From Verrucomicrobiaceae bacterium (GTDB taxonomy: Bacteria > Verrucomicrobiota > Verrucomicrobiia > Chthoniobacterales > JAATET01), in the NCBI GenBank assembly GCA_027488755.1, contig JAIYAZ010000075.1, positions 190,492 through 254,491 on the forward strand: DNA of 64,000 nt, written 5' to 3'. The notes under the pieces are model-generated. The model did not search any database and had not been told where the DNA came from. It saw only the letters and a program-made list of their open reading frames with translations. This document shows positions 1 through 64,000 of this stretch, piece by piece. The translations under genes and the position numbers were made by a program. Numbering within the stretch: the stretch's first letter is position 1; every line of letters begins with the position of its first letter.

Positions 1-691
1 TGGCATCAATGATGTCCCCCACGCCGGAAATGTCGCCCTCGTAGGTGATGCTCTCGTTCCCGTTCACGGCCGACACGTAGAGCGCGCTTTCGCCCGGCCC
101 GGGGAGCTTCTCGCCCACGGTTACCAACGGGTTGAGGCCCTTGGCGGAAAGCCCGGCCGCGAGGGGCGTGATGGTTTCGTTGCCGAAGTCGCGGTTGCCC
201 TTCACGTAAAGCTCGCGCCCCGCCCGGAAGCTCGCCGGGCCGAGGTCGAGAAAACTGGTGTTACCCGTCAGGCCGAACGTGCCGCCGCCCTCCACGCTCA
301 CCCCCGGCTGGCTGGATTCCGCCTCGAAGGGAACCAGGCGCGCATTCACGGCCACCCGGCCGTCCGACGCGACGGAGACCGCCGTAAACTGGGCAAAGGT
401 GGCGTTGGTTCCCGGGGCGGTTTGCTCCAGCGTGGCGACGATGCGGGTCACGCCGAGACGCTCGGCAAACACCCGCGGATTGACGTCGAGCTGCCGGGAC
501 TCGGACTCAAAAAACGCGACCGTGCCGTCCTCGCCGATCGTCGGCAGGCCGAAGGCTTGGTAGGGCACACCCGCCGGACCGATCAGCCCCGTGAAGGCCA
601 CGAATCGGTAGCTCGCCCCCATCTGGGCAAATGCCGCGGCCGCCGTGGCCAGGCCGAGAACGAGCCCGGCGATTCCCAATTTCAGACGCAT
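1..691 (-). CDS. Secreted repeat protein, 3' end cut by the window edge
   Basis: The open frame runs from an ATG at 691 off the left edge, giving 230 visible codons with no stop. It begins with a clear signal peptide (MRLKLGIAGLVLGLATAAAA, probable cleavage after FA). The mature part is rich in Gly, Val and Ala. It carries two similar units, GEDGTVAFF and ASDGRVAV, which resemble the NxxGxxAF tandem repeats of choice-of-anchor secreted proteins; that family link is an inference. It is followed upstream by two other exported minus-strand genes, two of which carry PEP-CTERM tails. Its own C-terminus is outside the window, so the anchor type cannot be seen. A terminator at 755-791 separates it from the next gene. 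Confidence 0.7.
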   Translation of the reverse strand, partial: MRLKLGIAGLVLGLATAAAAFAQMGASYRFVAFTGLIGPAGVPYQAFGLPTIGEDGTVAFFESESRQLDVNPRVFAERLGVTRIVATLEQTAPGTNATFAQFTAVSVASDGRVAVNARLVPFEAESSQPGVSVEGGGTFGLTGNTSFLDLGPASFRAGRELYVKGNRDFGNETITPLAAGLSAKGLNPLVTVGEKLPGPGESALYVSAVNGNESITYEGDISGVGDIIDA

Positions 692-754
692 AAGATGAAA
701 GGCTATTCGACCCGGCCCGAAGCACAAACGGTTTTTCCCCGGCGCCGCCCGAAA

Positions 755-791
755 CAAAAAAGCCCCCGCCCGGGAAAACCAGGCGGAGGCT
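755..791 (-). terminator. Rho-independent terminator after the lamin-tail protein
   Basis: Read on the minus strand, AGCCTCCGCC pairs with GGCGGGGGCT (one G-T pair) across an 11-nt loop, and TTTTTT follows at once. It lies 19 bases after the stop of the 810-1505 gene, so it should end that transcript before the next gene starts at 691. Confidence 0.8.
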
Positions 792-809
792 CGAAAAAAG
801 ACCGGACGA

Positions 810-1505
810 TCAGGCCTTGCGGCGGCGCAGGCCGAGCAGGACCGCACCGAGACCGAGGCCAACGAGAGCCACCGTGCCCGGCTCGGGGACGGCGGTGACG
901 GTGGACGAACTCAAATAGTTATCCGTGCCGGCCGTGGCATCGGCTACATTGGTCAAGGTCTCTTGCGACCAAACCGTGGGAAATTGGGTAATGTTGGAGC
1001 CGGGCGTCAGATTCCAACCAACATCTGCGGTGAGCCGCACGAAGCTTTTGTCCTGCCCTTCGTTCCCGAGGTTGGTAAAACTCAGGACATCCACGAGCTG
1101 GGTGGTGCTGCTGTAAGTCGAACCAGTCCACAGGGTGATGCTGTCATTCCCGTTAAAGTTTGTCGCACTGCCCGAGAGGGTTGCCAGAGCAGGCGCATAG
1201 GACGGCAGGGCGACCGCCGTGTTGCCGAGGAGGAACACCGAACCTGCATTCAGCGTTCCGCTGAGCGTCAAATTTCCACTCACGGTGGTGGTCGCATTGC
1301 CGACCTTCCAAGCTTCCGCGTTCGCGTTAGAGTAGACCGAAAGCGTGTAAAGACTCAGATCCACGGATTCCGTCCCGATGTTCTTGAGCTCGAGGTATTT
1401 ATTGTTCGAGGTGCCTTCGTAATATTGCGTGAAGATCAATTGCGCGTTGGCGGAAAGGACGGAGACCGCGAGGGTCGCAAGAAGGGCAAGGGCAGCTTTT
1501 TTCAT
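810..1505 (-). CDS. Lamin-tail-domain-like PEP-CTERM protein
   Basis: This 231-residue protein has a signal peptide (about residues 1-21, ending SANA). The N-terminal half of the mature chain (LIFTQYYEG, NNKYLELKNIG) matches the style of bacterial lamin-tail domains, which are Ig-like beta sandwiches in secreted proteins. The C-terminus is a textbook PEP-CTERM signal: VPEPG at about 207, a hydrophobic helix, then RRRKA. In the known pathway such tails are processed by an exosortase in the inner membrane; no exosortase gene is in this window. It probably ends up at the cell surface or in exopolysaccharide. The binding partner is unknown. Confidence 0.75.
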   Translation of the reverse strand: MKKAALALLATLAVSVLSANAQLIFTQYYEGTSNNKYLELKNIGTESVDLSLYTLSVYSNANAEAWKVGNATTTVSGNLTLSGTLNAGSVFLLGNTAVALPSYAPALATLSGSATNFNGNDSITLWTGSTYSSTTQLVDVLSFTNLGNEGQDKSFVRLTADVGWNLTPGSNITQFPTVWSQETLTNVADATAGTDNYLSSSTVTAVPEPGTVALVGLGLGAVLLGLRRRKA

Positions 1506-1547
1506 GGATTGATAATTCGGGTGGAATGTCCGCGTGAGAGCGAGAAG

Positions 1548-1567
1548 TCGCCAACTTTCGTTGGCAA
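1548..1567 (-). other. GAAA-tetraloop hairpin in the leader of the lamin-tail gene
   Basis: On the minus strand TTGCCAAC-GAAA-GTTGGCGA can form an 8-bp stem (one G-T pair) with a GNRA loop. It sits about 45 bases before the ATG at 1505 and about 45 bases after the preceding stop at 1613. No T-tract follows, so it does not look like a standard terminator. It could stabilise or attenuate the leader; function unproven. Confidence 0.4.
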
Positions 1568-1612
1568 CATTTTCGTCAAGTTAGTTCCCAATTCAGCACG
1601 GGGCGTGCCGAC

Positions 1613-4000
1613 TCAGGCGCGGAGGCGAAGTTTTCGTCGGGCCGTCCAGGCGGCTGCCCCGCCGGCCAGAGTAAGAAGCGCGAGAACGGAGGGCTCGGGA
1701 ACCGGGGCGAAATCACTAAGAATCACGCTGGTTCCCGTCTGCGTCACCGCGAAGGTTCCCTCGGTGAGGCTCACGCGCCCCGCGGACACGTTCGTAAAAA
1801 ATCCGCTGACGCCCCCGGTGGCGGTGAGGATCGTGAAGGTGTCGGTGCCCGCCGGAACGAAGCCGGAGAGGAGCGAAATCTGGAGCTGACCGTCGAGGGT
1901 GATGGCCGGGACGAGCCCGACGCGGTCGAAGCTGCCGGCGGCGGTGCCGGCCAGTTCGATCTGGAAGATCGCGTTCGCGGTGAGGGTGACGTTGCCGCCC
2001 TCGAAGCTGAGGGTCTGGGTGAAGAAGGTGGCGGCGGTGCCGCCCGGGGCGAGCGTGCCGTTGATCGTGAGGCCGCCGCCCGGGGCGATGATCGTGCCGC
2101 CACCGCGCAGGACCTGGCCGGCGGGAATTTCATAAACGCCGGGGAGGTCGACGAGATCGAGCAGGGCACCGGCGTCGACGCGGATGGCCGGGGTGCCGGA
2201 GAGGGTGCCGTTGCCCGCGAGTTTGAGGGTGCCGGCCTGCACGGTCGTGTTGCCCGTGTAGGTGTTCACCTCGGTGAGAATGAGAGTGCCGTTGCCGGCC
2301 TTGTTGATCACGCTGGCTCCACCCACGGGGCCGGAAATCGTGAGGTTGCCCAGGATGGTCATGACCCGCGCGGTGCTGCCGAACGACGCGCCGAAGTTCG
2401 TGAACTCGAGGGGATTCGTCGCGTCGATGGTGACGTTGCCACCCACGCTGATCGGCGTGGTCACGGCGTTGACCCCGGTGAGCGGCTCGTTGGCCGTGAG
2501 TCGGCCGCCGTTGAAGAAAAACGACCCGGTGCCCAGCGAGACGGGGGAGTCGATCTGCAGCTCACCGGAGTTGAGGGAAAAGCCCCCGGTGAAGAGCGAG
2601 TTGTCGCCGCCAAGTTCGGTGGTGCCGGCCCCGGAGAACGCCACGCGGCCGATGCCGAGGATGCTCGCATTGATGAGCAGGTCGACGGGATCCGCGCCGT
2701 TCGCGACGGTGAAGGAATTTCCGTTGCCGACGTCCAGCGCGCCCTCCAGGAAGGAAGTGAGCGCGCTGGAGAGCACGGAGACGCTACCGGCGAGCACGAG
2801 CTTGCCCGACTCGGCGGTGACGCTCGCGCCCTTGATCGAGAGGCCGCCGATGGTTTCGGTGAAGTTGCCAAGCGCAAGAATGGCCCCTTCGCCGATGGAG
2901 ACGGGGGCGCTGTCGGCGAGGCGTTCGTCGGCGCCGAGGACGAGGGTGCCGCGCTGGATGTCGGTGCCGCCCGTGAGCTGGCTTTCCGCGTCGAGCTGCG
3001 TGGTGCCGTTGCCGGCGAGGACGAGGGAGCCGCCGCCGGTGAGGTTGCCCCCGAAAAAGCGGTAGTCGCCGGTTTCGTTGAGCATTTTGATCTGCGCCGG
3101 GGCCACGCCCTCCGCCTCGATTTCCACGTCACCGGCCGCCGCATCGGTGAATTGCGCGATGTCGCCGTCCGCAAAGGTCGTCTCGTCACCGGTCCAGTTC
3201 GGCGAGGTCGTGTCCCATGTGCCGTTGGCGGTGGCCCAGGTGAGGGTGTTGAGGGTGCTGGCAATCGCGGAGAAGGTGAGGTTGTCGATGGCGAGGCCGT
3301 CGTCGTTGCCGGTGTCATTGACGTCCACCCAGCGGAGCGTGAGGGTTTGCCCGGGACTCCAGACGATGCTGCTCACGGTGAACGAGAGGGCGGCCTGGTT
3401 GGCGGGGTCATTGCCGTTGAGGGCCATGTTTCCTCCGCCGCTAATCGGGGCCGTAAAGTTCAGCTCGGGGGTGGCGGTAAAGGTGCCCGTGGCAATATCC
3501 GACGCGGTGAGGCTGTAGCCGAAGGTCAGGCGATTCACGACGGAGGAGGACCCGATGCGCCACTGCTCGCCGGTGTAGCTCAGCGTGAAGGAGGTAAAGG
3601 GAGCGGATGCGGTGTTCGTGAACTGCGCGCCGAAGTTGGAAATGGTCGTGCCGCTGGCCAGCGAGCCGAGGGCGCGGTCGGTGGAGGCGTTGGCCCCGTA
3701 GCTGTAAACGGCTCCCGTAGTGGACGAACCGTCGTCGTAACGGAACATGGAGTTCGTTCCCGTTCCCGCCGAGTTCACAAAGCTCCAGCCGGTGAGCGAG
3801 ACGTTGGCGGTCGCGGTCGGCACGTCCGCGGGGGCGGTTTTCGCCACGGTGACAATCGGGTTCGTTCCGGAGTTCGGCAGGGTGTCGAAGTCCTGCGTGT
3901 AGGTCGTGCCGTTGAAACCAATGGCCGCCGCCTGGCCCAGCGCGGGCGCTGCCAGGAGAAGGGCCACGCCGAGGGATTGAGCGCGGGATAACCAGGTCAT
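1613..4000 (-). CDS. Autotransporter-associated beta-strand repeat protein with PEP-CTERM tail
   Basis: Starting from the ATG at 4000 the protein has 795 residues and a signal peptide (MTWLSRAQSLGVALLLAAPA, cleavage near GQA-AA); the longer open frame to 4120 would put 40 non-signal residues in front, so it was not used. Residues of about 20-260 form a probable beta-sandwich domain. The middle and C-terminal parts carry Gly/Asn/Thr-rich beta-strand repeats of the autotransporter-associated type (for example NGTLILTEVNTYTGNTTV, followed by QAGTLKLAG). It ends with VPEPSVLALL, a hydrophobic helix and ARRKLRLRA, a PEP-CTERM tail. There is no autotransporter pore domain, so export should be by Sec and sorting by exosortase. 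It is probably a surface or matrix protein. Confidence 0.8.
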   Translation of the reverse strand: MTWLSRAQSLGVALLLAAPALGQAAAIGFNGTTYTQDFDTLPNSGTNPIVTVAKTAPADVPTATANVSLTGWSFVNSAGTGTNSMFRYDDGSSTTGAVYSYGANASTDRALGSLASGTTISNFGAQFTNTASAPFTSFTLSYTGEQWRIGSSSVVNRLTFGYSLTASDIATGTFTATPELNFTAPISGGGNMALNGNDPANQAALSFTVSSIVWSPGQTLTLRWVDVNDTGNDDGLAIDNLTFSAIASTLNTLTWATANGTWDTTSPNWTGDETTFADGDIAQFTDAAAGDVEIEAEGVAPAQIKMLNETGDYRFFGGNLTGGGSLVLAGNGTTQLDAESQLTGGTDIQRGTLVLGADERLADSAPVSIGEGAILALGNFTETIGGLSIKGASVTAESGKLVLAGSVSVLSSALTSFLEGALDVGNGNSFTVANGADPVDLLINASILGIGRVAFSGAGTTELGGDNSLFTGGFSLNSGELQIDSPVSLGTGSFFFNGGRLTANEPLTGVNAVTTPISVGGNVTIDATNPLEFTNFGASFGSTARVMTILGNLTISGPVGGASVINKAGNGTLILTEVNTYTGNTTVQAGTLKLAGNGTLSGTPAIRVDAGALLDLVDLPGVYEIPAGQVLRGGGTIIAPGGGLTINGTLAPGGTAATFFTQTLSFEGGNVTLTANAIFQIELAGTAAGSFDRVGLVPAITLDGQLQISLLSGFVPAGTDTFTILTATGGVSGFFTNVSAGRVSLTEGTFAVTQTGTSVILSDFAPVPEPSVLALLTLAGGAAAWTARRKLRLRA

Positions 4001-4153
4001 GCGGTTCGGCTTAACTCCCGCCGGCCGGAAAGGCGAGCGGGCGTTTGCCGAAACTTCAGGTTTATCAGCGCAGGCGGACAACGGATCCATGCCGCGGGTA
4101 GGCAGCACGATTCCTGCCAAAAACGCCGCGGCAGGGGTTTGAGGCTGCGGAGG

Positions 4154-5152
4154 TTACACGAGTTCCGCAATCTGCACGGCATTTAGTGCCGCGCCCTTGA
4201 GCAACTGGTCGCCGCACACCCAGAAGGAGAGTCCGTTTTCCATCGCGCAATCGAGGCGCAGGCGGCCGACCTCGCAATCGTCCTGGCCCGCGACATTCAG
4301 CGGCATCGGGTAGAGCTTGTCGGCGGGGCTGTCCACGATCCGCACCCCGGGGAAGGCCTCGATGGCCTTGCGGGCCTCGGCCACGCTGGCGGGCCGCTCA
4401 AACTCCGCGCTCACCGCCACCGAGTGGGCGCGGTAAACCGGCACGCGCACGCAACTGACCGACGCACGGAACATCGGCAGATGCATGATGCGGCGGCCCT
4501 CGTTCTGCATCTTCATCTCCTCCTTCGTGTAGCCGTTCTCCACGAAGGCATCGATGTGCGGAATGACGTTGAAGGCGATCTGGTGCGCGAACACGGCGGC
4601 CTCCGGCGACTGGCCCGCCGCGAGGGCGCCCACCTGCTGGCGGAGTTCCTCCACGGCCTGCGCGCCCGCGCCGGAGACGGCCTGGTAACTCGAGGCGAAC
4701 ACCCGCTTCACGCGGAACTTCTGGTGAAGCGGAAAGAGCCCCATGAGGGTGATCGCCGTGGTGCAGTTCGGGTTCGCGATGATACCCTGGTGGGACTTCA
4801 CGTCCTCGCCGTTGATCTCCGGCACGACGAGCGGCACGTCGTCCTGCATGCGAAACGCCGAGGAATTATCCACGACCACCGCCCCGGCCTTCACCGCGTG
4901 CGGGGCGTATTCCTTGGAAATCCCGCCGCCCGCGCTGAACAGCGCGATGTCCACCCCGGCAAAGGAATCCGGCGTAAGCACCTCGACGGGAATCTCCTCC
5001 CCGCGGAACGTCAGGGTCTTTCCGGCCGAGCGCGGCGAAGCGAGCAGGGTGAGTTTGCCCACCGGGAAGTTGCGCCGCGTGAGGACGTTGATCATTTCGA
5101 TGCCCACCGCGCCGGTTGCCCCGACGATTGCCACGTGATACTGCCTGCTCAT
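4154..5152 (-). CDS. asd: Aspartate-semialdehyde dehydrogenase
   Basis: This 332-residue cytoplasmic enzyme reduces L-aspartyl-4-phosphate to the semialdehyde, the branch-point step to lysine, diaminopimelate, threonine and methionine. The NADP-binding loop GATGAVG is at 11-17 and the catalytic cysteine lies in NPNCTT (Cys130). The length and motif order fit the bacterial USG-1/Asd family. No clear Shine-Dalgarno sequence is visible before the ATG. The gene is divergent from the L,D-transpeptidase, with only 14 bases between the two start codons, so the two promoters must overlap the neighbouring coding regions. Both act in cell-wall chemistry through diaminopimelate, which may explain the pairing. 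Confidence 0.95.
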   Translation of the reverse strand: MSRQYHVAIVGATGAVGIEMINVLTRRNFPVGKLTLLASPRSAGKTLTFRGEEIPVEVLTPDSFAGVDIALFSAGGGISKEYAPHAVKAGAVVVDNSSAFRMQDDVPLVVPEINGEDVKSHQGIIANPNCTTAITLMGLFPLHQKFRVKRVFASSYQAVSGAGAQAVEELRQQVGALAAGQSPEAAVFAHQIAFNVIPHIDAFVENGYTKEEMKMQNEGRRIMHLPMFRASVSCVRVPVYRAHSVAVSAEFERPASVAEARKAIEAFPGVRIVDSPADKLYPMPLNVAGQDDCEVGRLRLDCAMENGLSFWVCGDQLLKGAALNAVQIAELV

Positions 5153-5166
5153 AAGAAAAGAGGTCC

Positions 5167-5649
5167 ATGACTACCCCAGATTCCGCCCCCGGCCAACCCG
5201 GAATTTCCCTGCGCGTCCACGTGCCGGCCCAGCGCCTGGACCTTCTTCGGGGGGACACCGTGCTGGCGAGCTACCCGGTCTCGACCTCGAAGTTCGGCCT
5301 CGGCTCAGAGCCCGGCAGCTTCCGCACGCCGCTCGGCCGCTTTGTGGTGGACGCCAGGATCGGCGACGGCGCGCCGGCTTGGGCCGTGTTCAAATCCCGC
5401 CAGCCCACCGGCGAAATCGCCCACCCCGGCTGGGAGGGCGACGGCATTCTCACGCGCATCCTCTGGCTGCACGGCCTCGACCCGCACAACGCCAACACGC
5501 GCGACCGCTACATCTACCTCCACGGCACCAACGAGGAGCACCTCATCGGCACGCCCGCCAGCCACGGCTGCATCCGCCTCCGCAACGCCGACATCATCGA
5601 CCTCTTCGCCCGCGTGCCCGCCGGAACGCCCGTGGAAATCCTCGGCTGA
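5167..5649 (+). CDS. L,D-transpeptidase (YkuD fold)
   Basis: The 160-residue protein consists almost only of an L,D-transpeptidase catalytic domain. The signature is complete: His119 in YLHGTNEE and SHGCIRLRN with Cys135 as nucleophile. Enzymes of this family form 3-3 peptide crosslinks or attach proteins to peptidoglycan. The ATG at 5167 has a good ribosome site (AAGAGG, 5-6 bases upstream). No signal peptide, lipobox or membrane segment is present at this start, which is unusual for a periplasmic enzyme; an upstream start would run into asd. It may be exported by another route or act on cytoplasmic precursors. Divergent from asd. Confidence 0.85.
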   Translation: MTTPDSAPGQPGISLRVHVPAQRLDLLRGDTVLASYPVSTSKFGLGSEPGSFRTPLGRFVVDARIGDGAPAWAVFKSRQPTGEIAHPGWEGDGILTRILWLHGLDPHNANTRDRYIYLHGTNEEHLIGTPASHGCIRLRNADIIDLFARVPAGTPVEILG

Positions 5650-5734
5650 TTGCGGCGAATTTCATTGTCTCACCGTCGCGATGTGCCTTAATCCCCCCCA
5701 GCTACTCGCGAAGAAAGGAGGGGGAAAACAATCC

Positions 5735-5851
5735 ATGAAATTCGTCAAATTTGCGGCCATCGCCGCTTTTGCGGTCGCTTCGCTCGGCCTCGGCGCTTGC
5801 GCCAGCAAGAAGCCGGCTCCGGCTCCGGCCAGCGTTGGTTACTCCAAGTAA
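5735..5851 (+). CDS. Tiny lipoprotein, 38 residues
   Basis: An ATG preceded by a very strong ribosome site (AGAAAGGAGGGGG, about 12 bases upstream) opens a 38-codon frame. The product has a lipoprotein signal peptide with lipobox LGAC (Cys22) and a mature part of only 17 residues, ASKKPAPAPASVGYSK after the Cys. A rho-independent terminator follows at 5878. The strong translation signal and terminator make this a real gene despite its size. It resembles entericidin-like or other small envelope lipoproteins in design, but no family could be assigned by eye. Confidence 0.75.
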   Translation: MKFVKFAAIAAFAVASLGLGACASKKPAPAPASVGYSK

Positions 5852-5877
5852 CCCATCGGCTTTGCCGCTAAAAATTT

Positions 5878-5919
5878 AGACCGGGGTGGTTCTTCGAATC
5901 GCTCCGGTCTTTATTTTTT
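5878..5919 (+). terminator. Rho-independent terminator after the tiny lipoprotein
   Basis: AGACCGG pairs with CCGGTCT across a 19-nt loop (which can extend the stem further), followed by TTATTTTTT. It ends 27 bases beyond the lipoprotein stop at the earliest point and overlaps the stop codon of the convergent glycosylase gene. Confidence 0.75.
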
Positions 5920-6492
5920 CCCACCCTCGACGCGCGGCCGCACGCTCACGAAGGGACTCCCCTCAAGCGTAAACCGCCACGGACGATCCGCCGCCACCGA
6001 GATGCCGATGCGCCCGTCCGCCACCACGCGCGGACGCCCGCTCCGCGCCACGAAGGCATGCTCCGGATCGCCGCACAGATCGCGCCCGTACCACTCCCCC
6101 GTGATCCCGAGCGCCTGTGTCAACCGGCCCGGACCCGCGCACCACTTCCGCTCTGCGGCCATGCCCCGCCGCGCCTGCATGACCCCGCCGCCCGCAAGCG
6201 GCTCCAGCGCGCGGATCAGCACAAACCCGCGCTTCCGCGGCCCCTTCACCAACGCGTTCAGCAGCCAGTGCATGCCGTAGTTGAGGTAAACGTAGGCCGT
6301 GCCCGCGGGATGCCGCTCCACGAAGGCCCGAGCGCCCGGTCGCGAAAAAGTGTGGCAGGCCGAGTCGCCAAATTCCTCGTAGGCCTCGGTCTCCACGATG
6401 CGGCCGCGGCATTCGCCCCACACGAGCTCCGCGCCGATGAGTTCGCGGGCGCAGACCCGCGGCGAACGCTCGAAAAACTCCCGCGGAATCAT
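5911..6492 (-). CDS. DNA-3-methyladenine glycosylase (AAG/MPG family)
   Basis: This 193-residue protein has the hallmarks of the AAG family of base-excision glycosylases that remove alkylated purines: VETEAY at about 33-38 with the catalytic Glu, AYVYLNYGMHWLLN near 65-79, and GPGRLTQALGI near 119-129. It is the usual size for bacterial members. The ATG overlaps the stop of the ABC exporter gene by 4 bases (ATGA), so the two are translationally coupled. The stop codon lies in the T-tract of the convergent terminator. Confidence 0.92.
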   Translation of the reverse strand: MIPREFFERSPRVCARELIGAELVWGECRGRIVETEAYEEFGDSACHTFSRPGARAFVERHPAGTAYVYLNYGMHWLLNALVKGPRKRGFVLIRALEPLAGGGVMQARRGMAAERKWCAGPGRLTQALGITGEWYGRDLCGDPEHAFVARSGRPRVVADGRIGISVAADRPWRFTLEGSPFVSVRPRVEGGKK

Positions 6493-8255
6493 TCGCGCAG
6501 CTGCTGCCCGCGGACGAGTTCGGCAAACAACCCGTGCTCCCGCATGAGTTCGTCGTAACTCCCCTGCTCGACCACGCGCCCGCCGGCCAGCACGACAATA
6601 CGGTCGCAGTGCTTCACCGTGGAAAGACGGTGCGCGATGAAGATCACCGTGCCCTCGCCGAGGTTCTGCTCCAGCGCCTCCTGGATGAGTCGCTCGCTGA
6701 GCGTGTCGAGCGCGCTGGTCGCCTCGTCGAAGATGAAAAACTGCGGCTCGGCCAGCAGCGCGCGGGCGATGGCAAGCCGCTGACGCTGACCGCCGGAGAG
6801 CGACGCCCCGCCCTCGCCGACCCGCGCATCCAGCCCCTCGGGCAGCGCGGCGATGAATTCCCAGGCGTTCGCCAGCTCGCAGGCCCGGCGGATCATCGCG
6901 TCCGTCGCGTCGGCCCGCGCGACGAGGAGATTGTCGCGCAGCGTGGTTTGAAAAATGAAGGGATCCTGCGGCACCACGCCAAACTGCCGCCGCAGCTCCG
7001 CGCCGGAGAACCGCCGCAGGTCGATGCCGTCGAGCCGCACCGCGCCGGATTGCGGGTCGTAGAGCCGCAGCATCATCTGCGCGATGGTCGTCTTGCCCGC
7101 CCCCGAGGGCCCGACAAAGGCGATGCGCTCCCCGGGCCGGATCACGAGCGAGAGATCGCGCAGCACGGGCTTGCCCGGCTCGTAACCGAAACTCACCGCG
7201 TCGAACTCAAACGCCCCGCGCGCCGGCACGGCCTCGGGCGGTCCGGTCGGATCGGGCGTCGTGCTGCCGGTATCGAGCACGGCGCCGATGCGGTTGAGCG
7301 CCGCCGCCGCGCCACCCCAAGAGACGACAGCCAGGAAGATGGTCTGCAGCGGCCACGTGAGGCCGACGTAGGAGACAAGGCAGGCCGCCACCACGCCCAG
7401 GTCGATGTGCCCGCCGAAATACCGCCACGCGCACACGCCCATCACCGCGGCGTAAAACACGTAGCTCAGCCCCTCCTGCTTCATTTGCTCAAAGTGCGAG
7501 CGAATGTCGCGCTCGTAGCTTTTGTGCGCGATGATCCGGGCCTGCGTCTCGAAATCCCGCATCACGCGATCCTCCATCGCGTGGAGCTTCACGGCGCGGT
7601 TGCCGCGCAGCAGATCCGCCACGCGTCCGCTCACGTCGCCCTCGGTGGACTGGTAGTCCTTCTGGATCAATTCCACGTAGTGCCGCGAGCGCATCATCAC
7701 GAGCACGCTCGTCACCGAAAACGCGAACAACACGCACGCCACGACCCAATCCCACCGCCAGAACAGCACCTGGGTGAAAATCAGCATCACCACCGAGCCC
7801 GGCACGGACATCGAGACCTGTCGGAAAAACTCCATCACGCTGTTCAGCGGCGAGCCAAAGAGGTAGCTGAACAGCTCGCCCGACGGGTGCAGTCCGTGGA
7901 AGCGCAGGCAGAGGTCATTCACGTGGCGGAAAAACCGCGCCCGCAGGTCGAAGATGATTTTCTCCCGCGCGCGGGTGAACAGGCGGTAACCGAGGTGCCA
8001 GAAGATCATCCGCAGGATCACCGCGACGACGACGTAGCTGCCCGCCAGCCAGGCCACCCGCTCCCACCGCACGGCCAGCGGAAGTTCCCGGGGCTCGAGC
8101 ACCCAGGAAATGAGCCACTTCGGGTAGACGTTCTGCAGCGCCACGGCTCCGCCGCAGATGCCGACGAGGAAGATCGCGCCAAGGATCGGCCACCGCTCGC
8201 GCCACATGAGCGGCCAGACGTAGCGGCGGAAGGGGGATTGGGCGGGCGCGGTCAT
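6489..8255 (-). CDS. ABC exporter, fused membrane and ATPase domains (MsbA-like)
   Basis: From the ATG at 8255 (overlapping the stop of the preceding gene as ATGA) the product has 588 residues. Residues of about 20-330 hold the six-helix exporter domain. The ATPase domain follows with Walker A GPSGAGKTT at 382-390, signature LSGGQRQR from 486, Walker B FFIFDEATSALD from 506 and an H-loop IAHRL. This is a half-size homodimeric exporter of the lipid/peptide/drug type. The substrate cannot be read from the sequence; lipid A or another lipid is plausible for MsbA-like members. A longer frame reaching 8672 is only antisense-frame overlap with the upstream gene. Confidence 0.92.
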   Translation of the reverse strand: MTAPAQSPFRRYVWPLMWRERWPILGAIFLVGICGGAVALQNVYPKWLISWVLEPRELPLAVRWERVAWLAGSYVVVAVILRMIFWHLGYRLFTRAREKIIFDLRARFFRHVNDLCLRFHGLHPSGELFSYLFGSPLNSVMEFFRQVSMSVPGSVVMLIFTQVLFWRWDWVVACVLFAFSVTSVLVMMRSRHYVELIQKDYQSTEGDVSGRVADLLRGNRAVKLHAMEDRVMRDFETQARIIAHKSYERDIRSHFEQMKQEGLSYVFYAAVMGVCAWRYFGGHIDLGVVAACLVSYVGLTWPLQTIFLAVVSWGGAAAALNRIGAVLDTGSTTPDPTGPPEAVPARGAFEFDAVSFGYEPGKPVLRDLSLVIRPGERIAFVGPSGAGKTTIAQMMLRLYDPQSGAVRLDGIDLRRFSGAELRRQFGVVPQDPFIFQTTLRDNLLVARADATDAMIRRACELANAWEFIAALPEGLDARVGEGGASLSGGQRQRLAIARALLAEPQFFIFDEATSALDTLSERLIQEALEQNLGEGTVIFIAHRLSTVKHCDRIVVLAGGRVVEQGSYDELMREHGLFAELVRGQQLRE

Positions 8256-8989
8256 CGGCCCGAGGGATGATCCAGGAAGGCCCACGGCAGGCCGAAGCGG
8301 CGCTCGAGCTCGGCGCAGAGCGCCTTCACGCCGAAGGTTTCGGTCGCGTAATGCCCGGCGAAGAGCAGGTTCACGCCGAGCTCGGCGGCGGCGACGCAGC
8401 TGGCGTGCGAGCCCTCGCCGGTGAGAAAGGTGTCCACGCCCGCCGCGGCGGCCTTCGCGACCGCGCTGCCCGCGCCGCCGGAGCAAATGCCCAGCCGGCG
8501 CACGCGCGCGGGGCCGCCGGGGGTGAGGTGCACGGGGGCCTGCACGAGGGCTTCGACGCGGTCGATGAGCGCGGCAAGCGAGATGTTCATGGGGCCGGCC
8601 AGCCCGACCTCGAGGAAGGGCTCGGTTTTGCGGAGCCCGAGGGCGCGGGCGAGCAGGGCGTTGTTGCCCCACTTCGGGTGGAGGTCGAGCGGGAGGTGGG
8701 AGCTGTAGATCGCGAGATTCCCGCGAATGGCGCGGGCGAGCTTGCGGTAAAGCGGACCCTCGATGCGCTGGGCGCCGTCCCAGAGCATGCCGTGGTGAAC
8801 GATCAGCAAATCCGCGCCGGCTTCCACGGCCGCATCGACCGCGGCTTCACTCGCATCCACGGCGCAGGCCACGCGGGTGACCACGCCGGAGTTGGCGAGC
8901 TGGAGACCGTTGTGCGCGTTCGGGTAATCCTTGATCTCCGCGGTGCGAAGTTCCCGGTCTAGATAGGCGACCACATCGGCGAGTTGCAT
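8252..8989 (-). CDS. NIF3-like dinuclear metal-binding protein
   Basis: The ATG at 8989 gives 245 residues starting MQLADVVAYLDREL, the usual N-terminus of the NIF3/YbgI family; an in-frame TTG at 9025 would add 12 residues but has no support. Family motifs are the NGLQL loop near residue 28, VHHGMLW (metal-binding His pair) and GHYATETFGV near the C-terminus. The proteins form toroidal hexamers with two metals per subunit. Their true reaction is unsettled; they are often labelled GTP cyclohydrolase 1 type 2. First gene of a coupled trio with the exporter and the DNA glycosylase. Confidence 0.88.
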   Translation of the reverse strand: MQLADVVAYLDRELRTAEIKDYPNAHNGLQLANSGVVTRVACAVDASEAAVDAAVEAGADLLIVHHGMLWDGAQRIEGPLYRKLARAIRGNLAIYSSHLPLDLHPKWGNNALLARALGLRKTEPFLEVGLAGPMNISLAALIDRVEALVQAPVHLTPGGPARVRRLGICSGGAGSAVAKAAAAGVDTFLTGEGSHASCVAAAELGVNLLFAGHYATETFGVKALCAELERRFGLPWAFLDHPSGR

Positions 8990-9025
8990 GAGCTGACGTT
9001 TCCTTGAATGCGCGGGGACTGTCAA

Positions 9026-11659
9026 TCAACGCGCCGCGAGGGGCGGACTCCACGTCACGGGCTTTCCGGGCGGAAGGGTGAGGGTGGCGCGGCGGCCCTG
9101 CCAGACGACGGGGATCTGGCCTCCGCGCGGGGATAAAAACGTGGCGCTGGTGAGCCGGTGGTCCTTCCACGCGAGGTCGACGCTGATGGCGCCGCGGGCG
9201 CGGAGCCCGGCGGCGGACCCGGTGGACCAGGCGGCGGGCAGGGCGGGCAGGAGTTCGACCGGGCCGGCGTGGGATTGGACGAGCATTTCGGCGATGGCGG
9301 CGGTGACGCCGAAGTTCCCGTCGATCTGCATGGGCGGGTGATTCCCGAAGAGGTTCGGGCAGGTGGTGCGGAGGAAACCCCGGAGCTGGCGGTGGGCGGC
9401 CTCGCCGTCGCGCAGGCGGGCGAAGAGCGCGGCGCGCCAGGCGAAGGCCCATTCGGTGACGTTGCCCGTGTCGCCGCGGGCGAGCAGCGAGACGCGCGCG
9501 GCCTCGGCGAGCGCGGGCGTGAGGTCGGGGGTGATCTGCCGGCCGGGATAAACGCCGAAGAGGTGGGAGGTGTGGCGATGGGTGTCGAGCGGGGTGTCCT
9601 CCAGCGCAACGATGCCGGTGAGTCCGGCGGCGCGCACGAGGACGCACCAATTGATCCACGGGAGGAGCGACGGCGTGGCGGCGGCGCGCCGTTGGAGGTC
9701 AGCCAGGATGGGCGGCGCACCGGCCGCGAGGCCCGGTTCGTCGAGGAGGTCGGGGCCCTGAACGAGGGCGTTGAGCCCGGCGAGGAAGCCGGGGACATCG
9801 CCGGGATCGGCGGTGAGCTGGCGCCGGCGGTCCGAGTCAAACCGGGACCAGACGAGGCCCGCGGGGGAGCGGGGGTTTTTGGTGGCCGCGGCGATGAAGC
9901 CAGCAAGGGCCGCGGGGCCCTTCTCCCGCCAGCGATCGTCCAGCAAAAAGGCGGGGCGGGCCTTTTCGGTGCTCCATTCGAGGAGTTGCCCCCAGCTGCC
10001 GACGCGTGGGGCGAGCAGGTGGTCGCGGGCGTGGACGAGGCGCCGGCGGAGGTCCTCCTCGCCGCCGAGAACGGTGAGGGCGTCGAGGCAGTTCGTGAAG
10101 TGGTTCCAGAGCTTTTGCTGGCTGTAGGCGACGCCATCCTCGGTCGGGCCGTGCTCGGGTGACCAGCCGTTGGGGACGACGAGCGTGCCGTCGGGCAGCG
10201 GCTTGAGGCGGGAGAGCCAGAACTCGGCGAGTTCGCGCATGAGCGGCCAGGCAACGGTGCGGAGCCATTCCCGGTCGCGGCCAAAGGCGTAGTGCTCCCA
10301 GAAATGGTGGGCATACCAGACGTTGGCGGTCTTGTCCCACTTCCAGCCGCCGCCGCCGAAGATATTGTGCGAGGTGCGAACGGCCCAACCGAGGGCGGGA
10401 GTGGCGGTCGCGGTCGGCTTGAACTCGGGGGAGGCGAAGGTGGCTTTGCGCCAGGGTTCGATCTGGCTGAGGATGAGCGCGAAGAGAGGGGTGTGCAGCT
10501 CGGCGAGGTTCGCGGTCTCGGCGGGCCAGTAGTTCATCTGGACGTTGATATTGGTGTGATAGTCGGAGTGCCAGGCGGGGTTGACGACGTCGTTCCAGAG
10601 GCCCTGGAGGTTGGCGGGAAGGGAGCCCGGACGGGAGCAGCTGATGAGGAGGTAGCGGCCGTAGTGGAAGAGGAGGGCGTCCATTTCGGGATCAGCGGAA
10701 GTCGCGGCGGCCAATCGGCGCTGATCGACGGGCAGCGCGCGCCGGGCGGAATCGGCGGGCCCGAGGTCGAGCCGGACGCGCTGGAAGAGGCGCTGGTAAT
10801 CGGCAAGCTGGGTGGCGCGGAGTTTGTCCCAGCCAAGCGTGGCGGCGGCCGCAAGATCGGTCCGCACGGTGGCCGCGGGGTCGATGCCGCTGCGGTAGCC
10901 CTTCGCATGGTCCATCGCGTAATCGGTCGCGCCGGAGATGAGGACGAGCAATTCATCGCAGTCGCGGAAGGCGAGGCCGTTGCCGTCCGCGACGACCTGA
11001 CCGCCGACGGGAACGAGAAGGATGCCCGTGGCAAAGCGGAGGCCGTTGGGCAGCGCGCCGGCGGCGAGGATTTCGCGGCCGGTGACGACGGTTGGAGCGG
11101 CGTGGGCGTCCTGCCAGGCGAGGTGCCCGGTGAGCTGCCCGGGGCGGTCGGCGGTGAGGCGCCAGGCGATGACGTTGGCGGGGGCGCTGGCGATGATTTC
11201 GCGGGTGAAACGGACGCCGGCGGAGGTGTAGGTGACGCCGGCCGTCGCGGTCGCCAGGTCGAGTTGACGGAGGTAGTCGGTGACGTCGCGGGCACCGGGG
11301 AGCTGGAGCCAGACGTTCCCGAGGGTCTCGTAGCTGCCCATGGTGTCGTAGTTGCCGTCGGGATTTTGATCGCCGCTCCAGAGGCTGATCTCGTTGACCA
11401 CGAGCCGCTCCAGATCCGTGCCGCCAAAGACGAGCGCGCCGAGGCGGCCGTTACCGACCGGGAGCGCCTCGTTCATGAAGGGCGAGCCGTTGCCGCCGCC
11501 GCGGCCCTTGGCGACGCGGAAGATCGGGTCGGCGTCGGACGTGGCGTCAGGCGAACCCGTGCGCGCGGGCTGGTCGAACCAGAGCACGGGCTCGACGGAG
11601 GCAAACAGGGTGGGCACCACGGCAAAGGCCGTGCACAGCAGGGGGGCAAGACGCAGCAT
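9026..11659 (-). CDS. Secreted glycoside hydrolase family 95 enzyme (alpha-L-fucosidase/galactosidase type)
   Basis: This 877-residue protein has a signal peptide (about 1-20) and the full GH95 layout. EALPVGNGRLGALVFGG at about 64-80 opens the N-terminal super-sandwich domain. The (alpha/alpha)6 catalytic barrel contains HTNINVQMNYWP (Asn370 and Asn372, the pair that activates water in characterised members), SPEHG with the catalytic Glu502, and QIDGNFG with the conserved Asp. Known GH95 members cleave terminal alpha-1,2-L-fucose or alpha-L-galactose from glycans, so plant, algal or host glycans are likely targets. The gene stands alone, 36 bases upstream of the NIF3-like start. Confidence 0.9.
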   Translation of the reverse strand: MLRLAPLLCTAFAVVPTLFASVEPVLWFDQPARTGSPDATSDADPIFRVAKGRGGGNGSPFMNEALPVGNGRLGALVFGGTDLERLVVNEISLWSGDQNPDGNYDTMGSYETLGNVWLQLPGARDVTDYLRQLDLATATAGVTYTSAGVRFTREIIASAPANVIAWRLTADRPGQLTGHLAWQDAHAAPTVVTGREILAAGALPNGLRFATGILLVPVGGQVVADGNGLAFRDCDELLVLISGATDYAMDHAKGYRSGIDPAATVRTDLAAAATLGWDKLRATQLADYQRLFQRVRLDLGPADSARRALPVDQRRLAAATSADPEMDALLFHYGRYLLISCSRPGSLPANLQGLWNDVVNPAWHSDYHTNINVQMNYWPAETANLAELHTPLFALILSQIEPWRKATFASPEFKPTATATPALGWAVRTSHNIFGGGGWKWDKTANVWYAHHFWEHYAFGRDREWLRTVAWPLMRELAEFWLSRLKPLPDGTLVVPNGWSPEHGPTEDGVAYSQQKLWNHFTNCLDALTVLGGEEDLRRRLVHARDHLLAPRVGSWGQLLEWSTEKARPAFLLDDRWREKGPAALAGFIAAATKNPRSPAGLVWSRFDSDRRRQLTADPGDVPGFLAGLNALVQGPDLLDEPGLAAGAPPILADLQRRAAATPSLLPWINWCVLVRAAGLTGIVALEDTPLDTHRHTSHLFGVYPGRQITPDLTPALAEAARVSLLARGDTGNVTEWAFAWRAALFARLRDGEAAHRQLRGFLRTTCPNLFGNHPPMQIDGNFGVTAAIAEMLVQSHAGPVELLPALPAAWSTGSAAGLRARGAISVDLAWKDHRLTSATFLSPRGGQIPVVWQGRRATLTLPPGKPVTWSPPLAAR

Positions 11660-11776
11660 GGGGGGAGTGCGTGGGGGATTGCCCCGAAACTGCCCGGCAT
11701 TCTCCCGGTCGTCCAGTCAGGGATGAAATCGGTTATTCCTGTAAATTCCCCCAAAGTCCTTTACCCTCCCCGCCCT

Positions 11777-12892
11777 ATGCTCAAAGCCGGAATCGTGGGC
11801 CTGCCGAATGTCGGTAAATCCACCCTCTTCAACGCCCTCACCCGCACGCGCAAAGCCGCCGCGGCCAATTTCCCCTTCTGCACCATCGAGCCCAACGTCG
11901 GCATCGTGAGCGTGCCCGACGCCCGCCTCGACGAACTCGCCCGGCTCAGCAAGTCCGAGAAAACCCTGCCCGCCGCCATCGAATTCGTCGACATCGCCGG
12001 CCTCGTGCGCGGCGCCAGCGAGGGCGAAGGCCTCGGCAACCAGTTCCTCGCACACATCCGCGAGGTCGACGCCGTCGTGCAGGTCGTCCGCTGCTTCGAG
12101 GACGAGGACATCCACCACGTTTCCGGCTCCGTCGATCCCGTGCGCGACATCGAGGTCATCAACACCGAGCTCATCCTCGCCGACCTCGCCGCGCTGAAAA
12201 AACGCGCCGAACGCCAGACCAAGGGCGCCCGCTCCGGCGACAAGGTCGCCAAGGCCGAGCTCGCCCTCATCGAAAAACTCCTCCCCCACCTCGACGCCGG
12301 CAAACCCGCCCTCACCATCGAGCTCGCCGACGAGGAACAGCGCGTGCTCCGCGAGTTCTTCCTCCTCAGCGCCAAGCCCACGCTCTTTGCCTGCAACGTC
12401 CGCGAGGACGACCTCGCCGACCTCACCGGCGATAAACCCGCCGCCCAGCACGTCGCCGCGGTTCGCAAATACGCCGCCGAGCACCTCGGCTGCGAAGTCG
12501 TCGTCATCAGCGCGCAGATCGAAAGCGAGCTCGCCGAACTCCCGCCCGAAGAGGCGAAGGAATTCCTCGCCGGCCTCGGCGTGGACGACTCCGGCGTCGG
12601 CCAGCTCATCCGCGCCGCCTACCATCTCCTCGGCCTGCGCACGTATTTCACGACCGGACCGAAGGAATCCCGCGCCTGGACCATCCACGCCGGCGACAAG
12701 GCCCCCGCCGCGGCCGGCGTCATCCACAGCGACTTCGAGCGCGGCTTCATCGCCGCGGAGACCGTCGCCTTCGACGAGCTGCTCAAGTTCGGCTCCCACG
12801 CCAAGGCCCGCGAGTCCGGCCGCCTCCGTATCGAAGGCAAGGAATACGTCGTGGCCGACGGCGACGTGATGGAATTCCGCTTCAACGTGTAG
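11777..12892 (+). CDS. ychF: Ribosome-associated ATPase YchF (Obg family)
   Basis: The ATG at 11777 gives 371 residues, close to the usual 363. The P-loop GLPNVGKST is at 8-16, the switch II motif DIAGLVRGASEGEGLGN follows near 73, and the C-terminal TGS domain includes FTTGPKESRAWTI. YchF prefers ATP over GTP because the usual NKxD motif is replaced; the corresponding segment here reads ACNVRE. It binds ribosomes and modulates stress responses. An open frame extending upstream to 10292 is antisense to the GH95 gene and was discarded. Confidence 0.95.
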   Translation: MLKAGIVGLPNVGKSTLFNALTRTRKAAAANFPFCTIEPNVGIVSVPDARLDELARLSKSEKTLPAAIEFVDIAGLVRGASEGEGLGNQFLAHIREVDAVVQVVRCFEDEDIHHVSGSVDPVRDIEVINTELILADLAALKKRAERQTKGARSGDKVAKAELALIEKLLPHLDAGKPALTIELADEEQRVLREFFLLSAKPTLFACNVREDDLADLTGDKPAAQHVAAVRKYAAEHLGCEVVVISAQIESELAELPPEEAKEFLAGLGVDDSGVGQLIRAAYHLLGLRTYFTTGPKESRAWTIHAGDKAPAAAGVIHSDFERGFIAAETVAFDELLKFGSHAKARESGRLRIEGKEYVVADGDVMEFRFNV

Positions 12893-12966
12893 CGCGGACG
12901 CCAGCCCACCAGGCGAAACCCGCCGGGCGATCGGAGCACTCCCTTTCCCGACGCGGGCAAAAAAAC

Positions 12967-13040
12967 TGCACCGGGCGGGGGTCGAACCCACAACCTCTGC
13001 CTTCGGAGGGCAGCGCTCTATCCAATTGAGCTACCGGTGC
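12967..13040 (-). tRNA. tRNA-Arg (anticodon CCG)
   Basis: The complementary strand folds as a complete cloverleaf of 74 nt. The acceptor stem is GCACCGG/CCGGTGC. A D-arm with GCTC/GAGC, an anticodon stem CTGCC/GGCAG with loop CTCCGAA and a T-arm GTGGG-TTCGACC-CCCGC follow. The loop gives anticodon CCG, decoding CGG. The CCA end is not encoded: the discriminator A is followed by GTTTTTTT, and this T-run probably helps end transcription. Confidence 0.95.
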
Positions 13041-13138
13041 GCAAAGGGGGACTATCCCCCAGCGCCCGCGCGATTGCAAGACTCCGCCAACCCCCGGCTT
13101 TCCCTCCCCCGGCCCGCTCATGTATTCCCCTTGGGGCC

Positions 13139-14371
13139 GTGAAATCCCGCCTGCGTGAAATCCTCCAGCCCGCCGTCATCGTCGGCGCGCTCGGCTACTT
13201 CGTCGACATCTACGACCTCACGCTCTTCATGATCGTGCGGAAGCCGAGCCTCACCGACCTCGGGTTCAGCGGCCAGCAACTCGTCGACCTCGGCATCCAC
13301 CTCGCGAACCTCCAGATGATCGGCATGCTCGTCGGCGGCATCATCTTCGGCATCTACGGCGACCGCCGCGGCCGCGTCTCGCTGCTCTTCGGCTCCATCA
13401 TCCTCTACTCCGTCGCAAACATCCTCAACGGCTTCGTCACCGAGCTCTGGCAATACGAAGTCCTCCGCTTCATCGCCGGCGTCGGCCTAGCCGGCGAGCT
13501 CGGCGGCAGCATCACGCTCGTATCGGAGATTCTCTCCAAGGAAAACCGCGCCTGGGGCACGACCATCGTTGCCACCGTGGGCGTGAGCGGCGCGGTAGTC
13601 GGCGGCTGGGTCGCGCAGCACATGGACTGGCGCACTGCCTATTTCCTCGGCGGCGGCCTAGGCCTCGCCCTGCTGCTCCTGCGCGTGAGCGTGGCCGAAT
13701 CGGGCATGTTCACCGCGCTCCACGCGCCCGCCGCCGCCGGGGTGAAGCGCGGGCAATTCCTCGCCCTCTTCACCAGCGTGCCCCGCTTCCTCAAATACCT
13801 CCGCTGCATCCTCATCGGCGTGCCCACGTGGTTCGTCATCGGCGTGCTCGTCGCATTCTCGCCCGAGTTCGCCAAGCTCCTCGGCGTGCAGGGCGAGGTC
13901 GTGGCCGGCCTCGCCGTCTCCACCGCCTACCTCGGCCTCACCGTCGGCGACTTCGCGAGTGGCGCGCTCAGCCAGCTCCTCGGCTCGCGCCGGCGCGTCG
14001 TCGGCGGCTTCCTTGCGCTCACCCTCGCCGGCATCCTCGCCTACCTCCTCGTGCCCGGCCTGCCCGCCGCGGGCTTCTACGGCATCATCTTCTTCCTCGG
14101 CCTCGGCATCGGCTATTGGGCGCTGTTTGTCACCATCGCCGCCGAGCAATTCGGCACGAACATCCGCTCCACCGTGGCCACCACCGTGCCGAATTTTGTG
14201 CGGGCCTCGCTCGTGCCGATCACGCTCAGCTTCGGCCTGCTGAAGGACGCCGTCGGCATGATCCCCTCCGCGCTCATCGTCGGCGTCGTTTGCCTCGCCA
14301 TCGCCGCCTGGGCCCTCGCCGGACTGGAGGAAACCCACGGCAAGGACCTCGACTACCTCGAACGCTTCTAG
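13139..14371 (+). CDS. Major facilitator superfamily transporter
   Basis: The best start is the GTG at 13139 (KSRLREILQPAVIVGALGYF follows the initiator), giving 410 residues. The earlier open frame overlaps the tRNA. The chain is hydrophobic throughout, with about 12 membrane segments. The MFS loop signature between helices 2 and 3 appears as GDRRGR near residue 73, and FIAGVGLAGELGG matches helix 4 of sugar/organic-acid porters. The substrate cannot be told; the closest look is of metabolite:H+ symporters. It lies between the tRNA and the delta-60 protein on the same strand, 51 bases before the latter. Confidence 0.85.
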   Translation: MKSRLREILQPAVIVGALGYFVDIYDLTLFMIVRKPSLTDLGFSGQQLVDLGIHLANLQMIGMLVGGIIFGIYGDRRGRVSLLFGSIILYSVANILNGFVTELWQYEVLRFIAGVGLAGELGGSITLVSEILSKENRAWGTTIVATVGVSGAVVGGWVAQHMDWRTAYFLGGGLGLALLLLRVSVAESGMFTALHAPAAAGVKRGQFLALFTSVPRFLKYLRCILIGVPTWFVIGVLVAFSPEFAKLLGVQGEVVAGLAVSTAYLGLTVGDFASGALSQLLGSRRRVVGGFLALTLAGILAYLLVPGLPAAGFYGIIFFLGLGIGYWALFVTIAAEQFGTNIRSTVATTVPNFVRASLVPITLSFGLLKDAVGMIPSALIVGVVCLAIAAWALAGLEETHGKDLDYLERF

Positions 14372-14422
14372 CCCGCGGCATCGGCGCTTGATTTCCCCGC
14401 CGCCCGGGGCTGGACTGCCCGC

Positions 14423-15430
14423 ATGAAGCGTATCCCCGCCGGACTCCTCGCCGCCTCGCTCGCCTTCCTTCCGCTCCTCGCCGCCACCGCCGACGAAAGC
14501 GCGCAGCAGCTCGCCGACCAGACCCTCGGCGCGACGCCCGCCGCGGATCAGGACCAAAGCGCCGCCCAGCTCGCGGACCAGCAGGGCCTCGGCGACAACA
14601 CGCCCGGCACCGACCCCGAGGAAAGCGCCGGCGCGCTGGCCACCCAGCAGGGCCTCCAGGGCAACGGCTCCACCGCCACCGACCAGAGCGCCGCCTCGCT
14701 CGCCACCCAGCAGGGGCTCGAACAACCCGCCGGGCAGGACTCCGACCAAAGCGCCGCCAGCCTCGCCGAGCAGCAGGGCCTCGAAGCCAAACCCAAGGTC
14801 ACCACCAGCGCCGCCCCCGCCGCCACGGGCTCGGTCTTTGCCGACGGCCAGGGCGTCGAAGGCTCCGTCTACGCCGTGCTCGCGCTCGCCGACGGCAGCA
14901 CCATCATCGGCGGCCAGTTCACCCGCGTGAACGGCCAGGCACGCCTGAACCTCGCCCGCATCGCGCCCGACGGCACGCTGGACCCGAAATTCCTCGCCGC
15001 GCCCACCGACGGCGTGAGCGGCGCCGTCTACGCCCTCGCCCGCTTTGGCAAGGGCCGCATCGCCGTCGGCGGTTACTTCACCTCCGCGCAGGGCCAGCCC
15101 GCGCAGAACCTCGTCGCCTACAGCCTCGCCGGCCAGCGCGACCCCGCCTTTGGGCAGAACCAGAGCCCGAACGGCCCCGTCTACGCGATTGCGGTGCAGA
15201 AGAGCGGCCAGCTCGTCGTCGGGGGTCAATTCTCGCAGGTCGGCGACACACCCTGCCGAAACGTCGCCCGCTTCAACCCCGACGGCACCCTCGTCGGCCC
15301 GGTGAACGAAGCCGCAACCAGCACCGGCACCGTGCGCGCCCTCGCCGCACTGCCCGGCGGCGGCGCGGTGGCCGGCGGCACCTTCGAGATCCCCGGCCAG
15401 CCCGCCGGCAACTTGCTCCGCGCGCAGTAG
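14423..15430 (+). CDS. Secreted protein with five SAxxLAxQxGL repeats and delta-60 repeats
   Basis: This 335-residue protein has a signal peptide (about 1-23). Residues 26-122 hold five tandem units starting at Ser26, 46, 68, 89 and 110, with consensus SAxxLAxQQGL and Asp/Gln/Gly-rich linkers of about 10 residues. From about 145 four delta-60-type repeats follow (for example ALADGSTIIGGQFTRVNG with LNLARIAPDGTLDPKF), each forming a beta-propeller-like blade. The delta-60 family is known from myxobacterial and verrucomicrobial secreted proteins; the N-terminal repeat is not one I recognise. No anchor is seen at the C-terminus. Four blades are few for a closed propeller. Confidence 0.75.
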   Translation: MKRIPAGLLAASLAFLPLLAATADESAQQLADQTLGATPAADQDQSAAQLADQQGLGDNTPGTDPEESAGALATQQGLQGNGSTATDQSAASLATQQGLEQPAGQDSDQSAASLAEQQGLEAKPKVTTSAAPAATGSVFADGQGVEGSVYAVLALADGSTIIGGQFTRVNGQARLNLARIAPDGTLDPKFLAAPTDGVSGAVYALARFGKGRIAVGGYFTSAQGQPAQNLVAYSLAGQRDPAFGQNQSPNGPVYAIAVQKSGQLVVGGQFSQVGDTPCRNVARFNPDGTLVGPVNEAATSTGTVRALAALPGGGAVAGGTFEIPGQPAGNLLRAQ

Positions 15431-15445
15431 CGCGGGCCATTCGGC

Positions 15446-15520
15446 CTGTAGCGGCGGTCTGTGACCGCCGGTCTTTGGCTGGTTGGGTAGAAGTGCGACG
15501 GTCATAGACCGCCGCTACAG
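15446..15520. repeat. Inverted-repeat element, copy 1
   Basis: Two 25-bp arms, 15446-15470 and 15496-15520, are inverted copies matching at 23 of 25 positions. Each arm contains the near-palindrome CGGCGGTCTATGACCGCCG (here with one G for A on the left arm). The outer ends are CTGTAGC and GCTACAG. The 25-bp spacer is not coding. The element sits between the convergent ends of the delta-60 gene and the ABC-2 permease gene, a typical place for REP-like sequences, and could also act as a bidirectional terminator. Confidence 0.85.
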
Positions 15521-15527
15521 GACACCC

Positions 15528-16334
15528 TTACGAACTCGCACTGCCGTAGCGGCGGAGGGCGGCGAGCCAGACGAGGCGCGTGATCACGAGGAGCGCGGCG
15601 GTGACGAGGGCGAGCTGGAGCACGCCGGGCCAGGGGGTTTCCGCGTAGCGGCCGAGGGCGCGGGCGGGGACGTTCGCCACCAAGATGATGGGAAGCACCC
15701 AGGTGAAAACAAACCGGAAGGTGCCGCGGTAAATGGAGTCGGGGTAGCGGGAGAGGTTCAGCAGGGTGTAGTAGCCGTGGAGCAGGCCATCGGCGCGGAC
15801 GGTCCAAAAGCTGACCGTGGCCAGGAGGAGCATGATGGCGTAGTGGACCATGACACCGGGGCCAAGGCAGGCGACGTAGAGGGCGATCTGGCCGGCGGTG
15901 GGGACGAGGCCGAGCTTCCAGAGGGCGGCGAGGACGAAGGCGATGCCGACGGCGGCGTTGACGAGGCTGTCGAGGCCGAAGCGTTTGACGGAGGTGGCGA
16001 ACTGGGCGTCCACGGGCAGGAGCATGAGGAAGTCCATGCGGCCGGTGCGGACGAGCTCGGGGATGTCGGCGAGGTTGAGGTAAAAGAAGGCCTGGAAGAT
16101 CTGGGTGATGAGCTGGTGGGTGCCGATGAGGAGGACCATTTCCCATTTGCTCCAGCCGCCGAGGCTGTCGGTGAAGGAGAAGATGACTTCGATGAAGACG
16201 ATCTGCCCAAGGAACCAAAGGAGCTCGACGACGATCCAGAGGAGGAAGTTCGCCTTGAAGCTCATGTCGCGGATGAGCGAGTTCCGCAGCATGAGGCCGT
16301 AGATCTCGGCGTAGCGGCGGAGGGCGGCGGTCAC
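15528..16334 (-). CDS. ABC-2 type transporter permease
   Basis: The GTG at 16334 overlaps the preceding stop as GTGA and gives 268 residues. About six hydrophobic segments are visible, with an N-terminal Arg/Lys-rich cytoplasmic stretch. The pattern (RYAEIYGLMLRNSLIRDMSFK, later DFLMLLPVD) fits the ABC-2 permease subfamily formerly called DUF990, which usually works with a second permease and an ATPase encoded next to it. Neither partner is adjacent here. It is the last gene of the lipid-modification run, directly after a diacylglycerol-glycosyltransferase-like gene, which suggests movement of a glycolipid or related molecule; this is inference. Confidence 0.8.
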   Translation of the reverse strand: MTAALRRYAEIYGLMLRNSLIRDMSFKANFLLWIVVELLWFLGQIVFIEVIFSFTDSLGGWSKWEMVLLIGTHQLITQIFQAFFYLNLADIPELVRTGRMDFLMLLPVDAQFATSVKRFGLDSLVNAAVGIAFVLAALWKLGLVPTAGQIALYVACLGPGVMVHYAIMLLLATVSFWTVRADGLLHGYYTLLNLSRYPDSIYRGTFRFVFTWVLPIILVANVPARALGRYAETPWPGVLQLALVTAALLVITRLVWLAALRRYGSASS

Positions 16335-17434
16335 TTGGCGGCGGGGAAGTCGAGGAGGAAGCGGGCGATGTGGTCGGCGGCGTCGGGGCGGCTGGCGCGG
16401 GCGAGGGCGGCCTTCCACGCGCGCCAGGGGGCGGCGTCGCCGGCGAAGGCGGAGTGCACGGCGTCGGCGAGCTGCCCGGGGCGGCCGAAGGCGGGGATGC
16501 CGGCACCGAGGCGTTCGAGGAGGGCGATGTTGCCTTCCTCCTGGCCGGGGACGAGGTGGCTGACGAGGAAGGGGCATTGGGCGGCGATGGCTTCCTGGAC
16601 GATGGCGCCGCCGGCTTTGCCGATGAAGGCGTGGTGCGCGCCGAGGAGGCGGGGCATTTCGGAGGTCCAGCCGAGGAGGTGGCAGCGTTCGCCGTCGACG
16701 AGGCCGGAGGCGCGGAGGGCGTCGTGGAGGCGGGCGTGGCGGCCGGTGACGATGGTGAGGGCGATGCCGGGGAGGGCGAGGAGGGAGCGGACCTGGCGGA
16801 GGGTGAGGTCGAGCTTCGTCGAGGGCATGAAGAGGAGGCGCCAGGGGGGGCCGTCCGCGAGGGGCGCGGGAGGATTTACGGCGAAGGCGCGGGCGACGGG
16901 GAAGCCGAGGGCGTGGATGAGGGGGGACGGAACGCCGCGGGAGCGGAGGAGGTCGGCGGTTTCCGGGTCGGCGACGACAAAGGCGTCGGAGAGGCAGCGG
17001 TGCCAGGCGGTGTTCACGCCGACGGAGTCGGTGATGATGGTGACGATGGGGGCGCGGACGCCGAGGCGGCGGCGCTGGATGTCGCGGTAGAGGTAGGGGT
17101 AGAGGGGGTAGGTGGAGAGGATGAGGTCGGGGCGGTAATCCTGGAGGGTGCGGTCGAGTTCGTCGCGGAGGGGGTTCGCGGCCCACATGGTTTTTTCCAT
17201 CCAGCCGGGGCGGTCGAGCCAGAGGAAGATCTGGCGCCAGAGCCAGGGGGCGCGGTTGATGGCGAAGGAGTAGCCGACCTTGATGGTGGCGTTCATGCCG
17301 GGGACGGCGGCGGCGTAGAGGTCGGCGACGCGGACTTCGGCCTGGCCGGTGGCTTCGAGGGCCTCCTGCATGGCGCGGGCGGCGGTGTTGTGGCCTTCGC
17401 CGAAGCCGGCGGTGAGGATGAGGACGCGCTTCAT
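16331..17434 (-). CDS. Diacylglycerol glycosyltransferase-like protein (MGDG synthase/UgtP family, GT28)
   Basis: This 367-residue protein starts with ILTAGFGEGHNTAARAM, the glycine-rich loop and His typical of the MGDG synthase N-terminal domain. The C-terminal nucleotide-sugar domain follows the GT-B pattern, with GKAGGAIVQEAIAAQCPFLV near 290. Known relatives transfer galactose or glucose from the UDP-sugar to diacylglycerol at the cytoplasmic membrane face. Sugar and acceptor cannot be read out. It overlaps the ABC-2 permease start by 4 bases and lies 33 bases after the TPR gene, so all three are likely co-transcribed. Confidence 0.85.
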   Translation of the reverse strand: MKRVLILTAGFGEGHNTAARAMQEALEATGQAEVRVADLYAAAVPGMNATIKVGYSFAINRAPWLWRQIFLWLDRPGWMEKTMWAANPLRDELDRTLQDYRPDLILSTYPLYPYLYRDIQRRRLGVRAPIVTIITDSVGVNTAWHRCLSDAFVVADPETADLLRSRGVPSPLIHALGFPVARAFAVNPPAPLADGPPWRLLFMPSTKLDLTLRQVRSLLALPGIALTIVTGRHARLHDALRASGLVDGERCHLLGWTSEMPRLLGAHHAFIGKAGGAIVQEAIAAQCPFLVSHLVPGQEEGNIALLERLGAGIPAFGRPGQLADAVHSAFAGDAAPWRAWKAALARASRPDAADHIARFLLDFPAAK

Positions 17435-17467
17435 GGCCGGGAGGCGCGGGCGGGGGCGGAGGCGTGG

Positions 17468-18214
17468 CTAGAGTTGGTCGAGGGTCTTGCGCCCGCGTTG
17501 CTTGCTTTCGTCGTCATCCTTTTCTCGGGAGGGAAGGCTAAGGCCTTTTTTCAACGCGGCGCGAGCTTCTTCCTTGCGGCCGAGGGCGGCGTAGGTGCGG
17601 CCGAGTTCGATCTGGTGGATGACGCGATCGGGGCGGAGGGCGACGGCTCGCTCGAAACAGGCGGCGGCGCGTTCGTTGGAGGCGTCGGGGAATTTGCCGT
17701 AGATGGTCTGGGCGAGGAATTTGAGGGCGGGGTTGAAGTTGGCGAGTTCGTAGTTCCAGCGGCCGAGGACGTGCCAGGCGTAGTCCTGGGTGGCGTCGAG
17801 GCGGACGGCGGCGTCGGCCTCCTGCTTGATGAGGCGGGAGTATTCGATGCGGGTGCGGGGGGATTCGAGGAAGGCGACCTTGCCGTAGCAGATGGCGAGG
17901 GAGAGGCGGGCGGAGGCGTTGTCCGGGTCGGCGGCGGCGGCGCGCTTTGCGTAGTCGAGGGCTTTGCGGCCGAGTTCCCGGTTCGCGGGGGTGGTGGATT
18001 CGCTGACCATCTGCTGCGAATACTGCTTGGCGATGCGGCGGAGGATCTCGGCGTCGCCGGGCTTCGCGGCGTCGGCCTGGAGGTAGATTTTGACGGCCTC
18101 GGCGTTGCGGTTTTTCGCGTCGAGGGCGTCGCCCTGCGCGATGAGCTCGGTCACGGGCTGGGCGGAGGCATCCATGACAAGGGATACGAGGAGCGCGAGG
18201 GCGAGGCGTTTCAT
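17468..18214 (-). CDS. Exported tetratricopeptide repeat protein
   Basis: The ATG at 18214 overlaps the methyltransferase stop (ATGA) and gives 248 residues. A signal peptide (about 1-19, [19 protein letters not shown]) is followed by TPR-like helices, for example [40 protein letters not shown] and [20 protein letters not shown]. The pattern resembles the RMDN (regulator of microtubule dynamics) type of TPR proteins, which is only a fold label in bacteria. It is probably periplasmic and may scaffold or monitor the lipid enzymes encoded around it. The C-terminus is highly charged. Confidence 0.8.
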
Positions 18215-19242
18215 TTTCGGAACCGGTAGTGGGAGACGAGCCATTCCTGGCCGCCGCGGTAGCCCCAGAGTTCCGCGCAGGACATGAAGAAGACGCGCCA
18301 GTAGGCGCGCCATTTGGCGACCTGGTCGGGGCCGTAGGTGGCGGCGAGGATGGGGGTGATGGCGGCGGCGTTGGCGTCCATGGAGGCGAGCCATGCCTCG
18401 GAGGTGCGCTGGTAGTGGGTGCCGGAGACGCGCCAGTGGTCCTCGATTTTGAGGTCGTCCTGGAAGTAGAGCAGGAGGTCGTCGGAGGGCATGGTGCCGC
18501 CGGCGAAGAAGTAGCGGGTGATCCAGTCGGAGGGGTCGGTGCCCTCGAAGTGGTAGGCGTATTCGCGGTGGGTGAAGATGTGGACGAAGAGCTTGCCGCC
18601 GGGGCGCAGCCAGGTGGCGATGCGCGCGAGAAGGAGCTGGTAGTTTTTCATGTGCTCGAACATTTCGACGCTGACGACGCGGTCGAACTGCGCGGGGTCG
18701 AGAGCGAGGTCGTTCATGTCGCGGGTGAGCACGGTGACGTTGCCGAGGCCGCGGGCGGCGCATTGGGCCTCGATGTGGGCGCGTTGGGTGGCGGAGTTCG
18801 AGACGGCGGTGATGCGGGCGCGGGGGTATTTTTCGGCCATCCAAAGGGTGAGGCTGCCCCAGCCGCAGCCGAGTTCGAGGATGTCGAGGCCGTCGGTGAG
18901 TTCGGCGCGTTCGCAGCTGAGGGCGAGCATGGCCTCCTCGCTTTCGGCGAAGGTGGTGTCCTCGCGGGGCCAGTAGCCGGAGGAGTATTTCATGCGGGGG
19001 CCGAGGCAGAGCTGAAAGAACCCGGTGGGGACTTCGTAGTGCTGCTCGTTGGCGTCGGCGGTATTGATCGCGATGGGGCTGGCCTTCAGCGCGCGGACGA
19101 AGTCGAGGAGGGCACGCTGCTGGCTCTCGACGTCGCCGCGGTCCTCGTCGCGGAGTTTGCGGGCGAGGAGGTTCCGGATGCCGAGGCGGATCGCGGCGTC
19201 GGGCAGGAGGTTTTTGGCGAGGAGATCGTCGAGGGTGATCAT
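18211..19242 (-). CDS. SAM-dependent methyltransferase, cyclopropane-fatty-acid synthase superfamily (first of two)
   Basis: The 343-residue protein has the SAM-binding motif [19 protein letters not shown] near 121-139 and the family motif [27 protein letters not shown] near 64-91, which is the entry to the lipid site in CFA-synthase-like enzymes. It is shorter than true cyclopropane synthases and lacks their N-terminal domain. Plant and bacterial relatives include small-molecule N-methyltransferases, so the substrate may not be a fatty acid. It overlaps the TPR gene by 4 bases. Confidence 0.85.
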
Positions 19243-19251
19243 GAAGGATGA

Positions 19252-19280
19252 ACCATGGAGGGCATGGAGAACATGGAGGG
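19252..19280. repeat. 29-bp intergenic repeat (ATGGAG-type), copy 1
   Basis: This short tandem-like sequence beginning ACCATGGAGGGCATGGAGAA fills the gap between the first methyltransferase and DUF1295 genes. The identical 29 bases recur in reverse orientation at 37023-37051. Within it the unit ATGGAG appears three times. It has no coding role in the flanking genes. Confidence 0.75.
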
Positions 19281-19290
19281 AGGAGGGAGA

Positions 19291-20085
19291 TTATTTACGC
19301 GGGAACCAGGGGATGAAGGCGCTGGTGGTGCGCTGGTAGTCGCGGTAGTCGTCGCCGCGGGACTTGAGGGCCTGGGCCTCGGTGGCGGGGATGCCGGTGA
19401 CCTTGAAGAGGAAGAAGAGCATGAGGGCGGGGCAGTAGATGGTGATCCAGCCGTCCGGGGTGCCGAGGGCGAAGAGGAAGAAGGCGACCCAGATGAGCCA
19501 CTGGAAGAAGTAGTTCGGGTGGCGGGAGTAGCGCCAGAGGCCGAGGCGGCAGGTGCGGCCCTTGTTCTCCGGGCGGGAGCGGAAGGCGTTGAGCTGGGCG
19601 TCGGCGAGGGCTTCGCCGAGCATGGCGACGAGCCAGAGGGCGGCGCCGGCCCATTCGACGGGAGCGAGGCCGGCGTCGGGGTTCGACGCGGCGAGGGCGA
19701 AGGGCACGCTGAGGAGCGCGAGGAGGACGGCCTGGAGCTGGAAGAAGCCGAAGAACATGAGCCAGGTGTGGCGCGGATACTGGGCGCGGAGGGTGGCGTA
19801 GCGGCCGTCCTCCTCGGGGTGATGTTTCGCGACGCGGACCCAGAGGTAGAGGCCGAGGCGGAGACTCCAGACGGCGGCCATGAGGCCGATGACGAGCTTC
19901 CGCGTGGGGTCGCCGACGCCGAGGAGGAAATAAACGACGGCGAGGAGCGCGAAGCCGAGGGACCAGGCGACGTCGACGACGCCGGCGTTGTTCACGGCGC
20001 GGGCGAAGATCCAGACGCCGACCATGAGGGCCATGGAGACGGCAAAGCCGGCGGTGAGGAGGAACCAGAAGGCGTCGGCGTTCAT
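19291..20085 (-). CDS. DUF1295 membrane protein (steroid 5-alpha-reductase C-terminal-like)
   Basis: The 264-residue protein has about seven membrane segments. The C-terminal signature NKGRTCRLGLWRYSRHPNYF from about 198 is diagnostic of DUF1295, which shares the fold of steroid 5-alpha-reductases and isoprenylcysteine methyltransferases. The known fold can bind NADPH or SAM and act on lipid double bonds or lipid-linked groups. In several bacteria the family is found next to cyclopropane synthase genes. Its start overlaps the DUF1475 stop by 4 bases. The reaction is unknown; a reductase acting on a methylene-branched acyl chain is one option consistent with its neighbours. Confidence 0.88.
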   Translation of the reverse strand: MNADAFWFLLTAGFAVSMALMVGVWIFARAVNNAGVVDVAWSLGFALLAVVYFLLGVGDPTRKLVIGLMAAVWSLRLGLYLWVRVAKHHPEEDGRYATLRAQYPRHTWLMFFGFFQLQAVLLALLSVPFALAASNPDAGLAPVEWAGAALWLVAMLGEALADAQLNAFRSRPENKGRTCRLGLWRYSRHPNYFFQWLIWVAFFLFALGTPDGWITIYCPALMLFFLFKVTGIPATEAQALKSRGDDYRDYQRTTSAFIPWFPRK

Positions 20086-20420
20086 GCGGCCTCCTTTTTG
20101 AGCAGCACGTCACGGAGCGAGGCGGTGGCGGGCACGCGGAAGAGGGCAACAAGGGCGTAGATGGCCATGGCGATGTTGCCGAGGAGCATGAGGGCGACGA
20201 ACCACGCAACGCGGGGCAGCCAGCCGCGCTCGCGGTAGGCGATCCAGATGAAGAACGCGAGGAAGCCAAAGTAGGCGTCGAACATCGTGGCGATGAACCA
20301 CGGGTTGCCCGTGACCTCGGCGGGGATGGCGAGGAGGGATTGCCGGAGGCTCGCCCAGGTGGTGACGGAGAGCATGGCGGCGAGCACGGCGAGGAAGTAG
20401 ATTCTAAGAAACCAGATCAT
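20082..20420 (-). CDS. DUF1475-like small membrane protein
   Basis: The ATG at 20420 gives 112 residues and overlaps the end of the upstream methyltransferase by 17 bases. Three hydrophobic segments are seen. The conserved-looking stretch is NPWFIATMFDAYFGFLAFFI at about 39-58. From memory this matches bacterial DUF1475 proteins, which often sit with DUF1295 and cyclopropane synthases; the family label is fairly but not fully certain. The function is unknown. Confidence 0.75.
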   Translation of the reverse strand: MIWFLRIYFLAVLAAMLSVTTWASLRQSLLAIPAEVTGNPWFIATMFDAYFGFLAFFIWIAYRERGWLPRVAWFVALMLLGNIAMAIYALVALFRVPATASLRDVLLKKEAA

Positions 20421-21641
20421 AGACGGGAGTGGGGATGGCGAGGTTGTTCGGGCGGGAGTAGACGGCCTGGACGACGGAGAGGTGGCGGGTGCCAAAGGCG
20501 GCCTCGCAGTAGCGGAGGTAGTAGCGCCATTTGCGGAGGAACCACTCATCGAAGCCGAGGGCGCGGACGTCTTCGCGAACCTCTTCGAAGCGTTCGGCCC
20601 AGAGGCGGAGGGTGCGGGCGTAGTGCGGGCCGATGTCCTCCCAGGCGTGGAGGTTGAGATCGCCGGTGCGGTTGAGGGCCTGGGTGACGCGGGCGTTGGC
20701 GACGAGGAGCGAGCCGGGGAAGATGTGCTTCTGGATGAAGTCGACGCCGTCGCGGAGGATGGCGAACTGGTTGTCGGGGCAGGTGATCATTTGCAGGGCG
20801 AGCAGGCCGTGCGGGGCGAGAAGGCGGTGGCAGCAGGCGAAGTATTCGTCGAGGTAGGCGTCGCCGACGGCCTCGATCATTTCGACGGAGACGATCTTGT
20901 CGAACTGCCCGCGGAGGTGGCGGTAGTCCTCGAGGCGGGCGTCGATGCGGTCGGCGAGGCCGGCGGCGGCAATGCGGGCCTGGGCCTCGGCGAGCTGGGC
21001 CTCGGAGATGGTGATGGTGGTGACGCGGCAGCCGTAGTGTTGCGCGGCGTGGATGGAGAACGCGCCCCAGCCGGTGCCGATCTCGAGGAGGTGGTCGCCG
21101 GGCTGGAGGTGGAGCTTGCGGCATAGGCGGTCGATTTTTTCGCGCTGGGCGTCGGCGAGATCAAGCGTGGGCGGGTCGAAGACGGCGGACGAATAGGTCA
21201 TCGACGGGTCGAGCCAGAGCCGGAAGAAGTCGTTCGAGAGGTCGTAGTGCTCGCGGATGTTTTCGCGGGCCTTGCGGGTGCTGTTTGGCCGGCGCTTGTG
21301 CAGCAGGCGGTTGGTGGCGTTGAGGAGGTTGAAGAACGGCGAGCGGCGGCCGCCGCGCGTTTTCATCGCGGCGGAGTCCTCGGCGTTGAGGATGAAGAAG
21401 GCGATTACGCGGGTGAGGTCGGGCGTTTCCCACTGGCCGTCGAGGTAGGACTCCGCGAAGCCGATGGGGCCGAAGAGGACGCTGCGGCGGAAGAAATCCT
21501 CGTCGCGGATTTCGATGCGGGCGGTGAGTTTTTTGTCGAGGCCGCCGAAGTGGAGGCGCGCGCCGTCGGGCAGGATGAGCTCGAGCGCGCCGCGCTGAAG
21601 GGGGCGGAGGGAGTTGAGAACGAGTTTGCGGTAGAGGGGTT

Positions 21642-21645
<4 letters not shown>
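20404..21645 (-). CDS. Cyclopropane-fatty-acyl-phospholipid synthase-type methyltransferase
   Basis: The ATG at 21645 overlaps the YjbQ stop (ATGA) and gives 413 residues, the normal size for the family. The N-terminal lipid-binding domain is present (residues 1-125, with [15 protein letters not shown] near 63). The catalytic part has [20 protein letters not shown] near 129, SAM motif [15 protein letters not shown] near 185 and [10 protein letters not shown] near 253. Characterised relatives transfer a methyl group from SAM to the double bond of phospholipid acyl chains, giving cyclopropane, 10-methyl or methylene products. The desaturase, FAD oxidoreductase and DUF1365 genes upstream make an acyl-chain substrate likely. 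Confidence 0.9.
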
Positions 21646-22061
<416 letters not shown>

Positions 22062-22103
22062 GGCAGGAGGGAAACCTCGGATTTCACGGATGGCACGGAT
22101 GAT

Positions 22104-22883
22104 TTACGGGGCGGGTTGGTTCGGGTCTTCCCGGCGGTTGAATACGTCACGTTGGAGGTGGCGGTTCACTTCTTTTCGGCGGAAGGGGACGCGCTTGAGC
22201 CAGAGGCGGAAGGCTTCCCAGTGGATGGCGGCGATGACTTTGAGGGTGACGAGGGGGTATTGGACGCTGAAGCGGGCGAGGTTCGCGCCGGTGAGGGGGA
22301 CGCGGCGGCCGGTGAGCGAGCTGAGGAGTTCGCGTTCGTCGCCGCGGTAGTCGTCGATGAGGACGCGGAGCCGGTCGCCGGGGGCGTCGAAGCGGAAGTC
22401 GAAGGCGAGGTCGAGGTCGGAGAAGGGCGAGACGTAGAAGTGCTTGGTGACGCGGCGGTGGAAGCCGGGGCCGACGCGGGGGACGTGGTAGGGCTTGCGT
22501 TCGAGGAAGGTGTTTTCGACCTCGACGAGGGAGGTGAAGGGTTCGCCGCTCTCGTCGTAGAAAAAGAAGATCGAGATGGGGTTGAAGGTGTAACCGAGCA
22601 GGCGCGGGAGGGTGAGGAGGCGGACGGCGGCGGGCTCGCGGGTCTCACCGGCCTGGCGGAGCCAGGCGACGGCGTTTTCGCGGGCGGTGGGGAGGCCGAG
22701 CGAGAAGTGGTCGGCGTCGTGAAAGCTGTAGAGGTTGGGCCGGTTGACGGAGAGGAGCGGGATGCGGAGGCGATCGAGCTCGTCGAGGTCGAGCCAGAAA
22801 AGGAAGAGGCGGTAGACGAATTCGTGCCGTTTCGGCGCGAGGCGGCGGTGCATCACCGTGCACTCGTAGAGCGCCGAGTTCAT
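22104..22883 (-). CDS. DUF1365 family protein
   Basis: The 259-residue protein begins MNSALYECTVMHRRLAPKRH and contains VYRLFLFWLDLDEL, NPISIFFFYDESGEP and the typical C-terminal FHVSP-like segment (KHFYVSPFSDLD). These are diagnostic of DUF1365. The family is nearly always encoded beside an FAD-dependent amine-oxidase-like protein and a cyclopropane synthase. In alphaproteobacteria the trio belongs to the singlet-oxygen response and modified-fatty-acid pathways. Its biochemical role is not established. The start overlaps the FAD oxidoreductase stop by 4 bases. Confidence 0.92.
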   Translation of the reverse strand: MNSALYECTVMHRRLAPKRHEFVYRLFLFWLDLDELDRLRIPLLSVNRPNLYSFHDADHFSLGLPTARENAVAWLRQAGETREPAAVRLLTLPRLLGYTFNPISIFFFYDESGEPFTSLVEVENTFLERKPYHVPRVGPGFHRRVTKHFYVSPFSDLDLAFDFRFDAPGDRLRVLIDDYRGDERELLSSLTGRRVPLTGANLARFSVQYPLVTLKVIAAIHWEAFRLWLKRVPFRRKEVNRHLQRDVFNRREDPNQPAP

Positions 22884-24130
22884 GCGGCGGCCTGGTGTTC
22901 GCGCACGGCGTCAACGGCCTGGAGGGCGGACCAGTAGGCGTCCTCGTGGAAGCCGGAGCGGAAGTAGCTGCCGCAGAAATAGAGGCGCTGACGGGGCGAG
23001 CGGTGGTTGAGCGTGGCGAGCTCGCGCTGGGCGCGCAGGGTTTCGAGCGTGTAGACGGGGTGCTCGTATTCGGTCTCGTAGAGGACGGTGGCGGGATCGA
23101 TGAGGTCGCGGGAGTTGAGCGAGACGAAGTAGTCGCGGTGCGGGGAGACGCGCTGGAGCGCGTTCATCCAGTAGTGGAGCGACGGGCGGCCGGCGGCGTC
23201 GATGCGGTAGTTCCACGCGGCCCAGGCGAGGCGGCGGCGCGGCATGAGGGAGGCGTCGGTGTGAAGGGTGGCGTGGTTCGCCTGATAGCGGAAAACGCCG
23301 AGGAGGCGCTCCTGGTCGGCGTCGGGCCGCGCGAGGAGGCGGAGGGCCTGGTCTCCGTGGGTGGCGACGATGACGCGGTCGAAGGTTTCGGCGGCGCCGT
23401 CGGCGGTGCGGACGAGGCCGTCGGGGTCCACCGCAACGACGGGGGCGCCGAGGCGGAGGTCGGCGATTTCGCCGAGAATGCGGCGGACGTAATTGCGCGC
23501 GCCGCGGGTGACGGTGAACCACGGGTGGTGGGTGTCCACGCCGAGGAATCCGTGGTTGTGGAAGAACCGCAGGAGCATGGCGGCGGGGAAGTCGAGCATG
23601 CCGCCGGGCTGCGAGGACCAGACGGCGGCGCTCATGGGCACGAGGTAGTGCTCGAGGAAGTCGCGGCCGAAACCGTGGCGGCCGGCAAACTCGCGGACGG
23701 TGAGTTCGCCGAGGGTGTCCTGCGCGAGGGCGTCGTTGGCGACACGGAAGAAGCGCTGGATTTCGCCGAGGAAGCGGTGGAAGCGGGGGCGGAGGAGGTT
23801 GCGTTTCTGCGCGAAGACTTTGCGCACGCCCATGCCGTTGTATTCGAGGTTGTCGGGCACGTGCTGGACGCTGAACGACATTTCGCTCGGTTGCGTTTCG
23901 ACGCCGAGTTCGTCGAAGAGGCGGCAGAGGTTCGGGTAGGTGACATGGTTGAAGACGATGAACCCGGTGTCGATGGGCACGTCGCGGTCGCCCTCGCGGA
24001 CGACGACGGTGTTCGTATGGCCGCCGGGGCGGGCGTCCTGCTCAAAGAGGGTGATCCGCGCGTGGGCGCGGAGATTCCACGCGCAGCCGAGGCCGGCGAT
24101 GCCGGTCCCGATGATGGCGATGCGCTCCAC
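22880..24130 (-). CDS. NAD(P)/FAD-dependent oxidoreductase (amine oxidase fold)
   Basis: This 416-residue flavoprotein opens with the dinucleotide-binding motif IGTGIAGLGCAWNL (6-19) and a second conserved FEQDARPGGHTNTV segment. The C-terminal FAD-binding end is CGSYFRSGFHEDAYWSALQA. The fold is that of amine oxidases, phytoene desaturases and UDP-galactopyranose mutase. In its genomic company (DUF1365, cyclopropane synthase, desaturase) it most likely oxidises or reduces an acyl chain. It ends 4 bases upstream overlap with DUF1365 and begins 4 bases after the desaturase stop. Confidence 0.9.
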   Translation of the reverse strand: MERIAIIGTGIAGLGCAWNLRAHARITLFEQDARPGGHTNTVVVREGDRDVPIDTGFIVFNHVTYPNLCRLFDELGVETQPSEMSFSVQHVPDNLEYNGMGVRKVFAQKRNLLRPRFHRFLGEIQRFFRVANDALAQDTLGELTVREFAGRHGFGRDFLEHYLVPMSAAVWSSQPGGMLDFPAAMLLRFFHNHGFLGVDTHHPWFTVTRGARNYVRRILGEIADLRLGAPVVAVDPDGLVRTADGAAETFDRVIVATHGDQALRLLARPDADQERLLGVFRYQANHATLHTDASLMPRRRLAWAAWNYRIDAAGRPSLHYWMNALQRVSPHRDYFVSLNSRDLIDPATVLYETEYEHPVYTLETLRAQRELATLNHRSPRQRLYFCGSYFRSGFHEDAYWSALQAVDAVREHQAAA

Positions 24131-24134
24131 GGAA

Positions 24135-25139
24135 TCAGGCGGTCTTGCGGGTTTCGACCTGGTAGGCCGAGGCGGGAACGGGGCGGAGGTCCCAGACGAG
24201 GCCGAGGGCGGCGAGCCCGCGGAGGAGGTAGTAGCTGATGTCGATCTCCCACCAGAAGAAGCCCTGGCGGGCGGTCGAGTGGTGCATGTGGTGATTGTTG
24301 TGCCAGCCTTCGCCGAGGGTGATGAGGGCGAGCAGGAAGCTGTTGCGGCTTTCGTCGCCGGTGTCGTAGCGCTTCGTGCCGAGGGTGTGGGCGAAGGAAT
24401 TCACCGCGCAGGTGCCGTGGAAGAGGAACACGGTGCTGATGAAGAAGCCCCAGACGACGAGCTGCCAGGCGTTCGTGCCGAGCTGCGGGGCGTAGGCGGC
24501 GAGGAGCGCGCCGGTGCCGTAGAGAAATCCGAAGAGCAGGATGGGGCCGATGAGGTCGAAGCGGTTGAGGAAGACGAGTTCGGGGAATTTCGCGAGGTCG
24601 CGCACGCGGCTGTAGTCGGTGGGGAAGTTCCGGCTGCTGGTGAGCCAGCCGACGTGGGACCAGAGGAAGCCCTTCCAGCCCGGGGAATGGACGTCGTGCT
24701 CGTCGTCGGAGTGCTGGTGGTGGTGGCGGTGAACGGCGGACCACCAGAGCGGGCCGCGCTGGATGGCGGTGAGGCCGAGCAGGGCGAAGACAAACTGCAC
24801 GGGGCGCGAGGTTTTGTAGGCCCGGTGGCAGAAGTAGCGGTGGTAAATGCCGGTGACGGCAAACATGCGCACGACGTAGAGGACGGCGGCGACGGCGACG
24901 GCGGTCCAGCTCCAGCCGGTCCAGATCACGCCGAGGCAGCCGAGGTGGAGGACGAGGAACGGAATGGCGCGCGACCACTCGAAGCGCTCGGGGAGCTCGC
25001 GCACCCGGTCCGCGCCCTGCGGAAAGTAGTCGGAGTCGATGAGGTTGACGAAACGCCGGAGGATCCCGGGGCGGGGCGGCGGCTCAGTCGGCGCGCACCC
25101 CGAGTTCGTCGAGGATGCGGTGGAGGTCGTCGTTTCCAT
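24135..25139 (-). CDS. Membrane fatty-acid desaturase (acyl-CoA delta-9 type)
   Basis: From the ATG at 25139 the protein has 334 residues. The three histidine boxes of the di-iron desaturases are intact: HRYFCH (100-105), HRHHHQH (137-143) and GEGWHNNHH (276-284). Four or more membrane segments surround them. The family introduces a cis double bond into acyl chains, and this double bond would be the substrate for the methyltransferase downstream. The start lies 56 bases inside parB, and no in-frame start is seen between the parB stop and the first His box that would preserve the full domain. Confidence 0.9.
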   Translation of the reverse strand: METTTSTASSTNSGCAPTEPPPRPGILRRFVNLIDSDYFPQGADRVRELPERFEWSRAIPFLVLHLGCLGVIWTGWSWTAVAVAAVLYVVRMFAVTGIYHRYFCHRAYKTSRPVQFVFALLGLTAIQRGPLWWSAVHRHHHQHSDDEHDVHSPGWKGFLWSHVGWLTSSRNFPTDYSRVRDLAKFPELVFLNRFDLIGPILLFGFLYGTGALLAAYAPQLGTNAWQLVVWGFFISTVFLFHGTCAVNSFAHTLGTKRYDTGDESRNSFLLALITLGEGWHNNHHMHHSTARQGFFWWEIDISYYLLRGLAALGLVWDLRPVPASAYQVETRKTA

Positions 25140-25971
25140 AATAATCGATGGTGATACTGCCTTGTTTCTCACCATGCTGGATTACGACACGCGTGGCCAA
25201 ACGGTGTTGTAGTTTATTCTGGAGGTGGAGAATGGCCGGGGCGGCCCCGGGGGCGGCGCGCTTGCGGCCGGTGGCCGGGGTGGCGCCGGGGCTTTTGGCG
25301 AGCTGGGCCGCGGCGAGTTTCTCGGCGGTGCGCACGGAGGCGGACTGGCGAATAATGATGTCGGCGAGGAGGCGCTGTTCCTCGGGGGACTTGAGGGAGA
25401 GCAGGACCTTCGCGTGGCCGACGGAGATGCGGCCCTGGCGGACCATGCTCTGGACCTCGGGGTCGAGGTCGAGGAGGCGCATGGCGTTCGCGACGGAGGC
25501 GCGGCTTTTGCCGACGCGGCGGGAGATTTCCTCCTGGGTGAGGCTGAATTCGCGGGAGAGCCGGGCGTAGGCGGTGGCTTCCTCAATCGGGTTGAGGTCT
25601 TCGCGCTGGAGGTTCTCGATGAGCGCGAGTTCGAGGACTTCCTGGTCGCTGGCTTTACGGACGATGGCGGGGGCCTCGGTGAGGCCCACGACCTGGGAGG
25701 CGCGCCAGCGGCGTTCGCCGGCGATGAGTTCGTAGTGGCCGTCGACCTTGCGGACGATGAGGGGCTGGATGATGCCGCGTTCGCGGATGGATTCGACGAG
25801 CTCGTTGAGCTGGTCGGCGCGGAACTCCTGCCGGGGCTGGAGCGGGCTCGGGATGATGTCCGCGAGGGCGATCGTCTGGACGCGTTCGCCGTCGGCCTCG
25901 ACCGGGGCAGGCGCGGCGACCCTCGTATTGATGAGGGCTCCGAGTCCTTTGCCGAGCGCCGGTTTTGCCAT
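25084..25971 (-). CDS. parB: Chromosome-partitioning protein ParB
   Basis: The ATG at 25971 gives 295 residues beginning MAKPALGKGLGALI, the usual ParB N-terminus. The CTP-binding/nuclease-fold segment includes PLQPRQEF and GERRWRASQ, and a helix-turn-helix follows (QEEISRRVGKSRASVANAM near 168). The C-terminal dimer domain has IDYYGNDDLHRILD. ParB spreads from parS sites as a CTP-dependent clamp. A parA gene is not adjacent on either side, which is uncommon. Its 3' end overlaps the desaturase start by 56 bases, so it may share a transcript with the lipid operon. Confidence 0.95.
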   Translation of the reverse strand: MAKPALGKGLGALINTRVAAPAPVEADGERVQTIALADIIPSPLQPRQEFRADQLNELVESIRERGIIQPLIVRKVDGHYELIAGERRWRASQVVGLTEAPAIVRKASDQEVLELALIENLQREDLNPIEEATAYARLSREFSLTQEEISRRVGKSRASVANAMRLLDLDPEVQSMVRQGRISVGHAKVLLSLKSPEEQRLLADIIIRQSASVRTAEKLAAAQLAKSPGATPATGRKRAAPGAAPAILHLQNKLQHRLATRVVIQHGEKQGSITIDYYGNDDLHRILDELGVRAD

Positions 25972-26048
25972 GGAACGCCTGAGGTTAGGGAGCGGGCGCG
26001 TGCAAATCAACTTGAACGTGCCCGCCCGGGATCACGAAGGTCAATTCC

Positions 26049-26702
26049 ATGCCCGAGCCGGACTTTCCCTTTGCCGAGATCGCCGTGTGGTCGCCGCCCG
26101 CGGGCGGGACCGGCGCAGAGCAGATGGCGCTGGACGAGACGCTGCTGCGGATGGCGGTGGAGCCGACGCTGCGGGTTTACCGCTGGGCGCGGGCGGAGGT
26201 GACGTTTGGGTATCCGCAGCGGTGGGCGGATGCGGAGGTGTTCGCGGCGGGGCGTCCCCTCACCCGGCGCTGCACGGGCGGGGGATGGGTGGAGCATGGG
26301 ACGGATCTGACGGTGGCGCTGGCGGTGCCGGCGGCGCATCCGTTCGCGCGGCGGGGGCCGACGGAGATGTATGGCGCGATTCACGAGGCGATCCGCCGGG
26401 CGCTGGGGGGAGGGGCACTGCGGCTGGCGACGCCGGCGGATGCCACGGCGGGAGCGGCGTGTTTCGCGCACCCGGCGCCGGGCGACGTGCTGGATGGGGC
26501 TCGCAAGGTTGCCGGCGGGGCGTTGCGGCGGTCGCGGGAGGGCGTGCTGTATCAGGGCAGCCTCACAACGGCGGACGCGTACGTGGCGGGCGCTTTCGGT
26601 CGGGTGGTGCGGGAATGGGAGCCGCCGGCGGCGTGGCGGGCGGTTTTTGCGGAGTTGGTGCGGACGCGCTACGGGACGGCCGCGTGGAACGAGCGGCGGT
26701 GA
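26049..26702 (+). CDS. Lipoate-protein ligase A / octanoyltransferase-like protein
   Basis: The 217-residue protein has the BPL/LplA/LipB catalytic fold. RRCTGGGWVEHGTDLTVAL at about 75-93 matches the lipoate-binding RRxxGGGxVxH motif, and KVAGGALRRSREGVLYQGSL near 158-177 holds the conserved catalytic Lys. Length is short for bipartite LplA, which agrees with a single-domain ligase or an octanoyl transferase of the LipM/LipL type. Activity (lipoate ligase versus octanoyl transfer) cannot be settled here. Divergent from parB with 77 bases between starts. Confidence 0.88.
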   Translation: MPEPDFPFAEIAVWSPPAGGTGAEQMALDETLLRMAVEPTLRVYRWARAEVTFGYPQRWADAEVFAAGRPLTRRCTGGGWVEHGTDLTVALAVPAAHPFARRGPTEMYGAIHEAIRRALGGGALRLATPADATAGAACFAHPAPGDVLDGARKVAGGALRRSREGVLYQGSLTTADAYVAGAFGRVVREWEPPAAWRAVFAELVRTRYGTAAWNERR

Positions 26703-26717
26703 GCCCGCGGGGCCAGG

Positions 26718-27362
26718 CTAGGGCACGGGCTCGGCGCGGGTCTCGCCGCGGGCGAGTTGCTCAAAGGTGACGTTGAGCACGGGGAATTTTTCCCAGCCGC
26801 GGAAATCAAAATGCCACCACTCGAACGGGTAGGGCAAAAAGCCGCGCCGTTCCATGGCGGCGGAGAGGCGCTGCATGTTCGCACGCTGCCGGGGCGTCAT
26901 CGTCGCGGAATCGCGGTGCGCGGCGGGGGTGAAGGCGTCGAAGGTGGAGGGCATGGCGAGTTCGTTGCCGTGCCGGTCGACGAGGGTGACGTCGACGGCG
27001 GTGCCGCGGGTGTGGCGGCCGCGGTTGACGGCGGGGTTGGAGACGTAGCGTTCGTCGCGCACGAGGTCCCACATTTTCTGCTGCACGGAGAGGGGGCGGT
27101 AACCGTCGTAGATTTTGAGGCCGAGGCCGTCGCGGGCGAGGTCGCGCTGGACGGCCTGGAGGGCGCGGGCGGCGTCGCGGTGGAGGTAGGCGCGGGCGGC
27201 GGGATAAAGCACGGCGCCGGTGAAGTTATACGGCGTGGCGTAGCGGATCTCGAGCAGCGGCGGGGGCGTGAGGCGGCCGACATCCACGAGGTGATGCGGA
27301 ACCGGCGCGGCGGGCAGCGGGGCGGCCGCGAGGAGGAGCAGGAGGGCGAAGCGGGGGATCAT
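26718..27362 (-). CDS. D-alanyl-D-alanine dipeptidase (VanX/DdpX family)
   Basis: The ATG at 27362 overlaps the preceding stop (ATGA) and gives 214 residues with a signal peptide (about 1-19). The zinc site of VanX is intact: GRHTRGTAVD with His117 and Asp124, and EWWH with Glu181 and His184, almost the same numbering as VanX. The enzyme hydrolyses free D-Ala-D-Ala. The signal peptide places it in the periplasm, so recycling of wall-derived dipeptide rather than glycopeptide resistance is more likely; there is no vanHA here. Confidence 0.92.
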   Translation of the reverse strand: MIPRFALLLLLAAAPLPAAPVPHHLVDVGRLTPPPLLEIRYATPYNFTGAVLYPAARAYLHRDAARALQAVQRDLARDGLGLKIYDGYRPLSVQQKMWDLVRDERYVSNPAVNRGRHTRGTAVDVTLVDRHGNELAMPSTFDAFTPAAHRDSATMTPRQRANMQRLSAAMERRGFLPYPFEWWHFDFRGWEKFPVLNVTFEQLARGETRAEPVP

Positions 27363-27841
27363 CGCCGCTCGGGGTAGCGTTCGAGCAGTTCGGTGAGGAT
27401 TTTTTTGGCGGTGCTGGAGCGCTGGGTGTGCAGGATGGCGGCGCTGTCGCGGGGGCTGCCCCATTGGACGATCTCGATGGTGACCTCGCGCGGAGCCGCG
27501 GGGAGGGAGGCGGTGGCGGGCTTGAAGAGGAGGATGGTGTTCGTGCCGACGACGTCCTCGGTGTAGTCGTCGACTTCGTAGATCTCGCCGGTGGAGAGAA
27601 TGCGGAAGACGGTGCCGGCGGGCCAGCGGGACCAATCGGCCGCGGCGCTGGCCACGGGGCTGGTGCGGTAGCGGGTGCCGCGGGCGGTGGCGGAGGGTTG
27701 CGCGGGATCGGAGGAGGCGCCGGCGTAGGCGGCAACAACGGGTTTCTGGTAGGTCGCGCGGGGAAGCGGCGGCGTTGAGGGGGGGCTGCCCGCGCATCCG
27801 GCGAGCAGGGCGGCGGCGAAAAGGGGAAGCGGGAAGCGCAC
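27359..27841 (-). CDS. Lipoprotein with a 3D-like domain
   Basis: The GTG at 27841 gives 160 residues with a signal peptide and lipobox LAGC (Cys16). The C-terminal half (SRWPAGTVFRILSTGEIYEV, then DDYTEDVVGTNTILLFKP, then IEIVQWGSPRDSAAIL) has the pattern of the 3D domain of MltA-like proteins, a double-psi beta barrel with Asp residues. An earlier GTG at 27922 would overlap the upstream gene and put non-signal residues in front. Coupled by 4 bases to the VanX-type gene, so a role in peptidoglycan processing is reasonable. Confidence 0.75.
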   Translation of the reverse strand: MRFPLPLFAAALLAGCAGSPPSTPPLPRATYQKPVVAAYAGASSDPAQPSATARGTRYRTSPVASAAADWSRWPAGTVFRILSTGEIYEVDDYTEDVVGTNTILLFKPATASLPAAPREVTIEIVQWGSPRDSAAILHTQRSSTAKKILTELLERYPERR

Positions 27842-27897
27842 GGGGTTGTCGTAGAAAATCGGGCCGGGCGTGGCGAGTGATTTTCCGCGCGGGCGGC

Positions 27898-29445
27898 TCA
27901 GGGTTTGACCGGGCGCGCCCACCAGCGCGCGACGGCATCAAGCGGGATGGCGAGGGCGAGGATCACGAGCGGCCAGGCGGGCGCGAAGTAGCGCACCTGT
28001 TGAATGCCCACGAGGTAGGCGCCGAAAATTCCCGCGAAAACCGCAAAGACCCACACGCCGAGCGGCACCCGGAACGGCGCAAACAACGACATGATGAGCC
28101 CGACGAGAACCCACCAGCCGAGCGGCGTGAGGCGGAAGTCGCTGAGCGGGCTGAGCGCGCTGGCGGGACGCCGGACGAGGGTGCCGGCTTGCTGGTAGGC
28201 GTCAGCGTAGGCGGGGAGCCATTGGGCGGCCCAGGAGTCGGGGCGGGGATTGATCCACGCGCGGAACTGCTCGCGGGTGGGGAACGGCTCCTGCGCGCCG
28301 AGGCCAAAGGCAAGTCGCAGCATGCTTTCGGGGTTGCGCCGGTTGGCGAGGGATTCGTCGAGACGCCTCGCAAAGTAGTCGGCGCGGAAGCGGCTCGGGT
28401 CGAGGTCGGAGGGATTGCACGAGCCGAGGAAGCGGTGGCTGGCAATGGTGAGCCAGCCGAGCGGGTCGGAGGAAAAAGCCTCGACGGCGAGGTCGCGGTA
28501 GGTGCGGCTGAGGGCGGCGCGGTCCTGCGCGAGGGCCTGGAGGCGGGGGCGGGAGGCGTCCTTCTCGGGCCCGCGGAGGTATTTCTGCACCTCGTAATCC
28601 TCGCCGGCGTAGGCGTTGAGGCGGGCGCGTTTGGCGAGGATCCAGTCGCGGAGCTCGGCCTTGATCTCGGCGTGGGCCGGGGTGTCGAGCCGCGTGAGCG
28701 GGAAGGCGGAGTTGTAAATCAGCCAGGCTCCCTGTTCATCGTCGCCGACCGTGAGCCCGGCGAGAAACAGCGCGCCGAGCGCGGCCCAATGCCGCCAGCG
28801 CAGCGTGCGCCACGCGCCGGCGAAGGCGAGCGCGAGCACCAACCCGGGCCAGAAAAATTTCACCGAAGGTTTGCTCAGGACGATGAAGGCGAAGGCGGCA
28901 AAAAACACCCACCAGAGCCGGCGGGCGCGGGCGGGATCGCGCTGGCTGGTCCAGGCCGCCCAGCCGGCGACGGTCCAGACGAGGCCGTTGAAAAGGAAGG
29001 TGTCGCCGATGAGTTCGTGCTCGTGCCAGATGAAGATCGGGAGACCGGCGAGCAGGAGCGTGAGCGGGACGATAACCCATTTCCACGCGAAGAAAACGCG
29101 ACGCACGATGTAACCGAAGACGACGACGGTCGCGAGGCCCATTACGGCCTGAATCCAGGCGAGCGCGACCAGGGCGGGCCCGGGCAGCAGGGTGATGGGC
29201 AGCAGGAAGATCGGGTAGAGGTAGCGGCGCTTTTCGTTGAGGGAAAAGTAGAAGTCGGTCATCACGCCGTTTGTGAAGCCGAAGAAGGAGCGCGAATCGC
29301 TGCCCCAATACGCGTAGGGCGAATAGTGGAGGAGCAGCAGGCGGAGCCAGGCGCCGAACAGCAGCGCGGGCAGGGACCAAATGAGCGCGTCGCGCAGGAG
29401 GGGGTGGCGCGCGAAGAACGCGGACAGGGCCCGGAAGCCGGCCAT
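27898..29445 (-). CDS. Polytopic membrane protein, probable GT39/GT-C-like glycosyltransferase
   Basis: The ATG at 29445 gives 515 residues (a GTG three bases earlier is also possible). About 10-12 membrane helices are visible, with a large hydrophilic part at about 240-400. The first outside loop has YWGSDSRSFFGF; an acidic residue in this loop is typical of GT-C enzymes that use lipid-linked sugars. It directly follows a DPM-like GT2 gene with a 1-base overlap (TGATG), the standard pairing of a polyprenyl-phosphate-sugar synthase and its user. Acceptor unknown. Confidence 0.65.
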   Translation of the reverse strand: MAGFRALSAFFARHPLLRDALIWSLPALLFGAWLRLLLLHYSPYAYWGSDSRSFFGFTNGVMTDFYFSLNEKRRYLYPIFLLPITLLPGPALVALAWIQAVMGLATVVVFGYIVRRVFFAWKWVIVPLTLLLAGLPIFIWHEHELIGDTFLFNGLVWTVAGWAAWTSQRDPARARRLWWVFFAAFAFIVLSKPSVKFFWPGLVLALAFAGAWRTLRWRHWAALGALFLAGLTVGDDEQGAWLIYNSAFPLTRLDTPAHAEIKAELRDWILAKRARLNAYAGEDYEVQKYLRGPEKDASRPRLQALAQDRAALSRTYRDLAVEAFSSDPLGWLTIASHRFLGSCNPSDLDPSRFRADYFARRLDESLANRRNPESMLRLAFGLGAQEPFPTREQFRAWINPRPDSWAAQWLPAYADAYQQAGTLVRRPASALSPLSDFRLTPLGWWVLVGLIMSLFAPFRVPLGVWVFAVFAGIFGAYLVGIQQVRYFAPAWPLVILALAIPLDAVARWWARPVKP

Positions 29446-30158
29446 CACTTCGCGGCGCCGAAGCCGTATTTGACGATGGCGACGAGGGCGCGCACGCCGT
29501 CCTTCCAGCCGATCTTTTTGCCCTCGGCGTAGGTGCGGCCGCGGTAGCTGCAGCTCACCTCGTAGATGCGCACGCCGAGGCGGGCGACCTTGGCGGTGAT
29601 TTCGGGTTCAATGCCGAAGCGGTTCTCCTCGATGGTGATCTGACGCACGACCTCGCGGCGGAAGACCTTGTAGCAGCATTCCATGTCGGTGAGGTTGAGG
29701 TTGGTCACCATGTTCGAGAAAATGGTGAGCACGGAGTTCCCCAGCGAGTGCCAGAAATAGAGGACGCGGTGGGCCTCGGAGCCGATGAAGCGCGAGCCGA
29801 ACACCACGTCGGCATGGCCCTGGACGATCGGCGCGATGAGGCGCGGGTAATCACCCGGGTCGTATTCGAGGTCGGCGTCCTGGATGAGCACGATGGGCGC
29901 ATCCACGCGGGCCAGGCCGGTGCGCACGGCGGCGCCCTTGCCCTGGTTCACGCCGTGCCGCAGGAGGACGATGCGGGGATCCTCCGCGGCGAGTTTTTCG
30001 ACGACGTCCGCGGAGCCGTCGGCCGAGCAATCATCGACCACAACAAGCTGCGCGACGCACGGCTGGGCCAGCACGGCGGCGATGACACGGGGCACGGTGG
30101 CCGCCTCGTTGTAGAGGGGCATAACGACGCCAACGACGGAAACGGAGGACTCGGACAT
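29445..30158 (-). CDS. GT2 glycosyltransferase, dolichyl/polyprenyl-phosphate mannosyl-type
   Basis: The ATG at 30158 gives 237 residues. The GT-A fold is clear: VVMPLYNEAATVPRVI near 10-25, VVDDCSADGSADVV near 38-51, GKGAAVRTGL near 73 and the metal-binding DADLEYDPGDYP near 94. FGSRF follows near 121. It looks like the soluble class of dolichol-phosphate mannose synthases with no C-terminal membrane anchor, so it should make polyprenyl-phosphate sugar for the downstream GT-C-like protein. The longer frame to 30332 lies over the end of the protease gene and was discarded. Confidence 0.9.
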   Translation of the reverse strand: MSESSVSVVGVVMPLYNEAATVPRVIAAVLAQPCVAQLVVVDDCSADGSADVVEKLAAEDPRIVLLRHGVNQGKGAAVRTGLARVDAPIVLIQDADLEYDPGDYPRLIAPIVQGHADVVFGSRFIGSEAHRVLYFWHSLGNSVLTIFSNMVTNLNLTDMECCYKVFRREVVRQITIEENRFGIEPEITAKVARLGVRIYEVSCSYRGRTYAEGKKIGWKDGVRALVAIVKYGFGAAK

Positions 30159-30189
30159 GGAAATCGGCGCCGAGCCTCGCAAACTCGGC

Positions 30190-31971
30190 TCAGTTTGCAA
30201 ATTTCCTTTTCCGCACCCCCCGCCAGCGCCGGATGAGGACGAACGCGAGCAGCCCGGGCGCGAGGAGGAACCAGCCGTCCCCCTCGGGCACGGAACTGAC
30301 CGGCAGGCTCGTCGCCGTCCACGCGAGGCCAAACGCCTCGGCGGAGGGGGTGGTCGCGCTCACGTTGTAGATCCAGCCGGTGTGGTTCACGCGGATGCCA
30401 TAGGAGCCGGCTGGGACGGTGAGGCGGAGAAACTCGGAGTTCCCGTAGCGGCTTTCTGAGCTGGCGACGAGGTCGTCAAAGACCGAGCCGGACGCCCGCC
30501 AGAGGCTCAGATTCAGGTCCGCGAACCACGCGTCCTGCGGATCGTCCGCCGCGTCGAAGGTGGCGGGCACAAACCAATTCAGCGAGATGGTGATCTGGAC
30601 GAGCCCGTCAAAGGCGAGGTCGAAGAAGTAATCATTGGCCGTCCCCCCGGTCAAACTGCCGGCATCCCAGCCCTCGGGGCGGATCGAGCCGCCGCCGGCG
30701 CCGGGCACGTCGGTGGTGCCCCCGAGCAGGAGGTTCGCGGAGTTGTTCAGGTCGAGCCGGCCGGCGCCGACGGCGTAATCCAGCGCCTGCGTGGTGCGCA
30801 CGACCCCGGCCACGAGCTGCTGGCCGTTGTTCCAGCCGACGGTCGGGCGGGACCCGGCCTGGAGGAGGGATTTCAGCACGCGCGTGTCGAGCGCCTCATT
30901 CCCGAGACCGAAGAACCCGCTCTTTATCACGTTCTTGAGCAGGCCGACGCCGCCCGCGACCACCGGGGAGGAAAAACTCGTGCCGCTCTGGTTGAAGACG
31001 AAATACTTGTCCGTCGCCGGGTCGCCCGCGCCGACGAGATCGGCGAGCGAGCCCGATTTCCCGCCGTAGTAGGCAAGGGCAAAGGTCTCGCCGGGAGCCG
31101 CCACCGTGACGTTGGCGCGCACTCCGACGAGGGTCTGGCCGGTCGCGGGATTGAAAAAGTCACCCGGCGCGCGGGAGGTGAACTCCGAGGGCGTGAGAAA
31201 ATCCGCCCCGCCGAGCGCGCCGACGACGATGCCGTTGAAGCCGACGCCGGGCGCGGCCGCGGCCCCGCCGTTGCCGGCCGAGCGCACGAAGGTGACGGTG
31301 GGATTCTCCGCCGCGAGAGCGTCGAGCCGGCGGTTTTCCGCGGAGATCCCCGCGGGATCGTCGAATCCCCAGCTGCTGTTGATCACGTCCGCCCGCCCCG
31401 CCACCGTGCCGCGGAAAAAGGCCTCGTAGGGCAGGCGGAACGATTCCTCGGAAATCTCGAACGAACCGATGTTTTCCTCCGTGCGGTCGAAATGCGTGGC
31501 GATCGCGCCCGACCACAGCGTGGCCAGCGGGGCAAGGCCCGCACCGAGCAGCGAGAGATCGCCGTTCGGGAGCAATCCCGTGCCCGCGAGGACGTGGCCG
31601 ACCATCGTCGCGTGAAAATCCACGTCGCCAAGATCCGGCGCCGCGAGCGCGTCGCGCCCGGCGTCCAGCAAAAGCGCGGGCGAGGCCGGCGCGGACAGGC
31701 CCGTGCGGTCAAACACCTCGTGCCCGCCCCAGACGTGGCCGGCCTCGACGTTGGCGATGATGACATTTTGCCCGAAGAACCCGGAATTGTAGAACGGGTA
31801 GGCGCCCGCGAGTTCGTTCACCGAAACGACCGCATCGAAGGTGCCGTCGTAGGGCCCGGCCAGGATGTTCGACCGGGCCTCCGTCGCGCCCGCCGGACTC
31901 AGCCGCGCGCCCAGCAGGCAGGCCACGCCCAGGGCGAGCGGCAGCAGGCGGGAACGCGACAACGGGAGCAT
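30190..31971 (-). CDS. Secreted subtilisin-like (S8) protease with PEP-CTERM-like tail
   Basis: The ATG at 31971 gives 593 residues with a signal peptide (about 1-29). The catalytic domain shows His120 in DFHATMVGHVLAG, the oxyanion Asn234 in SAGNGG and the nucleophile Ser332 in QSGTSFSSPVVAG. The usual Asp-Thr-Gly/Ser motif is replaced by NVEAG, with Glu76 at the Asp position. After about 430 a beta-rich domain follows, similar to pre-peptidase C-terminal domains. The tail VPEGDGWFLLAPGLLAFVLI, then RRWRGVRKRK, resembles PEP-CTERM or VPDSG-type sorting signals. It is likely surface-exposed. Confidence 0.82.
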   Translation of the reverse strand: MLPLSRSRLLPLALGVACLLGARLSPAGATEARSNILAGPYDGTFDAVVSVNELAGAYPFYNSGFFGQNVIIANVEAGHVWGGHEVFDRTGLSAPASPALLLDAGRDALAAPDLGDVDFHATMVGHVLAGTGLLPNGDLSLLGAGLAPLATLWSGAIATHFDRTEENIGSFEISEESFRLPYEAFFRGTVAGRADVINSSWGFDDPAGISAENRRLDALAAENPTVTFVRSAGNGGAAAAPGVGFNGIVVGALGGADFLTPSEFTSRAPGDFFNPATGQTLVGVRANVTVAAPGETFALAYYGGKSGSLADLVGAGDPATDKYFVFNQSGTSFSSPVVAGGVGLLKNVIKSGFFGLGNEALDTRVLKSLLQAGSRPTVGWNNGQQLVAGVVRTTQALDYAVGAGRLDLNNSANLLLGGTTDVPGAGGGSIRPEGWDAGSLTGGTANDYFFDLAFDGLVQITISLNWFVPATFDAADDPQDAWFADLNLSLWRASGSVFDDLVASSESRYGNSEFLRLTVPAGSYGIRVNHTGWIYNVSATTPSAEAFGLAWTATSLPVSSVPEGDGWFLLAPGLLAFVLIRRWRGVRKRKFAN

Positions 31972-32058
31972 GGCCGAAAAATTAGCACGCGCCGCCCGCC
32001 CGGCCATCGCAATCTTGCGGGGCTGCATCGGCCCCGCGCCTCGGCTAGCATGCCCCCT

Positions 32059-32850
32059 ATGTCCGCCTACCGAGGCCGCCTCGCCCCCACGCCCACCGGG
32101 CCGCTCCACGCCGGCCACGCGGCGACCTTCCGCCTCGCGCACGACCGCGCCCGGGCCGCCGGCGGCCACCTCGTGCTGCGCATCGAGGACATCGACCCCC
32201 AGCGCTGCCGGCCGGAATTCGCCGCCGCCTGCCTCGAGGATCTCCGCTGGCTCGGCCTCACCTGGGACGACGGCCCCGTCTTCCAAAGCGAACGCCGCGC
32301 CGGCTTCCTCGCGCTCTGGGAACTCCTCCGCGACGGCGGCTGGATTTATCCCTCGCCGCACTCCCGGCGCGACCTCGAGCGCGCCCCGCTCGCCCCGCAC
32401 GAGGACGAACCCCTCTTCCCGCCCGAATGGCGCCAGCCGCCCGCCCCCGCCGCCGAGTGGCCGTCCCCCGCCGGGACGAACTGGCGCTTCCGCGTGCCCG
32501 ACGGCGAGGCAATCACCTTCACCGACGAGCGCTGCGGCCGGGTGGAACGCGTCGCCGGGCGTGACTTCGGCGATTTTGTCGTGTGGCGGCGCGACGACGT
32601 GCCCGCCTACGAACTCGCCGTCGTCGCCGACGACGTCGCCATGGGCATCACCGAAATCGTCCGCGGCGAGGACCTGCTCACCTCCACCGCCCGGCAACTC
32701 CTCCTCTACCGCGCGCTCGGCGCGACGCCGCCCGCGTTTTATCATGCCCCGCTCGTGCGCGACGCCGCCGGCCGCCGCCTCGCCAAGCGCGATGCCGCCC
32801 GCAGCTTGCGCGCGCTGCGCGAGGCCGGAGTCCGTCCCGACGAAATCTAG
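32059..32850 (+). CDS. gluQ: Glutamyl-Q tRNA(Asp) synthetase
   Basis: The ATG at 32059 gives 263 residues (an in-frame ATG at 32050 would add three). It has the HIGH-like HAGH at 17-20 within LAPTPTGPLHAGH, RIEDIDPQRCRPEF near 43, and a KMSKS-like LAKRDAARSL at the end. It lacks the anticodon-binding half of GluRS, as expected for the enzyme that loads glutamate onto queuosine of tRNA-Asp. The GluRS-type catalytic residues appear complete. The stop codon overlaps that of pxpA on the other strand (shared CTAG). Confidence 0.93.
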   Translation: MSAYRGRLAPTPTGPLHAGHAATFRLAHDRARAAGGHLVLRIEDIDPQRCRPEFAAACLEDLRWLGLTWDDGPVFQSERRAGFLALWELLRDGGWIYPSPHSRRDLERAPLAPHEDEPLFPPEWRQPPAPAAEWPSPAGTNWRFRVPDGEAITFTDERCGRVERVAGRDFGDFVVWRRDDVPAYELAVVADDVAMGITEIVRGEDLLTSTARQLLLYRALGATPPAFYHAPLVRDAAGRRLAKRDAARSLRALREAGVRPDEI

Positions 32851-33479
32851 CCCAACGCCGCCCGCACCGCGCGGGCGATGCGCACCGCATCCGGCGTGTC
32901 GGCATGCACGCAGATCGTCTGCCCGCGCAGGGTCGGGAGCCGCGCCACGATTTCCCGCGGGCGCGTGATCACGTCACCGGGTTCGCCCCGCGGGATCAAC
33001 GAGCCGTCAGCGCGGTAACCCCGGTCGGCAAACACCTCGGCCAACCCGTCCTCGCCGGCCAACGCGATCACGCGCCCGCCCGCCAACGCGACGATTTTCA
33101 CCCCCGGGAAAATCCGCCGCACCGCCGCCACGTAGCGCCGCGCCAACGGCAGCGAGCGCTCGGTCGCGTGGTAAAGCGCGCCGTGGAGCTTGATGTGGTG
33201 CAGCGGCGCCAGCGCCGCGAGCGCGCCCGCCTGCGCCACCACGAGCCGCTCCAGCGCCGCCGGGGTCACGTCCGCCGCGCCCCGGCCAAAATCCGCCGCC
33301 AGCCCCGGATGCGCGCCGATCGCGACCCCGTTTTCGCGCGCCAGCGCGACCGTGCGGCGCATCGTGGCGGCGTCCCCCGCGTGACCGCCGCAGGCGATGT
33401 TCGCGAGGTCCACCAGCCGCAGCAGCGCGCGGGTGCGGGCGGGGGATTCGTGTTCCCCGAGGTCGGCGTTGAGTTTCAT
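32847..33479 (-). CDS. pxpA: 5-oxoprolinase subunit A (LamB/YcsF family)
   Basis: The ATG at 33479 gives 210 residues: MKLNADLGEHES at the start, NIACGGHAGDA near 29 and GAHPGLAADFGRGA near 58 are family signatures. PxpA is usually about 245-255 residues, so this one is shorter, mainly in internal loops. With PxpB and PxpC it cleaves 5-oxoproline to glutamate at the expense of ATP. It overlaps pxpC by 4 bases; the gene order is B-C-A. Confidence 0.9.
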   Translation of the reverse strand: MKLNADLGEHESPARTRALLRLVDLANIACGGHAGDAATMRRTVALARENGVAIGAHPGLAADFGRGAADVTPAALERLVVAQAGALAALAPLHHIKLHGALYHATERSLPLARRYVAAVRRIFPGVKIVALAGGRVIALAGEDGLAEVFADRGYRADGSLIPRGEPGDVITRPREIVARLPTLRGQTICVHADTPDAVRIARAVRAALG

Positions 33480-34324
33480 TCGGCGGCCACGAGACGGAAT
33501 CGCACGCCCGGGCGGCATTGCGCCAGCCAGGAAAGCGCGGTGGGATCGATCACGCCGATTTTCGGATACCCGCCCACCGTCGGCCCGTCGCGCATCGTCA
33601 CGATCGGCTGGCCGTTGCGCGGCACCTGCACCGACCCCACCAGCACCGGCTCACTGCGCATCTCGCGCTCGGGCGGATTCAGCCGCGCCCCCTCCAGCCG
33701 GTAACCCACCCGGTCACTGCGCAGCGAGACCTCCCACTCCGCCTCAAGAAAAAACCGCTGCTCCGCCGCGTCGAACCACTCCCACTGCGGCCCGCGCCAC
33801 ACCGGCAGCAGCGGCGGTTCGGCGTAATCCCGCCGCTCGCCCTCCGCCACCCAGGCCCGCCCGCGCGGCCCCGGCAAATCCGGCTCGGCCAGCGTCAGCC
33901 GGTCCCCCGCCCGCAACGCCCGCCCCAGCCCGCCGCGCGGATACACACTCGCGCTGCCCAGAATCCGCGGCGCCGCAAACCCGCCCGCCACCGCCACGTA
34001 GGTCCAGAGCCCCCGCTCGTTGCGGGCAAAATCCAGCCGCGCCCCCACCGGCAGCGTCGCCGCGCTCCAAGCGGGAATCACCCCGCCCGCCTCCGCGCCC
34101 GTCACCGCGAAGCGCCGCTCCGCCAGCACCAGCAGCGCCGCCCCCTGCATGAGCAACTCCAGCACCGGCGCACCGTCCGCGTTGCCGCACAGCCGGTTCG
34201 CCCAGCGGGCCGCGTGCGGATCCATCGCCCCGCTCGGCGGCACGCCGAAACGCTTCCACCCCACGCGCCCGAGATCCTGCACGGTCGCGCCCAGCCCGGG
34301 ATGAAGAACTTCGAGCGCGTCCAT
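33476..34324 (-). CDS. pxpC: 5-oxoprolinase subunit C (biotin-dependent carboxyltransferase-like, KipA family)
   Basis: The 282-residue protein begins MDALEVLHPGLGATVQDLGR and continues with FGVPPSGAMDPHAARWANRL, the classic AHS2/KipA start. GPTVGGYPKIGVI near 250 is another family motif. It forms the 5-oxoprolinase complex with PxpA and PxpB. It follows pxpB by 4 bases. Confidence 0.94.
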   Translation of the reverse strand: MDALEVLHPGLGATVQDLGRVGWKRFGVPPSGAMDPHAARWANRLCGNADGAPVLELLMQGAALLVLAERRFAVTGAEAGGVIPAWSAATLPVGARLDFARNERGLWTYVAVAGGFAAPRILGSASVYPRGGLGRALRAGDRLTLAEPDLPGPRGRAWVAEGERRDYAEPPLLPVWRGPQWEWFDAAEQRFFLEAEWEVSLRSDRVGYRLEGARLNPPEREMRSEPVLVGSVQVPRNGQPIVTMRDGPTVGGYPKIGVIDPTALSWLAQCRPGVRFRLVAAE

Positions 34325-34328
34325 GGCC

Positions 34329-34958
34329 TCAATCCACCGGCACGAACTTCACCCGGTCCCCCGGCCGCAGCAAAAACATCCGCTCCGGCTCGCGACCCGG
34401 GTCAAAAATCCGCTGCGGCGTCGTCCCCAGCAAATGCCAGCCGCCCGGCGACTCCACGCTGTAAATCCCCGTGTGACTCCCGCCCACCGCCACCGCGCCC
34501 GCCGGCACCCGCGCCCGCGGCATCGCCCGGCGCGGCACGTGCAGCGCGGGATCCAGCCCCGCCAGATACGGAAACCCCGGCGAAAACCCCAGCAGCGCCA
34601 CCTCGTAAATCGGCGCCGCATGCCGCGCGATCACCTCGCCCACCCCCAGCCCCAGCCGCGCCGCAAACTCCGCCAGATCCATCCCATCGTAACGCACGGG
34701 AATCTCCCGCACATCCGCCGCCTCCGCCGGCACCGGCCCCAGCCCCGCGAACAACGCCGCCAATTCCCCCGCGCGCCGCTCCGCCGCCGTCCCCGGCGCG
34801 AACTCCACCAGCAAACGGTCAAACGCCGCCGAAAAATCCACCACGTCCTCCGGCCGCGCCTCCTCCAGCCACCGCAGCACCGCCCGCCGCCCGTCGCCCC
34901 CGGCTTCCGCCCCGAGATCGAACATCACCGCCTCCGGCCCGCACCGCCTCCACTCCAT
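34329..34958 (-). CDS. pxpB: 5-oxoprolinase subunit B (KipI family)
   Basis: The ATG at 34958 gives 209 residues. Conserved KipI/AHS1 elements are IPVRYDGMDLAEFA near 97, YEVALLGFSPGFPYLAGLD near 127 and GGSHTGIYSVESPGGWHLLG near 166. The Arg in VPRRAMPRARVPAG is also typical. First gene of pxpBCA; the strand opposite the peroxiredoxin begins 81 bases upstream, so the two transcripts diverge. Confidence 0.93.
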   Translation of the reverse strand: MEWRRCGPEAVMFDLGAEAGGDGRRAVLRWLEEARPEDVVDFSAAFDRLLVEFAPGTAAERRAGELAALFAGLGPVPAEAADVREIPVRYDGMDLAEFAARLGLGVGEVIARHAAPIYEVALLGFSPGFPYLAGLDPALHVPRRAMPRARVPAGAVAVGGSHTGIYSVESPGGWHLLGTTPQRIFDPGREPERMFLLRPGDRVKFVPVD

Positions 34959-35039
34959 GACCACAAGGAAACCAGATTCCCCTTGCGGCACCAATCATTC
35001 CCTCATTTAGTCGCCCTCGAACCCCAACCATCCCACACC

Positions 35040-35516
35040 ATGGCCCTCGCACCCGGCACCCTCGCCCCTGACTTCACCCTCAAGTCCGCCACCGCCGACG
35101 GACTCACCGACCTCACCCTCAGCGCCCACCGCGGCCAGAGCAGCGTCGTCCTCCTCTTCTTCCCGCTCGCCTTCACCAGCGTCTGCACCCAGGAACTCTG
35201 CGACACCTCCGCCGGCCTCGCCCGCTACGAGGAACTCGGCGCCAAGGTCATCGGCATCAGCGTCGACAGCCCCTTCGCGCAGGCCGCCTGGGCGAAAAAA
35301 GAAGGCATCACCCTCCCGCTCGCCAGCGACCTCAACAAGGACGTCACCAAAGCCTACGACGTCCTCTTCCCGGGCCTCGCCGGCATCGGCGACACCTCCG
35401 CCCGCGCCGCCTTCGTCATCGATAAAGCCGGCCAGATCGTCCACAGCGAGCAGACCCCGACCCCGAAGGACCTCCCGAACTTCGACAAAATCGTCGAAGT
35501 CCTCCAGGGCCTGTAA
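35040..35516 (+). CDS. Peroxiredoxin (AhpC/TSA family)
   Basis: The ATG at 35040 gives 158 residues. The peroxidatic site is PLAFTSVCTQELC, with Cys49 as peroxidatic cysteine and Cys54 five residues later, an arrangement found in atypical 2-Cys BCP/AhpE-like enzymes. It reduces hydrogen peroxide and organic peroxides in the cytoplasm. The reductant is unknown. An inverted-repeat element follows 9 bases after the stop. Confidence 0.92.
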   Translation: MALAPGTLAPDFTLKSATADGLTDLTLSAHRGQSSVVLLFFPLAFTSVCTQELCDTSAGLARYEELGAKVIGISVDSPFAQAAWAKKEGITLPLASDLNKDVTKAYDVLFPGLAGIGDTSARAAFVIDKAGQIVHSEQTPTPKDLPNFDKIVEVLQGL

Positions 35517-35525
35517 CCGCCTCCA

Positions 35526-35587
35526 TGTAGCGGCGGTCTATGACCGCCGTATCGTTAACGTTCCGACGGTCATAGACCGCCGCTACA
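35526..35587. repeat. Inverted-repeat element, copy 2
   Basis: Arms 35526-35549 and 35564-35587 are inverted copies matching at 23 of 24 positions around CGGCGGTCTATGACCGCCG. Outer ends are TGTAGC and GCTACA, as in copy 1. The 14-bp spacer contains GTTAAC. It lies between the convergent peroxiredoxin and glycosyltransferase genes, and its right end supplies the glycosyltransferase stop codon (CTA at 35583-35585). Confidence 0.88.
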
Positions 35588-36836
35588 GCAGCTTCGCCAG
35601 CACCCCATCCAGCGTGCGCCGCGCCTCCGCGAAGGAAAACCACCGCCGCCCCACGGCGACGTTCTCCTCCGCTCGGCGCGCCCGCTCCGCCGGATCATCC
35701 AGCAGCGCGCGCACCTGCGCCTCGACGGCGTCCGTCACCGCGCCATCCATCTCCACCGCGCGGAGGCCCCGCGCCGCAATGTCGCTCACGTAGACCGGAT
35801 ACCGGTTCACCACCAGCGGCCGGCGAAAATACACAGCCTCGATCAGCGCGTTGCCGAACCCCTCCCAGCTCGACGGATACGTCACCAGGTCCGCCTGCGG
35901 AAACACATCCTCCAGCGTGTAGACCCGCCGCCCCGCTGCGTCCACGCCCCGTCGCTGCCCCACCCGCCCCGCCAGAAACACCGCGCGAATCCCCGCCGCC
36001 GCGATCCGCGCCTCCAGGTCCCGCAGGCACTCCGGCCCCTCGTCTCCCGCCGGATGCGTGAGCACCAGCACCGCCCGCCGGTCCCCCAGCCGCCGCACCA
36101 GCTCCACGCTGTGCGCGATCCCCTTGCGCGGAATGATCCGCGTCGGCTGCAGCACCAGCAAATCCCCCGGCTCCAACCCGATTTCCCCGCGAAACGTCCG
36201 CGCATACGCGTCCAGCTCCGGCGCCACCCGGTCAAAATCCAGCACGTTCGGCACCACCGCCGCGTCCAGCCCGCACCGCTCCGCCAGCGCCGCCCGCTGG
36301 AGCGAGTTGATCACCACATGCGCCATGCCCGGCAGCCGCGGCGGAAACGCCTCCTCCAGCCAATCCCCGCACGCATTCTCCGCGAACCGGTCCCGCTCCC
36401 AGAAAAAATCGTGGTGATGCGCGATCGTCGGCAGCCCCGTCTCGCGAATCACCCGCGCAATCGCCCGGCCCAGCGGCACATTCATCGGAATCGCCAGCGC
36501 GTTCTGCACCACCAGCCCATCGAGCGCGAACCCCGCGACGAACGCCCGCAGCTCCCCCGCCAGCCGCTCCGTCAGCGCCTCCGCACGCGCCTCCGTCTCC
36601 GCCGACCGCGCCGCGACGCCAAACAGCCCCGCCTGCACCGCCAGCACCTCGGGATGCAAAAAAAACGCCTCCTCCGCCAGATGACTCCGCTCCGCCGGCG
36701 TCTCCAGCTGCCCCGCGAACCAAAAGCACTCCGCCCCCCGCTCCCCCAGCAACCGCGCCCACTTCCCCGCCTCAAACGTCACGCCATCCGTCCCCGCAAA
36801 CCGGGTCGAAACAAAACCAACGCGCGAAAAAGCCAT
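35583..36836 (-). CDS. GT4-type glycosyltransferase
   Basis: The ATG at 36836 gives 417 residues (ATG at 36842 is an alternative). The GT-B fold is recognisable: HHHDFFWERDRF near 167, LVLQPTRIIPRKGIAHSVEL near 247 as the start of the sugar-nucleotide domain, and a late SSWEGFGNALIEAVYFRRPL with the conserved E(x)7E pattern. Donor and acceptor are unknown. The stop codon is provided by the inverted-repeat element downstream, so the last codons may have been changed by its arrival. Confidence 0.85.
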   Translation of the reverse strand: MAFSRVGFVSTRFAGTDGVTFEAGKWARLLGERGAECFWFAGQLETPAERSHLAEEAFFLHPEVLAVQAGLFGVAARSAETEARAEALTERLAGELRAFVAGFALDGLVVQNALAIPMNVPLGRAIARVIRETGLPTIAHHHDFFWERDRFAENACGDWLEEAFPPRLPGMAHVVINSLQRAALAERCGLDAAVVPNVLDFDRVAPELDAYARTFRGEIGLEPGDLLVLQPTRIIPRKGIAHSVELVRRLGDRRAVLVLTHPAGDEGPECLRDLEARIAAAGIRAVFLAGRVGQRRGVDAAGRRVYTLEDVFPQADLVTYPSSWEGFGNALIEAVYFRRPLVVNRYPVYVSDIAARGLRAVEMDGAVTDAVEAQVRALLDDPAERARRAEENVAVGRRWFSFAEARRTLDGVLAKLL

Positions 36837-36884
36837 GCCCATGAACAACGCGCCCAGCCTTACCACGGACGCCCGCGAAGGAAA

Positions 36885-36976
36885 GAACCACGAAGGGCAC
36901 GAAGAGCACAAAGAGGAGATAAGAAATCTTCCCTCCCCTCCATCCCCCTTCGTGTCCTTTGTGCCCTTCGTGGTTC
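36885..36976. repeat. Intergenic inverted repeat of the CACGAAGGGCAC type
   Basis: Arms 36885-36913 and 36948-36976 are inverted 29-bp copies that match at 25 positions; both hold GAACCACGAAGGGCAC at the outer end. The spacer is pyrimidine-rich. Part of the same motif (CTTCGTGCCCTTCGCG) recurs near 38989. Similar sequences are common between genes in this kind of genome; no gene or transposase is within. Confidence 0.78.
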
Positions 36977-37022
36977 CCCTCCCCCCTTCATCGCTTTCAT
37001 CCCTTCATCCCCTCCCCCCCTC

Positions 37023-37051
37023 CCCTCCATGTTCTCCATGCCCTCCATGGT
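37023..37051. repeat. 29-bp intergenic repeat (ATGGAG-type), copy 2, inverted
   Basis: It is the exact reverse complement of 19252-19280 over 29 bases. It lies in the same gene-free stretch (36837-37099) as the CACGAAGGGCAC-type repeat, upstream of the GT81-like gene. No other function is visible in that stretch. Confidence 0.75.
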
Positions 37052-37099
37052 AAATCCCCCGCTCGCTTTTTCCGCCAAACCCGCCTACCGCCTTAACCT

Positions 37100-38302
37100 A
37101 TGGCCGACTTCTTCCAGACCGGCACCATCGCCACGCTCCACCGCCTCGGCGAGCCCGACCTCGCCCGCCTCGAGCGCGAGCTCACCGCCTTTGCCGCCGA
37201 GCGCCCCATCGCCCTGGTCCTCCCCTGCCACGCCCGCGAGCTCGGCAGCCCCGCCCTCGCCGGCATCATCGCCCACCTCCGCGCCGTCCCCTACCTCTCC
37301 GAAATCGTCGTCGGCCTCGACGCCGCCAGCCCCGCCGCGTGGCGCACCGCCCGCCGCCTCTTCGCCGGCCTCCCCGCGCGCCTCCTCTGGCACGACGGCC
37401 CCCGGCTGAAAAAACTCCTCGCCCGCCTCCACGCCGACGGCCTCGCCCTCGGCCCCGCCGGCAAAGGCCGCAACCTCTGGCTCTGCTTCGGCCACCTCCT
37501 CGCCGCCGACCGCGCCCACGTCGTCGCCGTCCACGACGGCGACATCCTCACCTACGACCGCACCCTCCTCGCCCGCCTCTGCTACCCCGTGGCGAACCCC
37601 ACCCTCGGCTTCGACTTCGCCAAAGGCTACAGCGCCCGCTACTCCGACCGCCTCCACGGCCGCGTCACCCGCCTCCTCTTCACCCCCCTCCTCCGCTCCC
37701 TCACCACCCTCCTCGGCCCCCAGCCCCTCCTCGCCTACCTCGACGCCTTCCGCTACGCCCTCTCCGGCGAAATGGCCTTCCGCGCCGACCTCCTCCGCCG
37801 CATGCGCATGCCCGGCGACTGGGGCGTCGAAGTCGGCCTCCTCGCGGAAACCCACCGCCTCGTCCCGCCCCGCGCCGTCTGCCAGGTCGACATCGCCGAA
37901 CGCTACGACCACCGCCACCACCCCCTCCACGCCCCCGCCGGCCGCCCCGGCCTCGAACGCACCGCCCTCGACGTCGCCGCCCGCCTCTTCCGCACCCTCG
38001 CCCTCCAGGGCATCGCCCTCGACCGCGCCCACTTCGACGCCCTCCTCGCCCTCTACCTCCGCACCGCCGAGGACGCCATCCGCTACCACGCCGCCGACGC
38101 CACCCTCAACGGCCTCCACTGCGACCGCCACGAAGAGGAAGCCATCGCCGCCCGCTTCGTCGAAAGCCTCCGCCACGCCGCCGACGCCTACCTCGCCGAC
38201 CCCCTCGGCCCCCCGCTCATCCCGAACTGGAACCGCGTCGCCGACGCCCGCCCCGACTTCTTCCCCGAATTCCACGCCGCCGTCGAAAAAGACAACGCGT
38301 AA
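37100..38302 (+). CDS. Glucosyl-3-phosphoglycerate synthase-like glycosyltransferase (GT81-like)
   Basis: The 400-residue protein has a GT-A layout: IALVLPCHARELGSPALAGI near 37, IVVGLDAA near 69, GKGRNLWLCFGHLLAADRAH near 121 and the metal motif HDGDILTYDR near 144. FDFAKGYSARYSDRLHGRVT and the late catalytic WGVEVGLLAETH match the GpgS/mannosylglycerate-synthase style. Relatives make glucosyl-3-phosphoglycerate, a precursor of the compatible solute glucosylglycerate. A phosphatase partner is not adjacent. The call rests on motif style only. Confidence 0.7.
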   Translation: MADFFQTGTIATLHRLGEPDLARLERELTAFAAERPIALVLPCHARELGSPALAGIIAHLRAVPYLSEIVVGLDAASPAAWRTARRLFAGLPARLLWHDGPRLKKLLARLHADGLALGPAGKGRNLWLCFGHLLAADRAHVVAVHDGDILTYDRTLLARLCYPVANPTLGFDFAKGYSARYSDRLHGRVTRLLFTPLLRSLTTLLGPQPLLAYLDAFRYALSGEMAFRADLLRRMRMPGDWGVEVGLLAETHRLVPPRAVCQVDIAERYDHRHHPLHAPAGRPGLERTALDVAARLFRTLALQGIALDRAHFDALLALYLRTAEDAIRYHAADATLNGLHCDRHEEEAIAARFVESLRHAADAYLADPLGPPLIPNWNRVADARPDFFPEFHAAVEKDNA

Positions 38303-38313
38303 CCCCCGCCCCC

Positions 38314-38339
38314 CTGGAGCGGCGGTCTATGACCGCCGG
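38314..38339. repeat. Inverted-repeat element copy 3, left arm
   Basis: CTGGAGC followed by the core CGGCGGTCTATGACCGCCG starts 12 bases after the GT81-like stop. It pairs with the arm at 38780-38804. Both arms of this copy have GGAG/CTCC where copies 1 and 2 have GTAG/CTAC. Confidence 0.82.
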
Positions 38340-38359
38340 TCGCCCGCTCCCCTGCCGTC

Positions 38360-38716
38360 CTACCAGGGAAACTGCAACCACAAGCACTGCCCCATGCCCG
38401 CCAGAGCGATCAGCAACCCGACGGCCAGCAAGCCGTCCGCGTAAGGATTCAGGACCCGGTGATTCCGCGAGTAGCCATACGCAAACGCCGCCAGCGCAAA
38501 CCCTAGGTAGGCCACCGCCATCGCCTGCGCCGCCGGCCCCTCCACGAGCACGAACCCCCAACCCCGCTTTCGGCCCGTCCACCCCACGGCAAACGCCTTC
38601 CCGGTTACCAATGCCGCGACCCCGCCCAGCGCCAACGCCGACGAGCCCACGAACCCGAGGAGAATCTTGCGCCACCACGCATTGCTCCACTGGAAATCCG
38701 GATCATTCTCGACCAT
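38360..38716 (-). CDS. Small membrane protein lying between the two arms of a repeat element
   Basis: The 118-residue product has three clear hydrophobic segments (about 19-43, 63-81 and 92-113) and a hydrophilic N-terminus MVENDPDFQWSNAWWRK. ORF length, hydropathy and the start context agree with a real membrane protein; no family is recognised. Its 357 bases take up most of the 440 bp between the two repeat arms. A role linked to the element, or simple capture by it, are both possible. Confidence 0.6.
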   Translation of the reverse strand: MVENDPDFQWSNAWWRKILLGFVGSSALALGGVAALVTGKAFAVGWTGRKRGWGFVLVEGPAAQAMAVAYLGFALAAFAYGYSRNHRVLNPYADGLLAVGLLIALAGMGQCLWLQFPW

Positions 38717-39109
38717 CCCGCGCCCCTCCTACCGCAAACGCCCATACCCGGCGAGCCCCGCTCCCCGCGCAAAAAAATGCGACGGTCACAGACCGCCGCT
38801 CCAGCGGGCGGCGCTTCACGACGACGGTCTGGGTGGTGCGCGGCAGGGCGGCCACGGATGGCTTCCCCTTCGCGCCCCTTGCGACCTTCGGTGGAAACAG
38901 CGGCGCGGGCCGAGCCTCGCCCTCCCGGCGCTCTCCGTTTCCTCGGTTTCCTCCGGATCAAAATGTGCCTTGTTGCTTCACGGCCTTCGTGCCCTTCGCG
39001 TCTTCGCGGGGAAATTTCCCGTGTGTGCACACGATTCTCGGAAATCGCTTTGCCTGCCTCCGCGCGCTTCCCGTAGGCTGCGGACCGTTTTTCCGCTCTC
39101 TCTCCCGCC
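38717..39109. other. Gene-free stretch with repeat remnants before carB
   Basis: This 393-base region has no credible gene. It holds the right arm of inverted-repeat copy 3 (38780-38804) and, near 38980-39015, a half copy of the CACGAAGGGCAC-type repeat (CTTCGTGCCCTTCGCG followed by a related unit). The rest is unremarkable GC-rich sequence. The carB promoter should lie at the right end; no clear -35/-10 pair stands out. Confidence 0.6.
38780..38804. repeat. Inverted-repeat element copy 3, right arm
   Basis: CGACGGTCACAGACCGCCGC then TCCAG is the inverted partner of 38314-38339, matching at 23 of 25 positions. The distance between arms is 440 bp against 25 and 14 bp in copies 1 and 2. Confidence 0.82.
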
Positions 39110-42100
39110 ATGCCCAAAGACCCTTCGATCCGCAAGATTCTCCTCATCGGCTCTGGCCCCATCATCATCGGCCAGGGCTGCGAATTCGATTACTCCGGCG
39201 TGCAGGCCTGCAAGGCGCTCAAAGAGGAAGGCTACGAGGTCGTGCTCGTGAACTCGAACCCCGCCACGATCATGACGGACCCCGAGTTCGCCGACCGCAC
39301 CTACATCGAGCCGATCACCCCCGCCGTGGTCGAAAAAATCCTCGAACGCGAACGCCCCGACGCCCTCCTGCCCACCCTCGGCGGCCAGACCGCGCTCAAT
39401 TGCGCCATGGACCTCTTCCACTCCGGCGTGCTCGACCGGCTCGGCGTGAAGATGATCGGCGCCAAGGCCGACGCGATCCAGCGCGGCGAGGACCGGCAGC
39501 TCTTCAAGGACATCATGCTCGAGATCGGCCTCGACGTGCCGCATTCCGGCACCGCCCACTCGATGGACGAGGCCCGCGACGTCGCGGCGAAAATCGGCAC
39601 CATGCCGCTCATCATCCGACCCGCCTTCACGCTCGGCGGCACGGGCGGCGGCATCGCCTACAACCGCGAGGAATTCGAGGAAATCGTCAAACGCGGCCTC
39701 GACCTCTCGCCCACCACCGAGGTCCTCATCGAGGAGTCGCTCCTCGGTTGGAAGGAATTCGAGATGGAGGTCATGCGCGACCGCGCGGACAACTGCGTCG
39801 TCATCTGCTCCATCGAAAACTTCGACCCCATGGGCGTCCACACCGGCGACTCGATCACCGTCGCGCCCATCCAGACGCTCACCGACAAGGAATACCAGTC
39901 CATGCGCGACGCGAGCTTTGCCGTCATCCGCGCCATCGGCGTGGAAACGGGCGGGTCGAACATCCAGTTCGCCACGCACCCGCAGACCGGCCGCATGATC
40001 GTCATCGAAATGAACCCGCGCGTCTCCCGCAGCTCCGCGCTCGCGTCGAAGGCCACCGGGTTCCCCATCGCGAAGATCGCCGCCAAGCTCGCCGTCGGTT
40101 ACACGCTCGACGAACTCCGCAACGACATCACCCGCGAGACGCCCGCCTGCTTCGAGCCGACCATCGACTACGTCGTCACGAAAATCCCGCGCTTCACCTT
40201 CGAGAAATTCCCGCAGGCTGACCCGACCCTCACGACGCAGATGAAGAGCGTGGGCGAAGCCATGGCCATCGGCCGCACGTTCAAGGAGAGCTTCCAAAAA
40301 GCCCTCCGCTCCCTGGAAATCGGCCGCTTCGGCTTCGGGTCGGACGGCAAGGACGCCCCGCTCGAACCCGCCGAAATCGAGCGCCTGCTCCGCGTGCCCA
40401 CCGTCGGCCGCGTCTTCGCGATCCGCGAAGCCTTCCGCGCCGGCTACTCGGTCGAACGCATCCACGAACTCTCCAAGATCGACCCGTGGTTCCTGCACAA
40501 CCTCAAGGAAATCGCCGACGCTTCGGAGAAAATCGCCGCGCTCGGCTGCGGCCTCACGGAAGCCGCGGAATTCCGCCGCGCGAAGAAGCTGGGGTTTAGC
40601 GACCGCCAGCTCGGCCAGCTCACCGGCGAGACCGAGTCCGCCATCCGCCGGACGCGCAAGGACCTCGGCGTCGTCCCCACCTACCGCCTCGTCGACACCT
40701 GCGCCGCCGAGTTCGAGGCCTACACGCCCTACTTCTACTCCACCTACGGCGACGAGGACGAAGCCCGCAAGAGCGACCGAAAGAAGGTCATGATCCTCGG
40801 CGGCGGCCCGAACCGCATCGGCCAGGGCATTGAGTTCGACTACTGCTGCGTGCACGCCGCCTTCGCGCTCAAGGAGGAAGGCTGGGAGACCATCATGGTG
40901 AACTCGAACCCCGAGACCGTCTCCACCGACTACGACACCAGCGACAAACTCTTCTTCGAGCCCCTCACCCTCGAGGACGTGCTCAACATCTACGAGAACG
41001 AGCAATGCGACGCCGTCGTCGTGCAGTTCGGCGGGCAGACCCCGCTCAACCTCGCCGCCGCCCTCCAGGCCAACGGCTGCACCATCATCGGCACCCAGCC
41101 GAAGAGCATCCAGATGGCCGAGGACCGCAAGGACTTCGCCGCCATGCTCGATAAACTCGGCCTGCGCCAGACCCCCGGCGCCACCGCGACGAACGAGGAC
41201 GAAGCCGTCGCCGTCGCCGCCCGCATCGGCTACCCCGTGCTCGTGCGCCCCAGCTTCGTGCTCGGCGGCCGCGCCATGGAAATCGTCTACGCCGAGGACG
41301 AACTCCGCGGCTACATCCGCCGCGCCGCCGAGGCCAGCCCCGAGCGCCCCATCCTCGTCGACCGCTTCCTCGAGGACGCCACCGAGGTCGACGTCGATTG
41401 CATCGCTGACGGCGCCGACGTCGTCATCGGCGGCATCATGGAGCACATCGAGCAGGCCGGCATTCACTCCGGCGACAGCGCCTGCGTCATCCCCAGCTTC
41501 TCCCTCTCCGCGAAATCGCTCGAAACGATCAAGTCCGCCACGAAGGCCATGGCCCGCGAACTCGACGTGCGCGGCCTCATGAACGTGCAGTTCGCAGTCA
41601 AGGACGAGGAAGTCTACATCATCGAAGTGAACCCCCGCGCCAGCCGCACCGCGCCGTTCGTCAGCAAGGCCATCGGCGTCCCCCTGCCCAAGCTCGCCGC
41701 GAAAATCATGGCCGGCCGCACGCTCAAGGAACTCGGCTTCACCGAGGAAATCGTGCCGCCGCATTTCTCGGTGAAGGAAGCCGTCTTCCCGTTCATCAAA
41801 TTCCCCGGCATCGACATCATCCTCGGCCCCGAAATGCGCTCCACCGGCGAAGTCATGGGCATCGACGCCGACCTAGGCAGTGCCTACGCCAAGGCCCAGA
41901 TGGCCGCCCAGCCCGCGCTGCCCGACCAGGGCAACGTCTTCATCAGCGTGAAGGACCGCGACAAAGCCGCCGCCGTCTCCATCGCGAAGGAATTCGCCGA
42001 CCTCGGCTTCACCCTCTACGCCACCGCCGGCACCGCCGCCGCGCTGGCCGGCGGAGGCATCGCCGCGAAAACGCTCCACCGCCTCCACGAAGGCCGGCCC

Positions 42101-42322
42101 AACGTCCTCGACATGATCAAAAACGGGGAGATCCAGTTCATCATCAACACCCCCAGCGGCGACCAGACCCGCCGCGACGAAGTCACGATCCGCAGCGCCG
42201 CCGTCGGCAACCGCATCGCCACGATGACGACCCTCCGCGCCGCCCGCGCCAGCGCCGCCGCCATCCGCGCCATCCGCGACCACGGCCTCCACGTCAAAAG
42301 CCTCCAGGAATACCACGCGTAG
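39110..42322 (+). CDS. carB: Carbamoyl-phosphate synthase, large subunit
   Basis: The 1070-residue protein is full length. It begins [20 protein letters not shown] and has two homologous ATP-grasp halves (each with IGQGxEFDY at the start: near 20 and near 568). The N-terminal carboxyphosphate domain includes [12 protein letters not shown]; the second half includes [16 protein letters not shown]. The C-terminal 130 residues are the MGS-like allosteric domain. It makes carbamoyl phosphate for arginine and pyrimidines together with CarA, whose gene is not in the window. Confidence 0.97.
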
Positions 42323-42376
42323 CGCCGGGGCCCCGGGGCAACTGGCACGAAACGCGCTGCCAATGCCGCTTGCCCC

Positions 42377-43921
42377 ATGCGCCCCCGCCTCCTCGCCTCG
42401 CTGCTCCTCGGCGTCACCCTCGCCGGCTCCGTCCACGCCGCCGCGCCCGTCTTCACCGGCGTGGACGCCAACTACTCCCTCGGCATGGAGCGCGAGGGCA
42501 AAACCTGGCGCTGGGACGGCAAGGCGGACGACCTCTTCTCCGGCATCGCCCGCGCGGGCGTGCAGGGCTTTCGCGTCCGACTCTGGACCGGGGACGAGGG
42601 CCAAAACGGCCGGGACTACGCGACCGAGGTCGTCAAACGCGCCCGCGCCGCCGCCCTCGAGCCCTATCTCGTCATCTTCCTCAGCGAAGATTGGGCCGAC
42701 CTCATGAAGCAGCCGCTGCCAAAGATCTGGCAGGGCCTCACCTTCGACGAACGCCTCGCCGCCGTGCAGGCCTACTCGCGCGACGTCGTCACCCACTTCC
42801 GCAAAAACGGCCTCCGCAGCCACCTCTACGAAATCGGCAACGAAATCGACTACGGCATCGCCGGCGTCTACCCGAGCAAGGGCGCGAAAAAATCCCCCGC
42901 CGCCCTCTCCCGCTCCTGCTGGCCGCAGGCGGCGAAGCTCATCCTCGCCAGCCAGGCCGGCGTGCGCGCCGCGGACCCCGACGCGAAGTTCCTCCTCCAC
43001 ATCGCGCACTGGTGGGACCCGGAGTTTTGCGTCGCGTTCTTCGAGTTCATGCGCGCGCAGGGCGTCCAGCTCGACTACGCCGGCCTCTCGTATTTCCCGT
43101 CGTCAAACATCGGCGGCTCGCTGGAAATGGAGCAATTCGGCGCCGTCGTCACGCGCGTCGCCCAGGCCGCGAAGTGCCCCGTCATCGTGCCCGAGACCGC
43201 CTACCCGAGCACTGCCGACTTCAAGGGCCAATTCTCCCGCTGGAAAAAAGCCGTCCCCGGCTACCCGCTTTCGCCCGACGGCCAGCGCCGCTGGCTCGCC
43301 GACTTCCTCGCGTTCTGCGCGCACCACCCCGACATCGCCTCGGTCTATTACTGGAGCCCCGAATGGTATGGCGAAGGCATGTGGAAGGCCTTCGCGTTCT
43401 TCGATCCCGCCGGCGAGGCGAAGCCCGCCTGGGCCTCCTTCGCCGGCCCGCGCGCCGACCGCCCGCCTCCCCGCCGCAACGTCCACTTCGAGCAACGCGG
43501 CGACCGCCTTTACCCCGTGCCCATCGCCGCCGCCCGTGCGGTCGCCGCCCCGGCCCTGCGCAAGCGCCTCGCCGAGTTTGGCCGCGTGAACGTCGATTAC
43601 ATCAAAGCCATCACCGACCAACGCCTCGTCGTCGGCGGCTACCGCGTGAACCTCCGCGCCTCCCTCTCCGGCAACCTCGACCTCACCCTCGCCGACGACG
43701 CCCCCGTTCCGCCGCCCGCCGCCAAATCCCTCGACCCGCTCGACCCGAAAACCACCCGCGTCGTCGTCTTCACCGCGGACCCCGCCAGCCCCGCCCTCGC
43801 CGCCACCCTCGCACTCGCCCGCGACCGCGGCTTCGAAGCCGTCCCCCACCCCCAACCCGCCGACGCCCCCCTCAAATTCGGCTTCGGCCAGGACTGGCAG
43901 CACCCCCCCGCAACGGAATGA
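42377..43921 (+). CDS. Secreted GH53 endo-beta-1,4-galactanase with C-terminal extension
   Basis: The 514-residue protein has a signal peptide (about 1-22). The (beta/alpha)8 domain shows GVDANYSLGM near 28, the acid/base Glu156 in YEIGNE and the nucleophile Glu273 in IVPETAYP, matching GH53 arabinogalactan endo-galactanases of about 330-400 residues. Target is type I arabinogalactan from plant pectin. The last ~150 residues (from about 365) are not part of the GH53 barrel and I do not recognise them; the segment is rich in Ala, Asp and Pro. The DCC gene starts 6 bases after the stop. Confidence 0.88.
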   Translation: MRPRLLASLLLGVTLAGSVHAAAPVFTGVDANYSLGMEREGKTWRWDGKADDLFSGIARAGVQGFRVRLWTGDEGQNGRDYATEVVKRARAAALEPYLVIFLSEDWADLMKQPLPKIWQGLTFDERLAAVQAYSRDVVTHFRKNGLRSHLYEIGNEIDYGIAGVYPSKGAKKSPAALSRSCWPQAAKLILASQAGVRAADPDAKFLLHIAHWWDPEFCVAFFEFMRAQGVQLDYAGLSYFPSSNIGGSLEMEQFGAVVTRVAQAAKCPVIVPETAYPSTADFKGQFSRWKKAVPGYPLSPDGQRRWLADFLAFCAHHPDIASVYYWSPEWYGEGMWKAFAFFDPAGEAKPAWASFAGPRADRPPPRRNVHFEQRGDRLYPVPIAAARAVAAPALRKRLAEFGRVNVDYIKAITDQRLVVGGYRVNLRASLSGNLDLTLADDAPVPPPAAKSLDPLDPKTTRVVVFTADPASPALAATLALARDRGFEAVPHPQPADAPLKFGFGQDWQHPPATE

Positions 43922-43927
43922 TTCCCC

Positions 43928-44374
43928 ATGGCGCCGGCGCGACTTTCGGCGCAGGGTGAGTCCGTGGAACCCACCGCCGCCGTCCTGCTCATCGACGCCG
44001 ACTGCGTGCTCTGCAACCGCGCCGCGCAATTCTTCATCCGCCACGACCCGGCCGCCCGCCTCCGCTTCGCCGCCCTCGGCTCCCCCGCCGCCACCGCCCT
44101 GCTCGCCGCGCATCACCTGCCGCCGCCGCCTGCCGGCACCGTCGCCCTCGTGCTCGGCGGGCAACTCTTCGTGCGCAGCGAGGCCACGCTTCGCGCCATC
44201 GCGCTTCTGCCCGCCCCGTGGTGCTGGGGCCGCCTCGGCCTGCTCGTTCCCCGCCCCCTTCGCGACGGCGTCTACCGCCTCATCGCCCGCACGCGGCTCG
44301 CGCTCTTTGGCCGCACCACCGCCTGCGCCCTCCTCACCCCCGCGGAGCGCGCCCGCTTCCTCGCGGACTCATGA
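43928..44374 (+). CDS. DCC family thiol-disulfide oxidoreductase-like protein (DUF393)
   Basis: This 148-residue protein carries LLIDADCVLCNRAAQFFIRH at about 20-39, the motif that names the DCC family (Asp-x-Asp-Cys-x-x-Cys), followed by an unstructured-looking middle and PLRDGVYRLIARTR. A thioredoxin-like fold is expected. The exact start is uncertain: a GTG at 43961 lies nearer the motif. It ends in overlap with the convergent arrestin-like gene (44369-44374). Confidence 0.85.
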   Translation: MAPARLSAQGESVEPTAAVLLIDADCVLCNRAAQFFIRHDPAARLRFAALGSPAATALLAAHHLPPPPAGTVALVLGGQLFVRSEATLRAIALLPAPWCWGRLGLLVPRPLRDGVYRLIARTRLALFGRTTACALLTPAERARFLADS

Positions 44375-44809
44375 GTCGTTCGGCGGCGTCCGCCCGGCGG
44401 GGAAAAACCCCCAGCCCTTTGCGAAGGGCGGCTCCGCCGCCACCAGCCAGTCCTCCCGCTGGAGATCAATCTCCGCCCCGTCCGGCGCGATCACCAAATC
44501 CTCGCGGTGCGAGCCGCCCTCATCGAGCGTGAGCTCCAGCCCCCACACGACCGTGAACAGCCGCCCGCGCAGGCTGGGCGGGAGCGCCGGGGCCACGAAT
44601 GAAAACGCCCGCCGGTCATCCGCCAACGGTTGCTCAAAACCCACCTCCTCCGCCTCGCCCAGGTTCGCAATCCCCGGCCCCTCCAAACGCCAGCCCAGCC
44701 GCAACCGCGCCGCGCGCGGGGCGGCGGCGAGCGTCCAGCTCACCTCGCCGGTGATCGTCTCCCCCGGTTGATAACTGCCCCGCTCCGGGGCGATGTGCAG
44801 CCGGCTCAT
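44369..44809 (-). CDS. Small beta-sandwich protein, arrestin-like style
   Basis: The ATG at 44809 overlaps the DUF3592 stop (ATGA) and gives 146 residues. SYQPGETITGEVSWTL at about 12-27 is the GExVxGxV pattern seen in arrestin-like and Spo0M-like beta sandwiches. The rest alternates hydrophobic and polar residues. No catalytic motif is visible. The same kind of pattern appears in the C-terminal half of the upstream DUF3592 protein, so the two probably share a function. Confidence 0.6.
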   Translation of the reverse strand: MSRLHIAPERGSYQPGETITGEVSWTLAAAPRAARLRLGWRLEGPGIANLGEAEEVGFEQPLADDRRAFSFVAPALPPSLRGRLFTVVWGLELTLDEGGSHREDLVIAPDGAEIDLQREDWLVAAEPPFAKGWGFFPAGRTPPNDS

Positions 44810-45954
44810 GGTTTCAAGGCTCCCGGGGATTCCACCCGCAGCTCGTAGTCGTCGAGCAGGTCGGGCCAGTTCGGCACCTCCCCCCACACGCGAATGGTCC
44901 ACCGAATCCGGGCGTTCCCGAGGTCAAACGTCGGCGGGGCGTCGCGCGGGATCGACACCTCCGCCGTGCCGCGCGCCATTTCAATCCACGAGCCATCCAC
45001 CTCCGCCATCGGCAGCCGCGCAAACACCGCCCGCTCCTGCCGCGTGCCTTTCTGCTGCCGGATCGTCACATCCTCGACGCCCTCCAGAAAAATCCCCATG
45101 CGCCGCAACCTCGACACCGTGCCCGTGAATTCCCACGCCACCCGCAGCGTGCCGCCCGGGCAGGCCCGGCCCGACTCCACCCGCAGCGCGGCCCGCGGAT
45201 TGCGCAGCGCGAGCAGCGTGTAACCCAGCAGGGCGATCAACCCCACCCCGACCAGAACGAACGGCAGCATGAAAATCGTCAGCATCCAATCCGGCCGCCC
45301 CCGCGCCCAGGACGCCACCGCCTCCGCCACAAAAACCCCCGTAATCCCGTTCCAAATCACGGCCGCCAAAAACGCGCCCAGCACCTTCTCTCCGGGCGAC
45401 GCCGCCGCCTTCAACGGCCCAACCTCCTTCACCACCGGCGCGAGCGCCTCCGCCGGATTCCGCTCCCCCTTCCCCGCGGAAAGACCCACCCGCACCGCGA
45501 GCAACCCCAACCCCACGAAAACCAGCGGCATCAATCCAAACAGCGACGACCACCCGAAACCCCGCTCCAGCAGGGCCTCCCCCGGGTTGGCCGGATTCAC
45601 AAAACACGTGATCGGCGTTCCCGACGGATGCCGCCGCACCACCTCCGCCTTCGCCTCGTAACCACTCGAATTCACCGGCATCGCCGACCCGCGATCCGAC
45701 GCATACTCCCGCCCGCCGTATCGATACCGATACTCGATCCGCACCCGGTAGGTCGTGCTCTCGCGGCTTCGACTCTGCCGCACCTCGCTCGCCACCACCG
45801 TGGCCGGAGTGGACACCCACCCGCGCGACTCCCACGCCAGCCGCCATGCCGGCACCGTAAAAAACCAAAACATAGCCAGCCCCGCCGCGAGAAACACCCC
45901 GCCGAAAACAAACACCGCCGCCACCCCGCGGGCCCGCTTTGCCGTCGCCTCCAT
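44806..45954 (-). CDS. DUF3592 membrane protein with C-terminal beta domain
   Basis: The ATG at 45954 gives 382 residues. The first helix (about 8-33) is followed by a DUF3592-type extracytoplasmic region (ATVVASEVRQSRSRESTTYR, VRIEYRYRYGGREYASDR). Further helices lie near 130-155, 190-215 and 225-255. The C-terminal 130 residues are soluble and beta-rich (VESGRACPGGTLRVAWEF), resembling the companion protein encoded immediately downstream. The function is unknown; DUF3592 proteins occur widely in bacterial envelopes. Confidence 0.7.
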   Translation of the reverse strand: MEATAKRARGVAAVFVFGGVFLAAGLAMFWFFTVPAWRLAWESRGWVSTPATVVASEVRQSRSRESTTYRVRIEYRYRYGGREYASDRGSAMPVNSSGYEAKAEVVRRHPSGTPITCFVNPANPGEALLERGFGWSSLFGLMPLVFVGLGLLAVRVGLSAGKGERNPAEALAPVVKEVGPLKAAASPGEKVLGAFLAAVIWNGITGVFVAEAVASWARGRPDWMLTIFMLPFVLVGVGLIALLGYTLLALRNPRAALRVESGRACPGGTLRVAWEFTGTVSRLRRMGIFLEGVEDVTIRQQKGTRQERAVFARLPMAEVDGSWIEMARGTAEVSIPRDAPPTFDLGNARIRWTIRVWGEVPNWPDLLDDYELRVESPGALKP

Positions 45955-46053
45955 GGCCGCGAAATCTGCCCGGCCCCCGCGCAAAAATCGAGCCCGACCT
46001 CGCTGGCGCGACGCCCCCTTGACGCCGCCCCGCCCCCGGTGTTCGCTCCCCGC

Positions 46054-46254
46054 ATGGCGGAAATGGGCAAACTCCTCGTCGTGGCCGGCCTCGTGCTCGC
46101 GGCCGTCGGGGCCTGGATGTGGCTCGGGCGCGGCTTCCGGCTGCCCGGCGACATCGTCATCGAACGCGGCGGCAACACCTTCGCGTTCCCCGTCGTAACG
46201 TGCATCGTCCTCAGCATCGTGATCACCATTCTGCTCAACGTCTTCCGCCGCTGA
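46054..46254 (+). CDS. DUF2905 membrane protein
   Basis: The 66-residue protein has two membrane segments flanking FRLPGDIVIERGGNTFAFPV, the DUF2905 signature. The family is widespread and uncharacterised. Its stop overlaps the ATG of the next gene by one base (TGATG), so translation is coupled. Confidence 0.88.
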   Translation: MAEMGKLLVVAGLVLAAVGAWMWLGRGFRLPGDIVIERGGNTFAFPVVTCIVLSIVITILLNVFRR

Positions 46255-47504
46255 TGCGCCGCGTCCTGCTCCTGCCCATCGGCAGCTCCGGGGACGTGAA
46301 TCCCTTCCTCTGGCTCGGCCGCCTGCTCCACGCCCGCGGCCACGCCGTCACCGTCCTCGCCAACGCCGTCTTCGGCGACACCATCCGCCGCCTCGGCCTC
46401 GACTTCGCGGAATTCGGCGACGAGGCGGAATACCACGCCCTCCTCGATCACCCCGACGTCTGGGACCCCATCAAGGGCCCGCCGCTCGTCCTCCGTTACG
46501 CCGGCGACGTCACCCGCCGCCACTACGACCTCATCGCCGCCGCCGCGGGCACCGACCGTCCGCTCGTCCTCGCGCCCGCCACCGCTTTCGCGGCGCAAAT
46601 CGCGCGCCAGACCCTCGGCCTGCCCGTCGTCTCCGTGCACCTCCAGCCGTGCATCTACCTCACCGTGGGCGACACCGCCTACGTGGCCCGCGGCTTCGGC
46701 TGGCTGCGCGCCCTGCCCGCCCCGCTCAAACGCGCCCTCTTCGCCGGCATCCGCGCCCGCATCGGCGCGGAGGTCACCCCCGGCGTGCGCCGCGCCGCCC
46801 ACGAACTCGGCGTGCCCGCGCCGCGCCATCCCTTCCGCGACTGGTGGCAATCCCCCGACGGCGCGCTCTGCCTCTGGCCGGAATGGTATGGCCCCCCGCA
46901 GCCCGAGTGGCGAGGCGCCACCGCCGTCGGCTTCCCGCTCTACGACCTCGCCGACCACGTCCCGCCCGCGCCGGAACTGGAGGCCTTCCTCGCCGCGGGC
47001 GCCCCGCCGGTGGTCTTCACCGCCGGCACCGCCATGGCGCAGGGCGCCGGCTTCTTCGCCGTCGCGGCGGAAGCCGTCCGCCTCACCGGCCGCCGCGCGA
47101 TCTTCGCCACGAAATTCCCCGCGCGCCTGCCCGCCGACCTGCCGGCGGACATTTTCGTCACACCCTACGCCCCCTTCAGCGCGCTCCTGCCCCGCTGCGC
47201 GGGCCTCGTGCACCACGGCGGCATCGGCACCACCGCGCAGGCCCTCGCCGCCGGCATCCCCCAGCTCGTGCAGCCGTTTTCGCACGACCAGCCCGACAAC
47301 GCCGCCCGACTCCTGCGCCTCGGCGTCGGCACCCGGCTCTGGCGGCACGAGTTCAGCCCCGCCCACCTCGCGCGGGAACTCGCCGCGTTCGCGGATCCCG
47401 CCCGCCTCGCCCGTTGCGCGGAACTCGCCCGCCGCATCCGGCAGCACGACCCCGCCGCCCGCGCGCTCGAGGCCCTCGCGCCCTTTCTCACCGATGTCCG
47501 CTGA
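46254..47504 (+). CDS. UGT-type glycosyltransferase (GT1)
   Basis: The 416-residue protein has a GT-B fold. MRRVLLLPIGSSGDVNPFLW is the N-terminal loop, and the C-terminal donor domain contains FVTPYAPFSALLPRCAGLVH, HGGIGTTAQALAAGIPQLVQ and PFSHDQPDNAARL near 320-355, the signature of UDP-sugar glycosyltransferases acting on lipids, sterols or antibiotics. The substrate is unknown. It is coupled to DUF2905 upstream and overlaps the N-acetyltransferase gene by 11 bases. Confidence 0.92.
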   Translation: MRRVLLLPIGSSGDVNPFLWLGRLLHARGHAVTVLANAVFGDTIRRLGLDFAEFGDEAEYHALLDHPDVWDPIKGPPLVLRYAGDVTRRHYDLIAAAAGTDRPLVLAPATAFAAQIARQTLGLPVVSVHLQPCIYLTVGDTAYVARGFGWLRALPAPLKRALFAGIRARIGAEVTPGVRRAAHELGVPAPRHPFRDWWQSPDGALCLWPEWYGPPQPEWRGATAVGFPLYDLADHVPPAPELEAFLAAGAPPVVFTAGTAMAQGAGFFAVAAEAVRLTGRRAIFATKFPARLPADLPADIFVTPYAPFSALLPRCAGLVHHGGIGTTAQALAAGIPQLVQPFSHDQPDNAARLLRLGVGTRLWRHEFSPAHLARELAAFADPARLARCAELARRIRQHDPAARALEALAPFLTDVR

Positions 47505-48327
47505 AACTCCCTTCCCGCTCGACGCCTACCTCGCCCGCATCGGCTGGTCCGGCCCGGTCGCCCTGGATCTCCCCACGCTCACCGCCCTGCACCGCCACCA
47601 ACTCTTCGCGATCCCCTTCGAGAACGTGAACCCCTGGTGCGGCATCCCCGCGGAGCTCGATCCCGCCCGCCTCGCCGCCAAGCTGCTCGCGCCCGGCCGC
47701 GGCGGCTACTGCTTCGAACTCAACGGCCTGCTCCACCACGCCCTGGCCGCCGCCGGCTTCCGCCCCCGCCGCCTCATGGCCCGCGTCGCCACCAGCCCCG
47801 GCGTGTATGGACCCCGCACCCACGAAATCCTCACCGTGGAAATCGCCGGCCAGCCCTGGCTCTGCGACGTCGGCTTCGGCGGCAACGGCCTCATCGAGCC
47901 GATCCCCCTCCGCGCGGGCGTCGAGGTCACGCAGTCCCACGGCCGCTACCGCCTGCTCGCCGACGAAACCTACGGCTACCGGCTCGAACACGCCCGCCCG
48001 ACGGGCTGGTTTCCGAACTACGCCTTCTCCCTCGAGCCCTTTCTGCCGGTCGATTCCCACGTCCTCAACCACTTCATCTCCCGGTCGCCCGATTCGATCT
48101 TCACGCGCACGCTCATCGTCGTGCGCACGACGCCGACGGAACGCCGCCTCCTCGTGGCCGATCAATTCAAGGTCCGCGCCCTCGACGGCCAAACCACCGC
48201 CCGCGCCACGCTGACGACCACCGCGGAACTCCGCGCGCGCCTCGCCGACGATTTCGCCATCCACCTCCCCGCCGACTTCCCGCTCCGCGCCCTGCAGCCC
48301 GCCCCCGCGGGCCTGCGCGACATCTGA
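47494..48327 (+). CDS. nat: Arylamine N-acetyltransferase
   Basis: The ATG at 47494 gives 277 residues, the family norm. The catalytic triad is complete: Cys73 in RGGYCFELN, His110 in RTHEILTV and Asp125 in CDVGFGGNG. It transfers acetyl from acetyl-CoA to arylamines or hydrazines, or acts on other small acceptors. In the context of a GT1 enzyme it may decorate a natural product or lipid; that is inference. It overlaps the glycosyltransferase gene by 11 bases. Confidence 0.93.
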   Translation: MSAETPFPLDAYLARIGWSGPVALDLPTLTALHRHQLFAIPFENVNPWCGIPAELDPARLAAKLLAPGRGGYCFELNGLLHHALAAAGFRPRRLMARVATSPGVYGPRTHEILTVEIAGQPWLCDVGFGGNGLIEPIPLRAGVEVTQSHGRYRLLADETYGYRLEHARPTGWFPNYAFSLEPFLPVDSHVLNHFISRSPDSIFTRTLIVVRTTPTERRLLVADQFKVRALDGQTTARATLTTTAELRARLADDFAIHLPADFPLRALQPAPAGLRDI

Positions 48328-48328
48328 C

Positions 48329-48517
48329 TCAATCCGTCAGGTCGTCCAGCGCCGGCTCCAGACCCGGCAGCTTGCGCGGTTTGCAGAGCACCTTCGAGGT
48401 GTTCGCCACCCGCGCGCACTTCCGGCAATACCACCGCGGCTCGCGGACGATTTCCGCAAGCGCATCGGCGCGCTTTTCGAGGTCCTTTTTGGACCAGTCG
48501 CAGAGGGTTTTGGCCAT
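48329..48517 (-). CDS. Cys-rich 62-residue protein
   Basis: A 62-residue protein with basic and acidic helices at the N-terminus and then WYCRKCARVANTSKVLCKP. Three cysteines (30, 33 and 44) in a zinc-ribbon-like spacing, with a Lys-rich surround, suggest a small metal- or nucleic-acid-binding protein. It ends one base from the N-acetyltransferase stop (convergent) and starts divergently from dps, so a common regulatory region lies between. No family name is known to me. Confidence 0.65.
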   Translation of the reverse strand: MAKTLCDWSKKDLEKRADALAEIVREPRWYCRKCARVANTSKVLCKPRKLPGLEPALDDLTD

Positions 48518-48552
48518 GGCACGAAAACGTCACGTTACCGCGCATCCCCGGG

Positions 48553-48590
48553 TTGCGAAAGTTGCGATATCACTTTAGAATCATTCTAAA
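48553..48590 (+). promoter_or_regulatory. dps promoter overlapped by a perfect 17-bp palindrome
   Basis: A sigma-70-like promoter reads TTGCGA (48553-48558), 17-bp spacer and TAGAAT (48576-48581). The perfect palindrome TTTAGAATCATTCTAAA (48574-48590) covers the -10 box. This is the 7-1-7 pattern of Fur-superfamily operators: it fits PerR-type boxes and, equally, the iron control element TTTAGAA-N3-TTCTAAA bound by Irr. Binding here would block the polymerase. Which regulator acts is not known. Confidence 0.8.
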
Positions 48591-48600
48591 TCCTGCACCT

Positions 48601-49074
48601 ATGAGCACCACCACCGCCACCAAAACCACCTCCGACGCCGTCGCCAAATCCCTCGCCACCCTGCTGGCCGATTCCTACGCGCTGATGGGCCAGACCCACC
48701 TCGCCCACTGGAACGTAGAAGGCCCAGCCTTCTTCCAGCTCCACGTCGCCTTCCAGGCCCAATACGAGGAACTCTTCACCGCCATCGACGAAATCGCCGA
48801 ACGCCTCCGCGCCCTCGACGTTTACGCCCCCGGCGGCCTCACCACCCTCGCGAAGGGCTCTGCCATCACCGAGCAGACCGTCGGTCCCGCCCCCGCGAAG
48901 GACTTCGTCGCCCACCTCATCGAATCCCACGAAATCCTCGTCGGCTCCGCCCTGGAACTCCGCAAAGCCAGCGAAGCCGCCGGCGACCTCGAGACCCAGG
49001 ACCTCGCCATCAAGCGCGTCCAGACCCACGAAAAAACCCTCTGGATGCTCAAGAGCTTCCTGAAAAACCTCTAA
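48601..49074 (+). CDS. dps: Dps ferritin-like DNA-protection protein
   Basis: The ATG at 48601 gives 157 residues, the size of Dps. The ferroxidase motif is complete in style: THLAHWNVEGPAFFQLH near 32-48, followed by DEIAERLRALD near 63-73. Dps forms a 12-subunit shell that oxidises and stores iron with peroxide. An N-terminal tail with Lys and Thr is present. The promoter carries a Fur-superfamily palindrome and a terminator follows at 49093, so it is a single-gene transcript. Confidence 0.95.
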   Translation: MSTTTATKTTSDAVAKSLATLLADSYALMGQTHLAHWNVEGPAFFQLHVAFQAQYEELFTAIDEIAERLRALDVYAPGGLTTLAKGSAITEQTVGPAPAKDFVAHLIESHEILVGSALELRKASEAAGDLETQDLAIKRVQTHEKTLWMLKSFLKNL

Positions 49075-49092
49075 GCGACACCCGCCCCTTCC

Positions 49093-49129
49093 AGGTGCGC
49101 CCGGCCCCCGGCCCGGCGCGCCTTTTTTT
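49093..49129 (+). terminator. Rho-independent terminator after dps
   Basis: AGGTGCGCC pairs with GGCGCGCCT (one G-T pair) across a 13-nt loop, followed by TTTTTTT. It lies 19 bases after the dps stop. Confidence 0.85.
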
Positions 49130-49151
49130 GTCCCCGGGATGATTTGCTCAT

Positions 49152-49172
49152 TGCGACTCGATCTCAGTCGCA
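49152..49172 (+). promoter_or_regulatory. Inverted repeat TGCGACT-N7-AGTCGCA before the 141-residue gene
   Basis: TGCGACT (49152-49158) and AGTCGCA (49166-49172) are perfect inverted copies with a 7-bp spacer, 15 bases before the ATG at 49188. CATAAA at 49171 could be a -10 box. It resembles operators of metalloregulators such as Fur or Zur in form, and lies beside a metal-transport operon. No regulator is proven. Confidence 0.65.
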
Positions 49173-49187
49173 TAAAGTGAGCTTTCC

Positions 49188-49613
49188 ATGAACGACGCCG
49201 CTTCCGCCGCCCCCGCTCCCGCCCCGTGGCGCGCCCAGGCGGCCCGCGTCGTGGAGGAGCTCTTTCCCGCGACGCCGCCGGAGACCTGGAATGACCTGCT
49301 CGACCTGCGCGCGCACCTTCTTGCCGGGCAGGATTGGAACGCCGCGCTCGACCTTTTCCTCCGCTGCCGGGAGCGGCTCGAAGCCGGGCATTACCTGCCC
49401 TTTTACCGCCTGCGCCGCCTGCTCACCGCCAGTCTGCGCCTCGAGGCCGGCGAGGAAACCGCCGCCCCGCTCCGCCCGCTTGCCGAGCTCCTCAACCGCC
49501 ACCCCGCGTCCCTGGCGGACCTCAAACGCGCCGTTCGCCGCGAGATCTTCGAACACGCGCTCGAGCTCCCGCGCAACGCCCGCGTGCCGCTCCACGTCGT
49601 CGAGCGGCTCTAG
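49188..49613 (+). CDS. Helical protein of unknown function, 141 residues
   Basis: The protein begins with an Ala/Pro-rich stretch, then is almost wholly alpha-helical (for example WNDLLDLRAHLLAGQDWNAA, LKRAVRREIFEHALELPRN). No signal peptide or metal motif is visible. The strong ORF and the operator-like repeat before it make it a likely gene. It is convergent with the metal permease gene and overlaps it by 4 bases. No family is recognised. Confidence 0.6.
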   Translation: MNDAASAAPAPAPWRAQAARVVEELFPATPPETWNDLLDLRAHLLAGQDWNAALDLFLRCRERLEAGHYLPFYRLRRLLTASLRLEAGEETAAPLRPLAELLNRHPASLADLKRAVRREIFEHALELPRNARVPLHVVERL

Positions 49614-50473
49614 GCCGCCGCCGCCCGCCGCACCGCAAACATCCCGCGCTTCGGCGCAAAGAGCATCGCGAGCAGGAATTGCAGCCCCTGCGCCAGCACG
49701 ATGCAGGCGCCCGTCGCGCCGTTGATGAAAAAGCTCACGTAAACCCCCGCCACGCAGGACAACACCGCGCTCGCCGCCGCGATCCCGAGCATGCGCGAAA
49801 AGCGGTCCGTCAACAGCCCGGCCACGCAGCCCGGCGTGATGAGCATCGCGATCACGAGAATGATTCCCACCGCCTGCAGCGAGACGACGATCGTCAGCGC
49901 CAGCAGCGCGAGCAGGGTGTAGTGGAGGACGCCGACGTTCAGCCCGAGGGCCCGCGCGTGGCTCGGGTCGAAGCAATACAGCAGCAGATCATGCCGGCGC
50001 GCGAAGACCACGCCGAGCGTGACCGCGGCCATCCCCAGCGTCTGCCACACCTGCTCCGGCGCGATGCCCAGCAGGCTGCCGAAAAGGATGTGGTTGAGGT
50101 GCAGTTCCGTCTCGATCTTGGAAAACATCACCAGCCCCAGCGCAAAGAGACCCGTGAACACCACGCCCATCACCGTGTCCTCCTTCACCCGGCTGTGCGC
50201 GCGGATGTAACCCGTCGCCACCGAGCAGAACAACCCCGCGGCAAACGCGCCGAGCGCCAGCGGCACGCCCGCGAGATACGCCAGCACGATCCCCGGCAGC
50301 ACCGCGTGCGACACCGCATCGCCCATGAGCGACCAGCCCTTGAGCACAAGGTAACACGAGAGCACCGCGCACACGCCGCCCACCACCGCGCCGACCAGCA
50401 GCGCCTCAAGCATGAAGCCGAACTGGAAGGGCGCGAGCGGGTCCGCCCACCAGAGTTCCCACGCCGCGCTCAT
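49610..50473 (-). CDS. Metal ABC transporter permease (MntD/TroD type)
   Basis: The ATG at 50473 gives 287 residues with about 8 membrane helices. The conserved cytoplasmic loop GWSLMGDAVSHAVLPGIVLA near 46 is diagnostic of the Mn/Zn/Fe ABC-3 permease family, and LITPGCVAGLLTDRF near 219 is also typical. It is the second permease of the operon, coupled by ATGA to the first. Two-permease importers of the TroABCD/MntABCD type usually take up manganese, sometimes zinc or iron. Confidence 0.93.
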   Translation of the reverse strand: MSAAWELWWADPLAPFQFGFMLEALLVGAVVGGVCAVLSCYLVLKGWSLMGDAVSHAVLPGIVLAYLAGVPLALGAFAAGLFCSVATGYIRAHSRVKEDTVMGVVFTGLFALGLVMFSKIETELHLNHILFGSLLGIAPEQVWQTLGMAAVTLGVVFARRHDLLLYCFDPSHARALGLNVGVLHYTLLALLALTIVVSLQAVGIILVIAMLITPGCVAGLLTDRFSRMLGIAAASAVLSCVAGVYVSFFINGATGACIVLAQGLQFLLAMLFAPKRGMFAVRRAAAA

Positions 50474-51330
50474 GCCGGCACCTCCGTCGCCTCGCGGCCC
50501 CGCAGCCGCCGCGTCGCCAGCACGCCGTGCTTGGGCGCAAACACCCACGCGGCCACGAACACCAGCGTCTGCAGCGTGACGATGCACCCGCCCACCGAGC
50601 CGTCCACGAAGTAGCTCGCGTAGGCCCCGGCAAACGAAACGACCGTTCCCAGCGCGCAGGCAATGCCCAGCATGCGCCCGAACCGGTCGGTGAGCAGGTA
50701 GGCGGTCGCCCCCGGCGTGACGAGCATGGCCACGACAAGGAGCGCGCCGACGGCCTGCAGCGCCGCGACGGCGGTGGCGGAAAGCAGAGCCAGCAGGAGG
50801 TAACGCAGCGCGGTGGGGTTGAGCCCCATGGCGCGGGCCTGATGCGGGTCGAAGCAGAAAAGCAGCAGGTCGCGCCACTTCAGCGCCAACACGAGCAGGC
50901 TCACCCCGGAGATGATCAGCACCTGGAGGATATCGCCGTCCGAGATGCCCAGCATGTTGCCGAAGACGACGGTCTTGAGGTTGATGTTGCTAGGGTAGAG
51001 CGAAATCAAGAGCAGGCCGGCGGCAAAGAAGGTCGTGAAGACCACGCCGATCACCGCGTCCTCGCGCACGGGGGTCCGCGCCTTGACGAAGCCCATGCCA
51101 AATGCCGCCAGCAGCCCGGTGAAAAACGCGCCGAGCGCGAAGGGCAGCCCGAGGATCGCCGCGAGCGCCACGCCGGGCACAACGCTGTGCGAGAGCGCGT
51201 CGCCCATGAGCGACCAGCCCTTGAGCGTGACGAAGCACGAGAGGAACGCGCTCACCCCGCCGATGAGCGCACTCACGAACATGGCCTTGAGCATGTATTC
51301 GTAGTGGAACGGCACGAGCAGGGCGTCCAT
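50470..51330 (-). CDS. Metal ABC transporter permease (MntC/TroC type)
   Basis: The 286-residue protein is a paralogue of the downstream permease, with the same loop GWSLMGDALSHSVVPGVALA near 38 and LVTPGATAYLLTDRFGRML near 216. It is coupled to the ATPase gene by one overlapping base. The pair forms the membrane channel of the importer. It starts [18 protein letters not shown], with no signal peptide as expected. Confidence 0.93.
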   Translation of the reverse strand: MDALLVPFHYEYMLKAMFVSALIGGVSAFLSCFVTLKGWSLMGDALSHSVVPGVALAAILGLPFALGAFFTGLLAAFGMGFVKARTPVREDAVIGVVFTTFFAAGLLLISLYPSNINLKTVVFGNMLGISDGDILQVLIISGVSLLVLALKWRDLLLFCFDPHQARAMGLNPTALRYLLLALLSATAVAALQAVGALLVVAMLVTPGATAYLLTDRFGRMLGIACALGTVVSFAGAYASYFVDGSVGGCIVTLQTLVFVAAWVFAPKHGVLATRRLRGREATEVPA

Positions 51331-52193
51331 CAGTCCTCCTTGTCCGTGCGGCGTTCGAGGTGGCCGCCGCGCCCGAAAACGACCGGGCGCTCGTCGTCGG
51401 TGAGCAGCGTCACCGCGCGGCCGTCGCTGTCGTCGACCGTGGATTTATCGAGCCGGAAGTGCCGCAGCGCGCCGCCAAAGGCCCGGGCGAGATTCTCCTC
51501 GGTGAAAACTTCCGCCGTGGGCCCGCTGGCCAGCACGGTGCGGTTGATGAGGACGACCTGATCGCAGAAATCCGGAACCGAGCCGAGGTTGTGCGTGGAG
51601 ACGAGCATGATATGGCCGGCGGCGCGGAGTTCGCGCAGCAGGTCGATGATCGCGGCCTCTGTCTTCACGTCCACGCCCGTGAAAGGCTCGTCGAGCAGGA
51701 TCACCCGGCCGCCCTGCGCGAGCGCCCGCGCGAGGAACACCCGCTTTTTCTGCCCGCCGGAAAGCTCGCCGATCTGGCGGTCGCGATACTCCCACATGCG
51801 CACCCGTTCCAAACTTTCGCGCACGCGCTCGCGGTCCTCCGCGCGCGCCTGGCGCAGGAAGTTCATGTAACCGTAGCGACCCATCATCACGACATCGTGC
51901 ACGCTCACGGGGAAGGTCCAGTCGACCTCCTCGGCCTGCGGCACGTAGGCGACCCAGTTGCGCCGCTGGGCCTGCCGCACGGGCAGGCCGCCCATCGTCA
52001 CGGTGCCGCGCCCGGGCTGGACGAAACCCATGATGGCCTTGAAGAGCGTGGACTTGCCGCTGCCGTTCACGCCGACGAGCGCGCAGATCGAGCCGGCGGC
52101 GAGAGCAAACGAGGCGTCGCGCAGGGCGGTGTGGCCGTTGTTGTAGGTGACGGTTACGTCGGTCACCCGCACGTCGATCGGGGCTTCGTTCAT
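51330..52193 (-). CDS. Metal ABC transporter ATP-binding protein (MntB/TroB type)
   Basis: The 287-residue ATPase has Walker [10 protein letters not shown] (about 38-46), signature [15 protein letters not shown] (about 139) and Walker [13 protein letters not shown]. The H-loop is [12 protein letters not shown]. The extended C-terminus (from about 245) is unusually long and hydrophilic. It powers the importer with the two permeases and the binding protein. The start overlaps the substrate-binding gene stop by 4 bases. Confidence 0.94.
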
Positions 52194-53089
52194 GGCGTGG
52201 TGAATCCCTTCACGATGAGGTCGGCGTTATAGCGAAGCAGGTCGAGGTAGGTCGGGGCGGGCCCGTCGGGGCCGGTGAGCGAGTCCACGTAAAGCACGCC
52301 GCCGAAGCGGGCACCGGTTTCCTTCGCGACCTGGCGCATCGCCTTGTCGCTGATCGTGCTCTCGCTGAACACGACGGGAATCTTCGCCGCGCGCACGGCG
52401 TCCACGACCTTGCGCACCTGCTGCGGAGTGCCCTCCTCGTCGGCGTTCACCGGCCAGAGGTAAAGCTGCCCGAGGCCGTAGTCGCGCGTGAGGTAGGAAA
52501 ACGCGCCCTCGCTCGTCACCAGCGTGCGTTCGTTGGCGGGAATCTCCGCCAACTTCGCGCGCAGCGGGGCGTCGATGGCCTTCAGCTTTTCGGTGTAGGC
52601 GGCGGCGTTCGCGGCGTAGGCGGCGGCGTTGGCGGGGTCGATCTGCGTGAGGGCGCGGCGGATGTTCTCCACGTAAATGACGGCGTTGGCCGGCGACATC
52701 CAGGTGTGCGGGTTCGGCTTCCCGCCGTAGGGCCCCTCGGAAATGCCGATGGGTGTGATTCCCTCGGTGAGCACCGCGCTGGGCACCCCGCGCACGCCGC
52801 CGAGGAATTTCTCAAACCACCGCTCAAGCCCCATGCCGTTCCAGAGCACGAGATCGGCCCGCTGCGCCTTCACGATGTCGAGCGGCGTCGGCTCGTATTC
52901 GTGGATCTCCGCGCCCGGCTTGGTGATGGATTCCACCACTGCCCGGTCGCCCGCCACGTTCTGCGCCATGTCCTGAATGACGGTGAACGTCGTGAGAACG
53001 CGCGGTTTGTCCGCCCAAAGCGCCCCCGCCGGCAGCAATCCCGCCGCCATACCCACCAAACAAACCCGCAGCAATCGCATCATGTTCAT
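52190..53089 (-). CDS. Metal ABC transporter substrate-binding protein (MntA/TroA type)
   Basis: The 299-residue protein has a signal peptide (about 1-26). The four metal ligands of cluster A-I proteins can be placed by motif: His63 (EIHEYEPTP), His128 (PHTWMSP), Glu194 (TSEGAFSY) and Asp269 (YVDSLT). Glu at the third site, as in PsaA and MntC, rather than His as in ZnuA, favours Mn or Fe over Zn. First gene of the importer operon, with a promoter and operator just upstream. Confidence 0.93.
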
Positions 53090-53097
53090 CCCCGTTT

Positions 53098-53153
53098 TGT
53101 AGCTCTGACTACATCTTGAGGGATTAGCTACGGAATGAAGCCTGGGTTGTCAA
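53098..53153 (-). promoter_or_regulatory. Importer promoter and MntR-type inverted repeat
   Basis: On the minus strand TTGACA (53153-53148), a 17-bp spacer and TAGCTA (53130-53125) form a good sigma-70 promoter for the importer operon. The inverted repeat TGTAG-N6-CTACA (53098-53113) lies just after the expected transcription start. It is in the mntA-mntR divergent region, where MntR would be expected to bind and repress with Mn(II). Confidence 0.78.
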
Positions 53154-53181
53154 CCGGGATTGTTTGTGCGACAAGGCAGGG

Positions 53182-53640
53182 ATGCCCCGTTCGACCTCCG
53201 CGACCGCCCCCGCCGCCACGGCGACCCAGCGCGCGGCCGATTCCGCCGCGCACCAGCGGCGCACCCGGCAGCAGCATGCGCAGGAGCGGGCGCAGGACTA
53301 CGTGGAGGCGATCGCCGACCTCATCGCCGACTGCGGCGAGGCCCGGGCGACCGACCTCGCGCGGCGCATGGGGGTTTCGCACGTGACAGTGATCCGCACC
53401 GTTGAGCGACTGCAGCGCGACGGCTTTGTGACCACGCAGCCGTATCGCTCGATTTTTCTGACGGACTCGGGCCGTCGGCTGGCCGCGAAGGCGAAGGTGC
53501 GCCACCAGACGGTGATCGCGTTCCTTGAGGCGCTCGGGGTTTCCACGCCGGTGGCGCGCGCCGACGCGGAGGGCATCGAGCATCACGTGAGCCCGGAGAC
53601 GCTCGCCGCGTTCGAACGCTTCATCGCAAGCCACGCATAG
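53182..53640 (+). CDS. mntR: Manganese-responsive regulator MntR (DtxR family)
   Basis: The ATG at 53182 gives 152 residues; an earlier TTG at 53164 is less likely. The chain matches the E. coli-type MntR: DYVEAIADLIADCGEARATD (39-58), HTH RRMGVSHVTVIRTVERLQRD (61-80) and the dimer/metal part RHQTVIAFLEALGVS and DAEGIEHHVSPETLAAF. The Mn ligand residues (Asp/Glu of DYVE, His of RHQ, Glu and His of EGIEHH) are present. Divergent from the importer; the P1B ATPase starts 47 bases downstream on the same strand. Confidence 0.95.
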   Translation: MPRSTSATAPAATATQRAADSAAHQRRTRQQHAQERAQDYVEAIADLIADCGEARATDLARRMGVSHVTVIRTVERLQRDGFVTTQPYRSIFLTDSGRRLAAKAKVRHQTVIAFLEALGVSTPVARADAEGIEHHVSPETLAAFERFIASHA

Positions 53641-53687
53641 AAATCCCTTGCCGGCGGCGGGGCGGGGGCGGGTAATGGGTCCGCGCC

Positions 53688-56024
53688 ATGAACGAAGAAC
53701 CGGCCGGGCATTCGATCACTGATCACAAGGGCCTCGTTGGCGTGCATCCGCTCCCGGAGCAGGGCGCGCTGCAGATCGAATTCGACCCCGCGCGGCTCAG
53801 CGAGGAGGACGTGCGCCGCATCGCCCGCGAGCACGTCGAGGTCGTGCGGTCCGGCCCGGCGCGATTCGCGTTCCGCCTCGACGGCGAGGCCTGCGAGGCC
53901 GCCGCGGCACGGCTGGAGAAAAGGGTGGAGCGGATTCCGGGCGTGCGCCGGGCGACGGCCACCTACATCGGCCGCGTGCTGTGCCTCACGTTTGACCATC
54001 CCACCGCCCGGGCGGCGGAGGTGCTGCGCGAGGTGCGCGCGGCCGGCGCGAACGCCCACCCGCTCCAGCGCAAGCCGCCGGCGGGCTTTTGGGCCGGCGT
54101 GCGCGCGGGCGAGCGGAACGAGGAGATTTCCTGGGCCATCGGCACGCTGTGCCTCGCGGCGGCGTTCATTGTCGACCGCACGGCCCGCCACGCGGGAGCG
54201 CTGCCGTGGCTTTACGGCGGCGCGTATTTGTTCTGCGGTCAGCAGGGCGTGCGCTCGGCGATCGCGTCGCTGCGCGAGCGCACGCTGGACGTGGATGTGC
54301 TCATGGTGCTGGCGGCCATCGGCGCGGCCATCGTTGGTTCGCCCTTCGAGGGCGCTCTGCTGCTCTTCCTCTTCAGCTTTTCCAACGTGCTCCAGCGTTA
54401 CGCGATGGAGCGCACGCAACGGGCGATTGAATCCCTGCTCACGCTGCGGCCGGAGATCGCGCTGCGAAAGCGCGGGGCCGCGACCGAGGAGGTGCGCGTC
54501 GAGGACCTGGACGTTGGGGACGTCGTGCTGGTGCGGCCCGGCGAGCATGTTCCGGTGGATGGCACCGTCACCGAGGGAGCCAGCAGCATTGATGAATCCA
54601 GCCTCACCGGGGAATCCATGCCGGTATCGAAGGCGGTGGGCGGGACGGTTTTCGCCGGCACGCTGAACCAGAGCGGCGGGCTCGAGGTCGCCGTCGGCAA
54701 GCGCGCGGAGGACTCGACGCTCGCGCGCATGGTCAAGCTGGTGGCGGAGGCGCAGGCGGAGAAATCGCAGACCCAGCGATTCCTCGAGCGCGCCGAGCAG
54801 GGTTACGCCGCGGGCGTGATCGGGTTCACCGCGCTGGTGCTGCTCGTCGGCTGGCTGCTGCTGCGGGAGCCCTTTGCGGAGGCGTTTTACCGGGCGATGA
54901 CGGTGATGGTGGTCGCGTCGCCCTGCGCGCTGGTGATCAGCACGCCGGCGACGGTTCTTTCGGCCATCGGCGGCGCGGCGCGGCGCGGCATCCTGATCAA
55001 GGGCGGCTCGCACCTGGAACGCGCGGCCCACATTGACATCGTCGCCTTTGACAAGACCGGCACGCTCACGGTGGGCAAGCCCACGGTCACCGAGGTGCTC
55101 ACCCCGGCGGGCACGCATCCGCTCAGTCAGCCGCTGCCGCCGGACGTCGCGCGATTGCTAGCAACGGCCGCCGCGCTGGAGGCGAAGTCCGAGCATCCGC
55201 TGGCGGCCGCCATCGTGCGCGGCGCGGAGCAGGCCGGGGCCACGGGGCAGACGGCGGTGGATTTTCAATCCACGGCCGGCAAGGGAGCGGAGGCCACGGT
55301 GGCGGGCGAGCGCGTCGTGATCGGCAGCGAGCGATTGTTTCGCGAGCTGGGCGCGGAGGGCATGGAACCGCTGGAGGCGGCGGCCGCCCCGTTGCTGGCG
55401 CAGGGCAAGACCTGCGTTTGGATGGGCGGGCGTACGGGGGATCGCGTGACGGTGCAGGCGGTGTTTGCGCTCGCCGACACGCTGCGCCCCGAGGCGCGGC
55501 GCATCGCCGCGGACCTGCGCCGGCTGGGCGTGAAAAAGGTCGTGATGCTCACGGGCGATCAGGCGGCCGTGGCGCGGGCCATCGCGGAGGAGGCGGGCGT
55601 GGACGACGTGCGCGCGGAGTTGCTGCCCGAGGCGAAGGTGCAGGCCATCCGCGAGCTCAAGCGGCAGGGCCGCGTGATGATGGTGGGCGACGGCGTGAAC
55701 GACGCGCCGGCCCTGGCGACCTCGGACCTCGGCGTGGCCATGGGCGCGGCGGGCACGGACGTCGCGATGGAGACCGCCGACATTGTGCTGATGGGCGACC
55801 GGCTGGAATCCATCCCGCTGCTCCTCGGGCTGGCCCGGCACGCGCGGCGCGTGCTTTGGCAGAATCTCATCTTTGCCACGTCGGTGATCGTTGTGCTCGT
55901 GGCCGCGGCGCTGGGGTTTGCCCTGCCGCTGCCGCTGGGCGTGGTTGGGCACGAGGGCAGCACCGTGCTGGTCTGCCTGAACGGCCTGCGCCTGCTCGTC
56001 TACCGGCCGCGGCGTCAGGGTTGA
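53688..56024 (+). CDS. P1B-4-type metal-transporting ATPase (efflux)
   Basis: The 778-residue P-type ATPase has TGES at 307-310, phosphorylation site DKTGT at 455-459, an HP motif (SEHPLAAAIV) and GDGVNDAPAL. The transmembrane metal site is SPC (411-413), not CPC, and the last helix region has HEGST (from 755). SPC together with HEG(G/S)T marks subgroup P1B-4, whose members export Fe(II), Co(II), Zn(II) or Mn(II) (for example PfeT and FrvA). The N-terminal ~125 residues look like a degenerate HMA domain without CxxC. Location after mntR suggests Mn or Fe export. Confidence 0.9.
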   Translation: MNEEPAGHSITDHKGLVGVHPLPEQGALQIEFDPARLSEEDVRRIAREHVEVVRSGPARFAFRLDGEACEAAAARLEKRVERIPGVRRATATYIGRVLCLTFDHPTARAAEVLREVRAAGANAHPLQRKPPAGFWAGVRAGERNEEISWAIGTLCLAAAFIVDRTARHAGALPWLYGGAYLFCGQQGVRSAIASLRERTLDVDVLMVLAAIGAAIVGSPFEGALLLFLFSFSNVLQRYAMERTQRAIESLLTLRPEIALRKRGAATEEVRVEDLDVGDVVLVRPGEHVPVDGTVTEGASSIDESSLTGESMPVSKAVGGTVFAGTLNQSGGLEVAVGKRAEDSTLARMVKLVAEAQAEKSQTQRFLERAEQGYAAGVIGFTALVLLVGWLLLREPFAEAFYRAMTVMVVASPCALVISTPATVLSAIGGAARRGILIKGGSHLERAAHIDIVAFDKTGTLTVGKPTVTEVLTPAGTHPLSQPLPPDVARLLATAAALEAKSEHPLAAAIVRGAEQAGATGQTAVDFQSTAGKGAEATVAGERVVIGSERLFRELGAEGMEPLEAAAAPLLAQGKTCVWMGGRTGDRVTVQAVFALADTLRPEARRIAADLRRLGVKKVVMLTGDQAAVARAIAEEAGVDDVRAELLPEAKVQAIRELKRQGRVMMVGDGVNDAPALATSDLGVAMGAAGTDVAMETADIVLMGDRLESIPLLLGLARHARRVLWQNLIFATSVIVVLVAAALGFALPLPLGVVGHEGSTVLVCLNGLRLLVYRPRRQG

Positions 56025-56893
56025 GCGGGGGAATCCCCGTCCATGACCGCGGTGACGGCGAGCGGCAGCCAGCCGCTGGTCCACGTGTGGCCCCAGGAGG
56101 CATCACGGATTTCGACGTGGGGGATGCCGTTGCCGCGCAGCTGGAGGAGCAGCAGGTCGGTGCCAAGCCGCGGACCGGGGCCGCCGATGAGCACGGCGAG
56201 CGGGCGTTGCGCGGAGATCAACCGGTCCTTGTTTGCGTTCAGCAACTTCTGGGGGTCCAGAGCGTCGTAGTTGGCGCGGGTGCCGTAGCACTCGGCGAAT
56301 CCCCACGTGTTCCACTGGAGGTCATTCGGAACGCCATACCAATTCTCGAAGACGGCGACGGCGCCGAACCGGTCGGGCTCGAGCAGAAACAATTGGAGCG
56401 CGCCCAGGGCGGATTTGCTGAAGCCGATGAGGGCCCGGCCCTCGGGCTTGGCGAGGGTGGGATACGTGCGGTCGATGAACGGCACGACGACCTCGGAAAC
56501 ATGCCGGTTCTGGCGCATTTGGGGGTCCGTCGCGCTGTCGCCGAACCACGGAAGAACCGGGAACGAAGGCACGACGAAGATCGCCTGGTGCCGGTTCGCG
56601 AGATTGTGCCGGCGGGCCTCCTCGAGCGGATGACCCCAATCGCCCTTCGTGCCGGCGTTCACCGGGAGCAGGTAGACCACGGGGTAGGCGCGCCCTTTCT
56701 CCCGGGGATCCGGGAGGAGCACCTCGATCTTGTTCGCGCCGGGAAGAAACGGGCTTTCGACCGTCCACGATTCCGTGCCCGGCGTTCCGGGCTCGGGATC
56801 GCGGGTGATCACCGGCCCGGCGGCCTTGGCCGTCGCGGCCAGGCCGAGGACCAGCAGGACAACCCCGCGGGCGCGGCCGGCGGCGGGGCTCAT
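56015..56893 (-). CDS. Secreted esterase D-like alpha/beta hydrolase
   Basis: The ATG at 56893 overlaps the heparinase-like stop (ATGA) and gives 292 residues with a signal peptide (about 1-25). An esterase-D pattern is seen: YPVVYLLPVNAGTKGDWG near 70, catalytic Ser in LIGFSKSALGALQLFL near 156, and the late His in DASWGHTWTSGW. Targets may be acyl groups on polysaccharides (CE1-type) or small esters. Coupling to a polysaccharide-lyase-like gene favours carbohydrate deacylation. The gene converges with the P1B ATPase, overlapping by 10 bases. Confidence 0.82.
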   Translation of the reverse strand: MSPAAGRARGVVLLVLGLAATAKAAGPVITRDPEPGTPGTESWTVESPFLPGANKIEVLLPDPREKGRAYPVVYLLPVNAGTKGDWGHPLEEARRHNLANRHQAIFVVPSFPVLPWFGDSATDPQMRQNRHVSEVVVPFIDRTYPTLAKPEGRALIGFSKSALGALQLFLLEPDRFGAVAVFENWYGVPNDLQWNTWGFAECYGTRANYDALDPQKLLNANKDRLISAQRPLAVLIGGPGPRLGTDLLLLQLRGNGIPHVEIRDASWGHTWTSGWLPLAVTAVMDGDSPAQP

Positions 56894-59800
56894 GGGGTGG
56901 GCGTGACGGCCAGATCGCGGCCGTCGCGCCGAATGGTGACGCGGGTGCGCGCGTCCTCGCCCTTGGCGAAGCGGAACTCGTCGGTTTGTTTGCCCCAACG
57001 GACGATGGCGACGGCGGCCTTGGCGTCGTAGCTCACGGTGGGCAGGGGTTCGCCGGCGCGCACGGGCAGGAGCAGGACGCGGTAGGCGACCTCGGGGGCG
57101 CGCTGGTTGATGACGAGGCGATTGAAATACTGCGGCTGGTTCTTTTTGTCGGGCGGACCGGCGCGGCGTTCCACCTGCAAAAGCGGGAGTCCATCCTCGC
57201 CGCTGCGTTCCATGCCGAGGGCGCAGACGAGCAGGAGGGGATCGCCGGGCTGGACCTTGATCGGCGCGGGGGCGGCGGCCTCGCCGAGCGGGGGATCGCC
57301 GGCGCGGTAGGCGAGGGCGCATTGGTTCGGCGCGAGGCCGGGGACGTCGGCCTGCCAGACGCCGCCGTTGAGCATGCCGGCCCATTGGTAGAGGCGGGAG
57401 CGGTCGTCCTTTTTGAGATCGTCGATGACGAAGCCGTAGGCGTGTCCGCCGCGCACGAGGCCGGCACTGCGGAAGACGGATTTCATGGGATTGAAGGGCG
57501 CGCGGCTGGTGGCGATGTAATTGCCGAAGGTGTAGGTGGGCCACCAGGGGCGGAGCTTGGAGTGCGCGGTGCCGGCGAAGATCTGCGCGATGCGGGGCGA
57601 GGGCTCCATCTCCCAGCCGAGGGCCACGAGGGCGGGCGACCATTCCTGCGGCGGCTGGGTGAGCCAGCGCCAGGAGTAGGCGTAGGTGAGGTCGGCGCTG
57701 GCGACGGTGGCCTGCGGCGCGAGGGTGGCGCCGAGGTAGGTGGCGGCAGCGTTGTAGCCGAGGATTTTGCACTCCGGAAGGGACGTCGGGAGGGACTCGC
57801 CGTCGACGAGGACGAGATTCGTGTATTTGCCGTCGAAGGACTGGCTGAACGGAGACTCGGTGAACCAATCCACGCCGAGGGCGGAGAAGTGGAACATGCC
57901 GGCGTCGGCGTGGTGGTGGCCGGCGCCGAGGTAGTGGTTCGGCCGGACGTAAAGGTTCATCCAGACGGCCTCGGGCGTGCGGTCGCTGTAGCTCGAGAAC
58001 AGGCCGCTCACGGGGGAGTTGAAGTCGAGCGGGAGATCGAGGTCGGCGCGGGTGGTGGGCACGATGTCCCCGTCGAAGAGGACGGCATTCACAAAGCCCG
58101 GGTAGGTCGGACTGGGAAGGCGGAGCCGGGTGCGGGCGGCCACGGATTTTTCGTAGGCGGCGGGGTCGAAGCCCGGCTGCGGCCAGCTGCGGAGATACTC
58201 ATCCTTCTCGGCGCCGGGCTGCGAGATGGCCTTCGTGATGAGGTAGTCGGCGAGGCGGCTCTGGGGGAAGAAGCCCTTGATTTCGTTGATGAGGTTGAGG
58301 GAGAGCGGCTGGCGGCTATAAGGGGCGTATTGGGTGCCGCTGTTGATGGTGACGAGCCCGGTCGGGGAGGTCATTTGAACCTGCCCTTCGAGCAGGCGGC
58401 GCCAGTGCGGATGGCCGAAGAGATTTTCGCCGCGGCGGGCGAGGGTGACCATGGAGAGCAGGTGGAACTGGAAGCTGCCGGGCGTCTTGCCGTTGCTTTC
58501 GAAGACAACGCCCTTGTCGTCGATGCCCCAGTCGCAGAAGGCGCGCACGGTTTCGGCCCCCGAGGCGAAGGCCTCGGCGTCGAAGCCGGGGAGGCCCTCG
58601 ATGGAGGCCACGGCGAGGAAGTGGGGCAGGTCCCAGGTGCACCAGTTCACGTCGCGGAAGCGGACGGGGGCGTCCTGCGCGTAGCTGCGGCGGCCGTAGG
58701 TGGCCTTGGAGATGACGCGTCGCATGGTGTCGATCTGCGCGGGCGTCATCCACCGGCCGGCGAAGTCGAGGGCAAAGGCGAGGTTCATGTGCGCGACGAC
58801 GCCGTGGATGTTGCGCCAGTGGGTGCGGGCGCCGTTGCCGTTCATGGCGACGATGTTCCCGGCCTCGTCGACGTAGGAGGAGCCGAACTGCGAGTCGCTG
58901 AGCGTGAGCCATTGGTCAAGGAGCGGCTCGCGGAGGAGGAAGTAGTTCGCGAGGGCAGTGGCGACCTTGCGGCCGAGCGCGTCGTCGTCGGTGAGCAGCG
59001 CGTAGACGGCCATGGTGGTGAGGCACTCGGGCACGTAGGCGACGTGCGAATTGTGGATGCCGAACTTGTAGCCCTTGAACTGGTGGGGGATGCCGTTGAG
59101 CGGCGTGCCGGCCGGGGCGTCCCATTCGAGGCCGGCGAGGTCGCCGGATGCCAGTTTCACGAAGAGGCGGCCGTCGTCGGTTTTCGGGTCCCACCAGGTT
59201 TTCGCGAAGAGATGTTTCATCTCGATGAGCGATTTTTGTCCGATGAGGGAACCCTTCACGCGGGCGGCGAGGGCGGGCACGTCGTCGGGGCTGAAGAGGA
59301 GGCGCGGGTAGACACCGGGCGGCGGCACCTTCGAGCCGAGCCGCTTCGCGTCGAAGCCGGTGAGGTCGTAGCTCGAGGCGGGGACGGTGGGCCACTCGGT
59401 CTCGGGGCCGTTGAGGATTTCCAACTGCGCGGGGGTGACCTTGACGTGCTTGGTCCATTCCTCCTGCCGCGTGAGCAGGGGGATCGAGGCCGCGGCGATC
59501 GAGGGATCGGCGAGCTTGTCGGGGGTATCAAAGAGCGTGACGAGGCTCTGGCGCGCGGCCTCCGCCTTTGGGGGGAAATCCGCGCCGGCCGGCCCGGCAA
59601 AGTGCACGCCATCCGGGGTGGTGCGAAGCGTGAGACCGGCCTGGCGGGCGAGGTCGGCGAAGGAGAACCAGGTCTGCCCGCGCACTTCGAGGGTGGCCAC
59701 GCCGGCGGGGGCGGCGAAGGGCGCGGAGGTCTTGGTTAGCTCGGAGGGCCGGTAGACCCAACGATCCGCGATGGACGCGAGGTCCGAAGGCACGGCGGGC

Positions 59801-60132
59801 GGGGTGACGGTCGGGCCGAGCACGAGCGCGGCAAACGACGCGGGGACAAACACGTCTTCGCCTTTGGCCACGGCCGCACCGCGGAGGAGGTCAGTTTCGT
59901 CGAGGCGGACGCGGGCTCCCCGCACGTAGCCGTAGCGGCTGCCGGGGCGGACCGCGATGCCGTCACGGATCGAGGCGAGCGGCTCGCGGAAGGCGGACTG
60001 GGTGTAGGGGAGCCCGAGGTTTTGCGGCGGCGGGGGCAGCGGCGCGGGGGTGGGAGCGGGGGTTTGCGCCAGGGTCGAGGCTGCAAGGCAGAGCACGACT
60101 CCCGACACCAGCAGGGGGATTTGCGGGTTCAT
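56890..60132 (-). CDS. Heparinase II/III-like secreted polysaccharide-active protein (first of two)
   Basis: This 1080-residue protein has a signal peptide (about 1-22), a Pro-rich linker, and then stalk-like units (GEDVFVPASFAALVLG, GQTWFSFADLARQAGLTLR) of the copper-amine-oxidase N-terminal type. The central (alpha/alpha) toroid-type region is followed by a beta-sandwich with GAGHHHADAGMFHFSALGVD, the heparinase II/III His-rich motif. Known relatives are lyases for uronic-acid polysaccharides (alginate, heparin, ulvan). The second such protein in this locus is a divergent neighbour. Target unknown. Confidence 0.82.
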   Translation of the reverse strand: MNPQIPLLVSGVVLCLAASTLAQTPAPTPAPLPPPPQNLGLPYTQSAFREPLASIRDGIAVRPGSRYGYVRGARVRLDETDLLRGAAVAKGEDVFVPASFAALVLGPTVTPPAVPSDLASIADRWVYRPSELTKTSAPFAAPAGVATLEVRGQTWFSFADLARQAGLTLRTTPDGVHFAGPAGADFPPKAEAARQSLVTLFDTPDKLADPSIAAASIPLLTRQEEWTKHVKVTPAQLEILNGPETEWPTVPASSYDLTGFDAKRLGSKVPPPGVYPRLLFSPDDVPALAARVKGSLIGQKSLIEMKHLFAKTWWDPKTDDGRLFVKLASGDLAGLEWDAPAGTPLNGIPHQFKGYKFGIHNSHVAYVPECLTTMAVYALLTDDDALGRKVATALANYFLLREPLLDQWLTLSDSQFGSSYVDEAGNIVAMNGNGARTHWRNIHGVVAHMNLAFALDFAGRWMTPAQIDTMRRVISKATYGRRSYAQDAPVRFRDVNWCTWDLPHFLAVASIEGLPGFDAEAFASGAETVRAFCDWGIDDKGVVFESNGKTPGSFQFHLLSMVTLARRGENLFGHPHWRRLLEGQVQMTSPTGLVTINSGTQYAPYSRQPLSLNLINEIKGFFPQSRLADYLITKAISQPGAEKDEYLRSWPQPGFDPAAYEKSVAARTRLRLPSPTYPGFVNAVLFDGDIVPTTRADLDLPLDFNSPVSGLFSSYSDRTPEAVWMNLYVRPNHYLGAGHHHADAGMFHFSALGVDWFTESPFSQSFDGKYTNLVLVDGESLPTSLPECKILGYNAAATYLGATLAPQATVASADLTYAYSWRWLTQPPQEWSPALVALGWEMEPSPRIAQIFAGTAHSKLRPWWPTYTFGNYIATSRAPFNPMKSVFRSAGLVRGGHAYGFVIDDLKKDDRSRLYQWAGMLNGGVWQADVPGLAPNQCALAYRAGDPPLGEAAAPAPIKVQPGDPLLLVCALGMERSGEDGLPLLQVERRAGPPDKKNQPQYFNRLVINQRAPEVAYRVLLLPVRAGEPLPTVSYDAKAAVAIVRWGKQTDEFRFAKGEDARTRVTIRRDGRDLAVTPTP

Positions 60133-60173
60133 ACGGGGGAGCCGACACGGTCTCTCCCGCCTCCCGTTTTTCC

Positions 60174-60201
60174 CAGCAAAAACTTCGCCGGGCCCCGGCG
60201 A
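60174..60201 (-). terminator. Rho-independent terminator after the lipoprotein gene
   Basis: On the minus strand TCGCCGG-GGC-CCGGCGA forms a 7-bp stem with a tight loop and is followed by AGTTTTT. It lies 10 bases after the stop of the 60211-60606 gene and before the heparinase-like start at 60132. Confidence 0.75.
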
Positions 60202-60210
60202 GACTCCCGG

Positions 60211-60606
60211 CTACCAGAAACCGATCGGGCCCCACGCGCCCCAGTTCATCGAGGCCTCCTCATCCATTTCGGAGGTCATGAGGTTCTCCTCGGCGATGGA
60301 CTGCTTGAGGGCGAGCGCCTTGTAGCGCTGGAATTCCGTCTCGCCGCCGAAGTAGACGAGTTCGTTCTTTTTGTCGGCGTAGACGTAAACGACGCGGCCG
60401 TTGACCGTGTCGCGCTGGAGCGAGAAGGGATCGAGGTGGTTGTAGAACGCCCACTGCTTCGGCGTGCTGGGCGCCTGCGTGCGGAAGCCGGCGGCGGAGA
60501 GGAGCGACTCCTCGTTGCTGGAGCCCCAGCTGGCGCAACCGGCCAGGGAGGCGCAGAGCAGGAGCGCGAAGACGGCGAAACCACGGAAGAGACGGGGAGC
60601 ATTCAT
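60211..60606 (-). CDS. Lipoprotein of unknown function
   Basis: The ATG at 60606 gives 131 residues with lipobox LAGC (Cys24). The mature part has a run of Tyr, Gln and Asp: FYNHLDPFSLQRDTVNGRVV then YVYADKKNELVYFGGETEFQ. The C-terminus is FW. A small beta domain is likely; no family is recognised. It is divergent from the second heparinase-like gene (131 bases) and has its own terminator, so it is a separate transcript. Confidence 0.75.
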   Translation of the reverse strand: MNAPRLFRGFAVFALLLCASLAGCASWGSSNEESLLSAAGFRTQAPSTPKQWAFYNHLDPFSLQRDTVNGRVVYVYADKKNELVYFGGETEFQRYKALALKQSIAEENLMTSEMDEEASMNWGAWGPIGFW

Positions 60607-60737
60607 CGGGACCAAAATCGCGCCGCCGCCGCCGAACCGCAAGCAAAGTCCCGCCTCCGCCGCCCGCGCGAGTAACATTCGCTTTGCCTTCCGCGGTCGC
60701 TGGATTAGGTAGGAGACTTCCCTCCCCCCAAGGAAAC

Positions 60738-63700
60738 ATGATCCCCCGAATCGCGCTGCCCCTGGCGCTGGCGTTTGGCGCCGGCGTGCTCTCCCTCCAT
60801 TCCGCCCCGGCCGAGGAGGTTGACCCCCTCGTGCAGGCCTCGGCCTACGGCGACAAGACGGTGTGGTCCTACCACGGGGACGGCAAGCCAATGCCGTGGG
60901 CGCAATTTCGGCCCCGCGATTACGGCTCGTCGAGGGTGGCTTTCTCCGCCGAGGGCGTGCGGCCGGTCGGGCGCGTGCCGGCGCCCGGCGTGCATCCGCG
61001 CATCTTTTTCTCGCCGGAGGACCTTCCCGAAATCCGCCGCCGGCTGAAGGAAGACCCCGGCGGACAGGCCGCGTGGAAAACGATCCTCGCATGGTCCAAC
61101 GCGATGAAGCTCACCTACGACGAGACCGCTGACTACGCGCAGCCGGACTGGGCGAAGGGAGGCTTTCGGGTCAAGGGCCGCGTGCCCTCGCTTTTCCGCA
61201 TTGGCGGCTATGACCCGAAGCGGGAGGACTATTACCGCATCCTCGCCGAGGGCGGTCGGCCGGAGACCTACGCGAAGGGTTCGCCGGCGGGATTTTTCAA
61301 ACCGGGGGCGACCGAGGCGTTCCGCTGCCTGATTGACGACGACCGCGCCGGCGCCGAGAAGCTGGCGAAGGCCACCGTTACGGCCATCAAGCTTGAGCAG
61401 GAGCGCCGCGCCCGGGAGGACAAACCCGGGAAGGAGGGCGAGCCGCCGCGCCCGTCCACGAGCCGGTCCGACGCCTGCGCGCTCGGATTCATCTACGACT
61501 TCATCTTCAACTACCTCACGCCCGAGCAGAAAAAAATCCTGCACGACGAGCTCGTGACGCTCTCGGCGTGGGCGGACAACTACGGGACGTTCAACAACGC
61601 CGAGGCGAGCCGCAGCAACTGGGCGACGTTTTCGTATTGGGTGTTTGATCTCATGGCCATCGAGGGCGAGCCCGGCTTCAACGACCTGAAATTCCTCGGC
61701 CTCTACCGCGGTTGGCGGAATTTTTACACCTACGCGTTCTTCGACAGCGGTGCGGCCTACGAGGCCGAGGGCAAGCTGCTCTTCGGCCTGGATGCGGCGG
61801 TGGCGTTTGACCGCGTGGGCTGGAAATACGACCTAGAGCCACTCACGCAGCATCCGCTGCCGCGCTCCTACTACGGCAAATTCTCCGCCTACGCGATGCT
61901 GCCGACGCGCGACAAGTTCGCGGTGTTCGACATCCTCGGCACGATGGGCGGCGGCTTCACCACGCCGCAGGATCTCGTCGTCGCGCGTTACCTTTTCCCC
62001 GGCGACAAGACGACGGATTTCGTTTACCGCGCGCTCGTCGGCGACGACTACCGCACGCTGCCAAGCGAGCTTCACTTCCACTGGCACCAGGCCATCACTT
62101 CGGCGATTTTTGCGACGGCGTATTCGCCGGAGGTCGACCCCGAGAAACTGGAACTCGGGCTGACGTTTTTCTGCGGCCAGCGCGCGCTGATGATGACGCG
62201 CTCGTCGTGGGACAAAAACGCCACGATGCTCACGATGCAGGTGCGCGGGGCCAGCGGTGGGCACCCGTATCCAGACCGCAACGGCATCATGATGTCCGGC
62301 CAGGGCCGCACGTGGGTGACCATCCCGGGCAAGGACATCGGCAGCTGGGCGATGAACACGGTGAGCATCGACGGCGCAGGGCAGAACGCGAGCACGCCCG
62401 CGCGGGTCGTGGACTTCGTGGACGCCCCGACGGCCACGTTCCTCACGGGCGATTCGAAGTATTCCTGGGACTGGGTGTGGAGCACCGCCCCGAAAACCAC
62501 GGCCGGCACCGAGGTGCGCCGCGAGGACGTCGACCGGAGCAACATTCAGACCGGCCTTGCGTGGAAGCCCGTCGAGCAATCCTTCAACGACTTCGCTTGG
62601 ACCAAAAGCGAACAGGAAATCTACCGGCGGCCGCTCAAATACAACGCCTCCTGGATCGCCCCGGACGGCGTTTACAACCCCTACATCCGCCAGGTGAACA
62701 CGCCCGTGCTCCGCTCCTTTCGCAGCGCGGGGATCATCCGCGGCCCGCGGCCCTACGTGCTCGTGGTCGATGACATCCAGCGCGACAACCTTCCGGCCCG
62801 CTACGACTGGAACCTCACGCTGCCCGGCGATCTGGTGCGGGTCCCCGGCGCGGAAAAGGCCGCCGCGGCCGGCGATGTCATCCTCGCCGGCAAGGACAGC
62901 GTGGACGCCGAGGGCAATCTCACCGCGGGCGAGCCCGCCCTGCTGCTGCGCGTCGTGAACGCCGACGGCCGCCGCCAGCCGGTGGTGGTGGGCCCGCGCG
63001 AGAAGCAGAATCTTCTCACGATCAGCACGGTCGCCGAGTCCCCGAACTTCAAGGTCCTCCTCCACGCCTTCCGCGGGGGCGAACCGCTCCCCACGACGCA
63101 ATGGAATGCCGCCCGCGACACGCTGGCGGTGAGTTTCCCCGACCAGAGCGACCTCATTCGCTTCAAGCCCGCGGCCTCCGGTCGCACGGAAATCGCCATC
63201 GACCGCGGCGGGAAAAATCTCCTGACGCTGAACCGCGCGGTCGAAACGCTCAACGACCCCGAGACGGACGCACTCACCGGCGCTCTGCGCACCATCCCCG
63301 AGCGGCTGAACGCGCTGCGCGCGGCGAAGTTCCAGGCCGAGCAGTTGCCCGGGTTCGTGGCCGGCTGGCGGTTCAACGGCGTGAAGGACGGAGCGTTTCC
63401 GCCCGTGGCGGGCAGCGCGGAAGGCACGCCGGGCGTGCCCGTCGGCGACGCGCAACCCGTGCCCGGCCCGGGCGGAAATTCCGTCGCGCTTTTCCGCAAC
63501 GCGGTCACGCTGCCGATGCCGTTTGCGGACCGGCTTTCCGGCAACTTCACGTTCACGTTTTGGGTGAAAACCGCGGCGGACGACAGCGGCACCATCCTCG
63601 CGTCGAACGCCCACATGGGCCTCACCTTCGACCTCGTGCAGAGCCGCATGCGGTTCAACGCGCTCAAAACCTGGGCGCTGGGCGGGTCGCTCGCGAGCTC

Positions 63701-63980
63701 GATGCTCACGGGCTGGACGCATTTTGCGGTGACCTCCGACGGCACGACGCTGAGCCTCTATCGCAACGGCCGGCTGCTCATGGCGGTGCCCATCGAGGGG
63801 CGCAAGACGGCGTGGGGACGCGACCTAGTGCTTGGTTCCGACAAGAACGCGTGCGCGTTCACCGACATCTACTTCTTCGACGCGAGCCTGCCCGCCTCGA
63901 CCGTGGATGCGCTCTACCTTTCCGGCCGCACCTCGCCCGGGCAACTGGCGGGCAAGCCCCCCGCCCCGCGCGCGCCGTAG
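60738..63980 (+). CDS. Heparinase II/III-like secreted protein with C-terminal LamG-like domain (second of two)
   Basis: The ATG at 60738, with AAGGAAAC right before it, gives 1080 residues and a signal peptide (about 1-24). The N-terminal half is helical (toroid type, for example GVHPRIFFSPEDLPEIRRRL near 96, the usual heparinase-like opening). The central beta domain contains HPYPDRNGIMMSGQGRTWV. The last ~215 residues (VAGWRFNGVKDGAFPP, FTFTFWVKTAADDSGT, GWTHFAVTSDGTTLSLYRNG) are a concanavalin-A-like LamG domain, a carbohydrate-binding fold. It faces the first heparinase-like gene across a lipoprotein gene. Confidence 0.85.
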   Translation: MIPRIALPLALAFGAGVLSLHSAPAEEVDPLVQASAYGDKTVWSYHGDGKPMPWAQFRPRDYGSSRVAFSAEGVRPVGRVPAPGVHPRIFFSPEDLPEIRRRLKEDPGGQAAWKTILAWSNAMKLTYDETADYAQPDWAKGGFRVKGRVPSLFRIGGYDPKREDYYRILAEGGRPETYAKGSPAGFFKPGATEAFRCLIDDDRAGAEKLAKATVTAIKLEQERRAREDKPGKEGEPPRPSTSRSDACALGFIYDFIFNYLTPEQKKILHDELVTLSAWADNYGTFNNAEASRSNWATFSYWVFDLMAIEGEPGFNDLKFLGLYRGWRNFYTYAFFDSGAAYEAEGKLLFGLDAAVAFDRVGWKYDLEPLTQHPLPRSYYGKFSAYAMLPTRDKFAVFDILGTMGGGFTTPQDLVVARYLFPGDKTTDFVYRALVGDDYRTLPSELHFHWHQAITSAIFATAYSPEVDPEKLELGLTFFCGQRALMMTRSSWDKNATMLTMQVRGASGGHPYPDRNGIMMSGQGRTWVTIPGKDIGSWAMNTVSIDGAGQNASTPARVVDFVDAPTATFLTGDSKYSWDWVWSTAPKTTAGTEVRREDVDRSNIQTGLAWKPVEQSFNDFAWTKSEQEIYRRPLKYNASWIAPDGVYNPYIRQVNTPVLRSFRSAGIIRGPRPYVLVVDDIQRDNLPARYDWNLTLPGDLVRVPGAEKAAAAGDVILAGKDSVDAEGNLTAGEPALLLRVVNADGRRQPVVVGPREKQNLLTISTVAESPNFKVLLHAFRGGEPLPTTQWNAARDTLAVSFPDQSDLIRFKPAASGRTEIAIDRGGKNLLTLNRAVETLNDPETDALTGALRTIPERLNALRAAKFQAEQLPGFVAGWRFNGVKDGAFPPVAGSAEGTPGVPVGDAQPVPGPGGNSVALFRNAVTLPMPFADRLSGNFTFTFWVKTAADDSGTILASNAHMGLTFDLVQSRMRFNALKTWALGGSLASSMLTGWTHFAVTSDGTTLSLYRNGRLLMAVPIEGRKTAWGRDLVLGSDKNACAFTDIYFFDASLPASTVDALYLSGRTSPGQLAGKPPAPRAP

Positions 63981-64000
63981 CGCGCGTCCGGTGACACCGC

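Follow-up and report, generated by a model that had tools for sequence, protein, structure and literature searches.

The dps locus and its palindrome

The window, by which we mean the whole 64-kb stretch of DNA that was analysed (contig C164 of the genome referred to here as G000), carries a gene for a ferritin-like Dps protein preceded by a perfect palindrome that overlaps its promoter (Table 1). The dps product matched Pfam Ferritin above the cut-off (3.9e-23) and NCBIfam Dps at 2.1e-19 and 70.2 bits, the latter under the curated cut-off of 114. Small CxxC frames like the one divergent from dps were also seen by eye upstream of dps in G001, G002, G041, and G047. Past dps, the minus strand from 49610 to 53089 holds, by eye, two permease-like frames, one ABC ATPase-like frame, and one metal-binding ZnuA/MntA-like frame, which probably encode a Mn/Zn importer; the best score of the suf-operator matrix (see below) within this stretch is 4.4 bits.

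Table 1. Coordinates and basis of the features around the dps promoter
Feature	Position in window	Strand	Basis
Gene for a 62-aa CxxC protein, divergent from dps, common intergenic region	48329..48517	-	Frame 48332-48517; stop codon by eye
-35-like hexamer TTGCGA	48553..48558	+	Sequence read
Predicted operator, perfect 8-1-8 palindrome TTTAGAATCATTCTAAA	48574..48590	.	35.0 bits with suf-operator matrix
-10-like hexamer TAGAAT, within the predicted operator	48576..48581	+	Sequence read
dps, 157 aa, ferritin-like Dps	48601..49074	+	NCBIfam Dps, Pfam Ferritin

A preliminary description of this DNA had reported a perfect 17-bp palindrome over the dps -10 box TAGAAT with TTGCGA 17 bp upstream, and these coordinates were confirmed; the spacer between the two hexamers is 17 nt, and the ATG of dps lies 10 nt 3' of the palindrome. 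Symmetry alone is weak evidence, since the window holds five perfect 8-1-8 inverted repeats, the four besides the dps site being G+C-rich. Scanning the window for the 17-mer at up to three mismatches gave no place besides the dps site (0.01 expected). The palindrome is not a chance sequence, as supported by its sequence, its place, and its conservation. The exact 17-mer is unique in the whole genome at up to two mismatches, and a relaxed motif was therefore needed for a regulon search. Thus, the genome-wide copies that the preliminary description had proposed to look for do not exist in exact form, but a paired operator does, as the diverged sequence TTGGAATGATTCTTG; because of this divergence, taking a lack of other copies as refutation, as had been suggested, would reject the finding wrongly.

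A Fur-family gene at the head of the suf operon

As noted previously, no Fur-family gene lies within the 64-kb window; a Pfam FUR search of the genome gave four matches, all on other contigs (C27, C167, C52, and C51). One of them (C167:48567-49019), here named FurSuf, is the first gene of a cluster continuing with sufC, sufB, and sufD, whose products all score above their cut-offs (TIGR01978, 344.9 bits; TIGR01980, 596.3 bits; TIGR01981, 232.8 bits). FurSuf belongs to the Fur superfamily, with 82.3 bits to Pfam FUR against a cut-off of 23.1. Its own promoter carries GGAATGATTCT, the core of the diverged copy introduced above, which starts 95 nt 5' of the Pfam match and scores 23.9 bits, and a second copy of the box at 7.1 bits stands 17 nt farther upstream. 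This arrangement of two boxes 17 nt apart before the genome's own regulator (L004:1384-1421) keeps its spacing in three congeners, as if two dimers sat next to each other.

The closest solved sequence to FurSuf is Bacillus subtilis PerR (1.5e-20). FurSuf scored 87.7 bits (best match; cut-off, 180) and 77.9 bits (cut-off, 200) with the NCBIfam PerR models and 68.9 bits (cut-off, 150) and 67.6 bits (cut-off, 170) with the Irr models, so that none of these cut-offs was reached. The preliminary description had favored a PerR-type protein over Irr. That preference stands insofar as FurSuf is nearer to PerR, and it fails insofar as FurSuf is not a standard PerR, having Cys at position 85 (see below) and heading a suf operon. 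An orthologue is encoded by Chthoniobacter flavus Ellin428, presumably a cultivated strain (locus L190, among the best 80 of 587 named loci). Its structure model shows a Fur fold (mean pLDDT, 90.7), with Z scores of 13.9 to PerR 3f8n, 14.1 to Zur 4mtd, and about 13 to 15 across Fur, PerR, and Zur entries.

Orthologues of FurSuf were found in 45 of the 57 genomes of a first sample (E < 1e-38) and in 70 of 288 phylum-wide genomes (1e-25), the latter being only the window's own, same-order, or same-class genomes, with class and order names inferred from locus labels. Labels of the best 80 of 587 named loci point mostly to Verrucomicrobia (Spartobacteria, Chthoniobacter, Limisphaerales, and others); a few say otherwise (Nitrospinaceae for L217, Burkholderiales for L234), and these we take to be misbinned. 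Together, 152 loci were compared, comprising 45 from the first sample, 27 from the phylum sample (the new ones examined out of 30 located among the 70 matching genomes), and these best 80 of 587. Since the 152 include genomes fetched twice, the 129 distinct upstream regions (those of at least 300 nt, leaving out shorter ones such as L114, L233, L205, and L238) are the safer number. sufC (117 loci) or sufB (31 loci) follows the regulator gene at no more than 500 nt in 148 of the 152 loci, the best 80 of 587 included. In four loci, the search pattern detected no suf gene: L109 and L173 run out at or close to a contig edge, L195 has a SufB that was missed, and the fourth is L181. A box with the consensus of about aATTTAGAATNATTCTtgAT, with little information beyond it, was present at 8 to 10 of 10 bases in all 129 distinct upstream regions (again with the best 80 of 587 among the loci), compared with 8 of 127 downstream stretches and 16 of 129 shuffles at 8 or more bases.

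The dps palindrome was compared with this box independently, by a matrix that excluded the window's own genus and drew on 87 distinct suf-promoter sites. The dps site scored 35.0 bits, compared with 4.4 bits for the runner-up in the window and 14.0 bits for the top site of one simulated 3.48-Mb sequence. The dps boxes of the congeners G001 and G002 scored 30.4 and 31.3 bits, and the diverged suf box of G000 itself scored the 23.9 bits given above. One atypical site (L220) had entered the first matrix; with that site removed, the dps site scores 35.2 bits. The earlier recognition of a Fur-family 7-1-7 box over the dps -10 hexamer is supported.

The strict degenerate motif TTRGAATNRTTCYWR at zero mismatches occurs at two places each in G000, G001, and G002, namely fur-suf and dps. 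Judged from these places, katA and ahpC, which the preliminary description had proposed as possible partners, are not among them. In G003, a congener in which no dps gene was found, it occurs at fur-suf and at one site within a coding frame. At up to one mismatch, all hits in the genus numbered 25, while the reversed pattern gave 26, and hits at this level were not used because they show no excess. Up to two mismatches in 18 genomes gave 36 forward and 29 reversed hits; relaxed motifs are not enriched, and the case therefore rests on the location of the best sites. The exact core AGAATNATTCT occurs at 13 places in eight genomes against 1 for the reversed pattern, and 9 of the 13 lie at fur-suf, dps, or sufS; the other four have no assigned target and are in long frames (G003:C134, G015:C161, and G038:C257) or between frames (G045:C264). 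A three-mismatch site on C17 (L002) was dropped because it lies within a long coding frame, as was the G003:C17 site.

Across the 288 phylum genomes, an exact 15-mer was found at 15 places and its reversed pattern at 4. Places assigned by position were dps in G000, fur-suf in seven genomes (G255, G133, G212, G324, G207, G128, and G175), and an ATPase gene in two (G102 and G093); the 5 of 15 without an assigned target (G286, G170, G155, G271, and G291) are about as many as the reversed control's 4. In the distant genomes G291 (L254:1501) and G286 (L241:1501), the 15-mer stands about 100 nt 5' of sigma-70-like genes, called by NCBIfam under cut-offs in L254 and by eye in L241; G286 lies outside the class and is absent from the phylum-sample regulator matches. 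In G170 (L242:1501), convergent frames flank a longer inverted repeat that contains the 15-mer, and a terminator is more probable here than an operator.

Fur-family 7-1-7 boxes overlap between paralogues, and another Fur protein could therefore also bind the dps box. On this account, one of the other Fur-family proteins of G000, whose genome has four such genes, would bind the palindrome, whose resemblance to the suf box would have arisen by convergence. However, the promoters of the other three Fur-family genes of G000 lack the box (best, 6 to 7 of 10), and the strict motif without mismatches marks only fur-suf and dps, so we give convergence very little credence. Instead, comparison of sequences makes it very probable that the dps palindrome is an operator of FurSuf, which would be an autoregulated Fur-family repressor that links Fe-S assembly with iron storage.

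Further candidate targets among relatives

The dps box is kept in both dps-bearing congeners, as TTAGAATGATTCCAA in G001 and TTAGAATGATTCTAA in G002, with -35-like hexamers at the same place (TTGCAG at 17 nt and TTGCGC at 16 nt, respectively, counted by eye). In 197 genomes of the order, 18 dps loci were found, of which 16 were scored (13 loci and L012 by matrix and L015 and L017 by consensus, with L259 and L260 left out), and a strong box was present only in the three of this genus. Ten further loci reached at most 14.3 bits by matrix (G048), and L012 (G038) reached 11.3, both near noise; the consensus matched L015 and L017 at 9 and 7 of 14 positions. The dps link thus rests on three related genomes, because the other scored dps genes of the order lack a strong box. 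Within the genus, the box stands before 3 of 3 dps genes, making dps an addition specific to this lineage.

Other lineages show other additions. Among 18 sufS loci in 12 genomes, the box precedes sufS only in G015, G022, and G045 (genus g13), and the remaining 15, including that of G000, have matrix scores below 0 and no box. In genus g36, the box stands before a gene for a heavy-metal P-type ATPase, with promoters scoring 44 bits. Two ATPase fragments scored 350.6 and 334.3 bits with TIGR01525, above and below the cut-off of 346.25, respectively. The g36 ATPase carries SPC and HEGS motifs, which we take to be marks of P1B-4 iron/cobalt exporters. B. subtilis PfeT, a ferrous iron exporting ATPase, is derepressed by H2O2 via PerR (PMC9993123). 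The suf, dps, and ATPase targets were not seen together in any one genome.

The putative metal site, the proposed mechanism, and known systems

Aligned to B. subtilis PerR, FurSuf keeps His37, His91, His93, and Asp104 and has Cys for Asp85. None of these five positions varies among the 152 loci (including the best 80 of 587). Cys85 was partly selected for in 80 of these loci, because they were retrieved with a pair of peptide patterns and the Cys forms part of one of them; it is likewise present in all 72 loci obtained by similarity alone. The structural CxxC columns are variable (Cys96 in 136 and Cys99 in 130 of the 152 loci, the best 80 of 587 included). These pairs are partly or wholly lost in L134-L138, L141-L144, L146-L153, L155, and L157-L160; in those class members, the first pair reads Asp or Cys followed by Thr or Ser, and the five-residue site with Cys85 is retained. 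At 23 paralogue loci (20 of the 22 weaker first-sample matches and three of G000, one gene occurring twice), position 85 is Glu (17), Asp (5), or Met (1) and never Cys, and the same suf pattern found no suf genes after any of them.

The PerR ligands are His37-Asp85-His91-His93-Asp104, and those of Fur are three His and two Asp/Glu, as given in an excerpt of PMC4866751. By the first of these sets, FurSuf would not be a PerR, since all 152 loci (the best 80 of 587 among them) have Cys85 rather than Asp85. A canonical PerR, in which peroxide oxidizes a metal-bound His and dps is derepressed, would make the suf link only a regulon variant. This has in its favor the closest solved sequence, the four retained ligands, and the presence of Dps and a heavy-metal ATPase among the targets, but the replaced Asp85, which defines the family, the unreached PerR cut-offs, and the restriction of the strict box in G000 to dps and fur-suf lead us to regard it as rather doubtful.

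Cysteine at this position recalls Zur, where it occupies the place of Asp85 (PMC4866751, excerpt; Cys88 in Escherichia coli Zur, PMC4219657, excerpt), and a Zur-like repressor binding zinc through Cys85 would make dps and suf zinc-responsive. However, Zur has no equivalent of His37 in the same excerpt of PMC4866751, whereas His37 is invariant in FurSuf. The targets are Fe-S and iron genes, and a separate Fur-family gene adjoins a ZnuA-like gene in G000 (L006, by eye), so zinc sensing appears very unlikely. By its residues, then, the putative FurSuf site is neither the PerR, the Fur, nor the Zur set.

We propose that a FurSuf dimer on the box would shut RNA polymerase out from the -10 hexamer that the box overlaps, both at dps and, by negative autoregulation, at its own fur-suf promoter. 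The regulatory site would be His37-Cys85-His91-His93-Asp104 (B. subtilis PerR numbering). Peroxide, iron overload, or cluster damage may oxidize the repressor or disturb its metal site and so cause it to leave the DNA; Fe-S assembly would then rise together with Dps, which would store the released iron. Overall, the data suggest that the genus may turn on iron storage in step with cluster assembly.

The release signal is probably oxidative or iron stress, which fits the combination of SUF, Dps, and an exporter better, because iron hunger needs neither storage nor export. Alternatively, FurSuf may sense iron starvation in the classical manner of Fur, with ferrous iron as corepressor and derepression at low iron. 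E. coli holo-Fur does repress suf (PMC8593673, excerpt), but a storage protein and a probable metal exporter would then rise when iron is scarce, and position 85 lacks an Asp/Glu ligand, making starvation sensing an improbable reading. We would therefore order the signals as peroxide or iron overload first, with about an even chance of being right, then iron hunger, and then zinc.

More broadly, it is roughly an even question whether FurSuf represents a new subfamily of Fur proteins marked by a hybrid His-Cys-His-His-Asp site, the class's dedicated repressor of Fe-S biogenesis and a third one beside IscR and SufR, whose thiolate would sense either iron and oxidants or an Fe-S cluster bound to the protein and which could recruit dps and a metal exporter. 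A repressor of the FurSuf type is apparently undescribed so far; among the matches listed in searches of open PMC text, none reported, by title or abstract opening, a Fur-type suf regulator or Fur in this phylum. If true, Fur-type control of suf would be class-wide in Verrucomicrobia, with a metal site between those of PerR and Zur that provides a natural test of how one ligand change affects sensing, and a clear prediction can be offered for C. flavus Ellin428.

Several known systems share parts of this arrangement. B. subtilis PerR has Dps (mrgA) as a target, as is predicted for FurSuf. FurSuf shares with PerR the Fur fold, the 7-1-7 box, and His37, His91, His93, and Asp104, and differs in having Cys for Asp85, in heading suf, and in its predicted control of suf. 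With Zur, it has in common the Cys at the Asp85 position, but FurSuf possesses His37 and the target genes found are not those of zinc uptake. Irr resembles it in iron-linked targets and in the half-site TTCTAA of the iron control element (PMC7540006, excerpt), a comparison limited to the half-site; however, the Irr cut-offs are far off and all FurSuf loci, including the best 80 of 587, have Cys85. SufR of cyanobacteria and actinobacteria is likewise a dedicated regulator encoded by the first gene of the suf operon, with a palindrome in its own promoter, but it is a DeoR-type protein with a [4Fe-4S] cluster and the box CAAC-N6-GTTG (PMC8593673, excerpt), whereas FurSuf belongs to the Fur family. 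By its position and the box in its own promoter, FurSuf would thus occupy a SufR-like role, with repression as the predicted mode of control.
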